Source: Advenella sp. S44
Lineage (GTDB): Bacteria > Pseudomonadota > Gammaproteobacteria > Burkholderiales > Burkholderiaceae_B
Reading direction: 5' to 3'
Length of the DNA: 64,000 nucleotides
NCBI RefSeq assembly: GCF_002810445.1
Contig: NZ_NEXS01000003.1
Coordinates: 868,001-932,000, forward strand
In this document: one piece after another, positions 1 through 64,000 of the stretch
Layout of the letters: every line of letters begins with the position of its first letter
Position numbering within the stretch: the stretch's first letter is position 1
Program-made: the position numbers and the translations under genes
Notes under the pieces: generated by a model
Databases searched by the model: none
Seen by the model: only the letters and a program-made list of their open reading frames with translations
Told to the model about the DNA's origin: nothing

Positions 1-24
1 GACTCTTACTTTCAAGGAAGAAAT

Positions 25-876
25 ATGACACAGACAATGCCAGCACAGGAACAGCAAGTCCAGCCGGGACGCGAATCGAAAATGCATCCGGCCCCGGTTT
101 ATGACGACCCGAACTACAAAGCAGGTGGCAAGCTGAAGGATAAGGTCGCCTTGATCACTGGCGGCGACAGTGGAATAGGGCGCGCAACAACCATCGCCTT
201 TGCCAAAGAAGGCGCCCGGATCGCCATTGTCTATCTTGAAGAAGATAAAGACGCCACGGAAACCAAGCAATGCGCAGAGAAATATGGATCCGAAGTGCTA
301 CTGATCAAGGGCGATATCGGCGACGTGGCGTTTGCCAAAAAGTGCGTAACTGACACATTTGAACATTTCGGGACACTGGATATCCTGGTCAATAACGCGG
401 GCGAGCAGCATACTGCCGCCGAGCCAGAAGATATCAGTTACGAACAGTTGTTGCGTACGTTCCAGACGAATTTTTTCAGTATCGTTACCATTACGCTCGA
501 AGCGCTCAAACTGATGCGTGAAGGCGCGTCCATCATCAATACGTCCTCTATTACCGCCTTCCAGGGAAATCCGGACCTGATCGATTATTCGGCAACCAAA
601 GGCGCGATCACCGCATTTACCCGCTCACTATCGACAAAAATCGTCAGCCGGCAAATCCGGGTTAACTCCGTGGCTCCCGGCCCGATCTGGACGCCACTGA
701 TCCCGGCCTCTTTTTCCGCTGATAAGGTGGCAAAGTTCGGCAAAGATACCCCCATGGGAAGGCCAGGGCAGCCCTTTGAGCTTGCACCGGCCTATGTCTA
801 TCTTGCCAGTTCAGATTCAACGTATGTGACAGGACAGACCATTCATGTCAATGGCGGTAAGGTTATCAACGGATAA
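25..876 (+). CDS. SDR family oxidoreductase (YghA-like)
   Basis: A 283-residue classical short-chain dehydrogenase. Visible motifs are the NAD(P)-binding TGGDSGIG at residues 45-52, NNAG at 123-126, a Ser near 174 and the catalytic YxxxK at Tyr188/Lys192. The roughly 40-residue N-terminal extension rich in Gln and Pro, ending in a P-V-Y-D-D-P segment, is typical of the YghA/glucose-ribitol dehydrogenase-like subgroup that is often stress-induced. The substrate cannot be read from the sequence. A purine-rich AAGGAAG lies just before the ATG. It stands alone, with a 130-bp gap to the convergent hydrolase gene. Confidence 0.9.
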   Translation: MTQTMPAQEQQVQPGRESKMHPAPVYDDPNYKAGGKLKDKVALITGGDSGIGRATTIAFAKEGARIAIVYLEEDKDATETKQCAEKYGSEVLLIKGDIGDVAFAKKCVTDTFEHFGTLDILVNNAGEQHTAAEPEDISYEQLLRTFQTNFFSIVTITLEALKLMREGASIINTSSITAFQGNPDLIDYSATKGAITAFTRSLSTKIVSRQIRVNSVAPGPIWTPLIPASFSADKVAKFGKDTPMGRPGQPFELAPAYVYLASSDSTYVTGQTIHVNGGKVING

Positions 877-1005
877 GGACGGCAGCAGTAAATGCGTCAT
901 ATGGTATGACGAAATCGCTGCGACTTGTGGGTGCCGGTAAACAACGGCTAGCCTTGGCTATGTAGATTCTGCGGCATTGACAAGCCGCGGCGTCATCGCG
1001 CTGAT

Positions 1006-1806
1006 TTACAAAAGGCTACGGACAAATGCTGCAATGGCGTCTGTCGTCAATTCGGGCTTGTCGCGATGGGGCGAGTGACGGCAATCGTCAATGACATGCA
1101 ATCTGACGTCTGAGGCCAGTTGGGCGATATTTTCGATTTGTGCCATTGATCCGTATTCATCCTGACGGCCCTGGATTGCCAGCACCGGGCATTGAATTTT
1201 TGCCACTTCAGCTTCGATATTCCATTCGCGAAAGGCGGGAGAGAGCCAGGCGTCGTTCCACCCCCAGAAGGCGGAGTCGACCTCGTCGTGATAGCGCTTC
1301 AGTTTGTGGGGCAGGTCGCTGTTCAGATAGTCGGCTCTGGCCATTTCGATATTTCTGATCGTGACCTCCTCGACAAACAAATGCGAAGCCATCACCGCCA
1401 CAGCGTGGGTCCGTTCAGGGTAGGCAGCGGCGTATAGCAGGGCGATAGAAGCGCCATCACTGTGTCCGACCAGAATTGGTCGATCCTTGCGGGTGTCTAT
1501 GCCCAGCGCTGTAAAAAAGGCAGGCATAAATTGTTGCGCCTGGATATGCATGAAGTCTGCTGACCAGTGCTCGTCCGGGGGCCGTGGCGTGGATTTGCCG
1601 TAACCATACCGGGAGAAAACCAGGCCGCGGCATTCCAGTATCCGGCACAGATTCTGCGGCCAGTCTTTCCACATGGCGACCGAACCCAGGCCTTCATGCA
1701 GAAACACCAGTAACGGACGGTCGAGCCGTTCAGGCTGAATCGACTGATATTCAATGGACGTTGTTTTTTCGTTATATGAAACTTTGGTAAGTTGTCTGTC
1801 AGCCAT
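1006..1806 (-). CDS. alpha/beta hydrolase
   Basis: A 266-residue alpha/beta-hydrolase fold protein. The nucleophile elbow G-H-S-D-G puts the catalytic serine at residue 116, a strand-7 acid is likely in the Q-G-R-Q-D-E segment, and a C-terminal D-D-C-R-H-S-P-H supplies the histidine. An H-E-G-L-G-S oxyanion segment sits at 37-42. There is no signal peptide, so it should be cytoplasmic. The substrate is unknown; it resembles small-ester hydrolases used in catabolism. It is divergent from the MaoC gene, sharing a 185-bp intergenic region. Confidence 0.85.
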   Translation of the reverse strand: MADRQLTKVSYNEKTTSIEYQSIQPERLDRPLLVFLHEGLGSVAMWKDWPQNLCRILECRGLVFSRYGYGKSTPRPPDEHWSADFMHIQAQQFMPAFFTALGIDTRKDRPILVGHSDGASIALLYAAAYPERTHAVAVMASHLFVEEVTIRNIEMARADYLNSDLPHKLKRYHDEVDSAFWGWNDAWLSPAFREWNIEAEVAKIQCPVLAIQGRQDEYGSMAQIENIAQLASDVRLHVIDDCRHSPHRDKPELTTDAIAAFVRSLL

Positions 1807-1990
1807 TTTTGGAATAAGTGTGAGTTTACGGTTGTGGTTGCCAAGTTTAAGTAAAATACTTTGTTCCGGGCAGTTGTCTGGTCGTGCAACATCCTTTGCA
1901 CCAATGTCAGTTTATCAAGTCAGACGCTGCATTTATAGAGGGGTACACAGCAATTGCTGCATTTGTGCCGTTCACATTAAGGTTAGTTAA

Positions 1991-2449
1991 ATGAAATTCG
2001 CGGAATTCCAGCCGGGTATGGTCTTTGAACAGGGGCCCCGGCATTTGACCGAAGAAGAAATCATTCGCTTCGCCGAAGCATATGACCCCCAGTGGTTTCA
2101 CGTTAATCCGGAGCGGGCCAAATCCGGTCCATGGAAAGGTTTGATTGCCAGTGGCTGGCATACCTGCGGGATCGCCATGAAGATGGCGGTAGAGGCGGCC
2201 CTCGAAGGCTCTGAGTCATTCGCATCGCCTGGGCTGGACAGTGTCAAGTGGCTCAAGCCGGTGCGCCCGGGCGATGATTTATTCTGGAAAGGCGTGGTCA
2301 AGGCCAAGCGGATCTCCAACACTCGTGAAGGGCTTGGTATTTTGCTGTGGAGCTGGGAAGTGACTAATCAGAATGGCGAAACCGTGCTGGAACTGGATGC
2401 TACCAGTCTTTTCGATATTTCCGAGAGCATGACAAAAGACGACGAATAA
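1991..2449 (+). CDS. MaoC family hot-dog hydratase
   Basis: A 152-residue single hot-dog domain protein. The segment from Asp-Pro-Gln-Trp-Phe-His-Val-Asn through Ser-Gly-Trp-His-Thr matches the MaoC/(R)-specific enoyl-CoA hydratase signature, with Asp and His as probable catalytic residues. Likely role: hydration of a trans-2-enoyl-CoA or a related acyl-CoA. It is monocistronic; two hairpins follow the stop (2459-2488 without a clear U-tract, then a strong one at 2522-2565). The exact acyl chain specificity cannot be inferred. Confidence 0.85.
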   Translation: MKFAEFQPGMVFEQGPRHLTEEEIIRFAEAYDPQWFHVNPERAKSGPWKGLIASGWHTCGIAMKMAVEAALEGSESFASPGLDSVKWLKPVRPGDDLFWKGVVKAKRISNTREGLGILLWSWEVTNQNGETVLELDATSLFDISESMTKDDE

Positions 2450-2521
2450 GCCGCAATCCAATGGCAGATGATCTGAAGCCTGCCATTGTTCATTCAGTAG
2501 ATACAGTAACAAGCAAATTCA

Positions 2522-2565
2522 GTAACAAGTAAAACGCCTCCGTCCGGAGGCGTTTTACTTGTTAC
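2522..2565. terminator. long perfect hairpin, bidirectional terminator
   Basis: Arms of 21 bp (2522-2542 and 2545-2565) are perfectly complementary around a 2-base centre. The GC core CCTCCG/CGGAGG is flanked by AAAA on the left and TTTT on the right, so it can terminate in both directions. It closes the maoC transcript and insulates the urease cluster. A weaker 9-bp hairpin (2459-2467 with 2480-2488) lies just upstream. Confidence 0.85.
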
Positions 2566-2732
2566 CTTCCGCTATTGACACTGCGGGTCTGCATTGTCTT
2601 TGCGAGCTTGTTGTGTCGTGAAAATAGTCGCCGCCAAGCCGTCCGGGCGTATCCGCGTGGTACTTGATGACCGTCTCATCGACATTGACTGGCTTATTCT
2701 CCCATGCTAGAGTATTTTACAGATAAGCGGGC

Positions 2733-2762
2733 TTGACAAATGTGATGTTCCGGGCATATCAA
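2733..2762 (+). promoter_or_regulatory. putative sigma-70 promoter of the urease operon
   Basis: A perfect -35 hexamer TTGACA at 2733-2738 and a TATCAA -10 at 2757-2762 (4 of 6 matches) with 18-bp spacing. A 14-bp dyad ATTTCA-TG-TGAAAT at 2787-2800 lies between this promoter and the ureA ribosome site (AAGGAC near 2811) and could be an operator; that part is inference. Confidence 0.5.
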
Positions 2763-2820
2763 ATGGCTTTGGTTTTGACGTTTTTAATTTCATGTGAAAT
2801 ACCTGTAAAGAAGGACTATC

Positions 2821-3123
2821 ATGTTTTTAAGTATGTATGAACAGGAACGTTTGATGGTATACACGGCCGGCAAGCTGGCGCTTGAGCGCAAGCAGCGCGG
2901 CCTGAAGCTGAATTTGCCCGAGGCCACGGCCTATATCACGTCCTTTTTGCTTGAGGGCGCTCGTGACGGGCAAACGGTTGCCGATCTGATGGAAGCCGGA
3001 CGCCATGTGCTCACACGTGACGATGTGATGGATGGTGTTCCTGAAATGCTGGGCCAGGTTCAGGTGGAAGCGACATTTCCAGATGGAACGAAACTGGTAA
3101 CCGTTACAGGCCCGATCTCATGA
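2821..3123 (+). CDS. ureA: urease subunit gamma
   Basis: A 100-residue protein matching the whole length of bacterial UreA. The segments K-R-G-L-K-L-N, G-A-R-D-G-x-T-V, L-T-R-D-D-V-M-x-G-V-P-E-M and [14 protein letters not shown] are near-invariant in the family. It forms the (gamma-beta-alpha)3 urease that hydrolyses urea to ammonia and carbamate in the cytoplasm. The start is supported by AAGGAC seven bases upstream. The stop overlaps the ureB start in an ATGA, so the two are translationally coupled. Confidence 0.97.
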
Positions 3124-3680
3124 AAGACAAACCTAATCCCTTTGAAAATCCAGATCCCGTTCCTGCCAATGCAGGAGACCCGGTGCATGCCTCAGACGAT
3201 CCGGGTCGTGATTATCCCGACGCTGAACCGTCGGCAGAGGGACCGACGCATTCTTCGGGTGTCAGCAGCCCCAGTTCGCCCCGCCGGGCGGGCACCGGAG
3301 AGCGACAGGCACCGCGGCGGGAATCTGATGATGAATTCGACGAAACGGTCCCGCTGGTGCCGGGCGAAATTCTGTATTGCACTCAGGACGTGGAAATCAA
3401 TGCCGGGCTGCCGGTCATAACGCTTAAGGTAGTCAATGGCGCCGATCGTCCAATTCAAGTAGGTTCGCATTTTCATTTCGCCGAAGTCAACGCTGCCCTG
3501 GAGTTTGATCGCTCCAGAGCCTGGGGCAAACGGCTGAACGTGCTGTCTGGCGGTTCTGTGCGTTTCGAACCCGGTGCCGTGGTAGAAGTGGAGTTGGTGG
3601 ATATACAAGGTAGACGCGTTGTGCGTGGTTTGCGGGGCTTGTGCGGAGGCAGTCTGGATGGCAAAGATTTCTCGATCTGA
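3120..3680 (+). CDS. ureB: urease subunit beta with long N-terminal extension
   Basis: A 186-residue protein. Residues about 79-186 are an ordinary UreB domain ([14 protein letters not shown]-x-E-V-N, G-x-x-V-R-F-E-P-G). The first roughly 78 residues are extra: Pro-, Ser-, Asp- and Glu-rich, low complexity, probably disordered. Usual length is near 100 residues. Some alphaproteobacterial UreB proteins are also extended, so this may be a subfamily trait. The start overlaps ureA by four bases (ATGA); the 3' end overlaps ureC by 23 bases. Confidence 0.95.
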
Positions 3681-5367
3681 ATATGTGGCTTCATATGGTC
3701 CGACCACGGGTGACCGCATCCGCCTGGCCGATACCAATCTGTTGATCGAAGTCGAAAAAGACCTGTGTGCGGGCGGCAATGAAGCGGTTTTCGGCGGCGG
3801 AAAATCGGTGCGCGAGTCAATGGGGCAATCGTGTGCCACACGTGCTGAAGGCACCCCCGATCTGGTGATTACCGGCGCTATTATTCTCGATCATTGGGGC
3901 ATTATCAAAGCCGATGTGGGCGTTCGGGACGGTCGTATCGTGGCGTTGGGCAAGGCCGGCAACCCCGACACCATGGATGACGTACACCCCGATCTGGTGA
4001 TCGGGCCTTCGACCGAGATCATGTCTGGCAATGGACTCATTATGACGGCGGGTGCTGTCGACACGCACGTTCATTTCGTTGGTCCGCAGATGCTGCAAAT
4101 CGCATTGGCCTCTGGCACAACGACGGTGACAGGGGGGGGATCCGGGCCGACCGAGGGGTCCAAGGCGACGCTGGCCACGCCGGGTGCGTGGTGGATGGAA
4201 CGCATGCTCGAGGGTTTTGAGCCGTGGCCCGTCAATGTACTCATTCTGGGGCGCGGCAATACGGTATCCCACGAGTCCTTGTGGGAGCAATTGCGCGCAG
4301 GTGTGGGGGGCTTCAAAGTCCATGAAGACTGGGGCGCCACGCCGGCGGTTATCGACGCAGCGCTTCAGGTCGCAGACGCATCCGGTGTCCAGGTTGCGAT
4401 TCACTCCGATACCCTTAACGAGGCCGGGTTTGTCGAGGACATGCTCAAGGCCGTTGCCGGACGTTCGTTCCATTCGTTCCACACCGAAGGTGCGGGCGGC
4501 GGGCACGCGCCCGATATTATCCGGATTGCCGGGGAATCCAATGTGTTGCCGGCCTCCACCAACCCGACCCGTCCTTTTACCCGCAATACGGTGGACGAAC
4601 ATCTGGACATGGTTATGGTGGCGCACCATTTGAATCCTCAGGTCCCTAACGATCTGGCCTTTGCCGAAAGCCGTGTACGGGCGGGCACGATCGCCGCTGA
4701 AGATGTGCTGCACGATATTGGCGCGCTGTCGATCATGTCTTCCGATGCGCAGGCGATGGGTCGTATCGGTGAGGTTGTCATCCGTACCTGGCAGACGGCA
4801 CACCGAATGAAGCAGCTTCGCGGCTCGCTGCCGGGCGATACGTTGGCCGACAATCACCGGGCGCGCCGCTATGTGGCCAAATATACCATTTGCCCTGCCA
4901 TCGCCCACGGGCTGGAAAAGCATATCGGATCGATCGAAGTGGGGAAAATGGCCGACCTGGTACTGTGGCAGCCTGCACTTTTCGGCATACGTCCTACGGT
5001 TGTATTCAAGGGTGGCATGGCAGCGACCGCAGCGCTTGGCGATCCCAATGCGTCTATTCCGACGCCGCAGCCGGTGCTTGAGCGTATTGGCTTTAATGTG
5101 TACTCGCCGGCGGCTGCCGCTACCAGCGTGGCCTTTGTTTCGCAGGTGGCTATTGATGACGGGCTAGCGGGCCGCTTGAATATCCGGCGCCCACTGGTCG
5201 CCATTGAAAACTGCCGGGCTCGCACCAAGGCTGATCTGCCTGAAAACTCGGCTTTGCCGCATATAGAGGTAGATCCCGATAGCTACGCCGTCAAGGTAGA
5301 CGGGGAGCTGATCGATCATGAACCTGCACTAGAGGTTCCCATGGCTCAACGATATTTTCTATTCTGA
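3658..5367 (+). CDS. ureC: urease subunit alpha (catalytic)
   Basis: A 569-residue catalytic subunit. Nickel ligands and active-site residues are visible: His137 and His139 (D-T-H-V-H-F), the carbamylated lysine Lys220 with His222 (K-V-H-E-D-W-G), His249, His275 and Asp363 (S-S-D-A-Q-A-M-G-R). The mobile-flap His324 is present, but the adjacent Cys that is usual in V-C-H-H-L is Ala322 here. The C-terminus P-M-A-Q-R-Y-F-L-F is canonical. I chose the ATG at 3658, preceded by GGAGG, rather than an upstream ATG at 3619, because M-A-K-I-S-R matches family starts. Confidence 0.97.
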
Positions 5368-5380
5368 AGCGAGGTACGGA

Positions 5381-6052
5381 ATGGCGCATAGTGCCGCGCT
5401 GTTATTGCTGGCAGACGGACGTCTTCCTGCTGGCGGATATGCCCATTCCGGCGGCCTGGAGCCAACGGTACATATCCATGGACTGACTGATGCCGCTGGC
5501 CTGGAAGGCTTTCTTGAAGGGCGCGCTGCGACAACCGGCTTGGTGGCCGCATCATTTGCCGCTGCGGCATGCCGGGCAGCCCAAACGGGACAACATGCAT
5601 TGCTTGGCGAACTGGACAGGCAACTGGATGTTCGCACGCCGTCCAAGGCGACACGCGCGGTTTCCAGGGCGCTCGGACGCCAGCTATGGCGTGCCGTCAC
5701 CAGTATTCGATCTATTGACGTGCCAGCACAATCGCGGCGCGATATGCACCAGCCTGTCGTATACGGCATGGCGGCCGCGGCATTCGGACTGGAGCCCAGG
5801 GAAGCTGCACAGATTGTCCTGCATGAATCGGTAGCCGGGCCGGCGGCAGCTGCAGTCAAGGTACTCAGTGTCGATCCGTTCGCCGTGCAGGCGGCCCTGG
5901 CGCACCTGACCGATTTTCTTGATACGCTGGCGCAGCAGGCGAGCGAGTATGCAGATACGCCGCCCGACGATTTGCCGGCCCTGGGCACGCCTTTGCTGGA
6001 TTTGGCTGCTGAACACCACAGGAATTGGGGGGTACGTCTCTTTGCCTCGTGA
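5381..6052 (+). CDS. ureF: urease accessory protein UreF
   Basis: A 223-residue UreF. L-L-L-A-D-G-R-L-P-A-G-G-Y-A-H-S-G-G-L-E near the start is the hallmark, and the helical middle and L-F-A-S C-terminus also fit. UreF works in the UreD-UreF-UreG complex that delivers nickel and CO2 to apo-urease and gates UreG GTP hydrolysis. It follows ureC after 13 bp, exactly where ureE would normally come first; no ureE frame exists between them. Confidence 0.95.
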   Translation: MAHSAALLLLADGRLPAGGYAHSGGLEPTVHIHGLTDAAGLEGFLEGRAATTGLVAASFAAAACRAAQTGQHALLGELDRQLDVRTPSKATRAVSRALGRQLWRAVTSIRSIDVPAQSRRDMHQPVVYGMAAAAFGLEPREAAQIVLHESVAGPAAAAVKVLSVDPFAVQAALAHLTDFLDTLAQQASEYADTPPDDLPALGTPLLDLAAEHHRNWGVRLFAS

Positions 6053-6077
6053 TTTTCTAACCCCCCAGCCTGGCGTC

Positions 6078-6989
6078 ATGACTGCCCGAGCAACGCTTGT
6101 CACCCGTCAAGACCTTGACCATACCGGCCGCCGTGTCAGCCGAGTGCATACACTGCGGTCTCAGGCACCGCTCATATTGCGCCCTACGCAGCCCAAAGAG
6201 CCGGAACCGCAGGTGTTGCGTGCCGCTTCCGTGGCGCGGGTGTCGCTCGTCTCGGGCGCGGCAGGACCGCTGGGCGGCGACGACTTCGAGTTAAATATTC
6301 GCGTGGGTACCGGTAGCACTTTACTGCTCAATGAGATTTCATCCACGCTGTTACTGCCTGGTGCACGCGGCGGGCAGTCCAGTATGAGAATCAATATTGC
6401 CGTGGAAGACGATGCCACGTTTGTCTGGATGGCCGAGCCGGTGATTGCGGCACATGGATGTCGCCATGAGCACACGATCAATATCGAACTGGCCGCCAGC
6501 GCTCGCCTGTTCATGCGCGACGCACTGCAGTTCGGGCGACACAAGGAGCAACCTGGCAATCTTCTTCAAACCCTGCGCGTCAAACGGGATGGCGAACCTT
6601 TGTTCAGCCAGCAACAGCAAATCGGGCCGGACGCGGTGGGGTGGTGCAGTTGCGCGGTCCTCGGCAAGCATAAGTGTATGGGCACGGTGCTTGTTGTAGA
6701 TCCGCAATGGTGTGCAATCCAGCCTGAAACCAATGTGTTTGCCGTCGATGCAGCGCTGTTGCCGCTAGAGGGACCCGCCGTTATGATCAGTGCGCTCGCG
6801 GCGGAAACCTGGACTTTGCGCAAACATCTGGAGCATGGCATCAATCTGCTGGGAGAGCGCTGGTCCGTTGCGGCCTCTGAGTCTGCACGAGATGACCAGG
6901 ATGCCGGTTGCTATCGGCATAAGCCCGACCCTGCTATCCCATCTTCTGACACTATTCGACAAGGAAACGACTATGAGTACACAAACTGA
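6078..6989 (+). CDS. ureD: urease accessory protein UreD
   Basis: About 303 residues, divergent but recognisable Ure[15 protein letters not shown], a W-M-A-E-P-V-I-A-A-x-G-C segment and the D-A-L-Q-F-G-R region correspond to the usual stretches for the shared beta-helix fold. It is the scaffold that binds UreABC and recruits UreF/UreG. Start: ATG 6078 chosen; a TTG at 6042 behind a G-rich ribosome site and overlapping ureF is an alternative. The 3' end overlaps ureG by 17 bases. Its position after ureF, not ahead of ureA, is less common. Confidence 0.85.
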
Positions 6990-7719
6990 AAATATTCGTA
7001 CGCGCGCATTGCGACTGGGCGTAGCAGGGCCGGTGGGCACCGGCAAAAGTTCGGTTGTTGCCACATTGTGCCGAACCCTGCGTCATGAGTTCCAGATCGG
7101 CGTAATTACAAATGACATATACACCGATGAAGATGCCCGCTTCCTGAGGTCCGAAGGCGTGCTGCCGGTCGAACGCATTCGGGCGGTCGAAACCGGCGCC
7201 TGCCCGCATACTGCCATACGCGACGACGTCACAATGAATTTGCTTGCGGTCGAAGACCTGGAGAAGGACTTTGCGCCACTGGACATTGTGCTTATCGAGA
7301 GCGGCGGCGATAACCTGACCGCCACTTTTTCTCCATCCCTGGTAGATGCGCAAATTTTTGTGATCGATGTGGCCGGTGGGGGTGATGTGGCGCGCAAAGG
7401 CGGGCCAGGCATCGGCCGTGCTGATCTGCTTATCGTCAATAAGGTAGACCTTGGACCACATGTTGATGTCGATGTCGAACAAATGCTGACTGACGCCCGG
7501 GCTGCGCGAGGCGGTGCGCCCGTGCTTGCTCACTCCAAAAAATATCCCGATACGGAAAAGGCGCTTTGCGACTGGGTTCGACAATTGCACGAGGCGCACG
7601 TCAGCGGCACGCATATACCCACGGACCCGGGTCCGATGGCGCCTCATTTTCATGCAACAGAAGACGGAGGCTATATCCATCGACATGGGGATGAGGCGCA
7701 CCCTCATGTGCATCGTTGA
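6973..7719 (+). CDS. ureG: urease accessory GTPase UreG with His-rich C-terminal tail
   Basis: A 248-residue SIMIBI-class GTPase. Walker A G-P-V-G-T-G-K-S spans 19-26, the metal-binding Cys-Pro-His motif is at 77-79, E-S-G-G-D-N-L at 109-115 and the guanine-specificity N-K-V-D at 156-159. Usual UreG is about 205 residues; the extra C-terminal stretch from about residue 205 contains ten histidines. The ATG at 6973 follows AAGGA and lies inside the end of ureD. With no ureE in the cluster, the tail may hold nickel for delivery (inference). Confidence 0.95.
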
Positions 7720-7813
7720 ATATGTTGCGATGGAACATGCATTTGACATTTGTTAACTGGCGCACCGGCGTGCTGGGAAGCGATAGGAATTATTACTAGC
7801 CTAGGAGGTTTAT

Positions 7814-8425
7814 ATGCGTACTTTGTTGAAACCCATGACAGTGACGACCGCGATCGGAACGCTGTTGGGCCTGACAGCTACTGCAGTTTTTGCGCATCCT
7901 GGTCATATTGACCAGGCGCAACACGGCATGTTTGCAACTGGGTTCCTGCATCCCCTGACCGGTCTGGATCATTTGCTGGCGATGCTGGCGGTTGGCCTCT
8001 GGAGTGCCCTGACCCATCAGAGCCTGCGCCGCGCCATGCTCGCACCGGTTGTGTTTCTGTTGATGTTGTTTGCAGGCGCAATGCTTGGCATCATGGGCGT
8101 GCAGCTACCGCTGGTTGAACCGATGATTATGGCGTCGCTATTGATATTAGGTCTGTTGGTAGCAACCAGAAAGCCCATCAATGAGATGCTCGGCTTCGTC
8201 ATTGTCGGCGTATTTGCCCTGTTTCACGGGCTGGCGCACGGTATGGAGATGCCAGCAAGCAATGCTGCCATATCGTTTGTCGCCGGCTTTATGCTTGCCA
8301 CATTCGGATTACATGTGGCAGGACTCTTGGGAGGAATACAGCTCAAACGGCATAGCGCATGGTTCTCACGTGTGCTGGGCGGCGTCATTTCTGCCTATGG
8401 TGTTTTCCTGCTGGCCGGTGCATAA
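7814..8425 (+). CDS. HupE/UreJ family nickel permease
   Basis: A 203-residue inner-membrane protein with a cleavable-looking hydrophobic N-terminus ending in V-F-A-H-P-G-H, followed by about six hydrophobic segments. The diagnostic H-P-x-x-G-L-D-H-L-L-A-M-L-A-V-G motif (about residues 39-54) and a later F-H-G-L-A-H-G are present. HupE/UreJ proteins import nickel; here the neighbour is urease, so UreJ is the natural reading. A strong AGGAGGT ribosome site precedes the ATG, 94 bp after ureG. Confidence 0.9.
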   Translation: MRTLLKPMTVTTAIGTLLGLTATAVFAHPGHIDQAQHGMFATGFLHPLTGLDHLLAMLAVGLWSALTHQSLRRAMLAPVVFLLMLFAGAMLGIMGVQLPLVEPMIMASLLILGLLVATRKPINEMLGFVIVGVFALFHGLAHGMEMPASNAAISFVAGFMLATFGLHVAGLLGGIQLKRHSAWFSRVLGGVISAYGVFLLAGA

Positions 8426-8762
8426 GACGTCAGGCGGCTAACGGACAGGACAGCAAAAAGGCGTGAGGCCGACCGGGCTCACAGGAAAGCGGCGCTTATT
8501 GCATTTGGATTGTGCATTTGCGCCAATTGCCTGCCTGGCGCTCGCACCGCGCGACCAGCAGTCCGTACACCCAAGCGATCGCCGGCAGCTTCGTCGATAA
8601 AATTGCAGAAGGCCGCTGAATGGGAGTGACTAGTTGATAGGGATCACAGAAAGCAATAGTAGAAAAGAATAAAAAAAAGCCAGCATGCGGTACCCGATGC
8701 TGGCTTTTGTCTGGCCTGATGTTTCCTGGGGATGCTGTGAACCACAGCATCCTTTTCGTTGA
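8426..8762. other. 337-bp convergent intergenic region
   Basis: Lies between hupE/ureJ and the acyl-CoA dehydrogenase. Apart from the terminator at 8671-8708 nothing is supported. An 84-codon frame on the minus strand (8496-8750) has no family resemblance and spans the terminator, so it is not called. Confidence 0.6.
8671..8708 (-). terminator. rho-independent terminator
   Basis: Arms AAAAGCCAGCAT (8675-8686) and ATGCTGGCTTTT (8697-8708) around a 10-base loop. On the minus strand the stem is followed by eight T residues, so it terminates the acyl-CoA dehydrogenase transcript; on the plus strand four T residues follow and may also stop the urease transcript. Confidence 0.85.
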
Positions 8763-9956
8763 TTAGTAGAATGCCTGCAGGCCGGTTTGTGCACGACCCA
8801 GAATCAGGGCGTGTACATCATGGGTGCCTTCATAGGTATTGACCACTTCGAGATTGACCAAATGACGTGCTACGCCAAATTCATCTGAAATTCCATTGCC
8901 ACCCAGCATGTCACGCGCCAGCCGGGCGATATCCAGCGATTTGCCGCAAGAGTTACGTTTCATGATGGAAGTGATTTCAACGGCGGCGGTGCCTTCGTCT
9001 TTCATTCGACCCAGGCGCAGGCAGCCTTGAAGCCCGAGCGTGATTTCTGTCTGCATGTCAGCCAGTTTTTTCTGGATCAGCTGGTTTTGCGCCAGCGGGC
9101 GGCCGAACTGCTTGCGATCCATTGTGTACTGACGCGCTGTGTGCCAGCAGGACTCGGCAGCGCCCAGCGCTCCCCAGGCGATCCCATAGCGCGCAGAGTT
9201 CAGGCATGTAAAGGGACCGCGCAGACCGCTGACGCCAGGCAACATTTGCTCATCAGACACTTGCACATCGTCCATCACAATTTCACCTGTGATAGAGGCG
9301 CGCAGGCCGACCTTGCCATGGATAGCAGGAGCGGACAGGCCTTTCATGCCTTTTTCCAAAATGAAGCCACGGATTTTTCCGTCAAAATCGCCACCAACGC
9401 ATCGCGCCCATACAACAAACACATCTGCAATAGGCGAGTTGGTGATCCACATTTTGTTGCCGCTCAGGCTGTAGCCGCTGTCAGTTTTCTTTGCGCGGGT
9501 TTCCATGCCCTCGGGGTCAGAGCCGTGATTGGGCTCGGTCAGACCGAAGCAGCCAATCCATTCACCCGACGCCAATTTAGGCAGGTATTTGGATTTTTGT
9601 TCTTCGCTGCCGAATTCGTTGATGGGAACCATGACCAGCGAAGATTGCACACTCATCATGGAACGGTAGCCGGAATCAATGCGTTCAACTTCGCGCGCGA
9701 TGAGCCCGTAGGCGACGTAGTTCAGGCCGCCACCACCGTATTGTTCCGGAATGGTCGGGCCCAGCAATCCCAGTTCGCCCATTTCGGTGAAAATCGCCGG
9801 ATCGGTTTTTTCGTGGCGAAAAGCCTCAAGCACGCGGGGCGCCAATTTGTCCTGGCAGTAGGCCGCTGCAGCATCGCGGATCATGCGTTCTTCGTCAGTC
9901 AATTGCGCATTGAGCAGCAGTGGGTCGTCCCAGTGAAATGAAGGGTTAGAGGACAT
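8763..9956 (-). CDS. gcdH: glutaryl-CoA dehydrogenase
   Basis: A 397-residue acyl-CoA dehydrogenase. The C-terminal segment with [18 protein letters not shown], including the catalytic base Glu376, is characteristic of glutaryl-CoA dehydrogenase, which converts glutaryl-CoA to crotonyl-CoA plus CO2 in lysine and aromatic catabolism. FAD-contact stretches such as [14 protein letters not shown] are present. Start at 9956 is chosen because AGGAGCC precedes it; a longer frame begins at 10013. A divergent LysR gene supports the assignment. Confidence 0.93.
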
Positions 9957-10057
9957 GTTTGGCTCCTGTCTATATTTATGAAATATGGCTTTCGGGTATA
10001 GGGGCTGATTCATTTTGGCGTCAGCACAGTCGTATCGGAAGTATTGTATGTGTTAAA

Positions 10058-10097
10058 TTATCAATGATCAATTGATAAAAATGCACAATCTCGTGCA
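10058..10097. promoter_or_regulatory. candidate LysR operator dyads
   Basis: Two inverted repeats in the gcdH/regulator intergenic region: TTATCAAT and ATTGATAA separated by GATCA (10058-10078), and TGCAC-6 nt-GTGCA (10082-10097). Both fit the T-N11-A layout used by LysR-type regulators. Binding is inferred. Confidence 0.5.
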
Positions 10098-10130
10098 CGA
10101 TGTTCAGATTGTTTCTGTCAGGAGAGGAAA

Positions 10131-11024
10131 GTGCGCAAAGGTATTCCCAGCTTGGGCGCGTTGCAGGCGTTCGAAGCCTGCGCCCGCCTGGGTTCGTTTT
10201 CGCGGGCGGCCGAAGAATTGTCGCTGACCCACAGCGCAGTCTTTCGACAGGTCGAAGGCTTGGAAGCTCGATTGGGCGTGACGCTATTTAACCGCGTGCG
10301 CCGGCGCATCTCTCTGACAACGCAGGGCGCGGAATATGCCGCAAGGGTTCGGCACCACCTGGAGCAGTTGCAGAAAGATACTTTCGGCCTGATGAGTCGT
10401 TCAGGCCTCGGGCGAAGTCTGCATATTGCGACGCTTCCCACCTTGGCCACTACCTGGCTGATTCCCCGGCTGGCCGACTTTCAGCGCCATTGGCCGGACG
10501 TTCAGATCAGCCTGTCGGTGCGCACCCAGCCGTTCCAGTTCACGGACGTGCCGGTGGATGGCGCCATCTATCACGCCTCACAACCGTGGCCAAACACGCA
10601 AGGCGTCATGCTGTTTCGCGAAAAGGAGCTGGTGCCAGTGTGTTCCTCGCAATTGCTGGCACGAGCCAAGGCCAAGGGGGCAGAGGCACTGGCGCAACTG
10701 ACACATTTGCACATGATGACCCGTCCTGATGCCTGGCCCAGTTGGTATGAACATAACGCAGTGCCATTTACCCCACTGGTGCTGGGTGGGCCACGCTACG
10801 AACTGTTCACCATGCTGCTGGCTGCCGTAGATGCAGGGCTGGGTGTGGCGCTGATGCCGGCTTTTGTTGCCCGTGAGCATATTAAAAGTGGACGTTATGT
10901 GATGCCGGTATCGGCCACGTTGCCAGTGGATACGGCCTATTATTTTGGTTATCCGAAAGCTGATGCCTATCCTGAAGCCTTGACCTTGTTTGAATCGTGG
11001 CTCAAGGTACAGGCGGCAGGCTAA
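10131..11024 (+). CDS. LysR family transcriptional regulator (GcdR-like)
   Basis: A 297-residue LysR-type regulator: winged helix-turn-helix at about 5-65 (A-L-Q-A-F-E-A-C-A-R-L-G-S-F-S-R-A-A-E-E-L) and an effector domain of the GcvA-like type from about 90. It starts with GTG directly after AGGAGAGG. Divergent from gcdH, it probably activates glutaryl-CoA dehydrogenase in response to a glutarate-pathway metabolite (inference from arrangement, which is common in proteobacteria). Confidence 0.88.
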   Translation: MRKGIPSLGALQAFEACARLGSFSRAAEELSLTHSAVFRQVEGLEARLGVTLFNRVRRRISLTTQGAEYAARVRHHLEQLQKDTFGLMSRSGLGRSLHIATLPTLATTWLIPRLADFQRHWPDVQISLSVRTQPFQFTDVPVDGAIYHASQPWPNTQGVMLFREKELVPVCSSQLLARAKAKGAEALAQLTHLHMMTRPDAWPSWYEHNAVPFTPLVLGGPRYELFTMLLAAVDAGLGVALMPAFVAREHIKSGRYVMPVSATLPVDTAYYFGYPKADAYPEALTLFESWLKVQAAG

Positions 11025-11038
11025 GTGGCGGTGCGCCA

Positions 11039-11060
11039 TTGTCAATGTCGTACTTTCCGA
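11039..11060 (+). repeat. 22-bp direct repeat, copy 1
   Basis: Matches 11850-11871 at 20 of 22 positions in the same orientation (common blocks TTGTCAAT, TCGTA and TTTCCGA). It sits between the LysR stop and the DUF4180 stop. See copy 2. Confidence 0.7.
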
Positions 11061-11077
11061 GGGTAACAACGCGGGAA

Positions 11078-11446
11078 TCAAATCGCTTTTTGATAAAGCC
11101 TGGCCTCCATCTCGGATCGGGTGGCTGCGAACAAATGGTGGCCTGTGCGGTTGGTCTCACCCACGAAGTCTTGTAGCGCCTTGCTGCTGGCACTGTAGGC
11201 GGAAATGTCACCGAGGATTACCAAGCGCGTTTGGTAGTTCTGCATCTTCTGAAAGAAATGGCCCGCCTGTTTGCTGCTGAGTTGGAAGAACTCAGGTGTA
11301 AACCGACCAACCGGCACAACAATGACGTCGATCTCCTGGCCGTAGGTTTCCCCGATGAGGTCCAGCGCATCCTGCTCGCTCGCTAATGCAGGTCCTTCAG
11401 CGGCGGCAAAGTACACATTAAGATTACCTAAGCGTTCTATCCCCAT
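11078..11446 (-). CDS. DUF4180 domain-containing protein
   Basis: A 122-residue protein I recognise as a DUF4180 type: an internal D-A-L-D-L-I-G-E-T-Y-G segment, V-P-V-G-R-F-T-P-E-F-F, and L-V-I-L-G-D-I-S-A-Y-S-A-S-S-K-A-L-Q-D-F-V-x-E-T-N-R. The fold resembles STAS-like proteins (family-level impression). Molecular function is unknown. The ATG at 11446 has GGAAGA upstream. It is alone in a segment bounded by 22-bp direct repeats, unlike the core-metabolic genes around it. Confidence 0.8.
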   Translation of the reverse strand: MGIERLGNLNVYFAAAEGPALASEQDALDLIGETYGQEIDVIVVPVGRFTPEFFQLSSKQAGHFFQKMQNYQTRLVILGDISAYSASSKALQDFVGETNRTGHHLFAATRSEMEARLYQKAI

Positions 11447-11778
11447 GGCGATCTTCCATCCGTCATTCTTGGTCAGTTAAGTTATCTGCTGGGTTTCAAG
11501 TCCTTGTGGGACGATTCACCGATCAAACGATCGCTTCAAGGCTATAGCAGTTTGGCAAGGCAGTCAAACCAGTCGATAGGATAATTTTTGGACAACGGTT
11601 CTTGTCACACTGTTGCTTGTACCGGCGACGTATGCGTGTCCAATCGCAACATCTAGCGGTTGTCGTTGAGTTTACGAGTGTGGAAATAACGCAATGATCA
11701 GTTCGATCATGAGCGCGTGACTGTGATCGCATAAAAAAGCAGAATAACGCTGCTGCACTGACGGGCAGTACAGACGGT

Positions 11779-11802
11779 AAAAGGCCCGACCGAAGCCGGG
11801 CC
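11779..11802 (-). terminator. probable purU terminator
   Basis: Read on the minus strand: GGCCCG, an 8-base loop, CGGGCC, then TTTT. It lies about 120 bp downstream of the purU stop and separates purU from the DUF4180 gene. Confidence 0.6.
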
Positions 11803-11823
11803 CTGGCTGATAAGGAGGATACG

Positions 11824-11925
11824 ATGCGGAAAATTCAACTGCTATTTTTTTGTCAATATCGTATTTTCCGATGTGCCTACTTGCAAGCATCGGCGTATCG
11901 ACACACCCGCTTGGTCCGATCCTAG
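11824..11925 (+). CDS. putative 33-residue small protein
   Basis: An ATG with an excellent AAGGAGG (11812-11818) opens a 33-codon frame rich in Arg, Tyr, Cys and Phe, beginning M-R-K-I-Q-L-L-F-F-C. It ends convergently, overlapping the purU stop by a few bases. I do not recognise it. Within the frame, CGGAAAAT (11827-11834) and ATTTTCCG (11863-11870) form an inverted repeat. It may be a true small protein, or the ribosome site may be fortuitous. Confidence 0.3.
   Translation: MRKIQLLFFCQYRIFRCAYLQASAYRHTRLVRS
11850..11871 (+). repeat. 22-bp direct repeat, copy 2
   Basis: Same orientation as copy 1 at 11039-11060, differing at two positions. The two copies bound about 790 bp that contains the DUF4180 gene. 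Confidence 0.7.
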
Positions 11926-12773
11926 CGGAAAATCACCGTGCGGTGGTTATTGAGCAGAATGCGGTGTTCAACGTGATATTTGACGGCACGCGACAAGACC
12001 AGAGACTCAATGCCGCTGCCGACCCGGGTCAGCTCGTTGGCCGACATGGTGTGGTCGACCTGTTCGATATCCTGGGCAATAATCGGGCCTTCATCCAGTT
12101 CTGCCGTTACATAATGTGCGGTGGCGCCGATGATTTTTACGCCTCGCGCATGGGCCTGGTGATACGGACGGGCACCTTTGAAGCTGGGCAGAAAACTGTG
12201 GTGGATATTGATTGCCCGACCTTCCAGCGCACGACAGAACTGATCCGACAGGATCTGCATATAACGTGCCAGTACGACAACATCGGCCCGGTGGTTTTCG
12301 ACCAGCGCCAGAACCTGCTTTTCCTGTTCGGCTTTGGTGTCCGGCGTCACGGGCAGGTAATGAAAGGGGATGCCATAGCCCGTGGCCAGTCTTTCGTAGT
12401 CGCGATGATTCGAGATGACAGCCACAATTTCAATTGGCAGCGATCCGCTATTGGCGCGAAACAGCAGATCATTCAAACAATGCCCCTGCTTGCTGACCAT
12501 GATCAGCACGCGCGCCTTTTTGCGGCCCTCATGCAATTTCCAGGTCATATTGAATTTATCACCCAGTGGAATAAACTTCAGGCAGATATCGTCATAGCTG
12601 ATCGCACTGTTCACGCTGAAATGAACCCGCAGAAAAAAACGCTGCGTTTCTTCATCTCCAAATTGCTGCGAATCCAGAATGTTGCCGTCCATTTCAAGCA
12701 GCAGGCCGGAAATGGCGTGCACGATGCCGGTTCGGTCAGGACAAGATACGGTCAGAATGTAATCGTTTTGCAT
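11922..12773 (-). CDS. purU: formyltetrahydrofolate deformylase
   Basis: A 283-residue PurU: an N-terminal ACT domain (about 1-85; S-C-P-D-R-T-G-I-V-H-A-I-S) followed by a formyltransferase-type hydrolase domain with the H-H-S-F-L-P-S-F-x-G-A-x-P-Y-H-Q-A stretch and D-E-G-P-I-I-x-Q. It hydrolyses 10-formyl-tetrahydrofolate to formate and THF, balancing one-carbon pools. It lies 30 bp downstream of the FAD oxidoreductase gene and may be cotranscribed with it. Confidence 0.95.
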   Translation of the reverse strand: MQNDYILTVSCPDRTGIVHAISGLLLEMDGNILDSQQFGDEETQRFFLRVHFSVNSAISYDDICLKFIPLGDKFNMTWKLHEGRKKARVLIMVSKQGHCLNDLLFRANSGSLPIEIVAVISNHRDYERLATGYGIPFHYLPVTPDTKAEQEKQVLALVENHRADVVVLARYMQILSDQFCRALEGRAINIHHSFLPSFKGARPYHQAHARGVKIIGATAHYVTAELDEGPIIAQDIEQVDHTMSANELTRVGSGIESLVLSRAVKYHVEHRILLNNHRTVIFR

Positions 12774-12803
12774 GGGTGTTTTAAATAGGTTACGAGTAAT
12801 ATT

Positions 12804-13916
12804 TTAGTTGGTGCTAAGGGTCTGCCGGGTGCTGATGGCAATGGCCAGCGCTGCGGTCAGGCCCGGCGATTCAATGCCGAACAAATTGACCAGGCCGGGT
12901 ACGCCATGATCGCCCGGGCCGGAAATCACGAAGTCGCCCGCCGCAGATGAGGCAGGTACGATTTTCGGTCGAATGCCGGCATAACCCGGATCGAGGGCAT
13001 TGTCGGGCAGGCCTGGCCACCAGCTGCGAATGGCCTGTTCAAAAGCGGCGGCATGATCCGGGTTGACCAGATAATTTTCATTCTCGATCCACTCGGTATC
13101 GGGCCCGAATTTTGCCTGGCCGCCCATGTCCAGGGTGAGGTGTACGCCAAGGCCTGCGCGGTTGGGCATGGGATAGATCAGATGAGAAAACGGTGCACGG
13201 CGGTTCAGTGTGAAATAGCTGCCCTTGCAGTAATACTCGCCCGGAATATGTGCCAAATCGAGTCCGCCTATGTTGCGCGCCAGCGTGGGCGCATGCAGGC
13301 CAGACGCATTAATGAGGGTTCGACAGCGTAAGGTCATGGGTTCGTCCCCGCCGAAATGACAAGTAAAGGCGCCGTCGGCGTCGATATTCGCATGCAGCAT
13401 GGGTGTGCGCAGAATCACCTGGGCGCCGGCGTTTTCTGCATCGCCCTGCAGCGCCAGCATATACGCATGGCTATCAATGATACCGGTTGACGGAGACAGT
13501 ATCGCGGCGGCGCAGTCTAGTTCGGGTTCCAGCTTGCGCGTCTGCTCGGCAGTCAGCCACTGCAGATCGTCTACACCGTTGGCCTTACCCTGGGCGACGA
13601 TTTTTTCCAGATACGGCACCTGGTTCTCGTCTGTGGCAACCAGTAGCTTGCCCATGCGTTTGTAGGGAATATGGCGCGCATCGCAATAGGTATACAGCTG
13701 CTTTTTGCCTTCTACACAAAGGCGGGCCTTCAGGCTGCCAGCCGGATAATATAAACCGGCATGAATCACTTCGGAGTTGCGTGAGCTGGTGCCCATGCCG
13801 ATGCCTTCTTCGGCTTCCAGTACCAAAACCTCGGCTCCCGAACACGCCAGTTCGCGGGCGATGGCAAGCCCGACCACGCCGGCGCCGACGACGATGCATT
13901 CAATATCAATACTCAT
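12804..13916 (-). CDS. FAD-dependent oxidoreductase (DAO family, L-2-hydroxyglutarate oxidase-like)
   Basis: A 370-residue DAO-superfamily flavoprotein. The dinucleotide-binding [13 protein letters not shown] is at the N-terminus, followed by [15 protein letters not shown], typical of the L-2-hydroxyglutarate oxidase (LhgO) subgroup, and a C-terminal FAD-contact stretch [12 protein letters not shown]. It probably oxidises an alpha-hydroxy acid. It abuts the flavin reductase gene with no intervening base, suggesting an operon. Confidence 0.85.
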
Positions 13917-14438
13917 TTATGTTTCAGTCAAGGTAGGGGTCAGGTCAAAACTGCCCGCATGATAGACCAGGGGCAGCGAATCGGTATGGTGGCACTGCTC
14001 TACCTCGCCGATCAGGATCATGTGATCCCCTTCGTGGTAGTGATTGCGGTTGTAGCATTCAAACCAGGCCGAGCAATAGCGGTCATCCAGTTTGGGAACC
14101 TGCTCGTCAGTGGCGCCTGGTGTCCACAGTATGTCATGGAAACGTTCCTGCGGACTGCCGGTGGAAAACTGGCGGGCCAGCGCAAGTTGCTCGGCGTTCA
14201 ATATGTGGATGTTGTAGCGCGTGAGCTGTTCAAACGCTTCCCGGTTGGAAGAGGATTTGATCAGGCTCCAGAGCACCAGCGGGGGGTTCAGCGAAACTGA
14301 ATTGAACGAGCTGACAGTCAACCCGATGGGATGACCGGTTTGCGGATGTGTGGCCGTCACGATGGTGACCCCGGTCGCAAAGCGGCCCAGTGCCGACTTG
14401 AAATCCCGTGAGTCAAAATCCGGGGCCTGTGCGCTCAT
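13917..14438 (-). CDS. flavin reductase family protein
   Basis: A 173-residue FMN-binding split-barrel flavin reductase. F-A-T-G-V-T-I-V-T-A near the start, G-L-T-V-S-S-F-N-S-V-S-L-N-P-P-L-V and the Y-H-x-G-D-H-M-I-L-I-G-E-V segment are characteristic. Such proteins reduce FMN or FAD with NAD(P)H to feed a monooxygenase; no obvious monooxygenase is adjacent. It immediately precedes the FAD oxidoreductase on the minus strand. Confidence 0.88.
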   Translation of the reverse strand: MSAQAPDFDSRDFKSALGRFATGVTIVTATHPQTGHPIGLTVSSFNSVSLNPPLVLWSLIKSSSNREAFEQLTRYNIHILNAEQLALARQFSTGSPQERFHDILWTPGATDEQVPKLDDRYCSAWFECYNRNHYHEGDHMILIGEVEQCHHTDSLPLVYHAGSFDLTPTLTET

Positions 14439-14474
14439 TGTGTCAATACCTTATTTCTCGGCTTTGTCATCATG

Positions 14475-15107
14475 TCAGGGAGATAGGCGGACCAGGGACC
14501 AGCCAGCGTCGTCGTCACGCGTATAACGAAGCCGATCATGCAGCCGCGATGGGCGGCCCTGCCAGAACTCGATCATTTCCGGCACGACCACATAGCCTCC
14601 CCAGTGGGGCGGCTTCGGGACAGCGTCGCCGAATTTTTCTCGAAAATCCTCTGCACGTTCTTCCAATTCTTCGCGGCTAATCACCTGGCTTTGCTTGGAT
14701 GCCCAGGCACCGATCCGGGATCCCAGCGGACGGGTGACGAAGTAGTCGGTCGACTCCGCTTCGGGCAGTTGCCGCGCGATACCGTTGATTTGAACCTGGC
14801 GTTCCAGTCCCAGCCATACGAATAGCAGGCTGACTGCGGCATTGCCGGCAATATCGTGGCCCTTGCTCGACTCGTAGTTGGTAAAAAAGGTGAAGCCTTC
14901 GACCGTGAGGTCCTTGAGCAGGACGGTGCGCGAGGATGGTCTGTGGCGCGCGTCGACGGTGGACAGCACCATGGCGTTGGGTTCAACGATGCCGCCGGAG
15001 ACGGCATCGTTGAACCAGCGTTCGAATTGTTTGATCGGGTCGGGATCGACCTGGGATTCCAGAAGTACGTTCTGTTCGTAGTTCTGCCGTAAATCTGCGA
15101 GCGTCAT
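14475..15107 (-). CDS. pdxH: pyridoxamine 5'-phosphate oxidase
   Basis: A 210-residue PdxH: R-x-x-Y near the N-terminus, P-N-A-M-V-L-S-T-V-D-A-R-H-R-P-S-S-R-T-V-L-L-K, and the C-terminal domain that ends with R-L-S-P. It makes pyridoxal 5'-phosphate from PNP or PMP using FMN. The internal ATG at 15107 (GAAGAAG upstream) gives the standard N-terminus M-T-L-A-D-L-R; the frame is open back to 15173. PdxA, from the same pathway, is encoded at 24.1 kb. Confidence 0.95.
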   Translation of the reverse strand: MTLADLRQNYEQNVLLESQVDPDPIKQFERWFNDAVSGGIVEPNAMVLSTVDARHRPSSRTVLLKDLTVEGFTFFTNYESSKGHDIAGNAAVSLLFVWLGLERQVQINGIARQLPEAESTDYFVTRPLGSRIGAWASKQSQVISREELEERAEDFREKFGDAVPKPPHWGGYVVVPEMIEFWQGRPSRLHDRLRYTRDDDAGWSLVRLSP

Positions 15108-15203
15108 AATTACTTCTTCAGGGAAAATACCTAAAGGAATAGTGTACTGCACTTGGGCGGATTTCCCGGTCAATTCCCGGTCCCCGACAGCAGATTGCCC
15201 TGC

Positions 15204-15860
15204 TCAGGGAGCTGATTTTACCGGGTACGTTTTTTTGAGCGTATCTGCCAGTTTGAACAGGGCGTGGTCCTGGATGTTGGCATCCGACAGGGCGTGCGCG
15301 GTTTCGATCACATACTCAGGGCAGGGGCCATTCTGGCCAGTGGCGTTCAGGATGATTTGCAGGGTTTCCTCGAAGGTCAGGTCCTTGGCGTAGGCGTGGT
15401 TTTCCCGATCCATGATAAAGGCCAGGGCGCGCACTGTCCCTTGTTCCGTTGCGCAATGGGTCCACGTTGGGATATAGGCGCCCGAGACCATTTCGCGTTT
15501 CCATAAGGCGCGAAATTCCTGTTCCAGCGCATCAGGCCGAAGTTTAAAGACTTTGCCTTCGCATTTGCCGCCTTGATCCAGGCCGAACACCAGACCCGGC
15601 CGTTCCGGCGTGCCGCGGTTGACGCTGGACCACAGGCACAGCGCGCGATGATAACCATGGAGGGTGGCCAGGCGGCATTCCTGAAATTCGAACTCCGGTC
15701 GCCAGATCAGGGATCCGTAGCCAAAAACCCAGACATTATCCGGATCAGTATTGGCGAGGTTTTGCTGCATGGAATGCTCGACTTCTTCGTCTGTCCACAG
15801 GCGGAACTGGCGGATATGGTCGAGCGCTTTTTGTAAGGGATTCCTGATTGGTTCAGCCAC
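15204..15860 (-). CDS. glutathione-specific gamma-glutamylcyclotransferase (ChaC-like)
   Basis: A 218-residue ChaC-family protein. V-F-G-Y-G-S-L-I-W binds the gamma-glutamyl moiety, followed by G-Y-H-R-A-L-C-L-W-S and R-G-T-P-E-R-P-G-L-V-F-G-L-D. It should cleave glutathione to 5-oxoproline and Cys-Gly in the cytoplasm. It is likely its own transcription unit, divergent from tcdA. Confidence 0.88.
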   Translation of the reverse strand: MAEPIRNPLQKALDHIRQFRLWTDEEVEHSMQQNLANTDPDNVWVFGYGSLIWRPEFEFQECRLATLHGYHRALCLWSSVNRGTPERPGLVFGLDQGGKCEGKVFKLRPDALEQEFRALWKREMVSGAYIPTWTHCATEQGTVRALAFIMDRENHAYAKDLTFEETLQIILNATGQNGPCPEYVIETAHALSDANIQDHALFKLADTLKKTYPVKSAP

Positions 15861-15986
15861 GGAATGAACTTCTTTGAATGTGCATTAAAATACGACAGGA
15901 GTCCGGAATGCAGATGACGCCAGACTTGCCGGACCCCGGCAGGTAAATCTTTAAAATCAGTTTAGTATAGGGCAGATTCAATTGTA

Positions 15987-16787
15987 ATGGATACAACAAT
16001 AAATGATAAGCAAAGACGTTTCAGCGGTTTACAGCGTCTGTATGGCGATGGAGCAATAGCTCGCCTGGAGCAGGCCCATGTCATGGTGGCCGGCATTGGT
16101 GGCGTCGGCTCCTGGACAGCCGAGGCCTTGGCTCGTACCGGCGTGGGCGAACTGACACTGATCGACCTGGACCATATCGCCGAATCGAATGTGAACCGGC
16201 AAATTCATGCACTCTCGGCCACGCTGGGTCAGGCCAAAATTCAGGCCATGGCTGAGCGCATTGCAGGCATCAATCCTGATTGCCGCGTGAATCAGGTCGA
16301 CGACTTTCTGGGACCCGATAATGTTGATACGCTGCTGCAGGCGCGACCCGTCAGCGTACTGGTGGATGCGACTGATCAGGTCGCGGCCAAGATTGCCATG
16401 GTGCTGGCCAGCCAGCGTGAGCAGATTCCGTTTATTATGTGTGGTGGCGCCGGGGGCAAGCTGGATGCACTCACACTGACCGCCGGGGATTTATCCACGG
16501 CGCGCAACGATGCTTTGCTGGGCCGTATCCGGCAACAGTTGCGCAAGCAGCACGGGTTCGCCAAAGGTTCGGATCGTCACGGCAAGGCCCTGCGCAAGGC
16601 GCCTGCCATGCGCGTTTTTGCGCTCTGGTTCGACCAACCTGCCATTCTGCCCCAGGCATGGGGGGCGCCAGAAGAGCGTGGGGGGCCTCAGGGGTTGTCC
16701 TGCGCTGGCTACGGATCTGCGGTCACGGTAACCGCAGCAATGGGTATGGCAGCGGCTGGCGAAGCGATTCGCAGAATTCTGGCCTGA
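15987..16787 (+). CDS. tcdA: tRNA threonylcarbamoyladenosine dehydratase
   Basis: A 266-residue E1/ThiF-superfamily protein (TcdA, formerly CsdL). ATP-binding G-I-G-G-V-G is at 36-41, preceded by F-S-G-L-Q-R-L-Y-G typical of TcdA, and an N-R-Q adenylation segment is at about 70. It cyclises t6A37 of tRNAs to ct6A using ATP. No sulphur-transfer partner (csdA/csdE) is adjacent. Confidence 0.93.
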   Translation: MDTTINDKQRRFSGLQRLYGDGAIARLEQAHVMVAGIGGVGSWTAEALARTGVGELTLIDLDHIAESNVNRQIHALSATLGQAKIQAMAERIAGINPDCRVNQVDDFLGPDNVDTLLQARPVSVLVDATDQVAAKIAMVLASQREQIPFIMCGGAGGKLDALTLTAGDLSTARNDALLGRIRQQLRKQHGFAKGSDRHGKALRKAPAMRVFALWFDQPAILPQAWGAPEERGGPQGLSCAGYGSAVTVTAAMGMAAAGEAIRRILA

Positions 16788-16813
16788 CCCCGACGCATTG
16801 CGGCGTTGCCAAT

Positions 16814-16845
16814 ATAGCACCCGCTTAAAATAGCACCCGCTTAAA
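16814..16845. repeat. two tandem copies of a 16-bp unit
   Basis: The unit ATAGCACCCGCTTAAA occurs perfectly twice in succession 27 bp after the tcdA stop. Function unknown; it could arise from replication slippage. Confidence 0.7.
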
Positions 16846-17076
16846 ACAGAAAAACGGCAGAACACCGTCGTGATCATGGTTTTGGTCATGGCTGCGGCTG
16901 CGGCTGCGCGTGCGCTTTGCTACGGTGGCCATCTGCTAAGGCGAGCAGTGAATGGAAGGGGAACGCTGAATGGGGCGCATGTTGATGGATAGCTCGTCGC
17001 TCTTTCCTTGTTCGACGACAGCGTCAAGCCGGGTTGTGGCGTCAGCAGTGGCGGATACAAGACAATTTATAATAAA

Positions 17077-17116
17077 ATTACCCGGGTAATATTGCAATTA
17101 TATTTATACCCGGGTA
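17077..17116. promoter_or_regulatory. paired ACCCGGGT palindromes, putative operators
   Basis: A 14-bp perfect palindrome ATTACCCGGGTAAT (17077-17090) and a 10-bp one TACCCGGGTA (17107-17116), centres 28 bp apart, with the 14-mer ACCCGGGTAATATT repeated exactly at both. They lie 43-82 bp upstream of the DUF2239 start, where a dimeric regulator could control the promoter. No regulator gene is adjacent. Confidence 0.6.
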
Positions 17117-17158
17117 ATATTAGAGTTGTACTTATCAAGCCAACTCAGGAGTCCGACA

Positions 17159-17839
17159 ATGACTGCAACCCCGGAACAAACCTACACCGTGTTTCATGGA
17201 TACCGCAAGCTTGCTTCCGGTACGCTGCCCCAAGTTGCGGCAGCATATCAGGCGGCCCTGAAAACACCGTCAACCAGCGCGGTATTAATATTCGACGATG
17301 TCACTGGTCGTTCGACCGATATTGATTTGCGGCTACTGGATGCCGCAGCGCCAATCGATCAGCAGAACGGTTTTCACCCACAGGTGACAACCCCGCAAAC
17401 GGGTAGCGGGGCAGTAGGGGCGACTATGCCCGATAGCATGGACGCCACCGATTCGTCATCGCATCGTACGGTGTCGACGCAGGAGAGCAACGATCAGACT
17501 GGGCGGCGACGCGGCCGACCGAAGCTCGGCGTGATTTCCCGGGAGGTCACATTGCTGCCCAGGCATTGGGAATGGCTGGCAGCCCAGCCAGGGGGAGCGT
17601 CGGTCGCGTTACGCAAGTTGGTGGAGTCGGCCCGGATCAGCAATACGGCCCGAGACAGCCGCCGCAAAGCCCAGGAACGGGCCTATCATTTCATGCTGGC
17701 ACTGGGTGGTGATCTGGCTGGTTACGAAGAGGCCACACGGGCGCTGTTTGCCGATGATACTAAGGCGCTGGAAACACATATCGCCGGCTGGCCGGACGAT
17801 GTGCGCACACATGCGCTGAAGCTGGCCACTAACGCCTGA
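17159..17839 (+). CDS. DUF2239 family protein
   Basis: A 226-residue protein of the DUF2239 type: an N-terminal block with F-x-G-x-R-x-L-A-S-G-T-L and V-L-I-F-D-D-x-T-G-R-x-x-D-I-D-L, a central variable linker (about 75-120), then G-R-R-R-G-R-P-K-L-G-V and R-E-V-T-L-L-P-R-H-W-E-W-L-A-x-Q-P-G-G-A-S-V-A-L-R-K-L-V, which looks DNA- or nucleotide-related but has no proven function. The ATG at 17159 has CAGGAG before it. Control by the upstream palindromes is likely. Confidence 0.8.
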   Translation: MTATPEQTYTVFHGYRKLASGTLPQVAAAYQAALKTPSTSAVLIFDDVTGRSTDIDLRLLDAAAPIDQQNGFHPQVTTPQTGSGAVGATMPDSMDATDSSSHRTVSTQESNDQTGRRRGRPKLGVISREVTLLPRHWEWLAAQPGGASVALRKLVESARISNTARDSRRKAQERAYHFMLALGGDLAGYEEATRALFADDTKALETHIAGWPDDVRTHALKLATNA

Positions 17840-17996
17840 GGGCGGCCACGATAGCTGATGCGCCGCCCGACTGTCGGTACCCGTGCGTCACGCATTGCCC
17901 GCAGCGCCTTTGCCGCAAGCAGCGATTGCGCGGCGGCACCACAGTTTGTGCGCGCGGCAGTCCGGGACGCAGGCGGATGTCCAACTTACCCCACAG

Positions 17997-20900
17997 TTAC
18001 GATGTCAGGGCCGCCGTCGCTTCAGATGTGCGTGCCAGAAACTCATCAAGGACAAGGCCGGTATGGGAGACGGATTTTTTCGCAATAATGTCCGGTACCG
18101 GTCCCATCGCAACGACTTGGCCGCCGCCGTTGCCGCCCTCGGGCCCCATGTCAACGATCCAGTCCGCCTCGGCCATGATATCCAGATTGTGTTCAATAAC
18201 AACAACGGTGTTGCCGGCCTCAACAAGACGATGCAGCACAACAATGAGTTTTTCGACGTCGGCCATGGACAAGCCCACGGTGGGCTCGTCCAGCACGTAG
18301 AGCGTGTGCGGCCTGCTAGAAGCCCTGCCGGTTTTGATCACGCCTTCATCAAGGCGCGCCTTGACCAGTTCAGAAACCAGCTTGATCCGCTGGGCTTCAC
18401 CGCCAGACAATGTCGGCGAAGGCTGGCCCAGTGTGAGGTAGCCCAAACCGACATCCTGGAGCAGTTGCAGTGAACGCTTGACCCGCGGATGGGCGGCGAA
18501 ATAGGGGATCGCGTCATCGACTTCCATCTGCAGCACCTGGCCGATATTTTTGTCACGTAGCCGGATCGCCAGTGTATCCGGGTTGAAACGATTGCCGTTA
18601 CACGCTTCGCAGGGTACTTTGATATCCGGCAGAAAGCTCATTTCAATGGTGCGCATACCCTGGCCTTCGCAAATCGGGCAGCGTCCGTCACCGGTATTGA
18701 ATGAAAAGCGCGATGCGCTCCAGCCACGGATTTTTGCATCCCGGGTTTCGGCGAACTGACGCCGCACGTCATCCCAGAAGCCGATATAGGTTGCCGGGCA
18801 GGAGCGCGGCGTTTTGCCTATCGGTGTCTGATCAACCTCCAGCACGCGATCAATGCGCTCCCAGCCCGTGATGTCATCGCAACCGCGCCATGCTGGTGGT
18901 GTTTTTGCGCCAATGACGCCCTTGAGATTGTCCAGCAGCACATCGCGTGCGAGCGACGACTTACCCGAACCGGACACGCCGGTTATGACGCTCAGACTGC
19001 CCTTGGGGATGCGCACGTTCACGTGGCGCAGATTATGCAAATGAGCACGATGAATTTCGATATAGTCGGTATTGGCATTGACGGGCTGGCCCGGGCGCAA
19101 CGGATGCACCATCGGATGCGCCAGATAACGTCCTGTCAGGGAATGCTCGTTGCTGATGATATCGTTGTAGCTGCCCTGCGCCACCACGGTACCGCCGCGA
19201 ACGCCGGCGCCCGGCCCCATATCGATAATGTGTTCGGCGCGGCGAATGGTATCGTCGTCGTGTTCCACCACAACGAGTGTATTGCCGTTGCCTTCCAGTC
19301 TTGACAGCGCATTGAGCAGGATGCGATTGTCGCGAGGATGCAGGCCGATAGTGGGCTCATCCAGAATGTAGCAGACGCCCTGCAGATTGGAGCCCAGTTG
19401 CGCGGCCAGGCGGATGCGCTGGGCTTCGCCCCCCGACAGCGTTGGCGCCGACCGGTCCAGTCCCAGGTAGCCCAGGCCAACTTCTTCCATGAAGGCCAGA
19501 CGGCTTTTTATTTCATTCAGGATATCGCGCGCAATCTCGGCATCGCGCCCTTTCAGGACCAGGCCGGCAAAGAAGGTGTGCGCTTCGCTGACCGGTAGTG
19601 CGGCCAGGTCTGCAATGCTGCGGTCTTTCCAGCGTACGGCCAGCGCATTGCGGTTCAGGCGCTGGCCATGGCAGGCAGGGCAGGCCGCAAGCTCGTGCTC
19701 TTCGTCACCCGAGAGGTTTTTCCAGGTCTCTTCTTCACCGCTTTGTTCTTCATCGAATCCGGTCAATTTGACACCGGTCCCGAAGCAGGAATGACACCAG
19801 CCATGCTTTGAGTTATAGGAAAACAGACGTGGATCGGGTTCAGGAAAGCTGGTCCCACAGCAGGGGCACGCGCGCTTGGTGGAAAAGTGCTGCTGTTCCA
19901 GCTCGCTGGCGTGCAGTGGATCGGCCGGATCCAGGTCCATGATGATACTCATGGAACCGTGGCCGGTTTCCAGCGCGCTCTGCAGCGCTTGCTTGAGGCT
20001 GGCTTCCGCTGCTGGAGCAATGACGAGATCGGCTACGGGCAATTCGATGGTATGTTCCTTGTAGCGATCCAGCCTTGGCCAGGGTTTGACCGGCATGAAA
20101 TCACCGTCGACGCGCAAATGCGTATAACCCTTGCCTTCGGCCCATTTGGCCAGATCCGTGTAATAACCTTTGCGAGCGGTCACCAGCGGAGCAAGAACGC
20201 CGATGTGCCGGCCCTTGCACTGGCTCATGATGCGGGCAAAAATCTGTTCCTGGGATTGCGGTTCCACCGGTACCTGGCAATCCGGGCAGTATTGGGTGCC
20301 GAGTTTGACGTAAAGCAGTCGCAGAAAATGGTGGGCTTCGGTCATGGTGCCCACCGTGGATTTACGCCCGCCACGACTGGTGCGTTGCTCAATGGCGACG
20401 GTTGGCGGGATGCCGTAAATGGCGTCCACATCGGGTTTGCCGGCGGGTTGCACCACGGCGCGCGCGTACGCATTAAGCGATTCCAGATAGCGGCGCTGCC
20501 CTTCATTGAACAGGATATCGAAGGCCAGCGTGGACTTGCCTGATCCCGACACGCCGGTAATGACCGTAAAGGTATTGTGCGGGATATGGACGTTGACGCC
20601 CTTGAGGTTATGTTCCTTTGCGTTAAGGATATCAATTTGCGACGGCGTATCGCGCCGTACGGGAACCAGTGCTGCGCTGTCTGCATAAGCGACGCCCGGG
20701 GGCTCCTGCAGTGACAGCGGGGCGCTGGCGATGATGCTGGATTCGTATTCGCGCAAGGCCGTGCCGGTGTGCGACCCGTCAATGTCCATGACCGTGGCGG
20801 GAGCCCCTTCGGCCACAATACGACCGCCGCCCACGCCGCCTTCCGGCCCCAGATCAATCAGCCAGTCGGCAGCGCGGATCACATCCAGATTGTGCTCGAT

Positions 20901-23696
20901 GACTAGCAGAGAATGGCCGGCGCCCAGCAGCTTGCGAAAGGCGCCCATGAGCCGGGCGACATCGTCAAAATGCAGGCCGGTGGTGGGTTCGTCAAACAGG
21001 AACAGGCTGCCTTTTTTGGCGACCTTGGCCGACGAGATGCCGCTGCGCGCGGCTTCGGCCAGGTGGCCGGCCAGCTTGAGGCGCTGGGCTTCGCCGCCGG
21101 ACAGGGTGGGCACGGGCTGCCCCAACTTGAGATACTCCAGGCCCACGTCAATGAGCGGCACAAGGCTGGTCTGGACATCGCGCAAACCTTTGAAAAACGA
21201 CAGCGCCTCGCTGACGGTCATATCCAGTACCTGGTCGATAGATGCGCTGTTGCCCAGGTGCTCTACGCGGACCTCAAGAATTTCCGGTCGAAAGCGCTTG
21301 CCATCGCAGTCGGGACAACGGATATAGACGTCGGACAGGAACTGCATTTCAACATGTTCGAAGCCCGTGCCGCCGCAGGTGGGGCAACGCCCGTCGCCGC
21401 TGTTAAAGCTGAACGTGCCCGGCGTGTAACCACGCTCGCGGGCTGCCGGGGCTTGCGAAAACAGCTTGCGGATCGCCTCGAACGCTCCCACGTAACTGGC
21501 CGGATTGGACCTGGCGGTTTTGCCGATGGGACTTTGATCGACCATGACAACGCTGGCAATTTGCTCTGCACCCAGCAAGCGGGTGAAGGAGCCAGGTGCC
21601 TCGGTCGGGCGACCGAAATGCTTGAGCAGTGCCGGATATAGGACGTCCTGAACCAGCGTGGATTTGCCTGAGCCCGATACGCCTGTCAGGCATACCAAGC
21701 GACCCAGGGGAATGGCGGCATCGACGTTTTGCAGATTGTTCGCGCTGACGCCTTCGATGATCAGTTTCGGGGTGTTGGGCTGAACAGACATGGGGCGCGG
21801 TGCTTCAACGCGCAACTGGCCGCTCAGGTAGCGACCGGTGAGCGAGCTGCCTTCGCGCAACCGCTGTGGCGTGCCGTCAAAGACGATCTGTCCGCCGCGC
21901 TCGCCCGGTCCGGGGCCGATATCCAGAATTCGGTCGGCCGCCACCATGACCTGCGGATCGTGCTCGACCACAACCAGGGTGTTGCCGGCATCGCGCAGGC
22001 GATGCAATACCTGGACAATCCGGTGCATGTCACGCGGATGCAGGCCAATAGACGGTTCATCCAGCACAAAAAGCGTGTTGACCAGAGACGTGCCAAGGGC
22101 GGTAGTCAGGTTGATACGCTGGACTTCACCACCAGACAGGGTCCGGCTTTGCCGGTCCAGGCTCAGGTAGCCCAAGCCTACATTACAAAGAAAATCAAGC
22201 CGACTGCGGATTTCCTGGAGCACCAGGTCCATCGCGCTGTCCATGAAAACCGAGAGTGCCAGAGTGGCAAAAAATTCGCGCACCTGGGTGATGGGCAGGC
22301 GCATCAGATCATGGATGCCAAGCCCGTCAAGCGCCGTAAGCGTTGGCGCCGACCACTTTGCATGCACCGGCATGAAGCGTGTATAGCTTCCCATGATGTT
22401 GTCGCCCACCGGCGCGTCACCCAGCCGCCAGAGCGTCGCATCAGGTTTGAGGCGGGAGCCGTGGCAGGCCGGGCAGGGAGTATAGCTGCGATATTTGGAC
22501 AGCAGCACGCGCACATGCATCTTATATGACTTGGTTTCGAGCCAGTCGAAAAAGCGCTGCACGCCATACCACTGATGTTTCCAGGCCGATGCGCCGCCTT
22601 TCCATTCGGGGTCGCCGTAAAGCACCCAGTGCTGTTCAGCATCGTTGAGCTGCTTCCAGGGCGTGTCGGTGCGAATACCGGCTTTTTTGGCGTATTGCAT
22701 CATTTCAGTCTGGCATTCGCTGTAGCTGGGTGTCTGCCAGGGTTTGACGGCGCCTTCCTGCAACGTTTTGGTTTCGTCGGGAATCACCAAACCGAAGTCG
22801 ATGCCCATGGCGCGGCCGAAGCCTCGGCAGGTTTCGCAGGCCCCGAGCGGCGAGTTGAAGGAGAAGGTGCTGGGCAGCGGCGACGAATAAGTAATATCGC
22901 AATTGGCGCAGTGCAACTGCTCGCTGAACTTCCACGATTGGAGCGGCCCGCCGTCATTGTCAACGGCATAGACCGTGCACATGCCGGTGCCGTAACGCAG
23001 ACAGGCTTCGAGCCCTTCGATGATTCGCGATTTTTCGGTGGTGGAAAAGCGGAAGCGGTCCTGGACCACATGCAGAATGCGGCTGATCTCGACCTTCTGC
23101 GACTTGCTGCGTCCTTTTGGCACAACGGTTGTGCTGCGTTCCTCTTCGGCGTGGACACGGGTATAGCCTTGCTGTTCCAGATACTGGCGGACCTCTTCTT
23201 CGGTGTAGTTGCCGGGAACGGCCACGGGAAAGGTCAGGATAAGACGCGGATCGCCCAGTGCCGCCGTAGCGCCTGCAAGAAATTCATGAATGGTATCGGG
23301 ATTGTCCTTGCGCACTTCTGTTGCGCATTGGCGGCAATAGAGCCTGGCAGCCCGGGCAAACAGCAATTTGATGTGGTCATTGAGCTCTGTCATGGTGCCG
23401 ACCGAACTGCGGGAGTTGCGCACGGGATTGGTCTGATCAATGGCGATGGCGGGCAGGATGCCTTCAATACGGTCGGCCTGCGGCTTGTCCATGCGGTCCA
23501 GAAATTGCCTGGCATAAGGAGAGAAGGTTTCTACGTATTTGCGCTGGCCCTCGGCGTAAAGCGTATCGAAGGCCAGCGAGCTTTTGCCCGAGCCTGATAC
23601 GCCGGTAATAACCACGAATTCGCCGGTGTTGAACGTGACATCGAGATTTTTAAGATTGTTTTGTCTGGCGCCGAAAATCCGGATCTGCGAACTCAT
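17997..23696 (-). CDS. uvrA: tandem double-length UvrA-like excinuclease ATPase
   Basis: A single 1899-residue frame holding two complete UvrA units head to tail. Walker A motifs G-V-S-G-S-G-K-S/T occur four times (about residues 32-39, 670, 1050 and 1575), each with an L-S-G-G-E-x-Q-R signature; two sets of UvrB-binding-like regions and C-x-x-C zinc modules are visible. Ordinary UvrA is 940-970 residues and works as a dimer that finds bulky DNA lesions; here the dimer seems fused in one chain. GGAG precedes the ATG, and a LexA box lies 61-76 bp upstream of it. This is probably a paralog of a normal UvrA encoded elsewhere. Confidence 0.92.
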   Translation of the reverse strand: MSSQIRIFGARQNNLKNLDVTFNTGEFVVITGVSGSGKSSLAFDTLYAEGQRKYVETFSPYARQFLDRMDKPQADRIEGILPAIAIDQTNPVRNSRSSVGTMTELNDHIKLLFARAARLYCRQCATEVRKDNPDTIHEFLAGATAALGDPRLILTFPVAVPGNYTEEEVRQYLEQQGYTRVHAEEERSTTVVPKGRSKSQKVEISRILHVVQDRFRFSTTEKSRIIEGLEACLRYGTGMCTVYAVDNDGGPLQSWKFSEQLHCANCDITYSSPLPSTFSFNSPLGACETCRGFGRAMGIDFGLVIPDETKTLQEGAVKPWQTPSYSECQTEMMQYAKKAGIRTDTPWKQLNDAEQHWVLYGDPEWKGGASAWKHQWYGVQRFFDWLETKSYKMHVRVLLSKYRSYTPCPACHGSRLKPDATLWRLGDAPVGDNIMGSYTRFMPVHAKWSAPTLTALDGLGIHDLMRLPITQVREFFATLALSVFMDSAMDLVLQEIRSRLDFLCNVGLGYLSLDRQSRTLSGGEVQRINLTTALGTSLVNTLFVLDEPSIGLHPRDMHRIVQVLHRLRDAGNTLVVVEHDPQVMVAADRILDIGPGPGERGGQIVFDGTPQRLREGSSLTGRYLSGQLRVEAPRPMSVQPNTPKLIIEGVSANNLQNVDAAIPLGRLVCLTGVSGSGKSTLVQDVLYPALLKHFGRPTEAPGSFTRLLGAEQIASVVMVDQSPIGKTARSNPASYVGAFEAIRKLFSQAPAARERGYTPGTFSFNSGDGRCPTCGGTGFEHVEMQFLSDVYIRCPDCDGKRFRPEILEVRVEHLGNSASIDQVLDMTVSEALSFFKGLRDVQTSLVPLIDVGLEYLKLGQPVPTLSGGEAQRLKLAGHLAEAARSGISSAKVAKKGSLFLFDEPTTGLHFDDVARLMGAFRKLLGAGHSLLVIEHNLDVIRAADWLIDLGPEGGVGGGRIVAEGAPATVMDIDGSHTGTALREYESSIIASAPLSLQEPPGVAYADSAALVPVRRDTPSQIDILNAKEHNLKGVNVHIPHNTFTVITGVSGSGKSTLAFDILFNEGQRRYLESLNAYARAVVQPAGKPDVDAIYGIPPTVAIEQRTSRGGRKSTVGTMTEAHHFLRLLYVKLGTQYCPDCQVPVEPQSQEQIFARIMSQCKGRHIGVLAPLVTARKGYYTDLAKWAEGKGYTHLRVDGDFMPVKPWPRLDRYKEHTIELPVADLVIAPAAEASLKQALQSALETGHGSMSIIMDLDPADPLHASELEQQHFSTKRACPCCGTSFPEPDPRLFSYNSKHGWCHSCFGTGVKLTGFDEEQSGEEETWKNLSGDEEHELAACPACHGQRLNRNALAVRWKDRSIADLAALPVSEAHTFFAGLVLKGRDAEIARDILNEIKSRLAFMEEVGLGYLGLDRSAPTLSGGEAQRIRLAAQLGSNLQGVCYILDEPTIGLHPRDNRILLNALSRLEGNGNTLVVVEHDDDTIRRAEHIIDMGPGAGVRGGTVVAQGSYNDIISNEHSLTGRYLAHPMVHPLRPGQPVNANTDYIEIHRAHLHNLRHVNVRIPKGSLSVITGVSGSGKSSLARDVLLDNLKGVIGAKTPPAWRGCDDITGWERIDRVLEVDQTPIGKTPRSCPATYIGFWDDVRRQFAETRDAKIRGWSASRFSFNTGDGRCPICEGQGMRTIEMSFLPDIKVPCEACNGNRFNPDTLAIRLRDKNIGQVLQMEVDDAIPYFAAHPRVKRSLQLLQDVGLGYLTLGQPSPTLSGGEAQRIKLVSELVKARLDEGVIKTGRASSRPHTLYVLDEPTVGLSMADVEKLIVVLHRLVEAGNTVVVIEHNLDIMAEADWIVDMGPEGGNGGGQVVAMGPVPDIIAKKSVSHTGLVLDEFLARTSEATAALTS

Positions 23697-24096
23697 GAAG
23701 TGCTCCGAAGGCCCCTGGAAATGACCACGGGGCGATGAGGATGAAATTGATTCTTACTGTATAAATAAACAGGTATAATATTGTCGCATATTAATTGATT
23801 TCTGACACGGCGCAGCACAAAAAATCTTCAGGCCGGCTGGTGTCATCGTCCGGTGGTGCAATGTGCATGCCAGCGACTTCCATACCCGCCAATCCCGGGT
23901 GCCAGGCAGGGCTTGTTATCCGTACTGCCTGGCAGGGCCGCGTTATAAACGAGGAAGAGGCGCATTCCCGGCCCGTGGGTCGCTTGCAATGTGCCTGGTT
24001 TGTGTCGGCGTGGTGTTGGGTTTACACTTTCGCACGCGGATCACCTTTTTCGCATGTCTACAATCGGCCTTGTCACCTGCAGGATAAATTCTATTT
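23697..24096. other. 400-bp divergent region between uvrA-like gene and pdxA
   Basis: Contains the LexA box (23757-23772) close to the uvrA-like gene. The rest shows nothing supported; a 101-codon plus-strand frame overlapping the pdxA start has no family resemblance. Confidence 0.6.
23757..23772. promoter_or_regulatory. LexA (SOS) box
   Basis: CTGT-ATAAATAA-ACAG, the exact CTGT-N8-ACAG form with an AT-rich centre, embedded in TACTGT...ACAGGTA. Its position 61-76 bp ahead of the uvrA-like start indicates SOS control (consensus is established; occupancy is inferred). Confidence 0.8.
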
Positions 24097-25122
24097 ATGA
24101 AAAAGCAACCGCTATCACATTCCCAACCGCCCCTGGGATTGACCATGGGCGATGCTGCGGGCATTGGCCCTGAACTGGTAGCCAAGTTGTTCCATCAGGG
24201 GCTGCCGGTGCCAGCTGTCGTGTACGGCGATGCCGGTGCGATATCGCGAGCGGTCTCCCAGTTGGCTTTCACGTTGCCGGTCACGCCCTACTGCTCGGTA
24301 GGGCAGTGGCAGGCTGCGCAGCAGGCTGGGGCAATGGCACCCGACATTCCGGTTATTAACTGCGCCGACCCGCTGCCCGACAATCTGCCGCTGGGACAGG
24401 TTAATGCACAGGCGGGCCTGGCCTCGTATCACTTTTTGCAAGCGGCCATTGCCGACGCCATGGCGGGGCAGCTTTCGGCGATTGTCACTGCACCCCTGAA
24501 CAAACTATCGCTGAAAGCCGGTGGCATTGATTTTCCAGGGCACACGGAAATTCTGGCGCACACGGCAGGGGTGTCGCGCGTTGCCATGATGCTGCTTAAT
24601 GAGCAATTGCGGGTGATTCTGGTAACCATTCATGTGTCCCTGCAAGAGGTGCCGGCGCTGATTACATTTGAAAACGAGCTGGCTGTTATCCGGCTGGCCG
24701 ACCGAGCCTGCCGTATGCTGGGTCTGGCAGCGCCTCGCATTGCCGTGGCAGGACTCAATCCACATGCGGGCGAGGGCGGTCGGTTCGGCCATGAAGATGA
24801 GGCGGTGATCCGACCCGCGATTGAGGCCGCCCGGGCAGACGGCCTCAATGTCACCGGGCCGTTTCCGGGAGACACGGTCTTTATGCGGGCGCGGCGGGGC
24901 GACTTTGATATTGTGGTGGCGCAATATCATGATCAGGGCTTGATTCCCGTCAAATACCTGGGCGTTGACAACGGCGTCAATGTCACGGTGGGCCTGCCAT
25001 TCATTCGGACCAGCGTCGATCATGGCACGGCATACGATATTGCAGGCCAGGGGATCGCGGATCCGTCTTCGCTTCGGGTCGCCTGTGAACTGGCGCTGCA
25101 AATGCACAATCCCTTTGTCTGA
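24097..25122 (+). CDS. pdxA: 4-hydroxythreonine-4-phosphate dehydrogenase
   Basis: A 341-residue PdxA: M-G-D-A-A-G-I-G-P-E at the N-terminus, metal-binding histidines in G-H-T-E-I-L-A and in the H-D-Q-G-L-I-P-V-K segment, G-L-N-P-H-A-G-E-G-G-R-F-G, and S-V-D-H-G-T-A-Y-D-I-A-G. It performs the NAD-dependent step that yields the aminoacetone phosphate used to build pyridoxine 5'-phosphate. In E. coli pdxA lies between surA and rsmA; here it is about 19 kb away from them. Confidence 0.95.
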   Translation: MKKQPLSHSQPPLGLTMGDAAGIGPELVAKLFHQGLPVPAVVYGDAGAISRAVSQLAFTLPVTPYCSVGQWQAAQQAGAMAPDIPVINCADPLPDNLPLGQVNAQAGLASYHFLQAAIADAMAGQLSAIVTAPLNKLSLKAGGIDFPGHTEILAHTAGVSRVAMMLLNEQLRVILVTIHVSLQEVPALITFENELAVIRLADRACRMLGLAAPRIAVAGLNPHAGEGGRFGHEDEAVIRPAIEAARADGLNVTGPFPGDTVFMRARRGDFDIVVAQYHDQGLIPVKYLGVDNGVNVTVGLPFIRTSVDHGTAYDIAGQGIADPSSLRVACELALQMHNPFV

Positions 25123-25158
25123 TTTTTGCGCCAGCAATGGCGATTGCTGCAAAATACA

Positions 25159-25187
25159 TGGATAAATGCCTGATTTAATGCTAGAAT
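25159..25187 (+). promoter_or_regulatory. putative promoter of the 42-residue small gene
   Basis: TGGATA (25159-25164), a 17-bp spacer and extended -10 TGC-TAGAAT (25179-25187). Good sigma-70 form placed 35 bp before the small gene. Confidence 0.55.
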
Positions 25188-25221
25188 GCCCGATTACGTA
25201 AAAAATTTCTCGGAGAATCTC

Positions 25222-25350
25222 ATGGCAGAAGTCAAACGCACTCGCCGCAACACGCTGGAGCGTCGTTGCCTGGGTAAAGCATTCAAGCGTCTTTTTGTGC
25301 GCTCCCCCAAAGGCGTGTTCAAAATGCTGGAAAAAGTAAAACGCGCATAA
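25222..25350 (+). CDS. 42-residue highly basic small protein
   Basis: ATG at 25222 with CGGAGAA six bases upstream, giving M-A-E-V-K-R-T-R-R-N-T-L-E-R-R-C and ending K-V-K-R-A. Lys and Arg make up about a third of the residues, and the centre (G-K-A-F-K-R-L-F-V) could form an amphipathic helix. It has its own promoter-like sequence and is followed by a terminator at 25502. I do not recognise the family; a ribosome- or nucleic-acid-associated role is only a guess from charge. Confidence 0.65.
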   Translation: MAEVKRTRRNTLERRCLGKAFKRLFVRSPKGVFKMLEKVKRA

Positions 25351-25529
25351 TCGCCGGGTGGTGAAAGCATTCAAAACCGGCGTTGGCCAGAATGCCCGTA
25401 GGTAACCGTCGTTGCATTGCGTCGTGTGTGTTGCCGGGCCTGTTTGTCTTGGCGCTGTGTTATTGAACGGTATCACACCTTGTCGCCTGATCGCGAAACC
25501 GAAAAGCCACTTATGCAAGTGGCTTTTTT
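25351..25529 (+). other. long 3' untranslated region, possible sRNA source
   Basis: About 150 bp of non-coding sequence separate the small gene stop from the terminator at 25502-25529. A long 3' UTR ending in a strong intrinsic terminator is the layout of 3'-UTR-derived small RNAs, but nothing in the sequence proves one. Confidence 0.3.
25502..25529 (+). terminator. rho-independent terminator
   Basis: AAAAGCCACTT, loop ATGC, AAGTGGCTTTT, ending in a run of six T residues. Perfect 11-bp stem. Confidence 0.9.
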
Positions 25530-25715
25530 CTCGCCTGTCAACGGGTTGCCGGCGATGCGGTGGTGATTTGCAGGCGCTTGCGGGACTCGATGACATCCAT
25601 CCATGCGGCAAAGATTACTTTTTGCTACAAGTTGCGCATCGTTTTCATCACATTCTCTGCTATCGTAACCGAACGAAAAAAATACAATAACGATCGGAAT
25701 CGAATACGTAAAGCT

Positions 25716-26663
25716 ATGACGCATAATCTTTATTTTTTCACGGTGTTGACGCCGACCTATAATCGCGTTCATACCCTTGAGCGCGTCTATCGGTCCTTAT
25801 GCGAACAGCAGTTCAAGGATTTTGAATGGCTGGTTATCGATGACGGTTCTACCGACAATACGCGGGAAAAAATTGAAACCTGGCAAGGTGATTCACCGTT
25901 CCCCATTCGGTATGTGTGGCAACTTAATCAGCATAAGAAAACCGCGTTCAACACCGGGGTCAAGCAGGCCTGGGGAAGGCTGATCGTTGCGCTCGACAGC
26001 GACGATAGCCTGTTGCCCGATTCGCTGCAGTCAATGGCCGATGTATGGCGTGGTATTCCGGATGATCTGAAAAGCGGATATATCGCCGTCACGGGACTGT
26101 GCGCTCGTCCGGATGGCAGCATCGTGGGCGATCGCTTCCCCGAAGACGTCATGGACATGACGACGCTGGATATGAGTTTCAAACACCATGTGAAGGGCGA
26201 AAAGTTCGGCTGTCTTCAAACCCAGGTGCTCAAGCACTATCCATTTCCAGAAGATATCGAGGGTTTTGTGCCGGAAAGCGTAGTTTGGCGCGCGATTGCC
26301 CGCGATGGCTACATGACGCGCTTTGTCAACACGGTATTTCGCAAGTACTACGAAAGTGCTGACTCGCTGACCATGGAAGGCGAAAGCTCGGTGAACAGAC
26401 ATGCAATGGGTATTTTGTTACTCGCCCGCGACACCGTCGTCAATTGTTTGCCATGGTTCCGTTATCAGCCCGTTGCTTTTTTGCTGGCTGCAGCGAGATA
26501 TACGCGGTTTCGCCTGCATTTGCAACATGACGGACGACCGTTGCCGCCTACCGCGGAGTTGCAGGGCAAGATGTCCAGGCTGCTTGTCTGGCTGATGTAC
26601 CCGGTCGGGTGGGCGCTCTACCTGAAAGATCGACGCGGGTCGGCGGAAAGACTAAGCAACTAG
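25716..26663 (+). CDS. family 2 glycosyltransferase
   Basis: A 315-residue GT-A fold enzyme: T-V-L-T-P-T-Y-N-R near the start, D-D-G-S-T-D-N-T, and the metal-binding D-S-D-D in V-A-L-D-S-D-D-S. The C-terminal part has hydrophobic segments near W-L-M-Y-P-V-G-W-A-L-Y-L that may touch the membrane. It likely adds a sugar to LPS or another surface glycan; donor and acceptor are unknown. The frame is open further upstream (25560), but ATG 25716 gives the standard N-terminus. No other glycan genes are adjacent. Confidence 0.85.
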   Translation: MTHNLYFFTVLTPTYNRVHTLERVYRSLCEQQFKDFEWLVIDDGSTDNTREKIETWQGDSPFPIRYVWQLNQHKKTAFNTGVKQAWGRLIVALDSDDSLLPDSLQSMADVWRGIPDDLKSGYIAVTGLCARPDGSIVGDRFPEDVMDMTTLDMSFKHHVKGEKFGCLQTQVLKHYPFPEDIEGFVPESVVWRAIARDGYMTRFVNTVFRKYYESADSLTMEGESSVNRHAMGILLLARDTVVNCLPWFRYQPVAFLLAAARYTRFRLHLQHDGRPLPPTAELQGKMSRLLVWLMYPVGWALYLKDRRGSAERLSN

Positions 26664-26841
26664 CCCATTCTTGCCTACGTCGTTACCACAAGGCGCTGCG
26701 CGTATTTGCATCCCTGGATGCAGCGAGATCAATGCATGGCTGGATCAATGAATGATGCCGTTAATGTCTGTGACGATTAATGCGCGATCGGATACTACCC
26801 GTGTTGATCTATGCATGGGACCGATTAATGCCGCTTACCGT

Positions 26842-27345
26842 TCAATGCAGGGTGGTCGAGGGCGGCGTGGTGGGGGCTGGCGGGTCTTCGCCGTCTTCGT
26901 CGCCATCGTCGTCTTCTTCGGGTCCCATGATTTCCTCGGGTTCCGGTTCCCTCATGCCAAACGGCAGCAATTCTTCAATATCATCTGCCCATTCCACTTC
27001 TTCGCCTTCGAAGTCGATACGCACAAAACGGGCGTTTTCGATATCGGTAATTTGGATTCCCCACAGGAATTCGCAAGCGTAGACTTCTTCTTCAGGGTTT
27101 TCCAGGTCGCTGGATTCGCTGACCAGCCTTGAGCCCGGGCCGCCCATATCAAGGGTGACGATATCGTCGGGATTTTCATCTGCAATATCCAGGGGGACAC
27201 CGAAAGCGACCCATTCCAACCCGTCTTCGGTGGTGTCGATTTCGGCAATAACCGGTTTGCCCAGATAGGCGGTTAATGAGACTGCGGTTTTTTTAAGCAG
27301 CGCAATTTCGTGTTCGGTGAAGGTGGGTTCAGGTACAAAACTCAT
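26842..27345 (-). CDS. hypothetical acidic protein
   Basis: A 167-residue protein with no family I can name. Residues 1-130 look globular (W-V-A-F-G-V-P-L-D-I-A, D-M-G-G-P-G-S-R-L-V, F-L-W-G-I-Q-I-T-D-I). The tail, from about 130, is very acidic (E-E-D-D-D-G-D-E-D-G-E-D) and then Pro/Thr-rich, likely disordered. The internal ATG at 27345 is preferred to 27399. Divergent from ettA; cytoplasmic. Confidence 0.7.
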   Translation of the reverse strand: MSFVPEPTFTEHEIALLKKTAVSLTAYLGKPVIAEIDTTEDGLEWVAFGVPLDIADENPDDIVTLDMGGPGSRLVSESSDLENPEEEVYACEFLWGIQITDIENARFVRIDFEGEEVEWADDIEELLPFGMREPEPEEIMGPEEDDDGDEDGEDPPAPTTPPSTTLH

Positions 27346-27455
27346 AACAGTGGTCCGATTTCTGGTCTTATTGTCATTGTAGCCGCCCTCGCGCGGCACG
27401 CATCATGTTTATTTCATACAATGCTTATTTGAATCTTTTGCAAGCAAAATTAACT

Positions 27456-29129
27456 ATGGCCCAGTACGTTTATACGATGAATCGTGTCGGCAAAATCGTG
27501 CCTCCGAAACGGCAGATTCTGCGCGATATTTCTCTGTCTTTTTTCCCTGGCGCCAAAATTGGCGTTCTTGGTCTGAACGGTTCCGGTAAATCCACGCTAT
27601 TGAAAATCATGGCTGGGATTGACAAGGATATCGAGGGTGAAGCCACGCCAATGCCGGGCCTGAAAATTGGGTATCTGCCGCAGGAGCCGGAGCTGGATCC
27701 CGAGCACACCGTCAGGCAGTCTGTCGAAGCCGGCCTGGGCGAGGTGTTTGCCGCGCGCCAGCGACTGGAAGAAGTCTACGCCGAGTATGCCGAGCCCGAT
27801 GCTGATTTTGACAAGCTGGCGGCCGAACAGGCTGAGCTGGAAGCGGTGATTGCGGCAGCGGCATCCAGTGGCGCCGACGATATCGGCACCCAGATGGAAA
27901 TCGCGGCCGATGCGCTGCGTCTGCCGCCGTGGGATGCAGTGGTCGGCAAGCTTTCGGGCGGCGAAAAAAGGCGCGTGGCGTTATGTCGTCTGCTGCTTTC
28001 CAAGCCCGATATGCTGTTGCTGGACGAGCCGACCAACCACCTGGATGCCGAGAGCGTCGAGTGGCTGGAGCAGTTCCTGCAGAAGTTTCCGGGCACTGTG
28101 GTGGGAGTCACGCACGACCGCTACTTTCTGGACAACGCGGCGGAGTGGATTCTGGAACTGGATCGCGGACACGGTATCCCGTGGAAGGGCAACTACAGTT
28201 CCTGGCTGGGGCAAAAAGAAGCGCGTCTTGGCCAGGAAGAGGCTGGCGAATCGGCGCGGCAAAAAACCATCCGCAAGGAGCTCGAATGGGTGCGACAGAA
28301 TCCCAAGGGGCGCCAGGCCAAGTCCAAGGCGCGTCTTGCCCGTTTTGAAGAATTGTCTTCTCATGAATATCAAAAACGTAATGAAACTCAGGAAATCTTT
28401 ATTCCTGTGGCAGAACGCCTGGGCAACGAGGTGATTGAGTTCGTCAATGTCAGCAAGGCTTTCGGTGATCGCCTGCTGATTGACGATCTGAGCTTCAAGG
28501 TGCCACCTGGCGCTATTGTCGGCATTATCGGCCCCAACGGCGCTGGTAAATCTACGCTGTTTCGCATGATTGCCGGCCAGGAGCAACCCGATTCCGGTGA
28601 GGTGACGATCGGCCAGACCGTCAATATTTCATTTGTGGATCAATCGCGTGAAACACTGGCCAATAATCAAAGTGTGTTCGATTTTGTATCACAGGGATCG
28701 GATGTGCTCAATGTTGGTCGATTTGAAATTCCGGCGCGAGCGTATCTGGGCCGGTTCAATTTCAAGGGTTCGGATCAGACCAAGCTGGTTGGGCAACTGT
28801 CGGGGGGCGAACGCGGCAGATTGCACATGGCCAACACGCTGATCAAGGGTGGTAATGTATTGCTGCTAGATGAACCCTCGAATGACCTGGACGTGGAAAC
28901 TCTGCGTGCGCTGGAAGATGCATTGCTGGAGTTTGCCGGTGCGGTCATGGTCATCAGCCATGATCGCTGGTTCCTGGACCGCATTGCTACGCATATTCTG
29001 GCGTTCGAAGGCGATTCAAACGTTGTCTTCTTTGATGGCAATTACCAGGAATATGAAGCGGACAAGAAAAAGCGTCTGGGCGAAGAGGGTGCCAAACCAC
29101 GTCGGATTCGCTACAAGGCCTTGAAATAG
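27456..29129 (+). CDS. ettA: energy-dependent translational throttle protein (ABC-F)
   Basis: A 557-residue ABC-F protein with two ATPase domains: Walker A G-L-N-G-S-G-K-S at 39-46 and G-P-N-G-A-G-K-S at about 358, signatures [10 protein letters not shown] and L-S-G-G-E-R-G-R, and an inter-domain P-site tRNA-interaction region rich in Lys/Arg. [10 protein letters not shown] matches EttA starts. It binds the ribosomal E site and gates entry into elongation according to ATP/ADP. A frame open to 27405 is not preferred. Confidence 0.95.
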
Positions 29130-29161
29130 AGCATTAGTCGCTGGAGTTATAAAGCATCAAT

Positions 29162-29205
29162 CGCTGCAGTTGCGTGTTATTACGAAACAAACCGCAACTG
29201 CAGCG
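29162..29205 (+). terminator. 13-bp inverted repeat after ettA
   Basis: CGCTGCAGTTGCG (29162-29174) and its exact complement (29193-29205) enclose an 18-base loop, followed by TTGCATTTTG. It may act as the ettA terminator; the U-tract is imperfect. Confidence 0.5.
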
Positions 29206-29403
29206 TTGCATTTTGTCCACGCAGAAGTGAGGGTGTATTTCAGTTGATATCATTTCGAATGAAATAATCCATCTGTGTAACAAAGCGCCAACACTCAGTT
29301 GTCCCTAAAAAGTTTTCCATTGTATAGTGTTGATGAGGCGTTTGAGACGGGCATCCGCTTGTTCCATACGCGAGACGTATATTTTCACTCAGGAGCATAC
29401 AAT

Positions 29404-29622
29404 ATGAAAACGAATATCGTAGCCAAGAGCATCATTGCCGGCAGTCTTGCTATTGCACTGGCAGGTTGTGGCGGCATGAACCAACGCGACAGGAATACAG
29501 TGGGTGGCGCTGCCATCGGCGGCGTTGCCGGCTCATTGCTCACTAGTGGAGGCACCCTGGGTACGCTGGGCGGCGCCGCTATTGGTGGCGTTATCGGCAA
29601 CCAGGTTGGTGGCCGCCGCTGA
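29404..29622 (+). CDS. glycine-zipper lipoprotein (OsmB-like)
   Basis: A 72-residue lipoprotein precursor. Signal peptide with lipobox L-A-G-C places the lipidated Cys at about residue 20. The mature part is built from small-residue repeats (G-G-A-A-I-G-G-V-A-G, G-G-A-A-I-G-G-V-I-G-N-Q-V-G) that form a glycine-zipper helical hairpin, as in OsmB/SlyB-type proteins. AGGAGCA lies upstream of the ATG. Outer-membrane stress or envelope-integrity role is likely but not specific. Confidence 0.85.
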   Translation: MKTNIVAKSIIAGSLAIALAGCGGMNQRDRNTVGGAAIGGVAGSLLTSGGTLGTLGGAAIGGVIGNQVGGRR

Positions 29623-30100
29623 TTCTTGCGTGACTTGCCGGCTGGCTGAGCGTATTATTTCCGCTCGTTCATTGCCGGGCAAGGCCAGCTCCGAGATAAT
29701 CTGAACGTATCCGGCTAGCCTGGCTCGTTTCAGATCAAACCGAAGGACCGGATTCTGCACACAGCAGGGCCGGTCCTTTTTTTGCCTTGTTGGGCGCGTG
29801 ACTTTTTTGCCATGACGCGTTCTGTGACGCTGATGTTCTTTTCCTGGCGCTACGGTTCGGACTATGTTGCGCTTACCGTGGGCGCCCCGCGTTTCTTTGT
29901 CAGTTTTCAGTGGTCGGTGCATCTCACAAATCCATAAGAGCACCGGACAAAGAAAAGCACCAGACAAAGGCCGGGTATATTACCTGGCGTTTGCAGGGTG
30001 CTTTATGTTCAGGATCAGTGCCGGCCGAGCATGTCTTTTCTGGCGCAACCGGGCGCCGATGACATGTCGGCGCAATCGCGAAAGCCGCTGACTGTGCTTA
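29623..30100. other. 478-bp convergent intergenic region
   Basis: Between the lipoprotein gene and minE. It contains the terminator at 29743-29783; the remaining 300 bp shows no supported frame or RNA. Confidence 0.6.
29743..29783 (+). terminator. rho-independent terminator
   Basis: AAGGACCGG and CCGGTCCTT arms around an 18-base loop, followed by a run of T residues. Ends the lipoprotein transcript. Confidence 0.85.
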
Positions 30101-30385
30101 TTAGCCGACTTTGGCGATCGCGTCTTTCGGATCCTGGGGCATTTCGATTTTCACTTCCAGCACTTCCAGGTTGCCGTGCTTGTCTACGTTGACCTTGAGG
30201 TCTTCGGCATTGATTTTGATGTACTTGGAAATGACTTCGATCAGGTCTTTTTGCAACTGGGGAAGAAAATCGGGTGCGCTGCCCGTGCCTTCGTTGCGCT
30301 CATGTGTGATGATAAGCTGAAGGCGCTCTTTGGCAACGTTGGCCGATGACTTTTTCTCGCCAAGAAGAAATTTCAGGAAGGACAT
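30101..30385 (-). CDS. minE: cell division topological specificity factor MinE
   Basis: A 94-residue Min[10 protein letters not shown] membrane-targeting start, [13 protein letters not shown] contact helix for MinD, and the C-terminal dimerisation domain. It stimulates MinD ATPase and drives pole-to-pole oscillation. One base separates it from minD, so it is the last gene of minC-minD-minE. The longer frame to 30502 overlaps minD and is rejected. Confidence 0.97.
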
Positions 30386-30386
30386 A

Positions 30387-31202
30387 TTACTTGCCTCCGA
30401 AAAGTCGTTTGAAGAAGCCCGGTTTGTTGTAGTCAGTAAAGCGCAATGGCTTTTCTTCGCCCAGGTAGCGTGCAACGATGTCCTGATAGGCTTCGGCCAC
30501 ATCGGAGTCTTTCAGGTGAATGGCCGGAACGCCTGAGTTGGAAGCCTGCAGTACAGATTCGGATTCAGGTACGACACCAATCAACTTGATGCGAAGAATA
30601 TCTTCGATATCTTTGAGCGACAGCATTTCGCCATCTTCAACACGTTTCGGACTGTAGCGGGTCAGCACGAGGAACTCCTTGACGGCATCCTCGCCTTTTT
30701 CGGAGCGGCGCGATTTGGACGAAAGAATACCCAGGATGCGATCGGAGTCGCGGACCGAGGAAACTTCAGGATTAGTGACGACCAGGGCATCGTCGGCAAA
30801 GTAGGCAGCCATAAGCGCGCCCGTTTCGATGCCGGCCGGCGAATCGCACACGATATATTCGAAATCCATTTTCTTCAGATCATCCAGGACTTTTTCCACG
30901 CCTTCGCGTGTCAGTGCATCCTTGTCGCGGGTTTGCGAAGCAGGCAGGATAAACAGGTTTTCCAGCTGTTTGTCCTTGATCAGTGCCTGATTCAGTGTGG
31001 CCTCGCCCTGAATGACATTAACGAAATCGTATACCACGCGTCGTTCACATCCCATGATTAGGTCGAGATTACGCAGGCCAACGTCAAAGTCAATGACGGC
31101 TGTCTTGTGGCCACGCATGGCCAGGCCGGCTGAAAAACTGGCGCTGGTCGTGGTTTTACCCACGCCGCCTTTACCTGAAGTTACCACAATGATGCGAGTC
31201 AT
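30387..31202 (-). CDS. minD: septum site-determining ATPase MinD
   Basis: A 271-residue ParA/MinD-type ATPase. The deviant Walker A K-G-G-V-G-K-T is at about 11-17, [19 protein letters not shown] is a MinD hallmark, and the C-terminal amphipathic membrane-targeting helix ([10 protein letters not shown]) is intact. It recruits MinC to the membrane and is released by MinE. Confidence 0.98.
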
Positions 31203-31292
31203 GTAAGGTTATTCCTATATATCCGTATGGCTGTAAGTGCCGATATCTTAACGCATATCGGTATGAATTTCTTTTAAAAAACGTTACGGGCG

Positions 31293-32189
31293 CTAGCCTT
31301 GGCTGCTGCTGTCGCCAGGAATGAATTTAAGCGTTTCGTTGTCCAGTTCGATAATCACCTGCTTTTTATTGAGCTGCGGCTCGATATCGGCATCGAAAAC
31401 GCGATAGATGCCGGCGATGGCCAGCAATTCTGCGTCCAGGTGCGACGTGAAAATCCGCGCCGAGGCATTGCCGCGCGCGCCGGCGATCGCCTTGCCGCGC
31501 AACGGACCGTACACGTGGATATTGCCGTCGGCGATCACTTCGGCACCGCGACTGACTACGCCGATGACGATCAAGTCGCAGTTGCGCGCGTATACCCGCT
31601 GACCGGAACGCAACTGGCGCGCCAGCACCATGGTCGGAACCGGTACGGGGACTTCCCGAATGGTTTCGCGCACTATCGGTTGAGCGGGCCGCGACGGCGC
31701 GGGTGAGCCAGCAGATGCTTTTTGGGTATCGGTCTCAGGCGCCTTGGATTTGGCCGCCGTGTCTTTTTCCGTGGCGCTTGCCACGGTCTTGATATTGGAG
31801 GCGGGCGCCAGTTTGACCGCATCGGCTACTGGCTCGGTCAGTAGCGTCGGCTCCGGTGGCTGCCGGTTATTCAGTGTAGAGACGTCGACCTTACTTAGCC
31901 CGGCCTGCCGGGCGCTGTCAATCAGTGCGCCGTCGGGACCCATGACGCCGATGACCGGCAGCTTGTGCTGGGCAAGCAGGGCGACCACGGCGGCCCAGTC
32001 GGGCGCGTCGGTCAGGCCGCTAATATCCAGCACGACCGGTTCGTGCTCGAACAGACTGCCGGCTTCGGCCATTTTCTTTTCCAGCGCCTGTTGTAATGCT
32101 GCCGTGTCGGCGCTTTTGAGTTCGATCCGGACGACAAAAAGCGAAGCGCTTTTGAATTCGAGGGCAGAGAAAGAGGATTTAGAAGCCAC
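31293..32189 (-). CDS. minC: septum site-determining protein MinC
   Basis: A 298-residue MinC. The N-terminal FtsZ-inhibiting domain (about 1-110) and the C-terminal beta-helix domain (about 195-290; R-S-G-Q-R-V-Y-A-R-N-C-D-L, G-A-E-V-I-A-D-G-N-I-H-V-Y-G-P-L-R-G) are joined by a linker of about 75 residues rich in Ala, Pro, Thr and Lys, longer than in E. coli MinC (231 residues in total). First gene of the min operon; 90 bp separate it from minD. Confidence 0.95.
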   Translation of the reverse strand: MASKSSFSALEFKSASLFVVRIELKSADTAALQQALEKKMAEAGSLFEHEPVVLDISGLTDAPDWAAVVALLAQHKLPVIGVMGPDGALIDSARQAGLSKVDVSTLNNRQPPEPTLLTEPVADAVKLAPASNIKTVASATEKDTAAKSKAPETDTQKASAGSPAPSRPAQPIVRETIREVPVPVPTMVLARQLRSGQRVYARNCDLIVIGVVSRGAEVIADGNIHVYGPLRGKAIAGARGNASARIFTSHLDAELLAIAGIYRVFDADIEPQLNKKQVIIELDNETLKFIPGDSSSQG

Positions 32190-32210
32190 GTTTCAATTCA
32201 CTTTAATAAA

Positions 32211-33971
32211 TTAGGACCATGAATCCCGCAGGGTAACACAGCGGTTCAACACCGGGTTATCACGGGTGGAATCTTTGGAGTCGGCCACGAAATAGCCCAG
32301 TCGCTCAAATTGCCAGCGGGCGCCGGGTGTGGCGGTAAAACCGGGCTCAAGCCAGGCACTGACGCGCTGCACGGAGTCCGGGTTCAGATAGTCAAGGAAA
32401 TTCTTTTCGCCGCTGTCGGGGGACGGGTCAGTGAAGAGCCGGTCGTAAAGCATGACGGTAGCCGGCACGGCGTGCGCCGCGCTAATCCAGGTAATATTGC
32501 CTTTGACCTTGACGCTGTCGGCGCCCGGCGTACCGCTCTTGGTGTCGGGAAGATACTCGGCATATACCTGTGTGATGTTGCCGGCTTCATCCTTGTCAAA
32601 GCCGGTACATTTGATCACATAGGCATATTTGAGTCTGACGGTGTTGCCCGGGAACAGACGGAAATACTTTTTAGGTGGATCTTCGCGGAAGTCGTCGCGT
32701 TCTATGAGCAATTCGCGCGAAAACGGAAACTCGCGTCGTCCGGCCTGCGCATCATGCGGATTACGCGGGGCACTGCATGATTCGGTCTGGTCTTGCGGAT
32801 AATTGGTGATGATCAGCTTGATGGGGTCGAGCACGGCAACGCTGCGTTCGGCAATCGGATCCAAGTCATCGCGCAATGCCTGCTCCAGCAGACTATAGTC
32901 AATACGCGAGTCGGACTTAGATACGCCCAGGCGATCACAGAACAGCTTGAGCGCTGCGGGTGTATATCCGCGGCGACGCAAGCCGGCAAGCGTTGGCATG
33001 CGCGGGTCATCCCAGCCAGTGACATGGCCTTCCCGCACCAATTGCAGCAACTTGCGCTTGCTGGTAACCACATGCTTGAGGTTCAGGCGTGCAAATTCGT
33101 ACTGGTGCGGCAGCGGGTCGCGCAACTGGCCCAGTTCCACCAGGCGCGCCAGCACCCAGTCATAAAACGGCCGCTGGTCTTCGAATTCCAGCGTACAGAT
33201 GCTGTGGGTAATGCCCTCAAGCGCATCTTCGATAGGATGTGCGTATGTGTACATCGGATAGATGCACCAGTCGTTGCCTGTACGATGGTGTGCGGCATGA
33301 CGGATCCGATACAGGACCGGATCCCGCATATTGATATTGGGCGAAGCCATATCCACCTTGGCACGCAAGGCAAGACTGCCATCGGGATGCTTGCCTACCT
33401 TCATTTCACGCAGCAACGTGAGCGATTCTTCGGCCGGGCGATCCCGCCACGGCGAGTTGTTCCCGGGGGCGGTGAGGGTGCCGCGGTTCAGCCGGATCTG
33501 CTCTGGCGTCTGTTCGTCGACGTAGGCATATCCGCCTCTGATGAGCGCTTCGGCAAAGTCGTACATATAGCCGAAGTAGTCGCTGGCGAAATAGCGGTGT
33601 TGCTGGCCATCCGGCCCGGTCGTTGTAAACCCGAGCCATTGGACAATCTCGTCAATGGCATCCACGTATTCTTGCTCTTCTTTTTCGGGATTGGTGTCGT
33701 CAAAGCGTAAATGACAGACGCCGCCATAATCGCTCGCCAGTCCGAAGTTCAGGCAGATGCTTTTGGCGTGCCCGATATGCAAGTAGCCGTTAGGTTCGGG
33801 CGGGAAACGGGTGCGGATGCGAGCCGGATCCTTCTGCGCATTCTGCAGAGCCGAAGCGGGGCCGGGTTCGCCGGCCCATTTTTTTGATTGATAGCGGTCG
33901 TGGCTAAGATCGTTTTCAATGATGGTTCGCAAAAAATTGGCGGCAGGGATCTCTGGCGTTGAAGCAGACAT
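32211..33971 (-). CDS. glnS: glutamine--tRNA ligase
   Basis: A 586-residue class I synthetase. R-F-P-P-E-P-N-G-Y-L-H-I-G-H-A-K-S carries the HIGH motif at 65-68, and V-V-T-S-K-R-K-L supplies the KMSKS equivalent. The C-terminal anticodon-binding beta-barrels are complete. It charges tRNA-Gln directly. It is 21 bp upstream of minC on the same strand, so the min operon may receive read-through from glnS. Confidence 0.97.
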   Translation of the reverse strand: MSASTPEIPAANFLRTIIENDLSHDRYQSKKWAGEPGPASALQNAQKDPARIRTRFPPEPNGYLHIGHAKSICLNFGLASDYGGVCHLRFDDTNPEKEEQEYVDAIDEIVQWLGFTTTGPDGQQHRYFASDYFGYMYDFAEALIRGGYAYVDEQTPEQIRLNRGTLTAPGNNSPWRDRPAEESLTLLREMKVGKHPDGSLALRAKVDMASPNINMRDPVLYRIRHAAHHRTGNDWCIYPMYTYAHPIEDALEGITHSICTLEFEDQRPFYDWVLARLVELGQLRDPLPHQYEFARLNLKHVVTSKRKLLQLVREGHVTGWDDPRMPTLAGLRRRGYTPAALKLFCDRLGVSKSDSRIDYSLLEQALRDDLDPIAERSVAVLDPIKLIITNYPQDQTESCSAPRNPHDAQAGRREFPFSRELLIERDDFREDPPKKYFRLFPGNTVRLKYAYVIKCTGFDKDEAGNITQVYAEYLPDTKSGTPGADSVKVKGNITWISAAHAVPATVMLYDRLFTDPSPDSGEKNFLDYLNPDSVQRVSAWLEPGFTATPGARWQFERLGYFVADSKDSTRDNPVLNRCVTLRDSWS

Positions 33972-34076
33972 ATTTTAAAATTTCAGTAAATCGACAATAT
34001 CGACCATTTTGCCATGTTCAGCGGTTAGACTCACGGGAATCGCTCAACTGCCCCGAAATTTAAACAGCTATCGAGT

Positions 34077-35237
34077 ATGTGGGATATTTCATCATTACAG
34101 CTGGCAAAACTGCAGTTCTTCAGTTCGCTCTCGTTCTTCTCCACTTTCGGCTTATGTACGGTCGTCCTGGCCTGGTTGCTGCTGGTGTGCAAAGGCATGA
34201 CGCATTGCAGGGCTGCCGATAGCCGCTGGATGGATATGTACCGCTTCTGGGTGCGCATTTTTGCGCTGTCCATGACCGTGTCGCTGCTTGGCATGGTGTT
34301 CCTGCTGATACAGTCGGGTGCCTTGTGGCCGAATTTGTTTGTTCGGCTGGGGCCTGTCAGCGGCCCGCTTATCGTGCTGATCGCCGCAATTACTTTTATC
34401 ATCAAACTGTTTATTACAGATGTCATGCTATATCGGCAGGGAGTGCTCTCGTCCTGGCTGCATAGTGTTTTTGTCTTGCTGGCTGCGCTCGGCCTGACGG
34501 TTATTGCCATATTGCTGGTCGCCTTTCAGAGCTGGCTTCATTTTCCTGCCGGACTGATGCCCGACACCAGCCCGCTTGCTCTGGCCGACTGGCGCGTTTT
34601 TATCTCGCAGGGGCAAACGTGGCGCCGCGCTATTTTCATGGCGGCAATGGCTTGCCTGGGAACCGGTGGACTCATGGTTTCGATCAGTGCCAGCGAAGCC
34701 ATTGCTAAGCCGCTGAATTCGGCTGAGCAACTGGCTTTTCGAGTCGGTACGGGGCTGACCACCGTGGCACTGATTCTGCTGGCGACCAGTGGCATGCTTT
34801 TTCAGACTGAGCTGTTCCGGCAGGCAGCGCCGCTGCCCGCAGTGGCGCTGTGGGCGCAAAAGCTGGTATTCGGACTGTGCTTTTTGATCTGCCTCGTGTC
34901 TGTTGTCCAGTGGGCCTGGTATCTGAAGCGGCGCAGTGATTTTGGCAAATTGCCTCGATGGCTGCTGCATGCCCTGGTCTGGACTGGCCCGGCCAGCTGG
35001 CTGGTGCTGTGGCTGATTCACTTGCTGCTGTCGTTGCGTGACGGTCAGTATTTCGTCAATGGGCTGGTGACGTACGCTGAAGCATTCAGCAACCAGCAAG
35101 GCACGTTGTTAATCGGGACGGTGACCGTGGCAATGTGGGTGTTGCTTGCCGTTATTGCGGCCGGCTTTGTTTTTCTGGCACGCCGCGCCGCCCGGTACGG
35201 AGTCGTGCCGGTACGAAAAATCCGGAGAACGGCATGA
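34077..35237 (+). CDS. CydA-like membrane protein lacking heme ligands
   Basis: A 386-residue polytopic membrane protein (about nine hydrophobic segments) aligning by eye with cytochrome bd subunit I: L-A-K-L-Q-F at 9-14 corresponds to S-R-L-Q-F, Q-S-W-L-H-F-P-A-G (151-159) to N-G-W-M-Q-N-P-V-G, and the T-G-G-L-M-V-S-I-S-A-S block (196-206) to the helix after His186. The heme ligand positions His19, His186 and Met393 of the E. coli enzyme, and Glu99/Glu107, are not conserved (Phe, Met, Leu/Val, hydrophobics). The Q-loop is missing, explaining the short length (E. coli CydA is 522). Function unknown. It overlaps the next gene by ATGA. Confidence 0.75.
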   Translation: MWDISSLQLAKLQFFSSLSFFSTFGLCTVVLAWLLLVCKGMTHCRAADSRWMDMYRFWVRIFALSMTVSLLGMVFLLIQSGALWPNLFVRLGPVSGPLIVLIAAITFIIKLFITDVMLYRQGVLSSWLHSVFVLLAALGLTVIAILLVAFQSWLHFPAGLMPDTSPLALADWRVFISQGQTWRRAIFMAAMACLGTGGLMVSISASEAIAKPLNSAEQLAFRVGTGLTTVALILLATSGMLFQTELFRQAAPLPAVALWAQKLVFGLCFLICLVSVVQWAWYLKRRSDFGKLPRWLLHALVWTGPASWLVLWLIHLLLSLRDGQYFVNGLVTYAEAFSNQQGTLLIGTVTVAMWVLLAVIAAGFVFLARRAARYGVVPVRKIRRTA

Positions 35238-36289
35238 TTGATACCCTGGCTGGCTCTTTGGGACTCAATAGCTACGATCCGGGATTCTGGATGCCGCTGC
35301 TTTGTTTTACCGTGTTTCTGGGCGTGTCCGTGGCGGGCGCTATTCTGGACGGGGTCGATCTGGGCGTAGGCATGCTGATGCCTTTTGCTCAGCCAGAGCA
35401 ACGGGATCGAATGTTTACGTTCCTTGGGCCCTGGCGCGATATGAACGTCTTCTGGATTTTCCTGGGCTGCGCCATCCTGCTCTCGGCCTTCCCGAAAGCA
35501 TGGGCCTATGTAAGCAGCGTTCTGTATCTGCCCTTGATGCTGCTGGCTGCAGGTGCGTTGCTGCGTGGCGTATCCTATGAATTTCGGCTGCGCGCTCTGG
35601 CCGGTGGACGTACGGTATTTGCGGCTGCATTTGCGCTGGGATCGCTGATGACTGCGTTTGGACAGGGCCTGGTTCTGGGCCGCATTGCGGTCAATTTCGG
35701 CACAGAGCCAGGTAGTGAGCTGTTCGCGGTTTTCATTGCGTTTTGTACGGTGGCCGCTTTTATTTTGCTGGGCGCTGCCTGGTTGCTGATGCGGGTAGAG
35801 GATGATTTGCAGCTGCAGGCCCGCGGATGGGTGCGCCGGGCGGCAAGGCTCACGGCCGCTGGCGTGGTGGCCGTTTCTGTCGCCCTGGGCATGGTCAATG
35901 GCGGCGTGTTTTTCAAGTGGACCGAATCGGCAAGGATGCCGGTGGTGCTAACGTACTGGTTCGCCTTGCTTGTCATGTTCGTGATTATCGAGCTGGTGGT
36001 GCGCAAAGTCCAGCGTGCCCGGATCCTCATCTGGCTGCCGTTCATACTGACGGTGTTGATTGTAATGAGTGTGCTTGCCGGGCTGGTATTCAGTGTTTTC
36101 CCGTTTTTTGTTCTGGATGAACTGACAATCTGGGAGAGTGTCACCGGCCTTGGAACCACCCGGGTGCTGGTGGCGGCTTTTGCATTCTTTTTGGTGGTGT
36201 TGCCTTTGGTCACGCTGTGGTATTACCGGGATATGCTCGGCAAGGAGCGCAAGGCCAGGGATGTGCTGTTTATGAAGCGGATGGACTGA
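35234..36289 (+). CDS. CydB-like membrane protein
   Basis: A 351-residue membrane protein resembling cytochrome bd subunit II: D-G-V-D-L-G-V-G-M-L at 39-48 (D-G-F-D-x-G-V-G in the family), G-P-W-R-D-M-N-V-F-W at 65-74 (x-H-W-D-G-N-x-V-W), R-G-V-S-Y-E-F-R for the cytoplasmic turn, and F-P-F-F-V-L-D-E-L-T-I-W-E near the end. The start ATG 35234 overlaps the stop of the CydA-like gene, indicating a heterodimer. No CydX-like small gene was found after it. Its 3' end overlaps the convergent sensor kinase gene by 20 bases. Confidence 0.8.
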   Translation: MIDTLAGSLGLNSYDPGFWMPLLCFTVFLGVSVAGAILDGVDLGVGMLMPFAQPEQRDRMFTFLGPWRDMNVFWIFLGCAILLSAFPKAWAYVSSVLYLPLMLLAAGALLRGVSYEFRLRALAGGRTVFAAAFALGSLMTAFGQGLVLGRIAVNFGTEPGSELFAVFIAFCTVAAFILLGAAWLLMRVEDDLQLQARGWVRRAARLTAAGVVAVSVALGMVNGGVFFKWTESARMPVVLTYWFALLVMFVIIELVVRKVQRARILIWLPFILTVLIVMSVLAGLVFSVFPFFVLDELTIWESVTGLGTTRVLVAAFAFFLVVLPLVTLWYYRDMLGKERKARDVLFMKRMD

Positions 36290-37736
36290 CCAGGGGCAGG
36301 GTAACCGTCACCAGCAGTCCGCCGCTATCGCTGCTGTCCAGTCTCAGTCTGCCGTTATGGGCGTTGACAATGGTTTCTGCCAAAGACAATCCCAGGCCGA
36401 CACTGCCGGTCATGGTGCGGGCCGAATCCAGGCGGGAAAAGGCGCGCAAGGCTTCGGCGCGTCGTTCCGCCGGAATCCCGTCACCATGGTCGGCTACACT
36501 GATGACGGCTTTGTCGTCGGCCACTGTAAGCGACACCTCGACTGGCGGACGGCCATGCTTGAGCGCATTGCTGATCAGGTTGTCCAGAACGCGGCCCAGC
36601 GACAGCGTGTCGGCGCTGGTGTATGCCGCTGTGGCAGGCTGGGCGCGCAAATGCACCGGACTGCCGGCATTGTGCCAAGACGCTACGCGTTCCTCAATCC
36701 AGTGGCCGATATCGATCGTCTTGAATTTGTAGGTGGCCAGATCGGAACCGCGGACATAGCTGATGAACTGGTCGATCATATCCTGCATTTCGTGCACATC
36801 GTTGCGCATGCCTTCCTTGAACGTTACGTCATCGGTCAGCTCTACGCGCAGTCGCATGCGCGCCAGCGGGCTTTTCAGGTCATGCGGCAAACCGGCCAGC
36901 AAGGTTTGCTGTACGGCTTTTGATTCTTCCAGCGCGTCCAGCATGGCATTGAACCGCTCACCCAACTGGCGGGTCTCGTTCGGGCCTGCCGGGGTGACAC
37001 GCTCGGGCCGGCCCTGGGCCAGTTTATCTGCTGCCAGGGTAAGGCGGGTGAGCGGGCGCGTGATATGCCAGGCAAAACCGGCGGCCAGAATCAACAGCAA
37101 ACCCGTCAGGCTCAGCCAGGCAATGGTAATCGCATGCATATTGGGCGGCTGGATTCGATCCAGCGGGATGACCAGCCACTCGCGAATGAATTTGGTGCCG
37201 TCATCATCCGATTGCAGGGAGATGAACATGCGCGGCGTCGGCCCGCGTGTCAGTCCGACCCGCGTGCCGTCGTCCAGTTCAATATTGAGCCGTCTGACGA
37301 TTTTCAGGATGTCGTTGCTGGGCTCATCGGTCAGGCGCGGCGGGCGAGGGGGTTTTTGAGCGGCAGCACGACGGGCCCGCTCCACCTCACGGGCGGCTTC
37401 GGGAACGGGCGGGCGTGGCGAAGGGACGGGCGCGTCCAATGTGCCACCGCGGTGTCGTCGATTGGCATAGGGGTCGGTACGGGAAAGCAGGTACCACCGT
37501 TTCTGGGACGCTTCGATAATGAATTCTGCCCGGCGGTTTTCAGGAATTTGCGATACGGCTGAGCGAAGCGTGCGGATGGTCGTGGACAGATAGTTGACGA
37601 CAACGTCTTCCAGGAAACGTTCCTTGAGATAGTTGCCGACTGCGAAACTGCCGAGCTGCACCAGAATCACAGTGCCAAGGATGAAGAGGATCATCTGCAG
37701 CCGCAAGGAGCGCGGCCACAGCGAGGGTTTTATCAT
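36270..37736 (-). CDS. EnvZ-type sensor histidine kinase
   Basis: A 488-residue membrane kinase. TM1 about 14-34, a periplasmic region with a Pro/Arg-rich insert (about 100-135), TM2 about 203-222, then HAMP, the phospho-acceptor His285 (L-P-H-D-L-K-S-P-L), N box N-L-I-S-N-A-L-K-H at 386-394, D-H-G-D-G at 416-420 and G-L-G-L at 447-450. It resembles EnvZ/RisS sensors of Bordetella relatives. It overlaps the upstream regulator gene by four bases. Confidence 0.9.
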   Translation of the reverse strand: MIKPSLWPRSLRLQMILFILGTVILVQLGSFAVGNYLKERFLEDVVVNYLSTTIRTLRSAVSQIPENRRAEFIIEASQKRWYLLSRTDPYANRRHRGGTLDAPVPSPRPPVPEAAREVERARRAAAQKPPRPPRLTDEPSNDILKIVRRLNIELDDGTRVGLTRGPTPRMFISLQSDDDGTKFIREWLVIPLDRIQPPNMHAITIAWLSLTGLLLILAAGFAWHITRPLTRLTLAADKLAQGRPERVTPAGPNETRQLGERFNAMLDALEESKAVQQTLLAGLPHDLKSPLARMRLRVELTDDVTFKEGMRNDVHEMQDMIDQFISYVRGSDLATYKFKTIDIGHWIEERVASWHNAGSPVHLRAQPATAAYTSADTLSLGRVLDNLISNALKHGRPPVEVSLTVADDKAVISVADHGDGIPAERRAEALRAFSRLDSARTMTGSVGLGLSLAETIVNAHNGRLRLDSSDSGGLLVTVTLPLVSPSAS

Positions 37737-38440
37737 GCGTCAGGAGAGAATCGGTAGCCAATGCCCCAGACAGTTTGAATCCAACGTGGATCTTTCGGGT
37801 CGTCTTCGACGGCACGACGCAGGCGCAGGATGGCGATGTCAATGGCGCGGTCATTGCGTTCGCCTTCGTCATCGTCGCGAGCCAGTGCAAGCAGGCGTTC
37901 GCGGGACAGCGGTTTGCCGGAGTTCTTGACCAGGGCTTCGAGCAGATTGATTTCGCCGCCAGTCAGCTTGACCTGGACATTGTCCTTAAATAGCTGGCGT
38001 CGGGCCGGATCAAAAGTGAAAGGTCCGAAATGCACCGGCGTTTCCTTGACCAGTGCGGAAGCGCCTTTCTTGCGGCGCAGGACAGTTTCGACGCGAGCCA
38101 GTAGTTCCCGCGGGTCAAACGGCTTGCCGAGGTAGTCGTCTGCACCCGATTCGAGGCCAATAATGCGATCGGCGGTTTCGTCCTTTGCCGTGAGCAAAAT
38201 GACCGGGATGTCTTCATTCTGGGCGCGCAGCCTGCGGCAGGTTTCCACACCGTCGCCGCCGGGAAGCATGCGATCCAGTACGATCAGGTCGGGGGAAAAT
38301 TTGGTAATGCGCTGGGTAATGTCACTGGCGTCGGGTGCGAGCAGGGTATCGTAACCGTGTCGGTTCAGATATTCCGCGAGAAGCTGGCGCAGGGCAGGAT
38401 CGTCATCGACGACGAGAATTTTTGTCAGTTGCTTGTCCAT
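37733..38440 (-). CDS. OmpR family response regulator
   Basis: A 235-residue OmpR/PhoB regulator: acidic D-D-D at 12-14, phospho-acceptor Asp56 (V-L-D-R-M-L-P-G), Thr84, Lys106 (G-K-P-F-D-P), and a winged helix from about 135 with D-R-A-I-D-I-A-I-L-R-L-R-R and a W-G-I-G-Y-R-F end. The partner is the downstream kinase. Family members of this shape (OmpR, RisA) control porins and envelope genes; targets here cannot be read. Confidence 0.92.
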   Translation of the reverse strand: MDKQLTKILVVDDDPALRQLLAEYLNRHGYDTLLAPDASDITQRITKFSPDLIVLDRMLPGGDGVETCRRLRAQNEDIPVILLTAKDETADRIIGLESGADDYLGKPFDPRELLARVETVLRRKKGASALVKETPVHFGPFTFDPARRQLFKDNVQVKLTGGEINLLEALVKNSGKPLSRERLLALARDDDEGERNDRAIDIAILRLRRAVEDDPKDPRWIQTVWGIGYRFSPDA

Positions 38441-38527
38441 AGTGCCTCATCTTGCCAAAGGGTCGAAAGAAGCGCAAGCGGTCGAAATACAATGAAATCG
38501 GTTAGATCGGCACGTTTGCGCAGCGGA

Positions 38528-39235
38528 TCAGCGGCTAACCTGGAATGTACGGGTAGTGAGGACCTTTCCGGTTGCCACATCTATGATTTTAACGGTAACC
38601 CGGCGCGCAGTCATTGTTGCAGGGATGTCTATCGTTCCGGCAGCCTGCTGAAAGTCGGTGACGTTAAGGACAAAAGGGTCCAGTTCGGCTGTCCCGGAAC
38701 GGCCATTGCGGTAGCGGCCGTTGACCGCGAACGAGATGGACGCCTGAAAATCAGGATCCTGTTCGTTTTTCTTCATGAGCAGCATGCTGTAGTTCAGCTT
38801 ACCCGTGGGGCCACTGAATTCGCCAACGCGAATACCCAGCGCACTATCGCTGGGGTCTGCCGGAATGACTTTCTTGAGTAGCGCCAGATTGTCGGTCAGG
38901 GCTTTGACCTGGTCCTGGGCCTGGTTCATGCCTGTGGTCTGCGATTCCAGCTGTGATTGAAGGCTGTTGCGCTCCTGTGTGACGGATTCCAGTTGTGATT
39001 GCAGGCGCTGGCGGTCGGCTGACAGCGAGGTCACTTCACTGGTGAGTTTGTTGGATTCGTCCAGGCTCAGGCGCTTGGGGCCGTAGTTGGTTTGCAGAAA
39101 CCAGTAACCACCCGCGCCGATGATAATGCCCGTAAACAGTATACCAACCCATGGTGGCATGCGGCGATGACGGCGACGACTGCTTGTTTCAAAAACTGAA
39201 GGCTTGAAGGTGGCTCTTTTGGAAGATCCAAACAT
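38528..39235 (-). CDS. coiled-coil inner-membrane protein (DUF6776-like)
   Basis: A 235-residue bitopic protein. Arg/Lys-rich cytoplasmic N-terminus, one TM (about 28-48), a periplasmic coiled coil (about 57-125, with repeated L-Q-S-Q-L-E-S) and a C-terminal beta-rich domain (about 130-235; R-V-G-E-F-S-G-P, I-S-F-A-V-N-G-R-Y-R-N-G). I believe it belongs to a beta/gammaproteobacterial family listed as DUF6776, with unknown function. It lies between the response regulator and murU on the same strand. Confidence 0.65.
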   Translation of the reverse strand: MFGSSKRATFKPSVFETSSRRRHRRMPPWVGILFTGIIIGAGGYWFLQTNYGPKRLSLDESNKLTSEVTSLSADRQRLQSQLESVTQERNSLQSQLESQTTGMNQAQDQVKALTDNLALLKKVIPADPSDSALGIRVGEFSGPTGKLNYSMLLMKKNEQDPDFQASISFAVNGRYRNGRSGTAELDPFVLNVTDFQQAAGTIDIPATMTARRVTVKIIDVATGKVLTTRTFQVSR

Positions 39236-39289
39236 GGGTATTTCATCCGAAAATCAACAGTACGGTATTGTACATTTTCCACTGATGGT

Positions 39290-39988
39290 TTAGCAGGTGC
39301 CACGCAGTTTCCGGTCAAGTTCGCTCAGGCGCTCTGGCGTGCCTACGTCGGTCCAATTGCCGGTGTAGTGGTACCCTTCGACGGAGCGGGTACCCATGGC
39401 CATGCGCAGCAGCGGGGCCAGTGGCGCAGGCTGCCCGTCAGCGATACTGCGAAACAGGCTGGGATGAAACACGCCTATGCCGGCGTAGGTGAGCGCAGGT
39501 TCGCCCTCCTGGCGGGGGCTCAGATAACCCTGGGCGTCCAGGCCGAAGTCGCCTTGCGGATGGTGTTGCGGGTTGTCCACCATCAAAAGCCAGGCCTGGG
39601 TAGGGGAATCATGCAGCCGGTTGACCACGCTGACGGCCTGGAGGGGATCCCAGTCACACCATACATCGCCGTTGATGACCAGGAACGGCTGCTCGCCCAG
39701 TAGCGGCAAGGCATGGGCGATGCCGCCGGCCGTTTCCAGGGCGGTATCTTCACGGGAGTACTGGATCGCCACATCATACTGGCTGCCATCGCCCAGCGCG
39801 GCCTCGAGGTGATCCCCAAGCCAGGCATGGTTGATTACAATGTCACTTATACCAACAGCGGCCAGGCGTTCCAGATGATGAACAATCAGAGGCTTGTCGT
39901 TGACCGGGAGCAGCGGCTTGGGAAGGCTATCGGTCAGGGGGCGCATGCGTTCGCCGCGCCCGGCCGCCAAAATCATGGTTTGTATCAA
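39290..39988 (-). CDS. murU: N-acetylmuramate alpha-1-phosphate uridylyltransferase
   Basis: A 232-residue nucleotidyltransferase with L-A-A-G-R-G-E-R-M-R-P-L-T at the N-terminus and K-P-L-L-P-V-N-D-K-P-L. Together with the preceding kinase gene (ATGA overlap) this matches MurU, which forms UDP-MurNAc from MurNAc-1-P in the recycling route that bypasses fosfomycin-sensitive MurA. The pair beside lptD-surA is the same neighbourhood as in Pseudomonas putida. Confidence 0.88.
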   Translation of the reverse strand: MIQTMILAAGRGERMRPLTDSLPKPLLPVNDKPLIVHHLERLAAVGISDIVINHAWLGDHLEAALGDGSQYDVAIQYSREDTALETAGGIAHALPLLGEQPFLVINGDVWCDWDPLQAVSVVNRLHDSPTQAWLLMVDNPQHHPQGDFGLDAQGYLSPRQEGEPALTYAGIGVFHPSLFRSIADGQPAPLAPLLRMAMGTRSVEGYHYTGNWTDVGTPERLSELDRKLRGTC

Positions 39989-41067
39989 AATGTGTATCCT
40001 ACTTTGGTTTCGATATTGTCCAGGCGATCGAGCAGGCGCAGCAGGGGTCGAAAGGCATTGTAGCGGCCTGCCACCTGGCGCACATAGGCGTTGACCCGGG
40101 GCATATGCTGTTGATAATGCGACTTGCCGTCACGAATCGACAGGCGTGCAAAAACACCCAGAATGCGCAAATTGCGCTGCAAACCCATCCATTCGTAGTC
40201 AACGTGAAAGTCTGCAAAATCTGCCGGAACCGGGATGCCGGCGGCTTTGGCTCTTTCCCAGTAGCGAATGGCCCAGTCCAGTTGCTGGGGTTCTTCCCAA
40301 GTGGTGCGGGCGTCCATGACCAGCGACACCAGGTCGTAGGAGACGGGGCCGCGCACCGCATCCTGAAAATCAATGATGCCGGGTCCGGCGCCGTTTCCCG
40401 GATGATCGTTGATCATCAGATTAGGAGAATGGAAGTCCCGGTGGACAAAGCAGGTAGCCTGACGCGCATTATGTGCCGAAAGACGGTCAAAAATCGTTTC
40501 CAGCGCGGCGCGTTCCTTGTCGGTCAGCGTCGTATTGCAATGGCGGCCTATATACCAATCCGGGAAAAGGGCAAGCTCCTCGCGCAGTTTTGCGCCGTCG
40601 TAGACGGGCAATTGCTCTGTCGGCACCTGCTGCATCCGGACCAGCGCGTCCAGCGCGCCAAGATAGAGTGCCTGCAGGGATGCGTTGTCGATTCCGTTCA
40701 CGATGCGCTGGTAAAAGGTGTCATGACCAAGGTCGCTCAATAGCAGCAGACCGTCCTCGACTTTGGCTTCAAGAATGGCCGGCACACTCAGGCCGGCGGC
40801 ATCCAGTCGGCGGGCTATGTCGATGAAAGGCCGGCAGTCCTCCTGCGCCGGCGGGGCGTCCATCACGACCAGGCTACCAGTTTCAGTATCAACCCGAAAA
40901 TAACGCCGAAAACTTGCATCACTGGATGCAGGTCGCAGGCTGTCGGTGCGCATACCGTATTTTTCGGCAATCGGGGCCAGCCAGGTCTGCACCAGTGCGT
41001 AGCGGGTATCGGTCATCGTTTCAGTCGGGTTACCGGCGGAAGAGGAAGGGGCTGCGGACGTCGTCAT
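39985..41067 (-). CDS. amgK: anomeric MurNAc/GlcNAc kinase
   Basis: A 360-residue aminoglycoside-phosphotransferase-fold kinase. The catalytic loop F-V-H-R-D-F-H-S-P-N-L-M and the metal-binding I-D-F-Q-D-A segment are clear. AmgK phosphorylates MurNAc or GlcNAc at C1. The first 17 residues are low-complexity; an alternative ATG at 41016 would remove them, but neither start has a good ribosome site. Cotranscribed with murU. Confidence 0.85.
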   Translation of the reverse strand: MTTSAAPSSSAGNPTETMTDTRYALVQTWLAPIAEKYGMRTDSLRPASSDASFRRYFRVDTETGSLVVMDAPPAQEDCRPFIDIARRLDAAGLSVPAILEAKVEDGLLLLSDLGHDTFYQRIVNGIDNASLQALYLGALDALVRMQQVPTEQLPVYDGAKLREELALFPDWYIGRHCNTTLTDKERAALETIFDRLSAHNARQATCFVHRDFHSPNLMINDHPGNGAGPGIIDFQDAVRGPVSYDLVSLVMDARTTWEEPQQLDWAIRYWERAKAAGIPVPADFADFHVDYEWMGLQRNLRILGVFARLSIRDGKSHYQQHMPRVNAYVRQVAGRYNAFRPLLRLLDRLDNIETKVGYTF

Positions 41068-41371
41068 GGATAGGAGTCGTTATAAAGTATTTAATATCAG
41101 GGGCTTGGCCTGTGCTCTGATTTTTATTTCCGTAAATCGGGCGGGCAATACCGTTGCCTGCGGTAGATAACTATAATAACGGGCTAATGTAAAAAAACAG
41201 CAGGCCTCCGATATTTTATGCGGTATCCTCTGGTTTGTCCTGCATCAACAGGCAGTCGCACAAGACCCAATGGGGTTGCGATATATGTTGCAGTATGATT
41301 TTTCCCGTCTCAATCCCGGGGAAACAGGGTAACAGGACAGGTTTCTTCAATTATTTCCGGTAAAAAGCACA
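41068..41371. other. 304-bp divergent region between amgK and lptD
   Basis: A TATAAT at 41172-41177 lies in the right direction for lptD but I see no convincing -35. No frame or RNA is supported. Confidence 0.5.
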
Positions 41372-43792
41372 GTGCGAAAGATCTGTCACCTATTTCTTCT
41401 GACCGTATCCCCGATTGCTTTTGCCCAGACCGGTGTCTCGGTGCCAGGAGTCGGGCAGGCATCTACGCCACGACTGTATGTCTCGCCAATGCTGACCAGT
41501 CCGGCGCTTAACAATGACGAGATCATCACGTTCACCGATAGCGCGCGTGCAGATATCACCAACGATGCCAATACGATTACCCTGGGTGGCAAGGCGCAGA
41601 TTCGTCGACCCGACGCGATCCTGAAGGCCGATACCATCAACTATGACCGAAGCAAAGGCACCGTAACGGCACAGGGCAATGCCCGCCTGTTTCGCGATGG
41701 CAATCTGATCACTGGCCCGGGGCTGCGCTACAACATCGACAAAGAGAATGGCACCATCTCCTCGCCGGTCTACAGCCTGGCCTCTGGCGGCCAGGGCCAG
41801 GCCAGCGAAGCCAATATCATTGACGACAATCACTTCAACCTGAAGAATGCGACCTACAGCGGTTGCGACTGTGAAGAGCCCTTCTGGCAAATACGTTCAA
41901 GCAATGTCGATTTGTACAATGATGAAAACGAAGGGATTGCTGAAGATGGTACGCTCTATATCAAGGGCGTACCGGTCATGTGGTCCCCCTATCTGACCTT
42001 TCCGATCCGGGCAGAGAAAAAAACCGGTTTTCTGACGCCGACCTACGGCATGACCTCGCGCAGCGGCCTGGATTTTACCGTGCCGTATTTTATCAATCTG
42101 GCTCCGCAATACGACCTGACGCTGTATCCACGCTATCTGAGCAAGCGCGGCGCGCAACTGGGTGCAGAATTCCGTTATCTGCAGCCCACGTATTCCGGGA
42201 TGGTCACCGGCACTTATATGCACAGGGATAACGAGCTGGACCGGTCTCGCTGGATGTTTTCCTGGCAGCACGTACAGGCGCTAGGCTCTGTGCTGGGGCT
42301 CAATTTCAACCTGTCGGTAGACTGGAACGCCGTCTCTGACGATGATTATTATCGTGACTTCACGGATATGACAACGATTACCCAGGCGGGCAAAACCTAT
42401 TTGAATCGCAATGTCACCTTGGGGTTCTCTGGGTATAAATACTGGGACGGTTATCTGCAAGTTCAAAAATATCAGACCTTGCAGGATGCCACGGCCGATG
42501 TGATTTACGGGCAGTATGAAAAGGTGCCGGAATTGCGGGTCCATGGCGCGCGCTTTAATTGGCACGGGCTGGATATGGAAACAACCAATACGCTGACCCG
42601 TTTCGAGTATCCCACGTATTTCGGTTCCAAGCTGAGCGATGAAGTCATCGACCGCACCGAAGGGCACCTGCGCCCCGACGGCACCCGCTTTATGTCCTAT
42701 TCCACAATCAGTTACCCGATTGTGCGGCCAGGCTGGCACATTACGCCGAAAATCGGCCTGCATGCGTCCCAGTATGAGACCGACTGGTACACTCGTTACG
42801 GCGAGAATTCGTTCTTCAGCCAGAGCGGTAACCAGCGACGTTCAGTGTCGCGCGTGTTGCCCATTGTGTCTCTGGACGCCGGCATGGTCTTTGAGCGCAG
42901 CACGACGCTTTTCGGATATCCGTCCACGCAGACGCTTGAGCCGCGGCTTTATTATCTGTACATTCCTTACCAGGACCAGAGCGACATTCCCATCTTTGAT
43001 ACCGATGTCAGCCAGTTCGGTTTTGCCAGCGCGTTTTCTGAAAACCGCTATAACGGCGGCTGGGACCGGATCAACAATGCAAATCAGGTCACGCTGGGCC
43101 TGACCTCGCGCTGGTTCGACCAGGACACCGGCTTTCAACGCCTGGCGCTGCAGGTGGCCCAGCGCGTGTACTTTGATTCGCAGCGCGTCACGCTGCCGTT
43201 TGAATCTCCGCGCATCGGCACCAAGTCCGACTGGATCTTTGGAGCTGAAGCGGCGCTGACCAATAAATTTACGACGCAGGCTGCGCTACAGATTGATCCC
43301 TACCAGGGCAAGACGACCCAAGCCTATGCGGCAGCCAAATGGACGCCCAAGCGCCTGACCACGCTGTCGCTGTCCTATCGCTACCAGCGCGACCCTTATG
43401 CCGATGAAGAGCGTACCGACATCAACCAGGGCAATCCGTTGTCCTACCAGTTGCAAGGCAAGGAAACGGTCAGTTTTGCCGGGCAGTGGCCATTTACCAG
43501 CAAGTTGTATGGCGTGGGCCGGGTTGATTACTCACTTAAGGAAAGCCGCGTCACCCAGCATATCGTGGGCGTCGAGTATAAAGGCGATTGCTGCTGGACC
43601 GGGCGAGTTGTTTTGAAACGTTACGCCGTTTCGAAACAGGATTCGAATTCTGCTATATTCTTTCAGTTGGAACTGGCAGGGTTGGGTGCGGTCGGAAAAG
43701 ATCCAATGGAATTGTTAAGACAGAATGTACCCGGATACGAAAGTGTCAACACCCCCGTTCCGGACAGGACATCATTTGAAAGGTATGAATAA
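41372..43792 (+). CDS. lptD: LPS-assembly protein LptD
   Basis: An 806-residue outer-membrane protein beginning with GTG. Signal peptide about 1-18 (cleavage after A-F-A), an OstA/LptA-like beta-jellyroll (about 50-190; G-K-A-Q-I-R-R-P-D-A-I-L-K-A-D) and a large C-terminal barrel rich in aromatic residues. With LptE it inserts LPS in the outer leaflet. Cysteines are few (a C-D-C near 173 and a C-C near 747), suitable for the inter-domain disulphides. Its stop overlaps the surA start by one base. Confidence 0.95.
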   Translation: MRKICHLFLLTVSPIAFAQTGVSVPGVGQASTPRLYVSPMLTSPALNNDEIITFTDSARADITNDANTITLGGKAQIRRPDAILKADTINYDRSKGTVTAQGNARLFRDGNLITGPGLRYNIDKENGTISSPVYSLASGGQGQASEANIIDDNHFNLKNATYSGCDCEEPFWQIRSSNVDLYNDENEGIAEDGTLYIKGVPVMWSPYLTFPIRAEKKTGFLTPTYGMTSRSGLDFTVPYFINLAPQYDLTLYPRYLSKRGAQLGAEFRYLQPTYSGMVTGTYMHRDNELDRSRWMFSWQHVQALGSVLGLNFNLSVDWNAVSDDDYYRDFTDMTTITQAGKTYLNRNVTLGFSGYKYWDGYLQVQKYQTLQDATADVIYGQYEKVPELRVHGARFNWHGLDMETTNTLTRFEYPTYFGSKLSDEVIDRTEGHLRPDGTRFMSYSTISYPIVRPGWHITPKIGLHASQYETDWYTRYGENSFFSQSGNQRRSVSRVLPIVSLDAGMVFERSTTLFGYPSTQTLEPRLYYLYIPYQDQSDIPIFDTDVSQFGFASAFSENRYNGGWDRINNANQVTLGLTSRWFDQDTGFQRLALQVAQRVYFDSQRVTLPFESPRIGTKSDWIFGAEAALTNKFTTQAALQIDPYQGKTTQAYAAAKWTPKRLTTLSLSYRYQRDPYADEERTDINQGNPLSYQLQGKETVSFAGQWPFTSKLYGVGRVDYSLKESRVTQHIVGVEYKGDCCWTGRVVLKRYAVSKQDSNSAIFFQLELAGLGAVGKDPMELLRQNVPGYESVNTPVPDRTSFERYE

Positions 43793-45294
43793 TGCGTAAA
43801 TTGGGTTTCATGCGAACAGCAGTTGCTCTCGCCATCCCCGCCATTTTAATCGCTGTGCCGCCGTTTGCGCAGGCGCAGAAGGCAAAAAACGCCGGTGCGT
43901 CGCAGCAGCGCTCGCCGGGACAGTTCGCCGATGGCATTGCGGCCGTGGTCAATAATGAGATTATTACCATGCGCGAGCTGCAGCAACGGATGGCCAGCAA
44001 TCGCGTGACGACCGGTGGCCAGAACCAGGTCCAGCAAACGGTATTGCAGGCAATGATTGACGAAAAGCTGATGCGTCAGGATGCGGAACAATATGGCATC
44101 CGCATTACCGATGCTCAGCTATCGCAGGCCATGGCCAATATCGCCCAGCGCAATAACCTGCCGCCAGAGAAGCTGCAGCCGGCAATCGAGCAGATGGGAC
44201 TGAACTGGGATAGTTACACGCGCAATCTTCGAAATGAAATGGTCATGGAAGAGCTGCGTACCCGTATTGTCCAGAGCCGTGTCGACATCAACGAGTCCGA
44301 CATTGATGCCTTCCTGAAGCAGAATCCGACGGGCATTCTGCCTGGCATGGAAGCAGAAAGACAAAACCAGCCCAAACCGCCGCCGCAGAAACAAGTGGTG
44401 GTCGAGCGCTCATTCGTGCCCAAGGCAGTTGCCCTGCAGCACATTTATATTCGCGTACCCGATAATTCTCCTGAAGATGTGGTGGCTGCTGCTCGCAAGA
44501 AAGCGGATGCTGCCATGGCTAAGCTGCGCGGTGGCACCAGCTTTGAGAATGTTGCCAAGGAGTATTCCGATGGGGCCGAAGCGGCATCCGGCGGAGACCT
44601 GGGGATTCGCATGTTTGAAGACTGGCCTTCGCTTTTCGTGAATGTCACGAAAAAAGTCCCCGATGGTCGCACGACCGGCGTGTTCAAGGCGCCCAACGGC
44701 TTTCATATTCTTAAGGTCGTGGAGCGTCGCGGCCTGATCCAGGAAAACAAGCGGGTTGTGACGGTACAGCCGCCAGCGCCGCCGCCTCCACCGGTGCCGC
44801 CTATCGAAAAAATGGCCAAGCAGAAGGGGCCGGTCAACATTACAGAAACCAAGGCCAAGCATATTCTGGTCAAGATTACGCCGGTCTTTTCCGACCAGCA
44901 GGCCCGGGCAAAAATCGATGACATCCGCAATCAGATTGAAGGGGGCATGTCATTTGAAGAGGCCGCCAAAAAATTCTCGCAGGATACTTCAGCCCCACTG
45001 GGCGGAGAAATTGGCTGGATTCCGCCTGGCGCGTCAGATGCTGACTTTGAGAAGGCCATGAATGCGCTGCAGCCGGGCCAGATCAGCGCCCCGGTGCGTT
45101 CCAAGTTTGGCTGGCATCTGATTACGGTAGAAGACCGTCGCAGCTCAGACAAACAGCCCGAGATTCGCCGTAATCTGGCGCGCCAGTCACTCTTCCAGAA
45201 GCGCGCCGAGCCCGTGTACGAAGACTGGCTGCAGCAGTTGCGTGCCAAAGCGTATATTGACAACCGTCTGACCCAACAGAAAAGCCGGCCCTAG
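43792..45294 (+). CDS. surA: periplasmic chaperone/peptidyl-prolyl isomerase SurA
   Basis: A 500-residue SurA. Signal peptide about 1-28, the N-terminal chaperone domain ([13 protein letters not shown]), then two PpiC parvulin domains (about 210-315 and 360-465; G-G-D-L-G and G-G-E-I-G-W-I-P), joined by a Pro-rich linker ([11 protein letters not shown]) unusual in length. It escorts outer-membrane proteins including LptD, the adjacent gene product. Confidence 0.95.
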
Positions 45295-45305
45295 AGCAGA
45301 GCATC

Positions 45306-46085
45306 ATGGCAGTCCATCAGGCTCGCAAGCGTTTCGGTCAGAATTTCCTGACCGATGAGAGTGTAATTGAATCAATTGTGCGGGCGGTCAATCCTGCGCG
45401 CGACGATACGGTCATCGAAATCGGGCCTGGCCTGTCGGCGCTGACCGGCCCGTTGCATGACCGTGTTGAGCACCTGGATGTCATCGAAATCGACCGCGAT
45501 CTGGCTGCTCGCCTACGCAAGCGCTTTGCACCCGAGCGGCTTACGATTCATGAAGCCGATGCCCTGAAGGTCGATTTTTCCGCTTTCGGCAGCGACCTGC
45601 GAATCGTGGGCAATCTTCCCTACAATATTTCAAGTCCGCTGCTCTTTCATCTCGTCTCGTTTGCCGATCGGGTTCGCGATCAGCACTTCATGTTGCAGAA
45701 AGAAGTGATCGCGCGCATGGTCGCCGCGCCTGGGCAGAGCGACTATGGCAGGCTATCGGTGATGCTGCAGGTGCGCTATGACATGCAGCATCTGTTTGAC
45801 GTACCGCCCGAAGCCTTCGATCCGCCTCCCAAGGTCACTTCTGCCATTGTCCGCATGGTGCCGTTGCCGCAAAACCGGGCACGGGCAAAAAGCGAACAGG
45901 CGTTTTTCCACGTGGTGGCCAAGGCGTTTTCGCAACGGCGAAAGATGCTGCGTCGAGTGCTGGCTGACTGGCAAATTGACTGGGCTCAAGTTGATATTCA
46001 GGAAACCGCCAGGGCGGAATCACTGTCTGTGGCTGATTTTATCCGGCTCGCCGATTATCTGACCGACCAGGGCATACTGGCCTGA
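45306..46085 (+). CDS. rsmA: 16S rRNA dimethyladenosine transferase
   Basis: A 259-residue RsmA/KsgA: K-R-F-G-Q-N-F-L at the start, SAM-binding [10 protein letters not shown], and catalytic N-L-P-Y-N-I-S-S. It dimethylates A1518 and A1519 (E. coli numbering) of 16S rRNA. It follows surA directly; pdxA, which sits between them in E. coli, is absent here. Confidence 0.97.
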
Positions 46086-46267
46086 AACAGGCGTTTCGCT
46101 GATGCCGCGCTCGCAGGACGGGCTGCGCGGGTCAATCCGACGTTATCGCGGGGCCGGAACAAGCGGCGGGTGCGGTCGGACAAAACTATCCGGTCTGATG
46201 CAACTTACCGCTGCCAGCGCCCGATTCCGTTTCACTCGGCGGCATGCCCCGGCAACCGATTTCCTTT

Positions 46268-47419
46268 TCAACGACCGCGCCGTCCCGCCAGAAAGACGGC
46301 AACAATGTCGCGGCTGCGCTGGATCAGCAGCTGCCGAGTCTGTTGCATGGTGTCTTTCAGGGACATGGGACCGCAAGGCAGACTGAAAGCGGCGGTAATG
46401 CCGCCTTCATAGACTTGGGTATAGTCTTCGTGCAGTGAGCCGGCCAATGCGATCAGCGGCACCTGATGTTTTTGGGTCAGGGCGGCGATGCCGGCAATCG
46501 TCTTGCCACGCAAGGTCTGCGCATCCAGTCGACCCTCGCCGGTAATGACCAGGTCCGCCTGTTGCACATGTTCGTCCAAGCCGGCATATTCGGCCACCAC
46601 TTCTACGCCCGGCTTGAAGGTCGCCTCCAGGTAGGCCAGCGCCGCAAAGCCAAGGCCGCCGGCAGCGCCGGCACCGGGTTGCTCCCGCACATCGTGACCG
46701 GTTGCTTTTGCGGTCATATCGGCAAAGTGGCTCAGTGCAGCGTCCAGAAACCGGACGTCGTCCGGGCTGGCGCCTTTTTGCGGCCCGAAAATGGCAGAAG
46801 CGCCATGCTCGCCACATAGGGGATTGTTCACATCGGAGGCGATCAACCATTCCGTGTCGGCAACACGCGGATCCAGGTCGGACAGATCTATGGATGCCAG
46901 GTCGTAAAGGGCAGCAGGCCCTTGTGCCAACGGCTGACCTGCCTTGTCCAGCAACCGTATGCCCAGCGCATTCAGCAATCCGGCGCCGCCATCGTTGGTG
47001 GCGGAACCGCCCAGGCCCAGTACGATGCGGCGCGCCCCTTGATCCAGGGCGGCGCAGACCAGTTGGCCCACGCCATAGGTGCTGGCGCGACGCACATCGC
47101 GTTGATCTTCTGCAATCTGTTCAAGACCCGCGGCGCTGGCCATCTCGATCACTGCAGTATTGTCTTGCAGCATGATCCACGCCGCAGAAGTGGGCTCGCC
47201 AAGGGCATTCACGGTTTCCAGCGTCTGCCGGGAGGCGCCGGTGCTGCTCGCAATGGCTTCGACGGTCCCTTCGCCGCCATCGGCCATGGGCATCAGAACC
47301 AGCGTCGCATCGGGCGCCACTTTTTTGATGCCATCGGCAATGGCCTGGGCGACCCCGGACGAAGACAGGCTCTCTTTGAATGAGTCCGGGGCAATAACGA
47401 TATAAAGTGGTTCACTCAT
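46268..47419 (-). CDS. glycerate kinase
   Basis: A 383-residue glycerate 2-kinase (GarK/GlxK type): I-A-P-D-S-F-K-E-S-L-S at the N-terminus, M-A-D-G-G-E-G-T, and G-L-G-G-S-A-T-N-D-G-G-A-G. It phosphorylates D-glycerate, feeding glyoxylate-derived carbon to 2-phosphoglycerate, which fits cotranscription with pyruvate kinase (the genes overlap by 8 bases). A second ATG three bases upstream is possible. Confidence 0.92.
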   Translation of the reverse strand: MSEPLYIVIAPDSFKESLSSSGVAQAIADGIKKVAPDATLVLMPMADGGEGTVEAIASSTGASRQTLETVNALGEPTSAAWIMLQDNTAVIEMASAAGLEQIAEDQRDVRRASTYGVGQLVCAALDQGARRIVLGLGGSATNDGGAGLLNALGIRLLDKAGQPLAQGPAALYDLASIDLSDLDPRVADTEWLIASDVNNPLCGEHGASAIFGPQKGASPDDVRFLDAALSHFADMTAKATGHDVREQPGAGAAGGLGFAALAYLEATFKPGVEVVAEYAGLDEHVQQADLVITGEGRLDAQTLRGKTIAGIAALTQKHQVPLIALAGSLHEDYTQVYEGGITAAFSLPCGPMSLKDTMQQTRQLLIQRSRDIVAVFLAGRRGR

Positions 47420-48881
47420 CAAGAAAATCGTCCATGCGAAGCAGTTTCATGCTGTTGGTTGCGCCGATAACGCCGTAGTGATCTCCTTGTAGGAGCAGCA
47501 CCCAGTCGCCACGGCTTAATGGTTGATACTTGAGCAGCTGTGCCACGGCGGCGCGCGCCACGTCGGTTTTTTCCACTGCCGCAGGGTTAAAGTCAACGGG
47601 ATAGACGCCGCGAAAAATGGCGACCCGGTTGCGCGTGCTATCGTGCGGCGTAAGGCAATAAATGGGCACGCCGGAACGGATGCGCGACATGATCAGCGGC
47701 GTATGGCCACTTTCACTCAAGGAGATAATGGCGCGCACCTGCTGAAAATGGTTTGCCGCATACATGGCGGACAGCGCGACGGTTTCATCAAATTGCGTAA
47801 ACGTTTCGCCCACACGATGCCGCGACTGGGTAGTGGTCGGGTGTTTTTCGGCGCCCACGCAAATGCGCGCCATGGCCTTGACCGTTTCCACCGGGTACAG
47901 GCCCGATGCGCTTTCGCCTGAAAGCATGACCGCATCGGTGTAGTCCAGTACGGCATTGGCAACATCAGAAACTTCAGCGCGGGTTGGAAACGGATGATTG
48001 ATCATCGATTCCATCATTTGCGTTGCGGTAATGACGAACTTGTTCAGCGTCCTGGCATGGCGAATAATATTTTTCTGTATACCGACCAGTTCGGCATCGC
48101 CCACTTCCACGCCCAGGTCGCCGCGGGCGACCATCACGCCGTCACTGGCGGAGATCAGCTCATCAAGCGCCTGGTCATCGGCCACGGCCTCGGCCCGCTC
48201 AATTTTTGCGATGATCCAGGCCGAACTGCCGGCTTCCTGGACCAGGCGCCTGGCTTCATGCATATCCCGACCGTAGCGCGGAAACGATACAGCAATAAAA
48301 TCCACGCCAATCTCGGCGGCCAGTAGGATATCGGCCTTGTCTTTTTCAGTCAGGCTCGGTGCAGACAATCCGCCGCCTCGCCGGTTAATGCCCTTGTTAT
48401 TTGAGAGTTCCCCGCCTGATGTCACCGTGGTGTATACATTCTGTCCTTCTATCCGTACCACCTCAAGTACGATCCTGCCATCGTCAAGCAGCAGTTCGTC
48501 GCCCGGCCTGCAATCAGTAACGAGCTCGGGATAGTCGATGCCAACGATTTGCGCATTGCCTTTTTCATACGGGTAATCGTTGGACAGGATAAATTCCTGG
48601 CCTTGCTCGAGCATGACTTTCTGGTTTTCGAAACGTGCAATCCGGATCTTGGGCCCTTGCAGGTCGCCCAGAATCGCAATATGCACATCCAGTTTGGATT
48701 CGAGCTTTCGAATGATTTTGGCGCGTTCGCGATGGTCTTGCGCCTCGCCGTGGGAAAAATTGAAGCGGGCAACGTTCATGCCCGCCAGAATCATGGCTTC
48801 GATCTGGGCTTCGGACGTGGTGGCCGGGCCCAGTGTGGCGACAATCTTGGTACGACGTCTGGTGCTGGTCTGCGTGGTCAT
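47412..48881 (-). CDS. pyk: pyruvate kinase
   Basis: A 489-residue pyruvate kinase. K-I-V-A-T-L-G-P-A-T, N-V-A-R-F-N-F-S-H-G, V-M-V-A-R-G-D-L-G-V-E, and M-M-E-S-M-I-N-H-P-F-P-T-R-A-E-V-S-D-V-A-N-A-V are all present; the C-terminal regulatory domain is complete. It converts PEP and ADP to pyruvate and ATP. First gene of a pyk-glycerate kinase unit. Confidence 0.97.
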   Translation of the reverse strand: MTTQTSTRRRTKIVATLGPATTSEAQIEAMILAGMNVARFNFSHGEAQDHRERAKIIRKLESKLDVHIAILGDLQGPKIRIARFENQKVMLEQGQEFILSNDYPYEKGNAQIVGIDYPELVTDCRPGDELLLDDGRIVLEVVRIEGQNVYTTVTSGGELSNNKGINRRGGGLSAPSLTEKDKADILLAAEIGVDFIAVSFPRYGRDMHEARRLVQEAGSSAWIIAKIERAEAVADDQALDELISASDGVMVARGDLGVEVGDAELVGIQKNIIRHARTLNKFVITATQMMESMINHPFPTRAEVSDVANAVLDYTDAVMLSGESASGLYPVETVKAMARICVGAEKHPTTTQSRHRVGETFTQFDETVALSAMYAANHFQQVRAIISLSESGHTPLIMSRIRSGVPIYCLTPHDSTRNRVAIFRGVYPVDFNPAAVEKTDVARAAVAQLLKYQPLSRGDWVLLLQGDHYGVIGATNSMKLLRMDDFLDE

Positions 48882-48951
48882 GTAGGCGGTTCCTGTGGCG
48901 AACTCAACGGCGGGGCAGCCGTTATGTTATATGTGATAAACGTGCTGAAGA

Positions 48952-49365
48952 TCAGCGCAGGCCAGTGCCGGCTGCTGTCATATTCTTTCTTTCAATCAAC
49001 TCAATCTTGTATCCGTCAGGATCCTGCACAAAAGCAATGACAGTGGTGCCGCCTTTGACCGGGCCGGCTTCACGTGTCACATTGCCACCAGCCTTCTTGA
49101 CGGCTTCACAGGCCGCGTAGGCATCAGGAACGCCAATGGCGATGTGGCCGTATGCGTCGCCCATATCGTATTGGGAAACGCCATGGTTGTATGTCAACTC
49201 AAGCTCGGCTTGATGAGGATTGGCTTCAAAGCCCAGGAAGGCCAGACTGTATTTGTATTCGGGGTTTTCGGAGCGTCGCAGCAGTTTCATACCGATTACA
49301 TTTGTGTAGAATTCAATGGATCGTTCCAGGTCGCCGACGCGTAACATGGTGTGCAGAAATTGCAT
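48952..49365 (-). CDS. gloA: lactoylglutathione lyase (glyoxalase I)
   Basis: A 137-residue glyoxalase I. All four metal ligands are at the E. coli positions: His5, Glu56, His74 and Glu122. The length matches short, Ni-type enzymes. It isomerises the methylglyoxal-glutathione hemithioacetal to S-lactoylglutathione. Start 49365 has GAGG upstream; the frame open to 49422 is rejected. Beside pyk, a source of triose-related methylglyoxal stress. Confidence 0.96.
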
Positions 49366-49555
49366 GTTGTCCTCGTAATAATAATGGGGTATTTGCGTCT
49401 CGCAGACGCGAGTTTCTATCATACACGATCGTCATGCGCGCATTGGTCCGTCTTGTTGGTTTGGCGGCTTGTTCGAACGTGAAAGCGGCAATGCCGTGCA
49501 AGGAACGCACAGGGCCGCGGGCAAGGGCATCACGGTAAATGTGCGACGTTGCGCC

Positions 49556-50353
49556 TCAGGTTTCGAGAACGGGCAGGGACGACATGTCGGTTGTTTTCAG
49601 TTTCTGCATGGCCGGCTCGTATCCCGGCAAAATGATGCCGACCTGCTCCCAGAAGCGTGCACTGTGGTTCATTTGCTTCAGGTGCGCAAGTTCATGCGCA
49701 ATGACATAGTCAATGACATCCGCAGAAAAATGAATGAGTCGCCAGTTCAGCCGGATGCTGCCGTTACTGCTGCACGAACCCCAGCGTGCGCGTGCGCGTG
49801 ACAGCCGCCATCTTTGAAACTGCAAACCCGCATTGGCGGCAAGCAGGTGAATGCGTTGGTCGAAATAATGCAGAGCCTGGTTGCGCAGCCAATCGGCAGC
49901 GGCGGCACGACGAAGTTCGGCTGTAGCATCAGCCGGCAATGCCAGCCAGAGCGTATCTGTCGCGGTGGGTTCAAGGGCATTGCCGTCAAAGCGAGGCTGG
50001 CGCAAGCTGCTGTCAATGTCAACTGAAATAGTCATGCCAAGATATGGCAAACGCGTGCAGGCAAGCCAGGACTGCTGGGCCTGATCGGCTGTGGCGTTAC
50101 GTTGCCGCCAGAAATCCAGCTTCTTGCAGATCCATGCCGATTTTTCCAGCACGGCCTCATCAATCTGCTTAAGTGTTACCCAATAGGGTGCCGTTACGCG
50201 CAGCCCGTCGCTGTCGATCATAAAGCCAATACTTCGACGCCTGCTGCGTATCAGCGTAAAAGTGATCAGCCCCTGCATGGTAGCCACATTGCGCAGACGC
50301 GCATCCTCGGGCTGATGGGCAGGGGGTGTCAGGAACAGTTCAGACTGCAACAT
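49556..50353 (-). CDS. SprT-like/YgjP-type zinc metalloprotease
   Basis: A roughly 265-residue DUF45 (YgjP) protein: H-E-L-A-H-L-K-Q-M-N-H-S gives the HExxH zinc site and a downstream His, preceded by R-W-G-S-C-S-S-N-G-S-I-R-L-N-W-R-L-I typical of the family. Substrate unknown. Two adjacent ATGs (50353, 50356) lie inside the end of plsC, so translation is probably coupled. Confidence 0.88.
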   Translation of the reverse strand: MLQSELFLTPPAHQPEDARLRNVATMQGLITFTLIRSRRRSIGFMIDSDGLRVTAPYWVTLKQIDEAVLEKSAWICKKLDFWRQRNATADQAQQSWLACTRLPYLGMTISVDIDSSLRQPRFDGNALEPTATDTLWLALPADATAELRRAAAADWLRNQALHYFDQRIHLLAANAGLQFQRWRLSRARARWGSCSSNGSIRLNWRLIHFSADVIDYVIAHELAHLKQMNHSARFWEQVGIILPGYEPAMQKLKTTDMSSLPVLET

Positions 50354-51074
50354 CATGATAGCGTTCAGGGTTGAGCACGCGCATCTCCCCTTCAATCCAG
50401 GCGCGCACTTCCTTCATCACTTCTTCAGCGGTTTTGCCTGCCGGCTCGATGGGCGGACCAAACGAAATGGTTACTACGCCGGGTTTTTTGGTAAAGGGTT
50501 TTTTGGGCCAGCACTCGCCGGCGTTATGTGCGACCGGAATGATCGGTGTATTGGCATGCACGGCCAGTCGCGTACCGCCAAGCTTGTAGGTGCCGGCCTG
50601 TCCGGGCGGGATGCGTGTCCCTTCGGGAAAGAGCACCGGAGAGCGGCCTTCGGCCAGGCGTTGCGTGCCGATTTCCATGACTTGCTGCACGGCATTTTTT
50701 CCTTTCTGTCGATCAATGGCGATATTGCGCAGGCTGGCCAGGCCCCAGCCAAAGAAAGGAATGTAATTGAGTTCTTTTTTGTAGACAAAGCAGGCCGGGC
50801 GACGCAGGAACCAGGCAAAAAACATGGTTTCATAGGTCGACTGGTGTTTGCTCAGATAGATCACGGGCGCATCGGGAACATGATGCAGGCCTTTGACCTG
50901 GTAGCGAATGCCCACCAGTATCTTGGCCGCCCATATCACCATGCGCGGCCAGCCTGCGGTGTAGCGATAGCGCCAGCTAAAAGGCAGGGGCAGCACCAGC
51001 GCACAGCCCACGGCGTAAGGCACGACAGTGACGGCCTGGAAAAGCAGGAAAAGGGCAGAGCGCAAAAAAAGCAT
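50340..51074 (-). CDS. plsC: 1-acyl-sn-glycerol-3-phosphate acyltransferase
   Basis: A 244-residue inner-membrane acyltransferase. The H-x4-E motif (His77 to Glu82, in S-K-H-Q-S-T-Y-E) is the Glu variant of H-x4-D; F-P-E-G-T-R at 149-154 binds the phosphate. It makes phosphatidic acid from lyso-PA. N-terminal TM at 1-30. Start 51074 lies two bases after the gmhB stop; 51098 is an alternative. Confidence 0.92.
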   Translation of the reverse strand: MLFLRSALFLLFQAVTVVPYAVGCALVLPLPFSWRYRYTAGWPRMVIWAAKILVGIRYQVKGLHHVPDAPVIYLSKHQSTYETMFFAWFLRRPACFVYKKELNYIPFFGWGLASLRNIAIDRQKGKNAVQQVMEIGTQRLAEGRSPVLFPEGTRIPPGQAGTYKLGGTRLAVHANTPIIPVAHNAGECWPKKPFTKKPGVVTISFGPPIEPAGKTAEEVMKEVRAWIEGEMRVLNPERYHDVAV

Positions 51075-51076
51075 GA

Positions 51077-51616
51077 TCAGGATTCCGTAAGCCAGCATTC
51101 GACCACATCGGCCAGGGTAGGCCGGATTTGTATAGACTCGGGCAGGCCGGGGTCGTTCCGGGTCTTCTGTCCGTTGCCGGTTTCCACCAGCCAGGTACGG
51201 CAACCGGCCTCATGGGCGGCAAGCACGTCCCTGAGCGAGTCGCCGACGCACACGACTTCATGTGCAGGCGTGTCATAGCGCTTGAGTATATCCAGAAACA
51301 TGCCGGGCAACGGCTTGCGGCATGAGCATCCGGCATCCGGCAGGTGCGGGCACATAAAAATGGCATCGATATGACCACCATGCACCGCCAGTTGCTGTTG
51401 CATTTTCTGGTGAATGGCGGTCAGGTCATCCGGTGTGAACAGCCCGCGTCCCAGCCCGGACTGGTTGGTGGCCACGACCACTTTCCAGCCGGCCCGGCAA
51501 AGACGCGCGATGGCCTCCAGGCTGCCTGGAAGGGCGATCCACTCGTCGGCAGATTTAATGAAATCGGGGCTGTCTTCGTTGATGACGCCGTCGCGGTCAA
51601 GAATAGCCAGCTTCAT
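51077..51616 (-). CDS. gmhB: D-glycero-beta-D-manno-heptose-1,7-bisphosphate 7-phosphatase
   Basis: A 179-residue HAD phosphatase: nucleophile D-R-D-G-V-I-N at 8-14, a T-N-Q-S-G-L-G-R-G segment, the zinc-binding C-P-H-L-P-D-A-G-C-S-C-R-K-P loop and V-G-D-S-L-R-D. It acts in ADP-heptose synthesis for LPS core. It overlaps glyS by four bases and precedes plsC. Confidence 0.94.
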   Translation of the reverse strand: MKLAILDRDGVINEDSPDFIKSADEWIALPGSLEAIARLCRAGWKVVVATNQSGLGRGLFTPDDLTAIHQKMQQQLAVHGGHIDAIFMCPHLPDAGCSCRKPLPGMFLDILKRYDTPAHEVVCVGDSLRDVLAAHEAGCRTWLVETGNGQKTRNDPGLPESIQIRPTLADVVECWLTES

Positions 51617-53748
51617 TGGGCCAGCCTTGAAATGTCGGCCACCAGATTCATGGTGGCATGCAATCGCGATAACAGAGCCAGGCGATTGCTGCGCACTACC
51701 GGGTCGTCGGCCATCACCATTACATGTGTGAAAAAATCGTCGACCGCGCCGCGCGTTTGCGCCACTGCCGCCAGGCTTTTTTCAAATTGCCCCTGGGCGG
51801 CATCGACCCGGGCTGTTTTTTCGATGGCGCACAACGCTTCGTACAGGGCTTTTTCAGCCGGCTCTGTAAAGCAGGGCGGATCAATGGCCGGCAGCTCACC
51901 CTCTGTTTTCTTCAGCAGGTTGCCGATACGTTTGTTGGCAGCAGCCAGGCTGGCGGCTTCAGGCAGCTGGGCAAATGCGGTGACCGCCCTGATCCTGGCG
52001 GTAATTTCCTGCAGCGGGGGCTGCACGGCGATCACCGCGTCCACGACCGATTTGGCGTAGTCGCCGCTAAGCTGATTGCGATAGCGCTCATAAATATAGA
52101 TCAGTACTTCATCGGCCGTGTCCGAATGCAACGTGCCCGCACTGAACGTGCTCATGGCAAACGCCAGCAGCGCAGGCAGATTCAGGCCCTTTACGTTTTC
52201 TGAAGTGCTGCTCAGATAGCCCCCGGCGGCAAGCTGTTCCACTGCGCTGATGATTCCCAGTGCGGCGCGACGCAGCCCGAACGGGTCGCGTTCGCCCGAA
52301 GGCTGCAGGCCGATGCCCCAGATCCCGACCAGCGTTTCAATGCGCTCGGCAATGAACAGGATGGCCGATATCAGGTTATCGTCATTGACGGGAATATCGA
52401 ACCGGGTGCGGTACTGGCTGTTAAGCGCCTGGACCACTTCGGCGGGCTCACCATCGGCTTGGGCGTAATAGGCGCCCATGATGCCTTGCAATTCGGGGAA
52501 CTCTCCAACCATATTGGATGTCAGGTCGGCCTTGGCCAGCTGTGCTGCGCGATCGGCCAGGGCAACATTGGCGTTCAGATCTTCGGCCAGGCGCGAACTG
52601 ATGCGGCGCAGGCGCTCGATGCGGTCATGTTGCGAACCGAGCTTGTTGTGATAGACGATGTTGTCCAGTTGGGCGACACGCGAAGCCAGCGGCAGCTTTC
52701 TGTCGGTGTCGAAAAAGAATTCCGCGTCGGCCAGGCGTGGGCGGATTACGCGTTCGTTGCCCTGGATAATATGATGCGGGTCGCTCACGTGCATATTGCT
52801 GACGATCAGGAACTTGTGAATGAGCTTGCCGCTGGTCGGATCGAACAGGGGAAAATACTTCTGATTCAGGCGCATCGTCAGAATCAGGCATTCCTGCGGC
52901 ACAGCCAGGAACTTCTCATCGAATTGCCCGACATAGACGGTCGGATGTTCGACGAGGGCGGTCACCTCGTCCAGCAGCGGCGTGACCTCGGCTTCTTCTC
53001 CCAGCGAGGCGCCCAACGTTTTTGCGGATTCGTCAAGCTGCTGGCGGATGGCAGCGCGGCGCGCTTCGAAAGAGGCGACGACACGGCCCTTGTCGGCCAG
53101 TGTGGTTGCATAGTCGTTGGCATGGGCCAGTGCGATGGGGCCGTCGCTCATGAAGCGGTGGCCGTGTGTAGTGTTACCGGCTTCGATACCCAGAATCGTG
53201 ACGGGCAACACGGTGCTGCCGTGCAGCACAACCAGGCCATGCACTGGCCGCACAAAACGCACGCTGGTCTGGCCGTCGGCTAATTGGTAACGCATGACTT
53301 TTGGAATGGGCAAGTCTGCCAGCGCCGATTCAATAGCGGCTTGCAGCACGTTTTGCAATTGCACACCGGCAGCGGTGCCGTGGGCAACCAGATATTCCTG
53401 CTTGCCATCGGACTCGCGGGCAAGCTCGGCCACACTCAGGTGCGACAGATTTTTCGCCGCCAGTTTTTTCTGCAGGGCGGGCGTGGCCTGGCCGTTTTGA
53501 TCCAGGCCGACTTTGACCGGCATGAGCTTTTCGGAAAATGACTGGTCGGCGGCGACCGCCAGTACGCTACTGAGCTGCGCTGCCAGCCGGCGCGGGGTCG
53601 CATAGCATTGGGTCACATTGTTCGGACCCAGCAAATGGTGTTTTGCCAGGGATTGCGTCAGGCTATCGGCAAATACCTGGCCCAGTTTTTGCAGGGCACG
53701 GGGCGGCAATTCTTCGGTAAACAGTTCAACAAGTAAGGGCGAATTCAT
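51613..53748 (-). CDS. glyS: glycine--tRNA ligase subunit beta
   Basis: A 711-residue beta subunit: [12 protein letters not shown] at the start, and [13 protein letters not shown] in the HD-like region. It binds tRNA-Gly for the alpha2-beta2 enzyme. It overlaps glyQ and gmhB by four bases each, so this is one operon. Confidence 0.97.
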
Positions 53749-54647
53749 GATACTGCCTTGTTATTCTTGAGCATGGGAAAGCCAAGCTGCTCGCGTGAAT
53801 CATAGTAAGCCTGGGCAACCTTGCGCGACAAATTGCGGATGCGGCCGATATACGCGGCCCGTTCGGTCACGCTGATGGCGCCGCGCGCATCCAGCATATT
53901 GAACGTATGGGCTGCCTTCAGGACCGATTCATACGCGGGCAGGGCCAGCGGAATTTCGACCAGCCGGGCCGCTTCCCTTTCGTAGTCGTTGAAATGGCTG
54001 AACAGCATGTCCGTATTGGCGTACTCAAAATTATAGGTGGACTGCTCCACCTCGTTCTGGTGGAACACGTCGCGATAAAGCACTTTCTCGCCGTTGGGTC
54101 GCGCAGTCCAGACCAGGTCATAGACGCTTTCCACATTTTGTAAATACATGGCCAGGCGTTCCAGCCCGTACGTAATTTCGCCCAGAGTCGAGGGACAGTC
54201 CAGTCCGCCGACCTGCTGGAAATAAGTAAATTGCGTCACTTCCATGCCGTTGAGCCAGACTTCCCAGCCCAGGCCCCAGGCGCCAAGTGTCGGATTTTCC
54301 CAGTCGTCCTCGACAAAACGGATGTCGTGTTCCTGCGGGTTGATGCCCAATGCTTTCAGGGAGCCGATATACAAATCCAGAATATCCGGTGGCGCCGGCT
54401 TCAGGACAACCTGATATTGATAGTAATGTTGCAGACGGTTCGGGTTTTCGCCATAACGGCCGTCCTTGGGACGGCGCGACGGCTGCACATAGGCGGCGTG
54501 CCACGGCTCAGGTCCGATGGCGCGCAGGAAAGTGGCGGTATGCGAGGTGCCCGCGCCCACTTCCATATCGTAGGGTTGCAGCAGCGCGCAACCTTGGGTA
54601 TCCCAGTATTCCTGGAGTTTCAGGATAATCTGCTGAAAAGTTAGCAT
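53745..54647 (-). CDS. glyQ: glycine--tRNA ligase subunit alpha
   Basis: A 300-residue alpha subunit: [14 protein letters not shown]-x-x-Q-G-C, [17 protein letters not shown][11 protein letters not shown]. It forms glycyl adenylate. The start at 54647 gives the standard N-terminus; the frame open to 54737 lacks similarity. First gene of the operon glyQ-glyS-gmhB-plsC-metalloprotease. Confidence 0.97.
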
Positions 54648-54805
54648 GAAGGACTCAAGATAATTAGAAAAAGCTGAATCGTCGATTTTAACGGATTTGC
54701 TGCAGCATTCGGCTGTTTCTTGCGAGATGGCGGCCATCTGGACGGATTTTGCGCGTGGAATGAATTAAAGTTCTGGTATCCCGAAATTGGCAGTCTGGAG
54801 ATCTC

Positions 54806-55573
54806 ATGTCTGAATTAATCAAGTCTGAAATACGTGGTCGCATCCTTATCCTGACGATCAACCGTCCCGAGGCGCGCAATGCGATCACCTATGACACGTC
54901 ATTTGCGCTGGCTGATGCGCTGGGCCGGCTTGATGCCGATGACAACCTGACAGTCGGTATTTTACGCGGTGAAGGCAATACCTTCTGTTCTGGCATGGAC
55001 CTGAAGGAATTCGCGCGTACCCAACGCAGGGCGGTGGTCCCGGGGCGGGGCCTGGGTGGGCTGGCAGAGGCGCCGCCTGCCAAACCGCTGATTGCCGCTG
55101 TCGAAGGCTACGCGCTGGCCGGCGGGTTTGAGCTGGTGCTGGCCTGCGATCTGATTGTGGCCGCCAATAACGCCAGTTTCGGGCTGCCTGAAGTCAAGCG
55201 CGGCCTGGTGCCAGGATCAGGCGGCATGTTGCGCCTGCCGCGCCGCCTGCCTTATCACGTCGCCATGGAAGCGCTACTGACCGGCGATATGATTGCCGCC
55301 AAACGCGCCCACGAGCTCGGTTTGGTCAACGATCTGGTGGAACCCGGCACTGCACTGGAAGCTGCGTTAAAATTGGCAGACAAGATCGCCGCCAATGGTC
55401 CGCTGGCGGTTCGCACGGCCAAGCAGATCGTGGCAGAATCCCAGGACTGGCGCACCAACGATATGTTTGCCTTGCAGAACCCGCGCATGGCCCATATTTT
55501 TTCATCGGAAGATGCCAAGGAAGGCGCCACTGCCTTCGCCGAAAAACGTCCTCCCGTCTGGAAGGGCAGGTAA
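54806..55573 (+). CDS. enoyl-CoA hydratase/isomerase family protein
   Basis: A 255-residue crotonase: R-P-E-A-R-N-A-I, an oxyanion segment F-C-S-G-M-D-L-K, A-G-G-F-E-L-V-L-A-C-D-L and G-L-P-E-V-K-R-G-L-V-P-G-S-G-G. This form with R-G-L-V-P is common in hydratases of fatty-acid or ring degradation. The substrate is unknown. The fumarase follows after 23 bp. Confidence 0.88.
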   Translation: MSELIKSEIRGRILILTINRPEARNAITYDTSFALADALGRLDADDNLTVGILRGEGNTFCSGMDLKEFARTQRRAVVPGRGLGGLAEAPPAKPLIAAVEGYALAGGFELVLACDLIVAANNASFGLPEVKRGLVPGSGGMLRLPRRLPYHVAMEALLTGDMIAAKRAHELGLVNDLVEPGTALEAALKLADKIAANGPLAVRTAKQIVAESQDWRTNDMFALQNPRMAHIFSSEDAKEGATAFAEKRPPVWKGR

Positions 55574-55596
55574 TTTTTACTAGACAATATATACTC

Positions 55597-57117
55597 ATGA
55601 CAACTGTAATCAAACAAGATGATCTGATCCAGTCTATTGCAGATGCAATTCAGTTCATCAGCTACTATCACCCGGCCGACTATATACAGCATCTGGCGCG
55701 TGCCTACGAGCGTGAGCAAAGTGCGGCGGCCAAGGACGCCATTGCGCAGATCCTGACCAACTCGCGCATGTGTGCCGAGGGCAAGCGTCCTATCTGCCAG
55801 GACACGGGCATTGTGAATGTATTCCTCAAAGTGGGCATGGACGTGCGTTTCGACCTGTCCTGTACGCTGCAGCAGGCCTGTGACGAAGGCGTACGCCGTG
55901 GTTACCTGGACCCGGACAACAAACTGCGTGCCTCGGTACTGTCGGACCCGATTTTCGAACGTAAAAATACCAAGGACAACACGCCCTGTATTTTGCATGT
56001 GGAATTGGTGCCGGGCAATACGGTCGATGTGCAGGTCGCTTCCAAGGGCGGCGGCTCAGAAAATAAAACCAAGTTTGCCATGCTCAACCCGAGCGACTCT
56101 ATCGTGGATTGGGTATTGAAAACCGTGCCACTGATGGGGGCAGGGTGGTGCCCGCCAGGTATGCTGGGCATCGGCGTTGGCGGCACAGCCGAAAAAGCCA
56201 TGTTGATGGCCAAGCAGTCGCTGATGGAAGACATCGACATGTACGAGCTCTTGCAGCGTGGGCCGCAGAACAAGCTGGAAGAGCTGCGGATCGAACTGTA
56301 TGAAAAAGTGAATGCTTTGGGTATTGGCGCCCAGGGCCTGGGCGGGCTGACCACTGTGCTGGATATTAAGATCAATACCTATCCGACTCATGCGGCCTCC
56401 AAACCCATCGCCATGATTCCCAACTGTGCCGCGACTCGTCACGTGCATTTTGTCCTGGACGGATCGGGCGTGGCGAATCTGACGCCGCCTTCACTGTCCG
56501 ACTGGCCAGATGTGCACTGGGCTCCGGATTACAATGCGTCCAAACAGGTGAATCTGGATACGCTGACCAAAGAGGAAGTGGCCAGTTGGAAGCCAGGCCA
56601 GACGTTGTTGTTGAATGGGAAAATGCTCACTGGCCGCGATGCGGCGCACAAGCGCATTCAGGACATGCTGGCAAAAGGCGAGCCGCTGCCTGTCGATTTC
56701 ACCAACCGCGTCATCTATTATGTCGGTCCCGTCGATCCGGTGCGGGATGAAGTGGTGGGGCCCGCCGGCCCAACCACGGCCACCCGCATGGACAAGTTCA
56801 CGGACATGATGCTGGAGAAAACCGGCCTGATCGCGATGATCGGCAAAGCCGAGCGCGGCCCGGTGGCGGTCGATTCAATCAAGAATCATCGCTCCGCCTA
56901 CCTGATGGCCGTGGGCGGATCAGCTTATCTGGTGTCCAAAGCCATTCGCAGCGCCAAAGTGGTCGGATTCGAAGACCTGGGCATGGAAGCGATTTACGAG
57001 TTTGATGTCAAGGATATGCCCGTGACCGTTGCCGTCGATTCTACTGGCACCTCGGTGCACAAGACCGGGCCGCGCGAGTGGCAGGCAAAAATCGGTATTA
57101 TTCCGGTACCTGCTTGA
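55597..57117 (+). CDS. fumarate hydratase, class I (Fe-S)
   Basis: A 506-residue class I fumarase: R-P-I-C-Q-D-T-G-I-V, G-A-G-W-C-P-P-G-M-L-G-I-G-V-G-G-T-A-E-K-A, and the C-terminal domain with F-E-D-L-G-M-E-A-I-Y-E-F and G-T-S-V-H. The cysteines bind a [4Fe-4S] cluster. It interconverts fumarate and malate. A strong terminator follows. Confidence 0.94.
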   Translation: MTTVIKQDDLIQSIADAIQFISYYHPADYIQHLARAYEREQSAAAKDAIAQILTNSRMCAEGKRPICQDTGIVNVFLKVGMDVRFDLSCTLQQACDEGVRRGYLDPDNKLRASVLSDPIFERKNTKDNTPCILHVELVPGNTVDVQVASKGGGSENKTKFAMLNPSDSIVDWVLKTVPLMGAGWCPPGMLGIGVGGTAEKAMLMAKQSLMEDIDMYELLQRGPQNKLEELRIELYEKVNALGIGAQGLGGLTTVLDIKINTYPTHAASKPIAMIPNCAATRHVHFVLDGSGVANLTPPSLSDWPDVHWAPDYNASKQVNLDTLTKEEVASWKPGQTLLLNGKMLTGRDAAHKRIQDMLAKGEPLPVDFTNRVIYYVGPVDPVRDEVVGPAGPTTATRMDKFTDMMLEKTGLIAMIGKAERGPVAVDSIKNHRSAYLMAVGGSAYLVSKAIRSAKVVGFEDLGMEAIYEFDVKDMPVTVAVDSTGTSVHKTGPREWQAKIGIIPVPA

Positions 57118-57140
57118 TGGATTGAAGATTTGTTCAGGTA

Positions 57141-57177
57141 AAAAACGGCCTGCAGCCTGGCGCTGCGGGCCGTTTTT
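57141..57177 (+). terminator. rho-independent terminator
   Basis: AAAAACGGCC-T-GCAG and CTGC-G-GGCCGTTTTT arms, T-run at the end. Closes the crotonase-fumarase unit. Confidence 0.9.
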
Positions 57178-57276
57178 GCTTTTGGTAGATTGGCTTCTAT
57201 TGGCAAACAAAAAGGGCGCCAAGACCAGATAAGTGGCCTCGGCATATAGCAGTTCAAAGCCAGAGCGGGGCTATCG

Positions 57277-58311
57277 TTAATGCACCAGCCCCCGTTCTTG
57301 CAACCAATCCTGGATCAGCCCTGATATCTGCTCCGAATTGGTGTCCATCATCAGCATGTGGCTGTTGCCGTGGATTCCTAGCGCCGGCAGATCCAGCAGG
57401 TCACCATGGCCGCCGGCCCCGTTCAATGCGGCACGGAAACGCTCTTGTCTCTCCTTGATGCTCTTCCAGAATGGGTAGTCCTGAATGTAGTCGCCCCACA
57501 CCCATAGCATCGGCACGTCACGCAAGGGTGTCAGATCCGTTTTATCGGGATCTGGCGAGCCGCTGGGTTCGACCAGCACCATAGCCTTGACTTTGTCTGG
57601 GTACTTTAGCGCAGATGTAAGCGCAAAATTGCCACCCTGACTATGTACAACAATCACGCAGGGACATGCCTCTTGCACATACTGGTCATAGGCTCGCTGC
57701 GTGCGTTCGTCGTTTGTCGCCCAGCGCGGTATGCTTTGCTTGGTGAACTGGTCGAAATCGGCGATGGGAAACAGGGTGCCGGGGATTGCCTGCCGTGCTT
57801 GCGGATCGCTCGCATAGGTCTTGCCAATGCGGAATAACTCCCAGGCTTCCTTTTTCGTGCGGAACACGGGCTCGCCCTCAAAAATTTCAGGATAGCGTGC
57901 CCAAGACGCACGACCGCGTTCGACCGCATCGCTCACATATACACTCCAGCCGTCGCGCAGAAAATCCATTTCCCATCCTGGCTTGCCGTCTGGTTTGGTT
58001 TCATACGTCGTACCCGACAGACCACCGCCGTGCCACAGCAACATGGGCACACTGGCGCGCGGATCTTCCAGGATGGTGTAACGCGTGTACATTTGCCCGG
58101 CGACAAAATCGCCATTGGGATCCAGCGTCACAGGGGGAGAGCCCGGACTGTATACCATTTTCTTGGTTGGCAGGCCTTTTAACGTGATCTGTTCGCCACC
58201 GATGTGATAGCTGCCGACTTCCTTAACGTTTATCCCGCCAGTTTGTGCGCATCCGGCCAATAATGTGATGGCGGAAAGCGCCAACGTTGCATTTCGCATA
58301 GCAATGCCCAT
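57277..58311 (-). CDS. secreted esterase lipoprotein (alpha/beta hydrolase)
   Basis: A 344-residue alpha/beta hydrolase with lipoprotein signal (L-L-A-G-C, lipidated Cys at 21). The oxyanion region L-L-W-H-G-G-G-L-S-G-T-T, the nucleophile H-S-Q-G-G and a C-terminal G-H-G-D / G-I-H-G-N-S-H region are visible. It should act in the periplasm or on the outer membrane on esters of unknown kind. Monocistronic, upstream of the dpp region and divergent from it. Confidence 0.85.
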   Translation of the reverse strand: MGIAMRNATLALSAITLLAGCAQTGGINVKEVGSYHIGGEQITLKGLPTKKMVYSPGSPPVTLDPNGDFVAGQMYTRYTILEDPRASVPMLLWHGGGLSGTTYETKPDGKPGWEMDFLRDGWSVYVSDAVERGRASWARYPEIFEGEPVFRTKKEAWELFRIGKTYASDPQARQAIPGTLFPIADFDQFTKQSIPRWATNDERTQRAYDQYVQEACPCVIVVHSQGGNFALTSALKYPDKVKAMVLVEPSGSPDPDKTDLTPLRDVPMLWVWGDYIQDYPFWKSIKERQERFRAALNGAGGHGDLLDLPALGIHGNSHMLMMDTNSEQISGLIQDWLQERGLVH

Positions 58312-58501
58312 GTCATCTCCTCTTGCGGCTTATCCCGGTTGAGCGCTTATTGCGCCAGGCACTCGGCCGCTTTTCGAGTGCACCTGGGGTCTTTTGTTTA
58401 TTCCTGGCCATTATACGGGGTGGTTCATGTATTACGGAACAGAGGAAGTCGCTACGGACCAGACCATCACGACTGATGGCGGGGCCACTTGATCGCCTTG
58501 C

Positions 58502-58747
58502 GTGAAGACTCTTCTTTCACGATTCTGCTATAAACCGATGGATGATCTGATCCTCAAGGCCAAGCGCCTGACAGACAAGGCCGAGCGGATCAAGTTTTAC
58601 AAAGAAGTGCAGAAGGTCTTTCATGAACAAATACCCATGTCTCCAATGGCAACGGCCGTGGACAATGTGCCCATGCGCAAAAATGTCGCCGGCTTTTGGG
58701 TCAATCCCTTTGGCAAATACCAGTTCTTTGGCGTCAGCCTGAAGTGA
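58502..58747 (+). pseudogene. C-terminal remnant of a dipeptide-binding protein
   Basis: From about 58514 the frame matches the last 76 residues of the neighbouring DppA at about 49 of 76 positions (S-R-F-C-x-K-P, F-H-E-Q-x-P-M-S-P, ending G-V-S-L-K). The rest, about 455 residues, is gone, and no start with a ribosome site exists. It is a truncated paralog rather than a copy of the present dppA, since identity is only about 64 percent. Confidence 0.85.
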
Positions 58748-58779
58748 CCGTATTTTTTTATCAGCGCAAGGAGAATCAT

Positions 58780-58842
58780 ATGGTTACACAATTGTGCCCG
58801 GAGAATGTTCGCTCCACCCCCGGAGCTGTGGGTATTTCCTAA
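58780..58842 (+). other. 20-codon frame with strong ribosome site in the dppA leader
   Basis: AAGGAGA (58769-58774) precedes an ATG that opens a 20-residue frame (M-V-T-Q-L-C-P-E-N-V to G-I-S). It is followed by the 58886 hairpin. It could be a leader peptide or the start of a lost gene. Confidence 0.3.
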
Positions 58843-58885
58843 TTGTTTCTATATTGGCTGCTCTGTAACCTTGCGCTGTTCAAGT

Positions 58886-58922
58886 CAGCCCCCGCAGCAT
58901 TGCGGCACGGGGCTGGCTTTTT
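58886..58922 (+). terminator. hairpin with T-run ahead of dppA
   Basis: CAGCCCC/GGGGCTG outer stem (58886-58892, 58909-58915) with an inner CGCA/TGCG stem, then five T residues. It lies 24 bp before the dppA start, so either it ends transcription from the remnant or acts as an attenuator for dppA. Confidence 0.65.
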
Positions 58923-58945
58923 ACCTTATTTTCAAAGGAACTGTA

Positions 58946-60544
58946 ATGAAGATTAATGCGACACGCATGATTCTGACAGCCCTGCTCGGTGGACTTGCGA
59001 CAACAGCACAGGCGGCAGGCACACTGGTCTATTGCTCAGAAGGCAGCCCGGCCGGTTTTGATACAGCACAATATAGCGCAGGTACCGATTTTGATGTCTC
59101 TGCCGAAACGGTATACAACGGACTGGTGGGGTTTGAGCGGGGCTCGACAGAAGTGATTCCTGCATTGGCCGAAAAATGGGACATTTCCGAAGATGGCCTG
59201 GAGTACACCTTTCACCTGCGTCCAGGCGTCAAGTTTCAGACATCGCGCTTTTTCACCCCCTCGCGCGGGCTGACCGCAGATGACGTGGTGTACACCTTCG
59301 AACGAATGATGAGCAGGGACCATCCGTTTCGCAAGGCCTATCCGACAGAGTTCCCATACTTTACCGATATGGGCATGGACAAGAATCTGAAGTCGGTGGA
59401 AAAAGTGGACGACCATACGGTCAAGTTCACGCTGAACGAAGTGGATGCCGCGTTTGTGCAGAATATGGCCATGCCGTTTGCCGTGATTCTGTCCAAAGAA
59501 TATATGGAAAAGTTGCTCGCCGACGGCAAACCGGAGCTGATCAACCAGCAGCCGCTGGGCACCGGCCCGTTCGTGTTTGAACGCTACCAGAAAGACGCCC
59601 AAATTCGCTACAAAGCCAACAAAGACTATTGGGACAAGGCAGAAGGCCCGCTCGTGGATAATCTGATCTTCGCCATCACCAAAGATCCTTCTGTGCGCGC
59701 CCAGAAGCTTAAGGCCAACGAGTGCCAGCTGGCTTCGTATCCCTTGCCAGCCGATGTTGACCGCCTCAAGCAGGATCCCAATCTGAAAGTGCAGTCCAAT
59801 CCAGGCTTTAACGTAGGTTTCATTTACTACAACACTGAAAAAGAGCAATTAAAGAAACCCGAGGTGCGCATCGCGCTGGACATGGCCATTAATAAACCGG
59901 CCATTATCAAGGCGGTCTATGGTGGGCAGGGTGTGCTGGCCGATGGTCCCATGCCGTCAAGCCAATGGTCTTATGACGACACCATCAAGAGCCGTCCAAC
60001 CGATGTGGCGAAAGCCAAGGAACTGCTGGCCGAAGCCGGCTACCCCGACGGGTTCGATATGGGGCTGTGGTCTTTGCCAGTGGTGCGTCCCTATAACCCG
60101 AACGGCCGCCTGATGGCTGAAATGATTCAGTCGGACTGGGCCAAAATCGGTGTCAAGGTCAGAATCAGTACCTATGAATGGGGCGAATACCTTAAGCGCG
60201 CCAAACAAGGTACGCATGACGCCATTATGGTGGGCTGGACCGGCGATAACGGTGACCCGGACAATTGGCTGGGAAATCTGCTGTCGTGTAACTCGGTCGG
60301 TGGCGTCAACTATTCACGCTTTTGTCATAAACCATTTGACGAGCTGGTGGTCAAGGCCAAGCGAGTAACCGATAAGCAGGAGCGCACCCAGCTGTACAAG
60401 GAAGCCCAGAAAATCTTCCATGAACAGATGCCCATGTCTCCTATCGGTACATCAATTGTGAACGTTCCGATGAACAAAAAAGTCGAAGGCTTCAAAATCA
60501 GTCCTTTCGGCCTCTTTCAGTTCTATGGCGTCAGTCTGAAGTAA
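58946..60544 (+). CDS. dppA: dipeptide ABC transporter substrate-binding protein
   Basis: A 532-residue family 5 solute-binding protein. Signal peptide about 1-23 (A-Q-A cleavage), then L-V-Y-C-S-E-G-S-P-x-G-F-D, typical of DppA. G-T-G-P-F-V-F-E-R-Y and W-T-G-D-N-G-D-P-D-N are ligand-pocket regions. It binds dipeptides in the periplasm for the DppBCDF permease. AAAGGA precedes the ATG at 58946. Frame open to 58805 rejected. Confidence 0.93.
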   Translation: MKINATRMILTALLGGLATTAQAAGTLVYCSEGSPAGFDTAQYSAGTDFDVSAETVYNGLVGFERGSTEVIPALAEKWDISEDGLEYTFHLRPGVKFQTSRFFTPSRGLTADDVVYTFERMMSRDHPFRKAYPTEFPYFTDMGMDKNLKSVEKVDDHTVKFTLNEVDAAFVQNMAMPFAVILSKEYMEKLLADGKPELINQQPLGTGPFVFERYQKDAQIRYKANKDYWDKAEGPLVDNLIFAITKDPSVRAQKLKANECQLASYPLPADVDRLKQDPNLKVQSNPGFNVGFIYYNTEKEQLKKPEVRIALDMAINKPAIIKAVYGGQGVLADGPMPSSQWSYDDTIKSRPTDVAKAKELLAEAGYPDGFDMGLWSLPVVRPYNPNGRLMAEMIQSDWAKIGVKVRISTYEWGEYLKRAKQGTHDAIMVGWTGDNGDPDNWLGNLLSCNSVGGVNYSRFCHKPFDELVVKAKRVTDKQERTQLYKEAQKIFHEQMPMSPIGTSIVNVPMNKKVEGFKISPFGLFQFYGVSLK

Positions 60545-60573
60545 CGATTTCGACTATTGTAGGAGCCAAAACG

Positions 60574-60598
60574 AAGGCTGCCCCCACAGGGTGGCTTT
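60574..60598 (+). other. hairpin between dppA and dppB
   Basis: A 10-bp stem with wobble pairs (60574-60583 and 60589-60598) 30 bp after the dppA stop. Such hairpins stabilise the binding-protein mRNA relative to the permease portion; inferred here. Confidence 0.4.
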
Positions 60599-60687
60599 CG
60601 CTTTGTCATATGTTTTTTCAGGGCACGTGCAATAAACCGGCCATATCTCAATCTCATATGGCCTGAGTGTCCACGGAGGCTGGCCTC

Positions 60688-61716
60688 ATGTTTTCCTTTA
60701 TTCTCAGGCGTCTGGCGATTCTGATACCGACATTTTTCGGCATCACGATCCTGACGTTTCTTCTTATTCACATGATTCCCGGCGATCCGGTGATGACGAT
60801 GCTGGGCGAACGCAATGTCGACCCGGAAATGTACAAATCCATCATGGCGCGGCTCGGGCTGGATCAGCCGCTGCATGTTCAATATATGAACTATCTCGGT
60901 GGTTTGCTGCAGGGAGATTTCGGCAAATCCTTTTCCAGCCAGAGCAGTGTCTGGAGTGAGTTTGCGGCCCTGTTCCCCGCCACGCTGGAGCTTGGCATCT
61001 GCGCGCTGTTGTTCGGTACCGTATTCGGTATTTTGCTGGGCGTGCTGGCCGCGATCAAGCGCGGTACGTTCCTGGATCATGGCGTCATGGGCTTGTCGCT
61101 GACCGGGTACTCCATGCCGATCTTCTGGTGGGGCCTGATGCTGATCATGCTGTTTTCGTCTTATTTGGGCTGGACGCCGGTCTCTGGCCGTATCAGCCTG
61201 ACCTATGACGTGCAGCCCTACACCGGCTTCATGTTGATCGATTCGGTTATCGCGCAGATCCAGGATCCGGAGTACAACAGCGGCGCCTTCATGGATGCGG
61301 TTATGCATCTGATTCTGCCCTCTATCGTGCTGGGCACCATCCCGCTGGCGGTCATCTCGCGGATGACGCGTTCTTCAATGCTCGAAGTCATGGGTGAAGA
61401 CTATGTTCGGACCGCCAGGGCCAAAGGGCTGTCGCCAAGGCGTGTCATCTTTGTCCATACCTTGCGCAACGCCATGATTTCCGTCGTCACAGTGATTGGC
61501 CTGCAAATTAGCACACTGATCGGCGGCGCGGTACTGACAGAAACCATTTTTTCGTGGCCGGGCATCGGCAAGTGGCTCGTCGACGCCATTTTCCGGCGCG
61601 ATTATCCGGTGGTGCAAAATGGCTTGTTGATCGTGGCCGTCCTGATCATCCTGGTCAATCTGGTGGTCGACATCGTTTATGGCATCGTCAATCCCCGGAT
61701 CCGTCATGCAAAATAA
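60688..61716 (+). CDS. dppB: dipeptide ABC transporter permease DppB
   Basis: A 342-residue permease with six TM helices: F-I-L-R-R-L at the start, I-P-G-D-P-V, and the EAA loop D-Y-V-R-T-A-R-A-K-G-L-S-P. ATG 60688 is chosen because GGAGG precedes it; a GTG at 60667 is upstream. Forms the transmembrane channel with DppC. Confidence 0.94.
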   Translation: MFSFILRRLAILIPTFFGITILTFLLIHMIPGDPVMTMLGERNVDPEMYKSIMARLGLDQPLHVQYMNYLGGLLQGDFGKSFSSQSSVWSEFAALFPATLELGICALLFGTVFGILLGVLAAIKRGTFLDHGVMGLSLTGYSMPIFWWGLMLIMLFSSYLGWTPVSGRISLTYDVQPYTGFMLIDSVIAQIQDPEYNSGAFMDAVMHLILPSIVLGTIPLAVISRMTRSSMLEVMGEDYVRTARAKGLSPRRVIFVHTLRNAMISVVTVIGLQISTLIGGAVLTETIFSWPGIGKWLVDAIFRRDYPVVQNGLLIVAVLIILVNLVVDIVYGIVNPRIRHAK

Positions 61717-61726
61717 GGACGCCATC

Positions 61727-62647
61727 ATGAATCAACTCTCAGTGGCTGACACCAGTGCAGCAACGGGCGGTGTCATCACGTACCCGTCGCCCTTGCGCGA
61801 ATTTGTCGCCAGCTTTTCCAATAACCGAGGCGCGGTTGCGGGCTTCTTTTTTCTGGTCATCATGGTCCTGGCGGCAGCGCTGGCGCCCTGGCTTGCGCCG
61901 CATGATCCCTTAATGCAGTTTCGCGACCATATGTTGCAGCCGCCGGCATGGCAGCAAGGGGGTAGCGTCGCTTATCTGCTGGGAACCGACGAGGCCGGGC
62001 GGGACATTCTTTCACGACTGATGCATGGCGCACGGCTGTCGCTGGTCATTGGCTTTTCAGCTGTGATTATCACGCTCGTCCCGGGTATCCTGCTTGGTCT
62101 GCTCGCAGCTTTTTTTCCGTCTTCGGCGGGGCGCTTGCTGATGCGCATGGCCGACATCATGATGTCACTACCCTCGGTATTGCTGGCCATTGCAATTATG
62201 GCAGTGCTCGGTCCTGGCATCACAAATGCAATGATCGCAATTGCGGTCGTGGGCTTGCCCGGCTACATGCGCATTGTACGGGCCTCGGCCATGAGCGAAC
62301 TGGGTAAGGATTACGTTATGGCATCCCGCGTCACCGGCGCTGGTGTACTGCGCCTGATGTTCATCGCCGTACTGCCCAACTGTATGGCGCCGCTGATCGT
62401 CCAGGCGACGCTGGGATTTTCCTCGGCAATCCTGGATATCGCAGCCCTGGGCTTTCTTGGGCTGGGCGTGCAGCCCCCGGCGCCGGAGTGGGGCACCATG
62501 CTTGCCACGGCGCGTGATTACATTACCAGTGCCTGGTGGGTGGTCACCTTTCCCGGCCTGACGATCCTGCTCACGGTGCTGGCGATCAATCTGGTGGGCG
62601 ATGGTCTGCGCGATGCGCTGGATCCTAAACTGAAACGCGCGGCATAG
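61727..62647 (+). CDS. dppC: dipeptide ABC transporter permease DppC
   Basis: A 306-residue permease: F-V-A-S-F-S-N-N-R-G near the start, L-G-T-D-E-A-G-R-D-I-L-S-R, and an EAA loop D-Y-V-M-A-S-R-V-T-G-A. Start 61727 has AAGGAC upstream, 11 bp after dppB. Confidence 0.94.
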   Translation: MNQLSVADTSAATGGVITYPSPLREFVASFSNNRGAVAGFFFLVIMVLAAALAPWLAPHDPLMQFRDHMLQPPAWQQGGSVAYLLGTDEAGRDILSRLMHGARLSLVIGFSAVIITLVPGILLGLLAAFFPSSAGRLLMRMADIMMSLPSVLLAIAIMAVLGPGITNAMIAIAVVGLPGYMRIVRASAMSELGKDYVMASRVTGAGVLRLMFIAVLPNCMAPLIVQATLGFSSAILDIAALGFLGLGVQPPAPEWGTMLATARDYITSAWWVVTFPGLTILLTVLAINLVGDGLRDALDPKLKRAA

Positions 62648-62656
62648 GAGTCACGA

Positions 62657-63637
62657 ATGAGTTTATTGAACATCCGTAACTTGTGCGTGCGATTTGGCAC
62701 TAAAGACAAACCGTTTCTCGCTGTTGACGGGGTTGATTTGACTGTGAATGAGGGCGAGCTGCTGGGCATTGTGGGTGAGTCCGGCTCGGGCAAATCGGTG
62801 TCCATGATGGCCATGATGGGCTTGCTGGACGGGCAGGGGACCGTGACCGCAGATCAGATGCTGTTTGATGGGCAGGAACTGTCTGTGCTGACTCCCAAGC
62901 AGAAGCGCAAGATCATCGGCAAGGATATTGCCATGATTTTCCAGGATCCGATGACCGCATTAAATCCCAGTTATACCGTTGGCTTTCAGATTGAGGAAGT
63001 GCTCAAAGTGCATATCGGCCTTGACCGTAAGGCTCGCCGACAGCGTGCTATCGAGCTGATGCGCGAAGTGGAAATTCCCGATCCCGAAAGGCGTTTATCA
63101 GCCTATCCCCATCAATTGTCCGGCGGGATGAGCCAGCGCGTGGCCATTGCCATGGCGATTGCCTGTGAACCGCGTCTGTTGATTGCTGATGAGCCCACCA
63201 CCGCGCTGGACGTGACGATCCAGGCGCAAATCATGGACTTGCTGCTGCGTTTGCAGAAAGAGCGCGGCATGGCTTTGCTGATGATCACGCACGATCTGGC
63301 CGTGATCTCGGAAGTGGCGCAGCGCGTGGTCGTGATGTATGCAGGACAAGTGGCCGAGACCGGGGCAGTGCGCGACGTTTTTTTTGAACCGGCTCATCCC
63401 TACACACGAGCATTGATCGCCTCAATTCCCGAATCGTGTCGCGGTTCGCGGCGCTTGTCCACGTTACCGGGCATTGTACCGGGGCAATATGATCGCCCTT
63501 CGGGTTGTCTGCTCTCGCCACGTTGCCCCATTTCCCAAGACCGTTGCGTGCGTGAGCGTCCGGAACTTATCAGCTATAGCGGCAGGTCGGTGCGCTGTCA
63601 TACACCGCTGATTCCCTTGCAGGAAGCCAAGTCATGA
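62657..63637 (+). CDS. dppD: dipeptide ABC transporter ATPase DppD
   Basis: A 326-residue ATPase: Walker A G-E-S-G-S-G-K-S at 40-47, signature L-S-G-G-M-S-Q-R-V, Walker [11 protein letters not shown], and the oligopeptide C-terminal domain with a C-x-x-x-x-x-C Fe-S-like stretch (R-C-P-I-S-Q-D-R-C). It overlaps dppF by ATGA. Confidence 0.95.
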
Positions 63638-64000
63638 ATGATATCGTTTTGAAAACAGAAAACCTGACCCGCCATTATGATGTGTCGCAGGGGTTTATGA
63701 AACCGCGTGCCACGCTCAAAGCACTCAATGGCGTGTCGCTTTCACTGCAGCGCGGTAAAACGCTGGCGGTGGTGGGCGAATCCGGTTGCGGCAAATCGAC
63801 GCTGGCGCGACAGATTACCATGATTGAAGCGCCGACCTCCGGGAAGTTGTGGCTGGACGGGGACGCGGTGGATGCGGGCTCCTCTTCACAGATCAAAGCC
63901 TTGCGCAGCAAGGTGCAAATGGTGTTTCAAAACCCCTACGGCTCGCTCAACCCGCGTCGCAAGATTGGCGATCAACTGGAAGAGCCGCTGATCATTAACA
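63634..64000 (+). CDS. dppF: dipeptide ABC transporter ATPase DppF, 5' part
   Basis: The first 122 codons: Walker A G-E-S-G-C-G-K-S at 48-55 and the Q-loop [11 protein letters not shown]. The frame runs past the window end. ATGA overlap with dppD. Second ATPase of the transporter. Confidence 0.93.

Follow-up and report, generated by a model that had tools for sequence, protein, structure and literature searches.

A CydA/CydB-like gene pair beside glnS

The window analyzed here, a stretch of 64,000 nucleotides of the Advenella sp. S44 genome (contig NZ_NEXS01000003.1), carries two overlapping genes that we call CydA' and CydB' (Table 1). The ATG start of CydB' overlaps the stop codon of CydA' by 4 bp (ATGA), and the frames are full-length and precisely overlapping (386 and 351 aa), as a first-pass annotation of the bare sequence had stated. 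The CydB' length is counted from this ATG at 35234; the mechanically called open reading frame begins upstream at a GTG (35135). The pair lies on the plus strand and is flanked by glnS and by a histidine kinase/response regulator pair, all three flanking genes being on the opposite strand and carrying names that we assume from the look of their sequences.

Table 1. Coordinates of the gene pair and associated features in the window
Feature	Position	Strand	Basis
CydA' (CydA-like, 386 aa; related to cytochrome bd subunit I, putatively heme-free)	34077..35237	+	PF01654, alignment, fold model
CydB' (CydB-like partner subunit, 351 aa)	35234..36289	+	PF02322; ATG start at 35234
Intergenic region between glnS and the pair, presumed promoter (putative role)	33972..34076	.	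sequence
glnS, divergent neighbor, synteny marker outside the complex	32211..33971	-	ORF; presumed name
CydA' Lys110 codon, at the position of E. coli Glu107	34404..34406	+	alignment
CydB' Arg68 codon, at the position of E. coli Trp57	35435..35437	+	alignment

The kinase and regulator genes occupy 36270-38440, convergent to the pair, and we take the regulator to be of the OmpR type. Further downstream (39290-43792) lie presumed sugar-nucleotidyltransferase-like, kinase-like and LptD-like genes, which look like ordinary housekeeping genes. In a collection of genome species, 177 stretches encode relatives of the pair, and we analyzed the best 80. Regulator and kinase clusters homologous to those of the window were present in 62 and 60 of these best 80 of 177 loci, with other genes lying in between in Achromobacter. 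An FNR-like box was found in none of 78 relatives when the 200 bp upstream of the pair were searched (78 of the best 80 loci).

The pair belongs to the cytochrome bd superfamily by sequence and fold

CydA' matched the Pfam profile PF01654 in two stretches (E = 1.1e-26, 93.9 bits, cut-off 26.2) and CydB' matched PF02322 above the curated cut-off (E = 7.3e-51, 173.8 bits), which agrees with the first-pass alignment of the two proteins with bd subunits I and II. Both proteins fell short of the cut-offs of the NCBIfam equivalogs for true bd subunits (19.7 against 1025 bits and 54.5 against 117.3 bits), so that the name 'cytochrome bd oxidase' would be given to the pair on the strength of the domain alone. 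The Pfam profile search found no soluble domain in either protein.

AlphaFold2 predicted both single chains with good scores (CydA': pLDDT 88.1, pTM 0.89; CydB': pLDDT 87.3, pTM 0.87). When the CydA' model was compared with the PDB using Foldseek, the matches were ten cytochrome bd subunit I chains (TMq 0.80-0.85) followed by nine subunit II chains, and no other fold was matched at E < 0.001. According to the predicted model, the CydA fold is retained in CydA' despite the loss of ligands described below. The pair thus combines the CydA sequence family and fold with an adjacent CydB subunit. Membership in the CydAA' group does not fit, as the partner of CydA' is CydB-like (PF02322).

CydA' lacks heme ligands and the quinol-loop glutamate

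We aligned 46 heme-less sequences (Advenella CydA' and 45 relatives) with 27 canonical CIO-type CydA proteins, using E. coli numbering. Advenella CydA' carries F21 in place of H19, I102 in place of E99, K110 in place of E107, F187 in place of H186, V264 in place of M393 and S319 in place of E445, and there is a gap at the quinol-loop residues K252/E257. Neither the ligands of hemes d/b595 (H19, E99, E445) nor those of b558 (H186, M393) are therefore present. An alignment to the E. coli bd-I structure in the PDB gave the identical pairing for H19, E99 and E107. The first-pass annotation had reported H19, H186, M393, E99 and E107 as lost, and the alignment with canonical CydA recovered none of them in the Advenella protein.

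The same losses run through the relatives. All five ligands were present in 27 of 27 canonical rows, compared with none in 37, one in 4 and two in 5 of the 46 heme-less rows, and never more than two. Among the best 80 of the 177 relatives, E99, E107 and H186 were absent throughout (0/80 each; position 107 is K in 79 and R in 1), while H19 was found in 13, E445 in 6 and M393 in 1. These counts support the earlier expectation that such a heme-less relative would not reduce O2. In 34 further loci of the family, M393 was a methionine in 4 and H19 a histidine in 1. Over three overlapping locus sets, in which some genomes are counted twice, position 107 was K in 125 of 128 rows and R in the remaining 3. 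A 2015 survey of proteobacterial bd oxidases speaks, in the part of its text available, of invariant heme ligands (PMC5322542).

The quinol-loop glutamate E257 was found in 0 of 46 heme-less rows and K252 in 25. The first-pass statement that the Q-loop is gone holds for Advenella, and for Pelistega, where the loop is deleted; in most other rows a vestige without E257 persists. R391 is kept in 38 of the 46 rows. No new invariant His, Met or Cys has appeared in CydA' over the 46 rows: the sole invariant histidine, H129, is invariant in canonical CydA as well.

H19 is retained in 8 of the 46 rows. All eight of these keep W441, and position 445 is E in five, D in two and Q in one; the b558 site, E99, E107 and the quinol glutamate E257 are all absent. 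The tree described below includes seven of the eight, all of them in one group of eight whose remaining member is Jezberella, which itself lacks H19. Judged by their labels, several of these organisms are from freshwater. On their residues, the H19 rows look like an earlier stage of heme-site loss.

Charged residues fixed in the clade may line the former heme cavity and proton path

Several substitutions separate the heme-less rows from canonical subunits. CydA E107 is K in 45 and R in 1 of the 46 heme-less rows (E in 27/27 canonical), and CydB W57, which corresponds to CydB' R68, is R in 46/46 (W in 25/25 canonical CydB). CydA K57 is replaced by R60 (R in 46/46; K in 27/27 canonical), CydB K109 by R120 (R in 46/46; K in 25/25 canonical) and CydB D105 by E116 (E in 46/46; D in 22 and E in 3 of 25 canonical). 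CydB D58 is conserved as CydB' D69 (D in 42 and N in 4 of 46; D in 25/25 canonical). The proton route of E. coli bd-I is given, in the excerpted text of its source, as D119A-K57A-K109B-D105B-Y379B-D58B, with D58B beside a propionate of heme d (PMC6853902). Its entry residue, D119 of CydA, pairs with G122 of CydA' in a pairwise alignment. Going by the alignment to E. coli numbering, on which our statements about the cavity are based, the charged lining of the chain from the cytoplasm to D58 appears to survive mostly in the pair, with conservative replacements.

Two CydB' residues outside this set are nearly fixed, namely Met20 (35291-35293; M in 41/46) and Cys171 (35744-35746; C in 42/46), at positions where canonical CydB mostly carries other residues.

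The pair is conserved in Alcaligenaceae and under purifying selection

The best 80 of the 177 loci include Advenella, Achromobacter, Bordetella, Alcaligenes, Pusillimonas-like genera, Candidimonas, Sheuella and Pelistega as well as metagenome-assembled genomes (MAGs), some of which are labeled only as Burkholderiaceae, as a beta proteobacterium or as Methylopumilus (L099). L099 (Candidatus Methylopumilus) and L056, a MAG labeled Bordetella parapertussis, both carry an Alcaligenaceae-type locus, and the tree places L056 among rows resembling Sheuella and Jezberella, so that these labels or bins look wrong.

A CydB-like neighbor on the same strand was found in all of the best 80 of 177 loci. CydB' measured 340-381 aa in 77 of the 78 loci processed, the remaining one being cut by a contig end, and it overlapped the end of CydA' in 46 of 47 non-redundant pairs, with starts chosen by us. 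Divergent glnS lay upstream in 77 of the best 80 of 177 loci; the three loci lacking it lie on contigs 4.1-8.8 kb long. Over a wider stretch, the genes run minE-minD-minC-glnS (neighbors that we presume to be the min genes from their sequences), the pair and, commonly, kinase/regulator genes. No third gene was conserved with the pair across the best 80 of 177 loci.

Within the family, CydA' was, by our reading, present in 38 of 50 genomes, mostly chosen one per genus (34 of 43 genera), and absent from 12. Outside it, we searched 300 genomes at the order level (E 1e-30), which include a few from the family, and, at the phylum level (E 1e-90), 398 genomes that partly overlap with the first set. 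No sequence outside the family exceeded 395 bits to the family profile in these sets, and the best-scoring outside loci, 25 at the order level and 10 at the phylum level, keep the ligand motifs and are canonical; as the inspection covered the best-scoring loci, a weaker outlier scoring like L173 (342 bits) could be missed. Among the genomes searched, all those with the heme-less pair were of the Alcaligenaceae kind. The conserved clade that the first-pass annotation had envisaged across Burkholderiales thus exists as one group with conserved synteny, and its range is the narrower one of Alcaligenaceae-kind genomes.

L173 (genome G031, positions 4709-7521) holds the most divergent glnS-linked heme-less pair, with an end branch of 1.6, a C-terminal extension and no YGVVPV tail of the kind typical of the family. 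Within one genus of mostly Advenella-named genomes, CydA' falls into two groups that are 72-80% (L012-L015) and 33-36% (L006-L011) identical to that of the window, from genomes of 4.3-4.9 and 2.6-3.3 Mb, respectively, hinting at two genera or two histories.

In a midpoint-rooted tree built from 33 heme-less rows and 28 canonical ones (L186, L196, L197 and L199 gave no row), the heme-less set lay on one side of a single branch with support of 100/100, recovered in 100% of 200 bootstrap trees. The inner order is unsure because of four long rows, three of them heme-less, and two heme-less rows of odd composition. NG86 dN/dS over 19 species pairs, two of which have dS > 1, ranged from 0.03 to 0.24 for CydA' and from 0.007 to 0.11 for CydB'. 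Values for glnS were 0.024-0.17 (17 pairs), computed on mechanical open reading frames that in some cases exceed the gene length. CydA' exceeded glnS in 13 of 16 comparable pairs, and CydB' was more constrained than CydA' in 19 of 19. L113 and L067 were dropped when start codons were assigned, which left one of the 20 chosen pairs without values for CydA' and CydB', and L073 and L096 were left out of alignments A2 and A3. The low ratios of both genes point to purifying selection. Neither relaxed selection nor broken frames were seen, except for a split CydB' in L209. Together with the single supported group and the CydB partner in 80/80 of the best loci, these data bear out the earlier judgment that decay is less likely. 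Confinement to this one strain with signs of decay, named at the outset as what would speak against a distinct system, did not emerge: relatives occur across most of the family, with synteny and under purifying selection.

The pair occurs with and without a true cytochrome bd

A search of the rest of the Advenella sp. S44 genome, as the first-pass annotation had suggested, revealed a canonical pair, with CydA at 568 bits and CydB at 331 bits. In two other genomes that are 99% complete (G006 and G042), the single CydA-family and the single CydB-family match both correspond to the heme-less pair; COX1-family matches numbered 5 in G006 and 4 in G042. Because these genomes hold the pair without any other CydA or CydB, the pair is independent of true cytochrome bd. 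Of the three candidate roles named earlier, transporter, sensor and assembly factor, the last is thereby made unlikely as far as cytochrome bd is concerned.

The third bd locus of Bordetella is very probably the heme-less pair

CydA' was found in 14 of 15 Bordetella-genus genomes searched, with K at position 107 in all 14 and glnS beside it in 13; the remaining locus (L214) is only 2.5 kb long. The 4.0-Mb Bordetella-genus genome G552 holds one bd-I-like CydA (judged by its span), CydA' and no CIO-like CydA. In the available passages of McKay et al., 2024, cydAB3 (BB4012-4011) is listed among the high-affinity bd oxidases, an annotation made by homology, and its deletion is described as spanning 2373 bp, starting 41 nt before cydA3 and ending at nt 994 of cydB3 (PMC11257404). 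These limits, as far as the source gives them, imply a cydA3 of about 446 codons.

In L209, the locus of G552, a probable B. pertussis, CydB' is split between two frames, with a G11 homopolymer inside the gene at about 3105. According to the accessible portions of two reports, the C/G tract of BP3224 numbers 9 compared with 6 in BB4011 (PMC1891110), and only half of 14 B. pertussis strains have an intact cydB3 (PMC11257404). The split CydB' of L209 fits these published frameshifts between B. pertussis strains. By length, tract, gene count and locus, Bordetella cydAB3 (BB4012-4011/BP3225-3224) is very probably the heme-less pair. The excerpts at hand from Hachmi et al., 2026 refer to bp3224-3225 as a second cytochrome bd that is unexpressed in the laboratory (PMC12914433), and those from a 2026 review describe these Bordetella oxidases as computationally annotated and uncharacterized (PMC13367067).

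Published phenotypes, taken from the same partial text (PMC11257404), can be read in this light. A strain with cyd3 as its only oxidase could not be made, which a non-oxidase would explain; the low cyd3 transcript level reported there explains it too. Poor growth in 5% CO2 was seen in a strain that lacks five loci, cyd3 among them; the authors leave the cause open, and with five loci missing, a link to the cyd3 pair is a guess. The absence of CydA' from 12 of 50 family genomes and the broken CydB' of the probable B. pertussis copy indicate that the pair is dispensable in some lineages.

Discussion

The closest canonical sequences are the CIO-type cytochromes bd (CioAB), which reach at most 395 bits against the family profile and share the fold, the CydA-CydB pairing and the W/P/G framework. 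The pair differs from them by lacking the heme ligands, E107 and the quinol-loop Glu, by the E107K/R, W57R, K57R and K109R switches and by its linkage to glnS. E. coli bd-I and bd-II (PDB 6rko, 7ose, 7oy2) resemble the CydA' model (TMq 0.83), and CydB D58 and several charges of the proton path are kept or conservatively replaced, whereas Advenella CydA' lacks their heme ligands and long Q-loop. CydAA' and OR-N/OR-C proteins, reportedly placed in the bd superfamily by Murali et al. in 2021, are likewise divergent and share this superfamily with CydA'B'. They differ in using a second CydA-like subunit and in being treated as oxygen reductases; here the partner is a CydB, and Advenella CydA' has no heme site. 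The available part of one report describes OR-N CydAA' as a bd-superfamily type in which CydA pairs with a second CydA-like subunit (PMC12342949). Bordetella cydAB3 is very probably the same pair (cydA3 of about 446 aa, a C/G tract in BP3224 matching the G11 tract of the split CydB'), although published papers present it as a bd oxidase of high affinity or as a second cytochrome bd. In the literature searched, which largely excluded subscription papers, we found no published description of a heme-less CydAB pair.

The pair is real and conserved, and on sequence grounds it is almost certainly not an oxidase. We consider it slightly more probable than not that CydA'B' represents a heme-free 'pseudo-bd' membrane heterodimer, descended from a CIO-type cytochrome bd, that no longer accepts electrons from quinol or reduces O2 and handles protons or ions instead; this estimate covers core and mechanism jointly, and most of its weight comes from the core. 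Under the proposed mechanism, the space once filled by hemes d/b595 would have been rebuilt as a site of fixed charges, with CydA' K110 and with CydB' R68 beside D69. The interface channel and the re-lined cavity might then bind or move protons or small ions without redox chemistry, and an anion would suit the row of fixed positive charges. We read channel and cavity as reused because much of the lining persists even where the cofactors to which it led have been lost. Taken by itself, the idea that the emptied cavity now serves as a charged site for ions or protons is a tentative suggestion, less likely than not. Its fuller version is more doubtful still. It envisages a non-redox ion carrier or channel in which two fixed cations replace the hemes and the proton-entry channel carries small anions or protons, perhaps to keep CO2/bicarbonate or pH in balance. 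Such a carrier would have been retained in Alcaligenaceae, and counting it among the terminal oxidases of Bordetella would be an error. The lack of a conserved third gene and of a soluble domain may speak against ion handling, as may the glycine at the entry position D119 and the Lys-to-Arg changes at two relay positions, which would hinder proton hopping.

The charges may instead be simply a structural lock, and since arginine is a poor proton relay, a salt bridge is the cautious reading. The pair would then be a heme-free structural or regulatory pseudoenzyme that binds quinone, lipid or a respiratory complex and serves as scaffold, assembly helper or decoy, with K110, R68 and D69 as a packing lock replacing the hemes. 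We hold this to be about as likely as ion or proton handling, which leaves it a serious contender though short of an even chance. It would account for Lys-to-Arg switches that keep the charge and make poor relays, for the stronger constraint on CydB' in every pair compared and for the retention of R391; a conserved third gene that might mark a partner is missing from the best 80 of 177 loci, and G006 and G042 make a role limited to bd assembly unlikely, their COX1-family matches leaving room for other oxidases. A still-active, unusual oxidase or electron carrier with fewer hemes and other ligands is improbable. The CydA fold is intact in the predicted model, the Cys and Met of CydB' are nearly fixed, H19 occurs in 13 of the best 80 of 177 relatives, and of the eight H19 rows among the 46, seven have E or D at position 445; this subclade could, from its residues, still hold a high-spin heme. 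Set against this, CydA' has gained no invariant His, Met or Cys, even the H19 rows lack E257 and the two b558 ligands, and the Advenella protein has neither a ligand nor a quinol loop. That the pair is a decaying cytochrome bd relic kept by chance is hardly credible: long branches, the excess of CydA' over glnS dN/dS and the broken copy in the probable B. pertussis would be expected of a relic, but the low ratios over 19 species pairs, the constant CydB partner of nearly uniform length and the new residues fixed throughout the clade would not.

A pseudo-bd of this kind, an oxidase without its cofactor sites that is nevertheless under selection family-wide, would provide a clean natural case of the transition from enzyme to pseudoenzyme, one that comes with marker residues and, in the H19 rows, with possible intermediates. 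For Bordetella, it would mean that the third bd locus, which deletion and expression studies have handled as a high-affinity oxidase, is very probably unable to hold three hemes. If our identification is right, cyd3 is no oxidase, and the inventories of Bordetella bd oxidases in print would need correcting.
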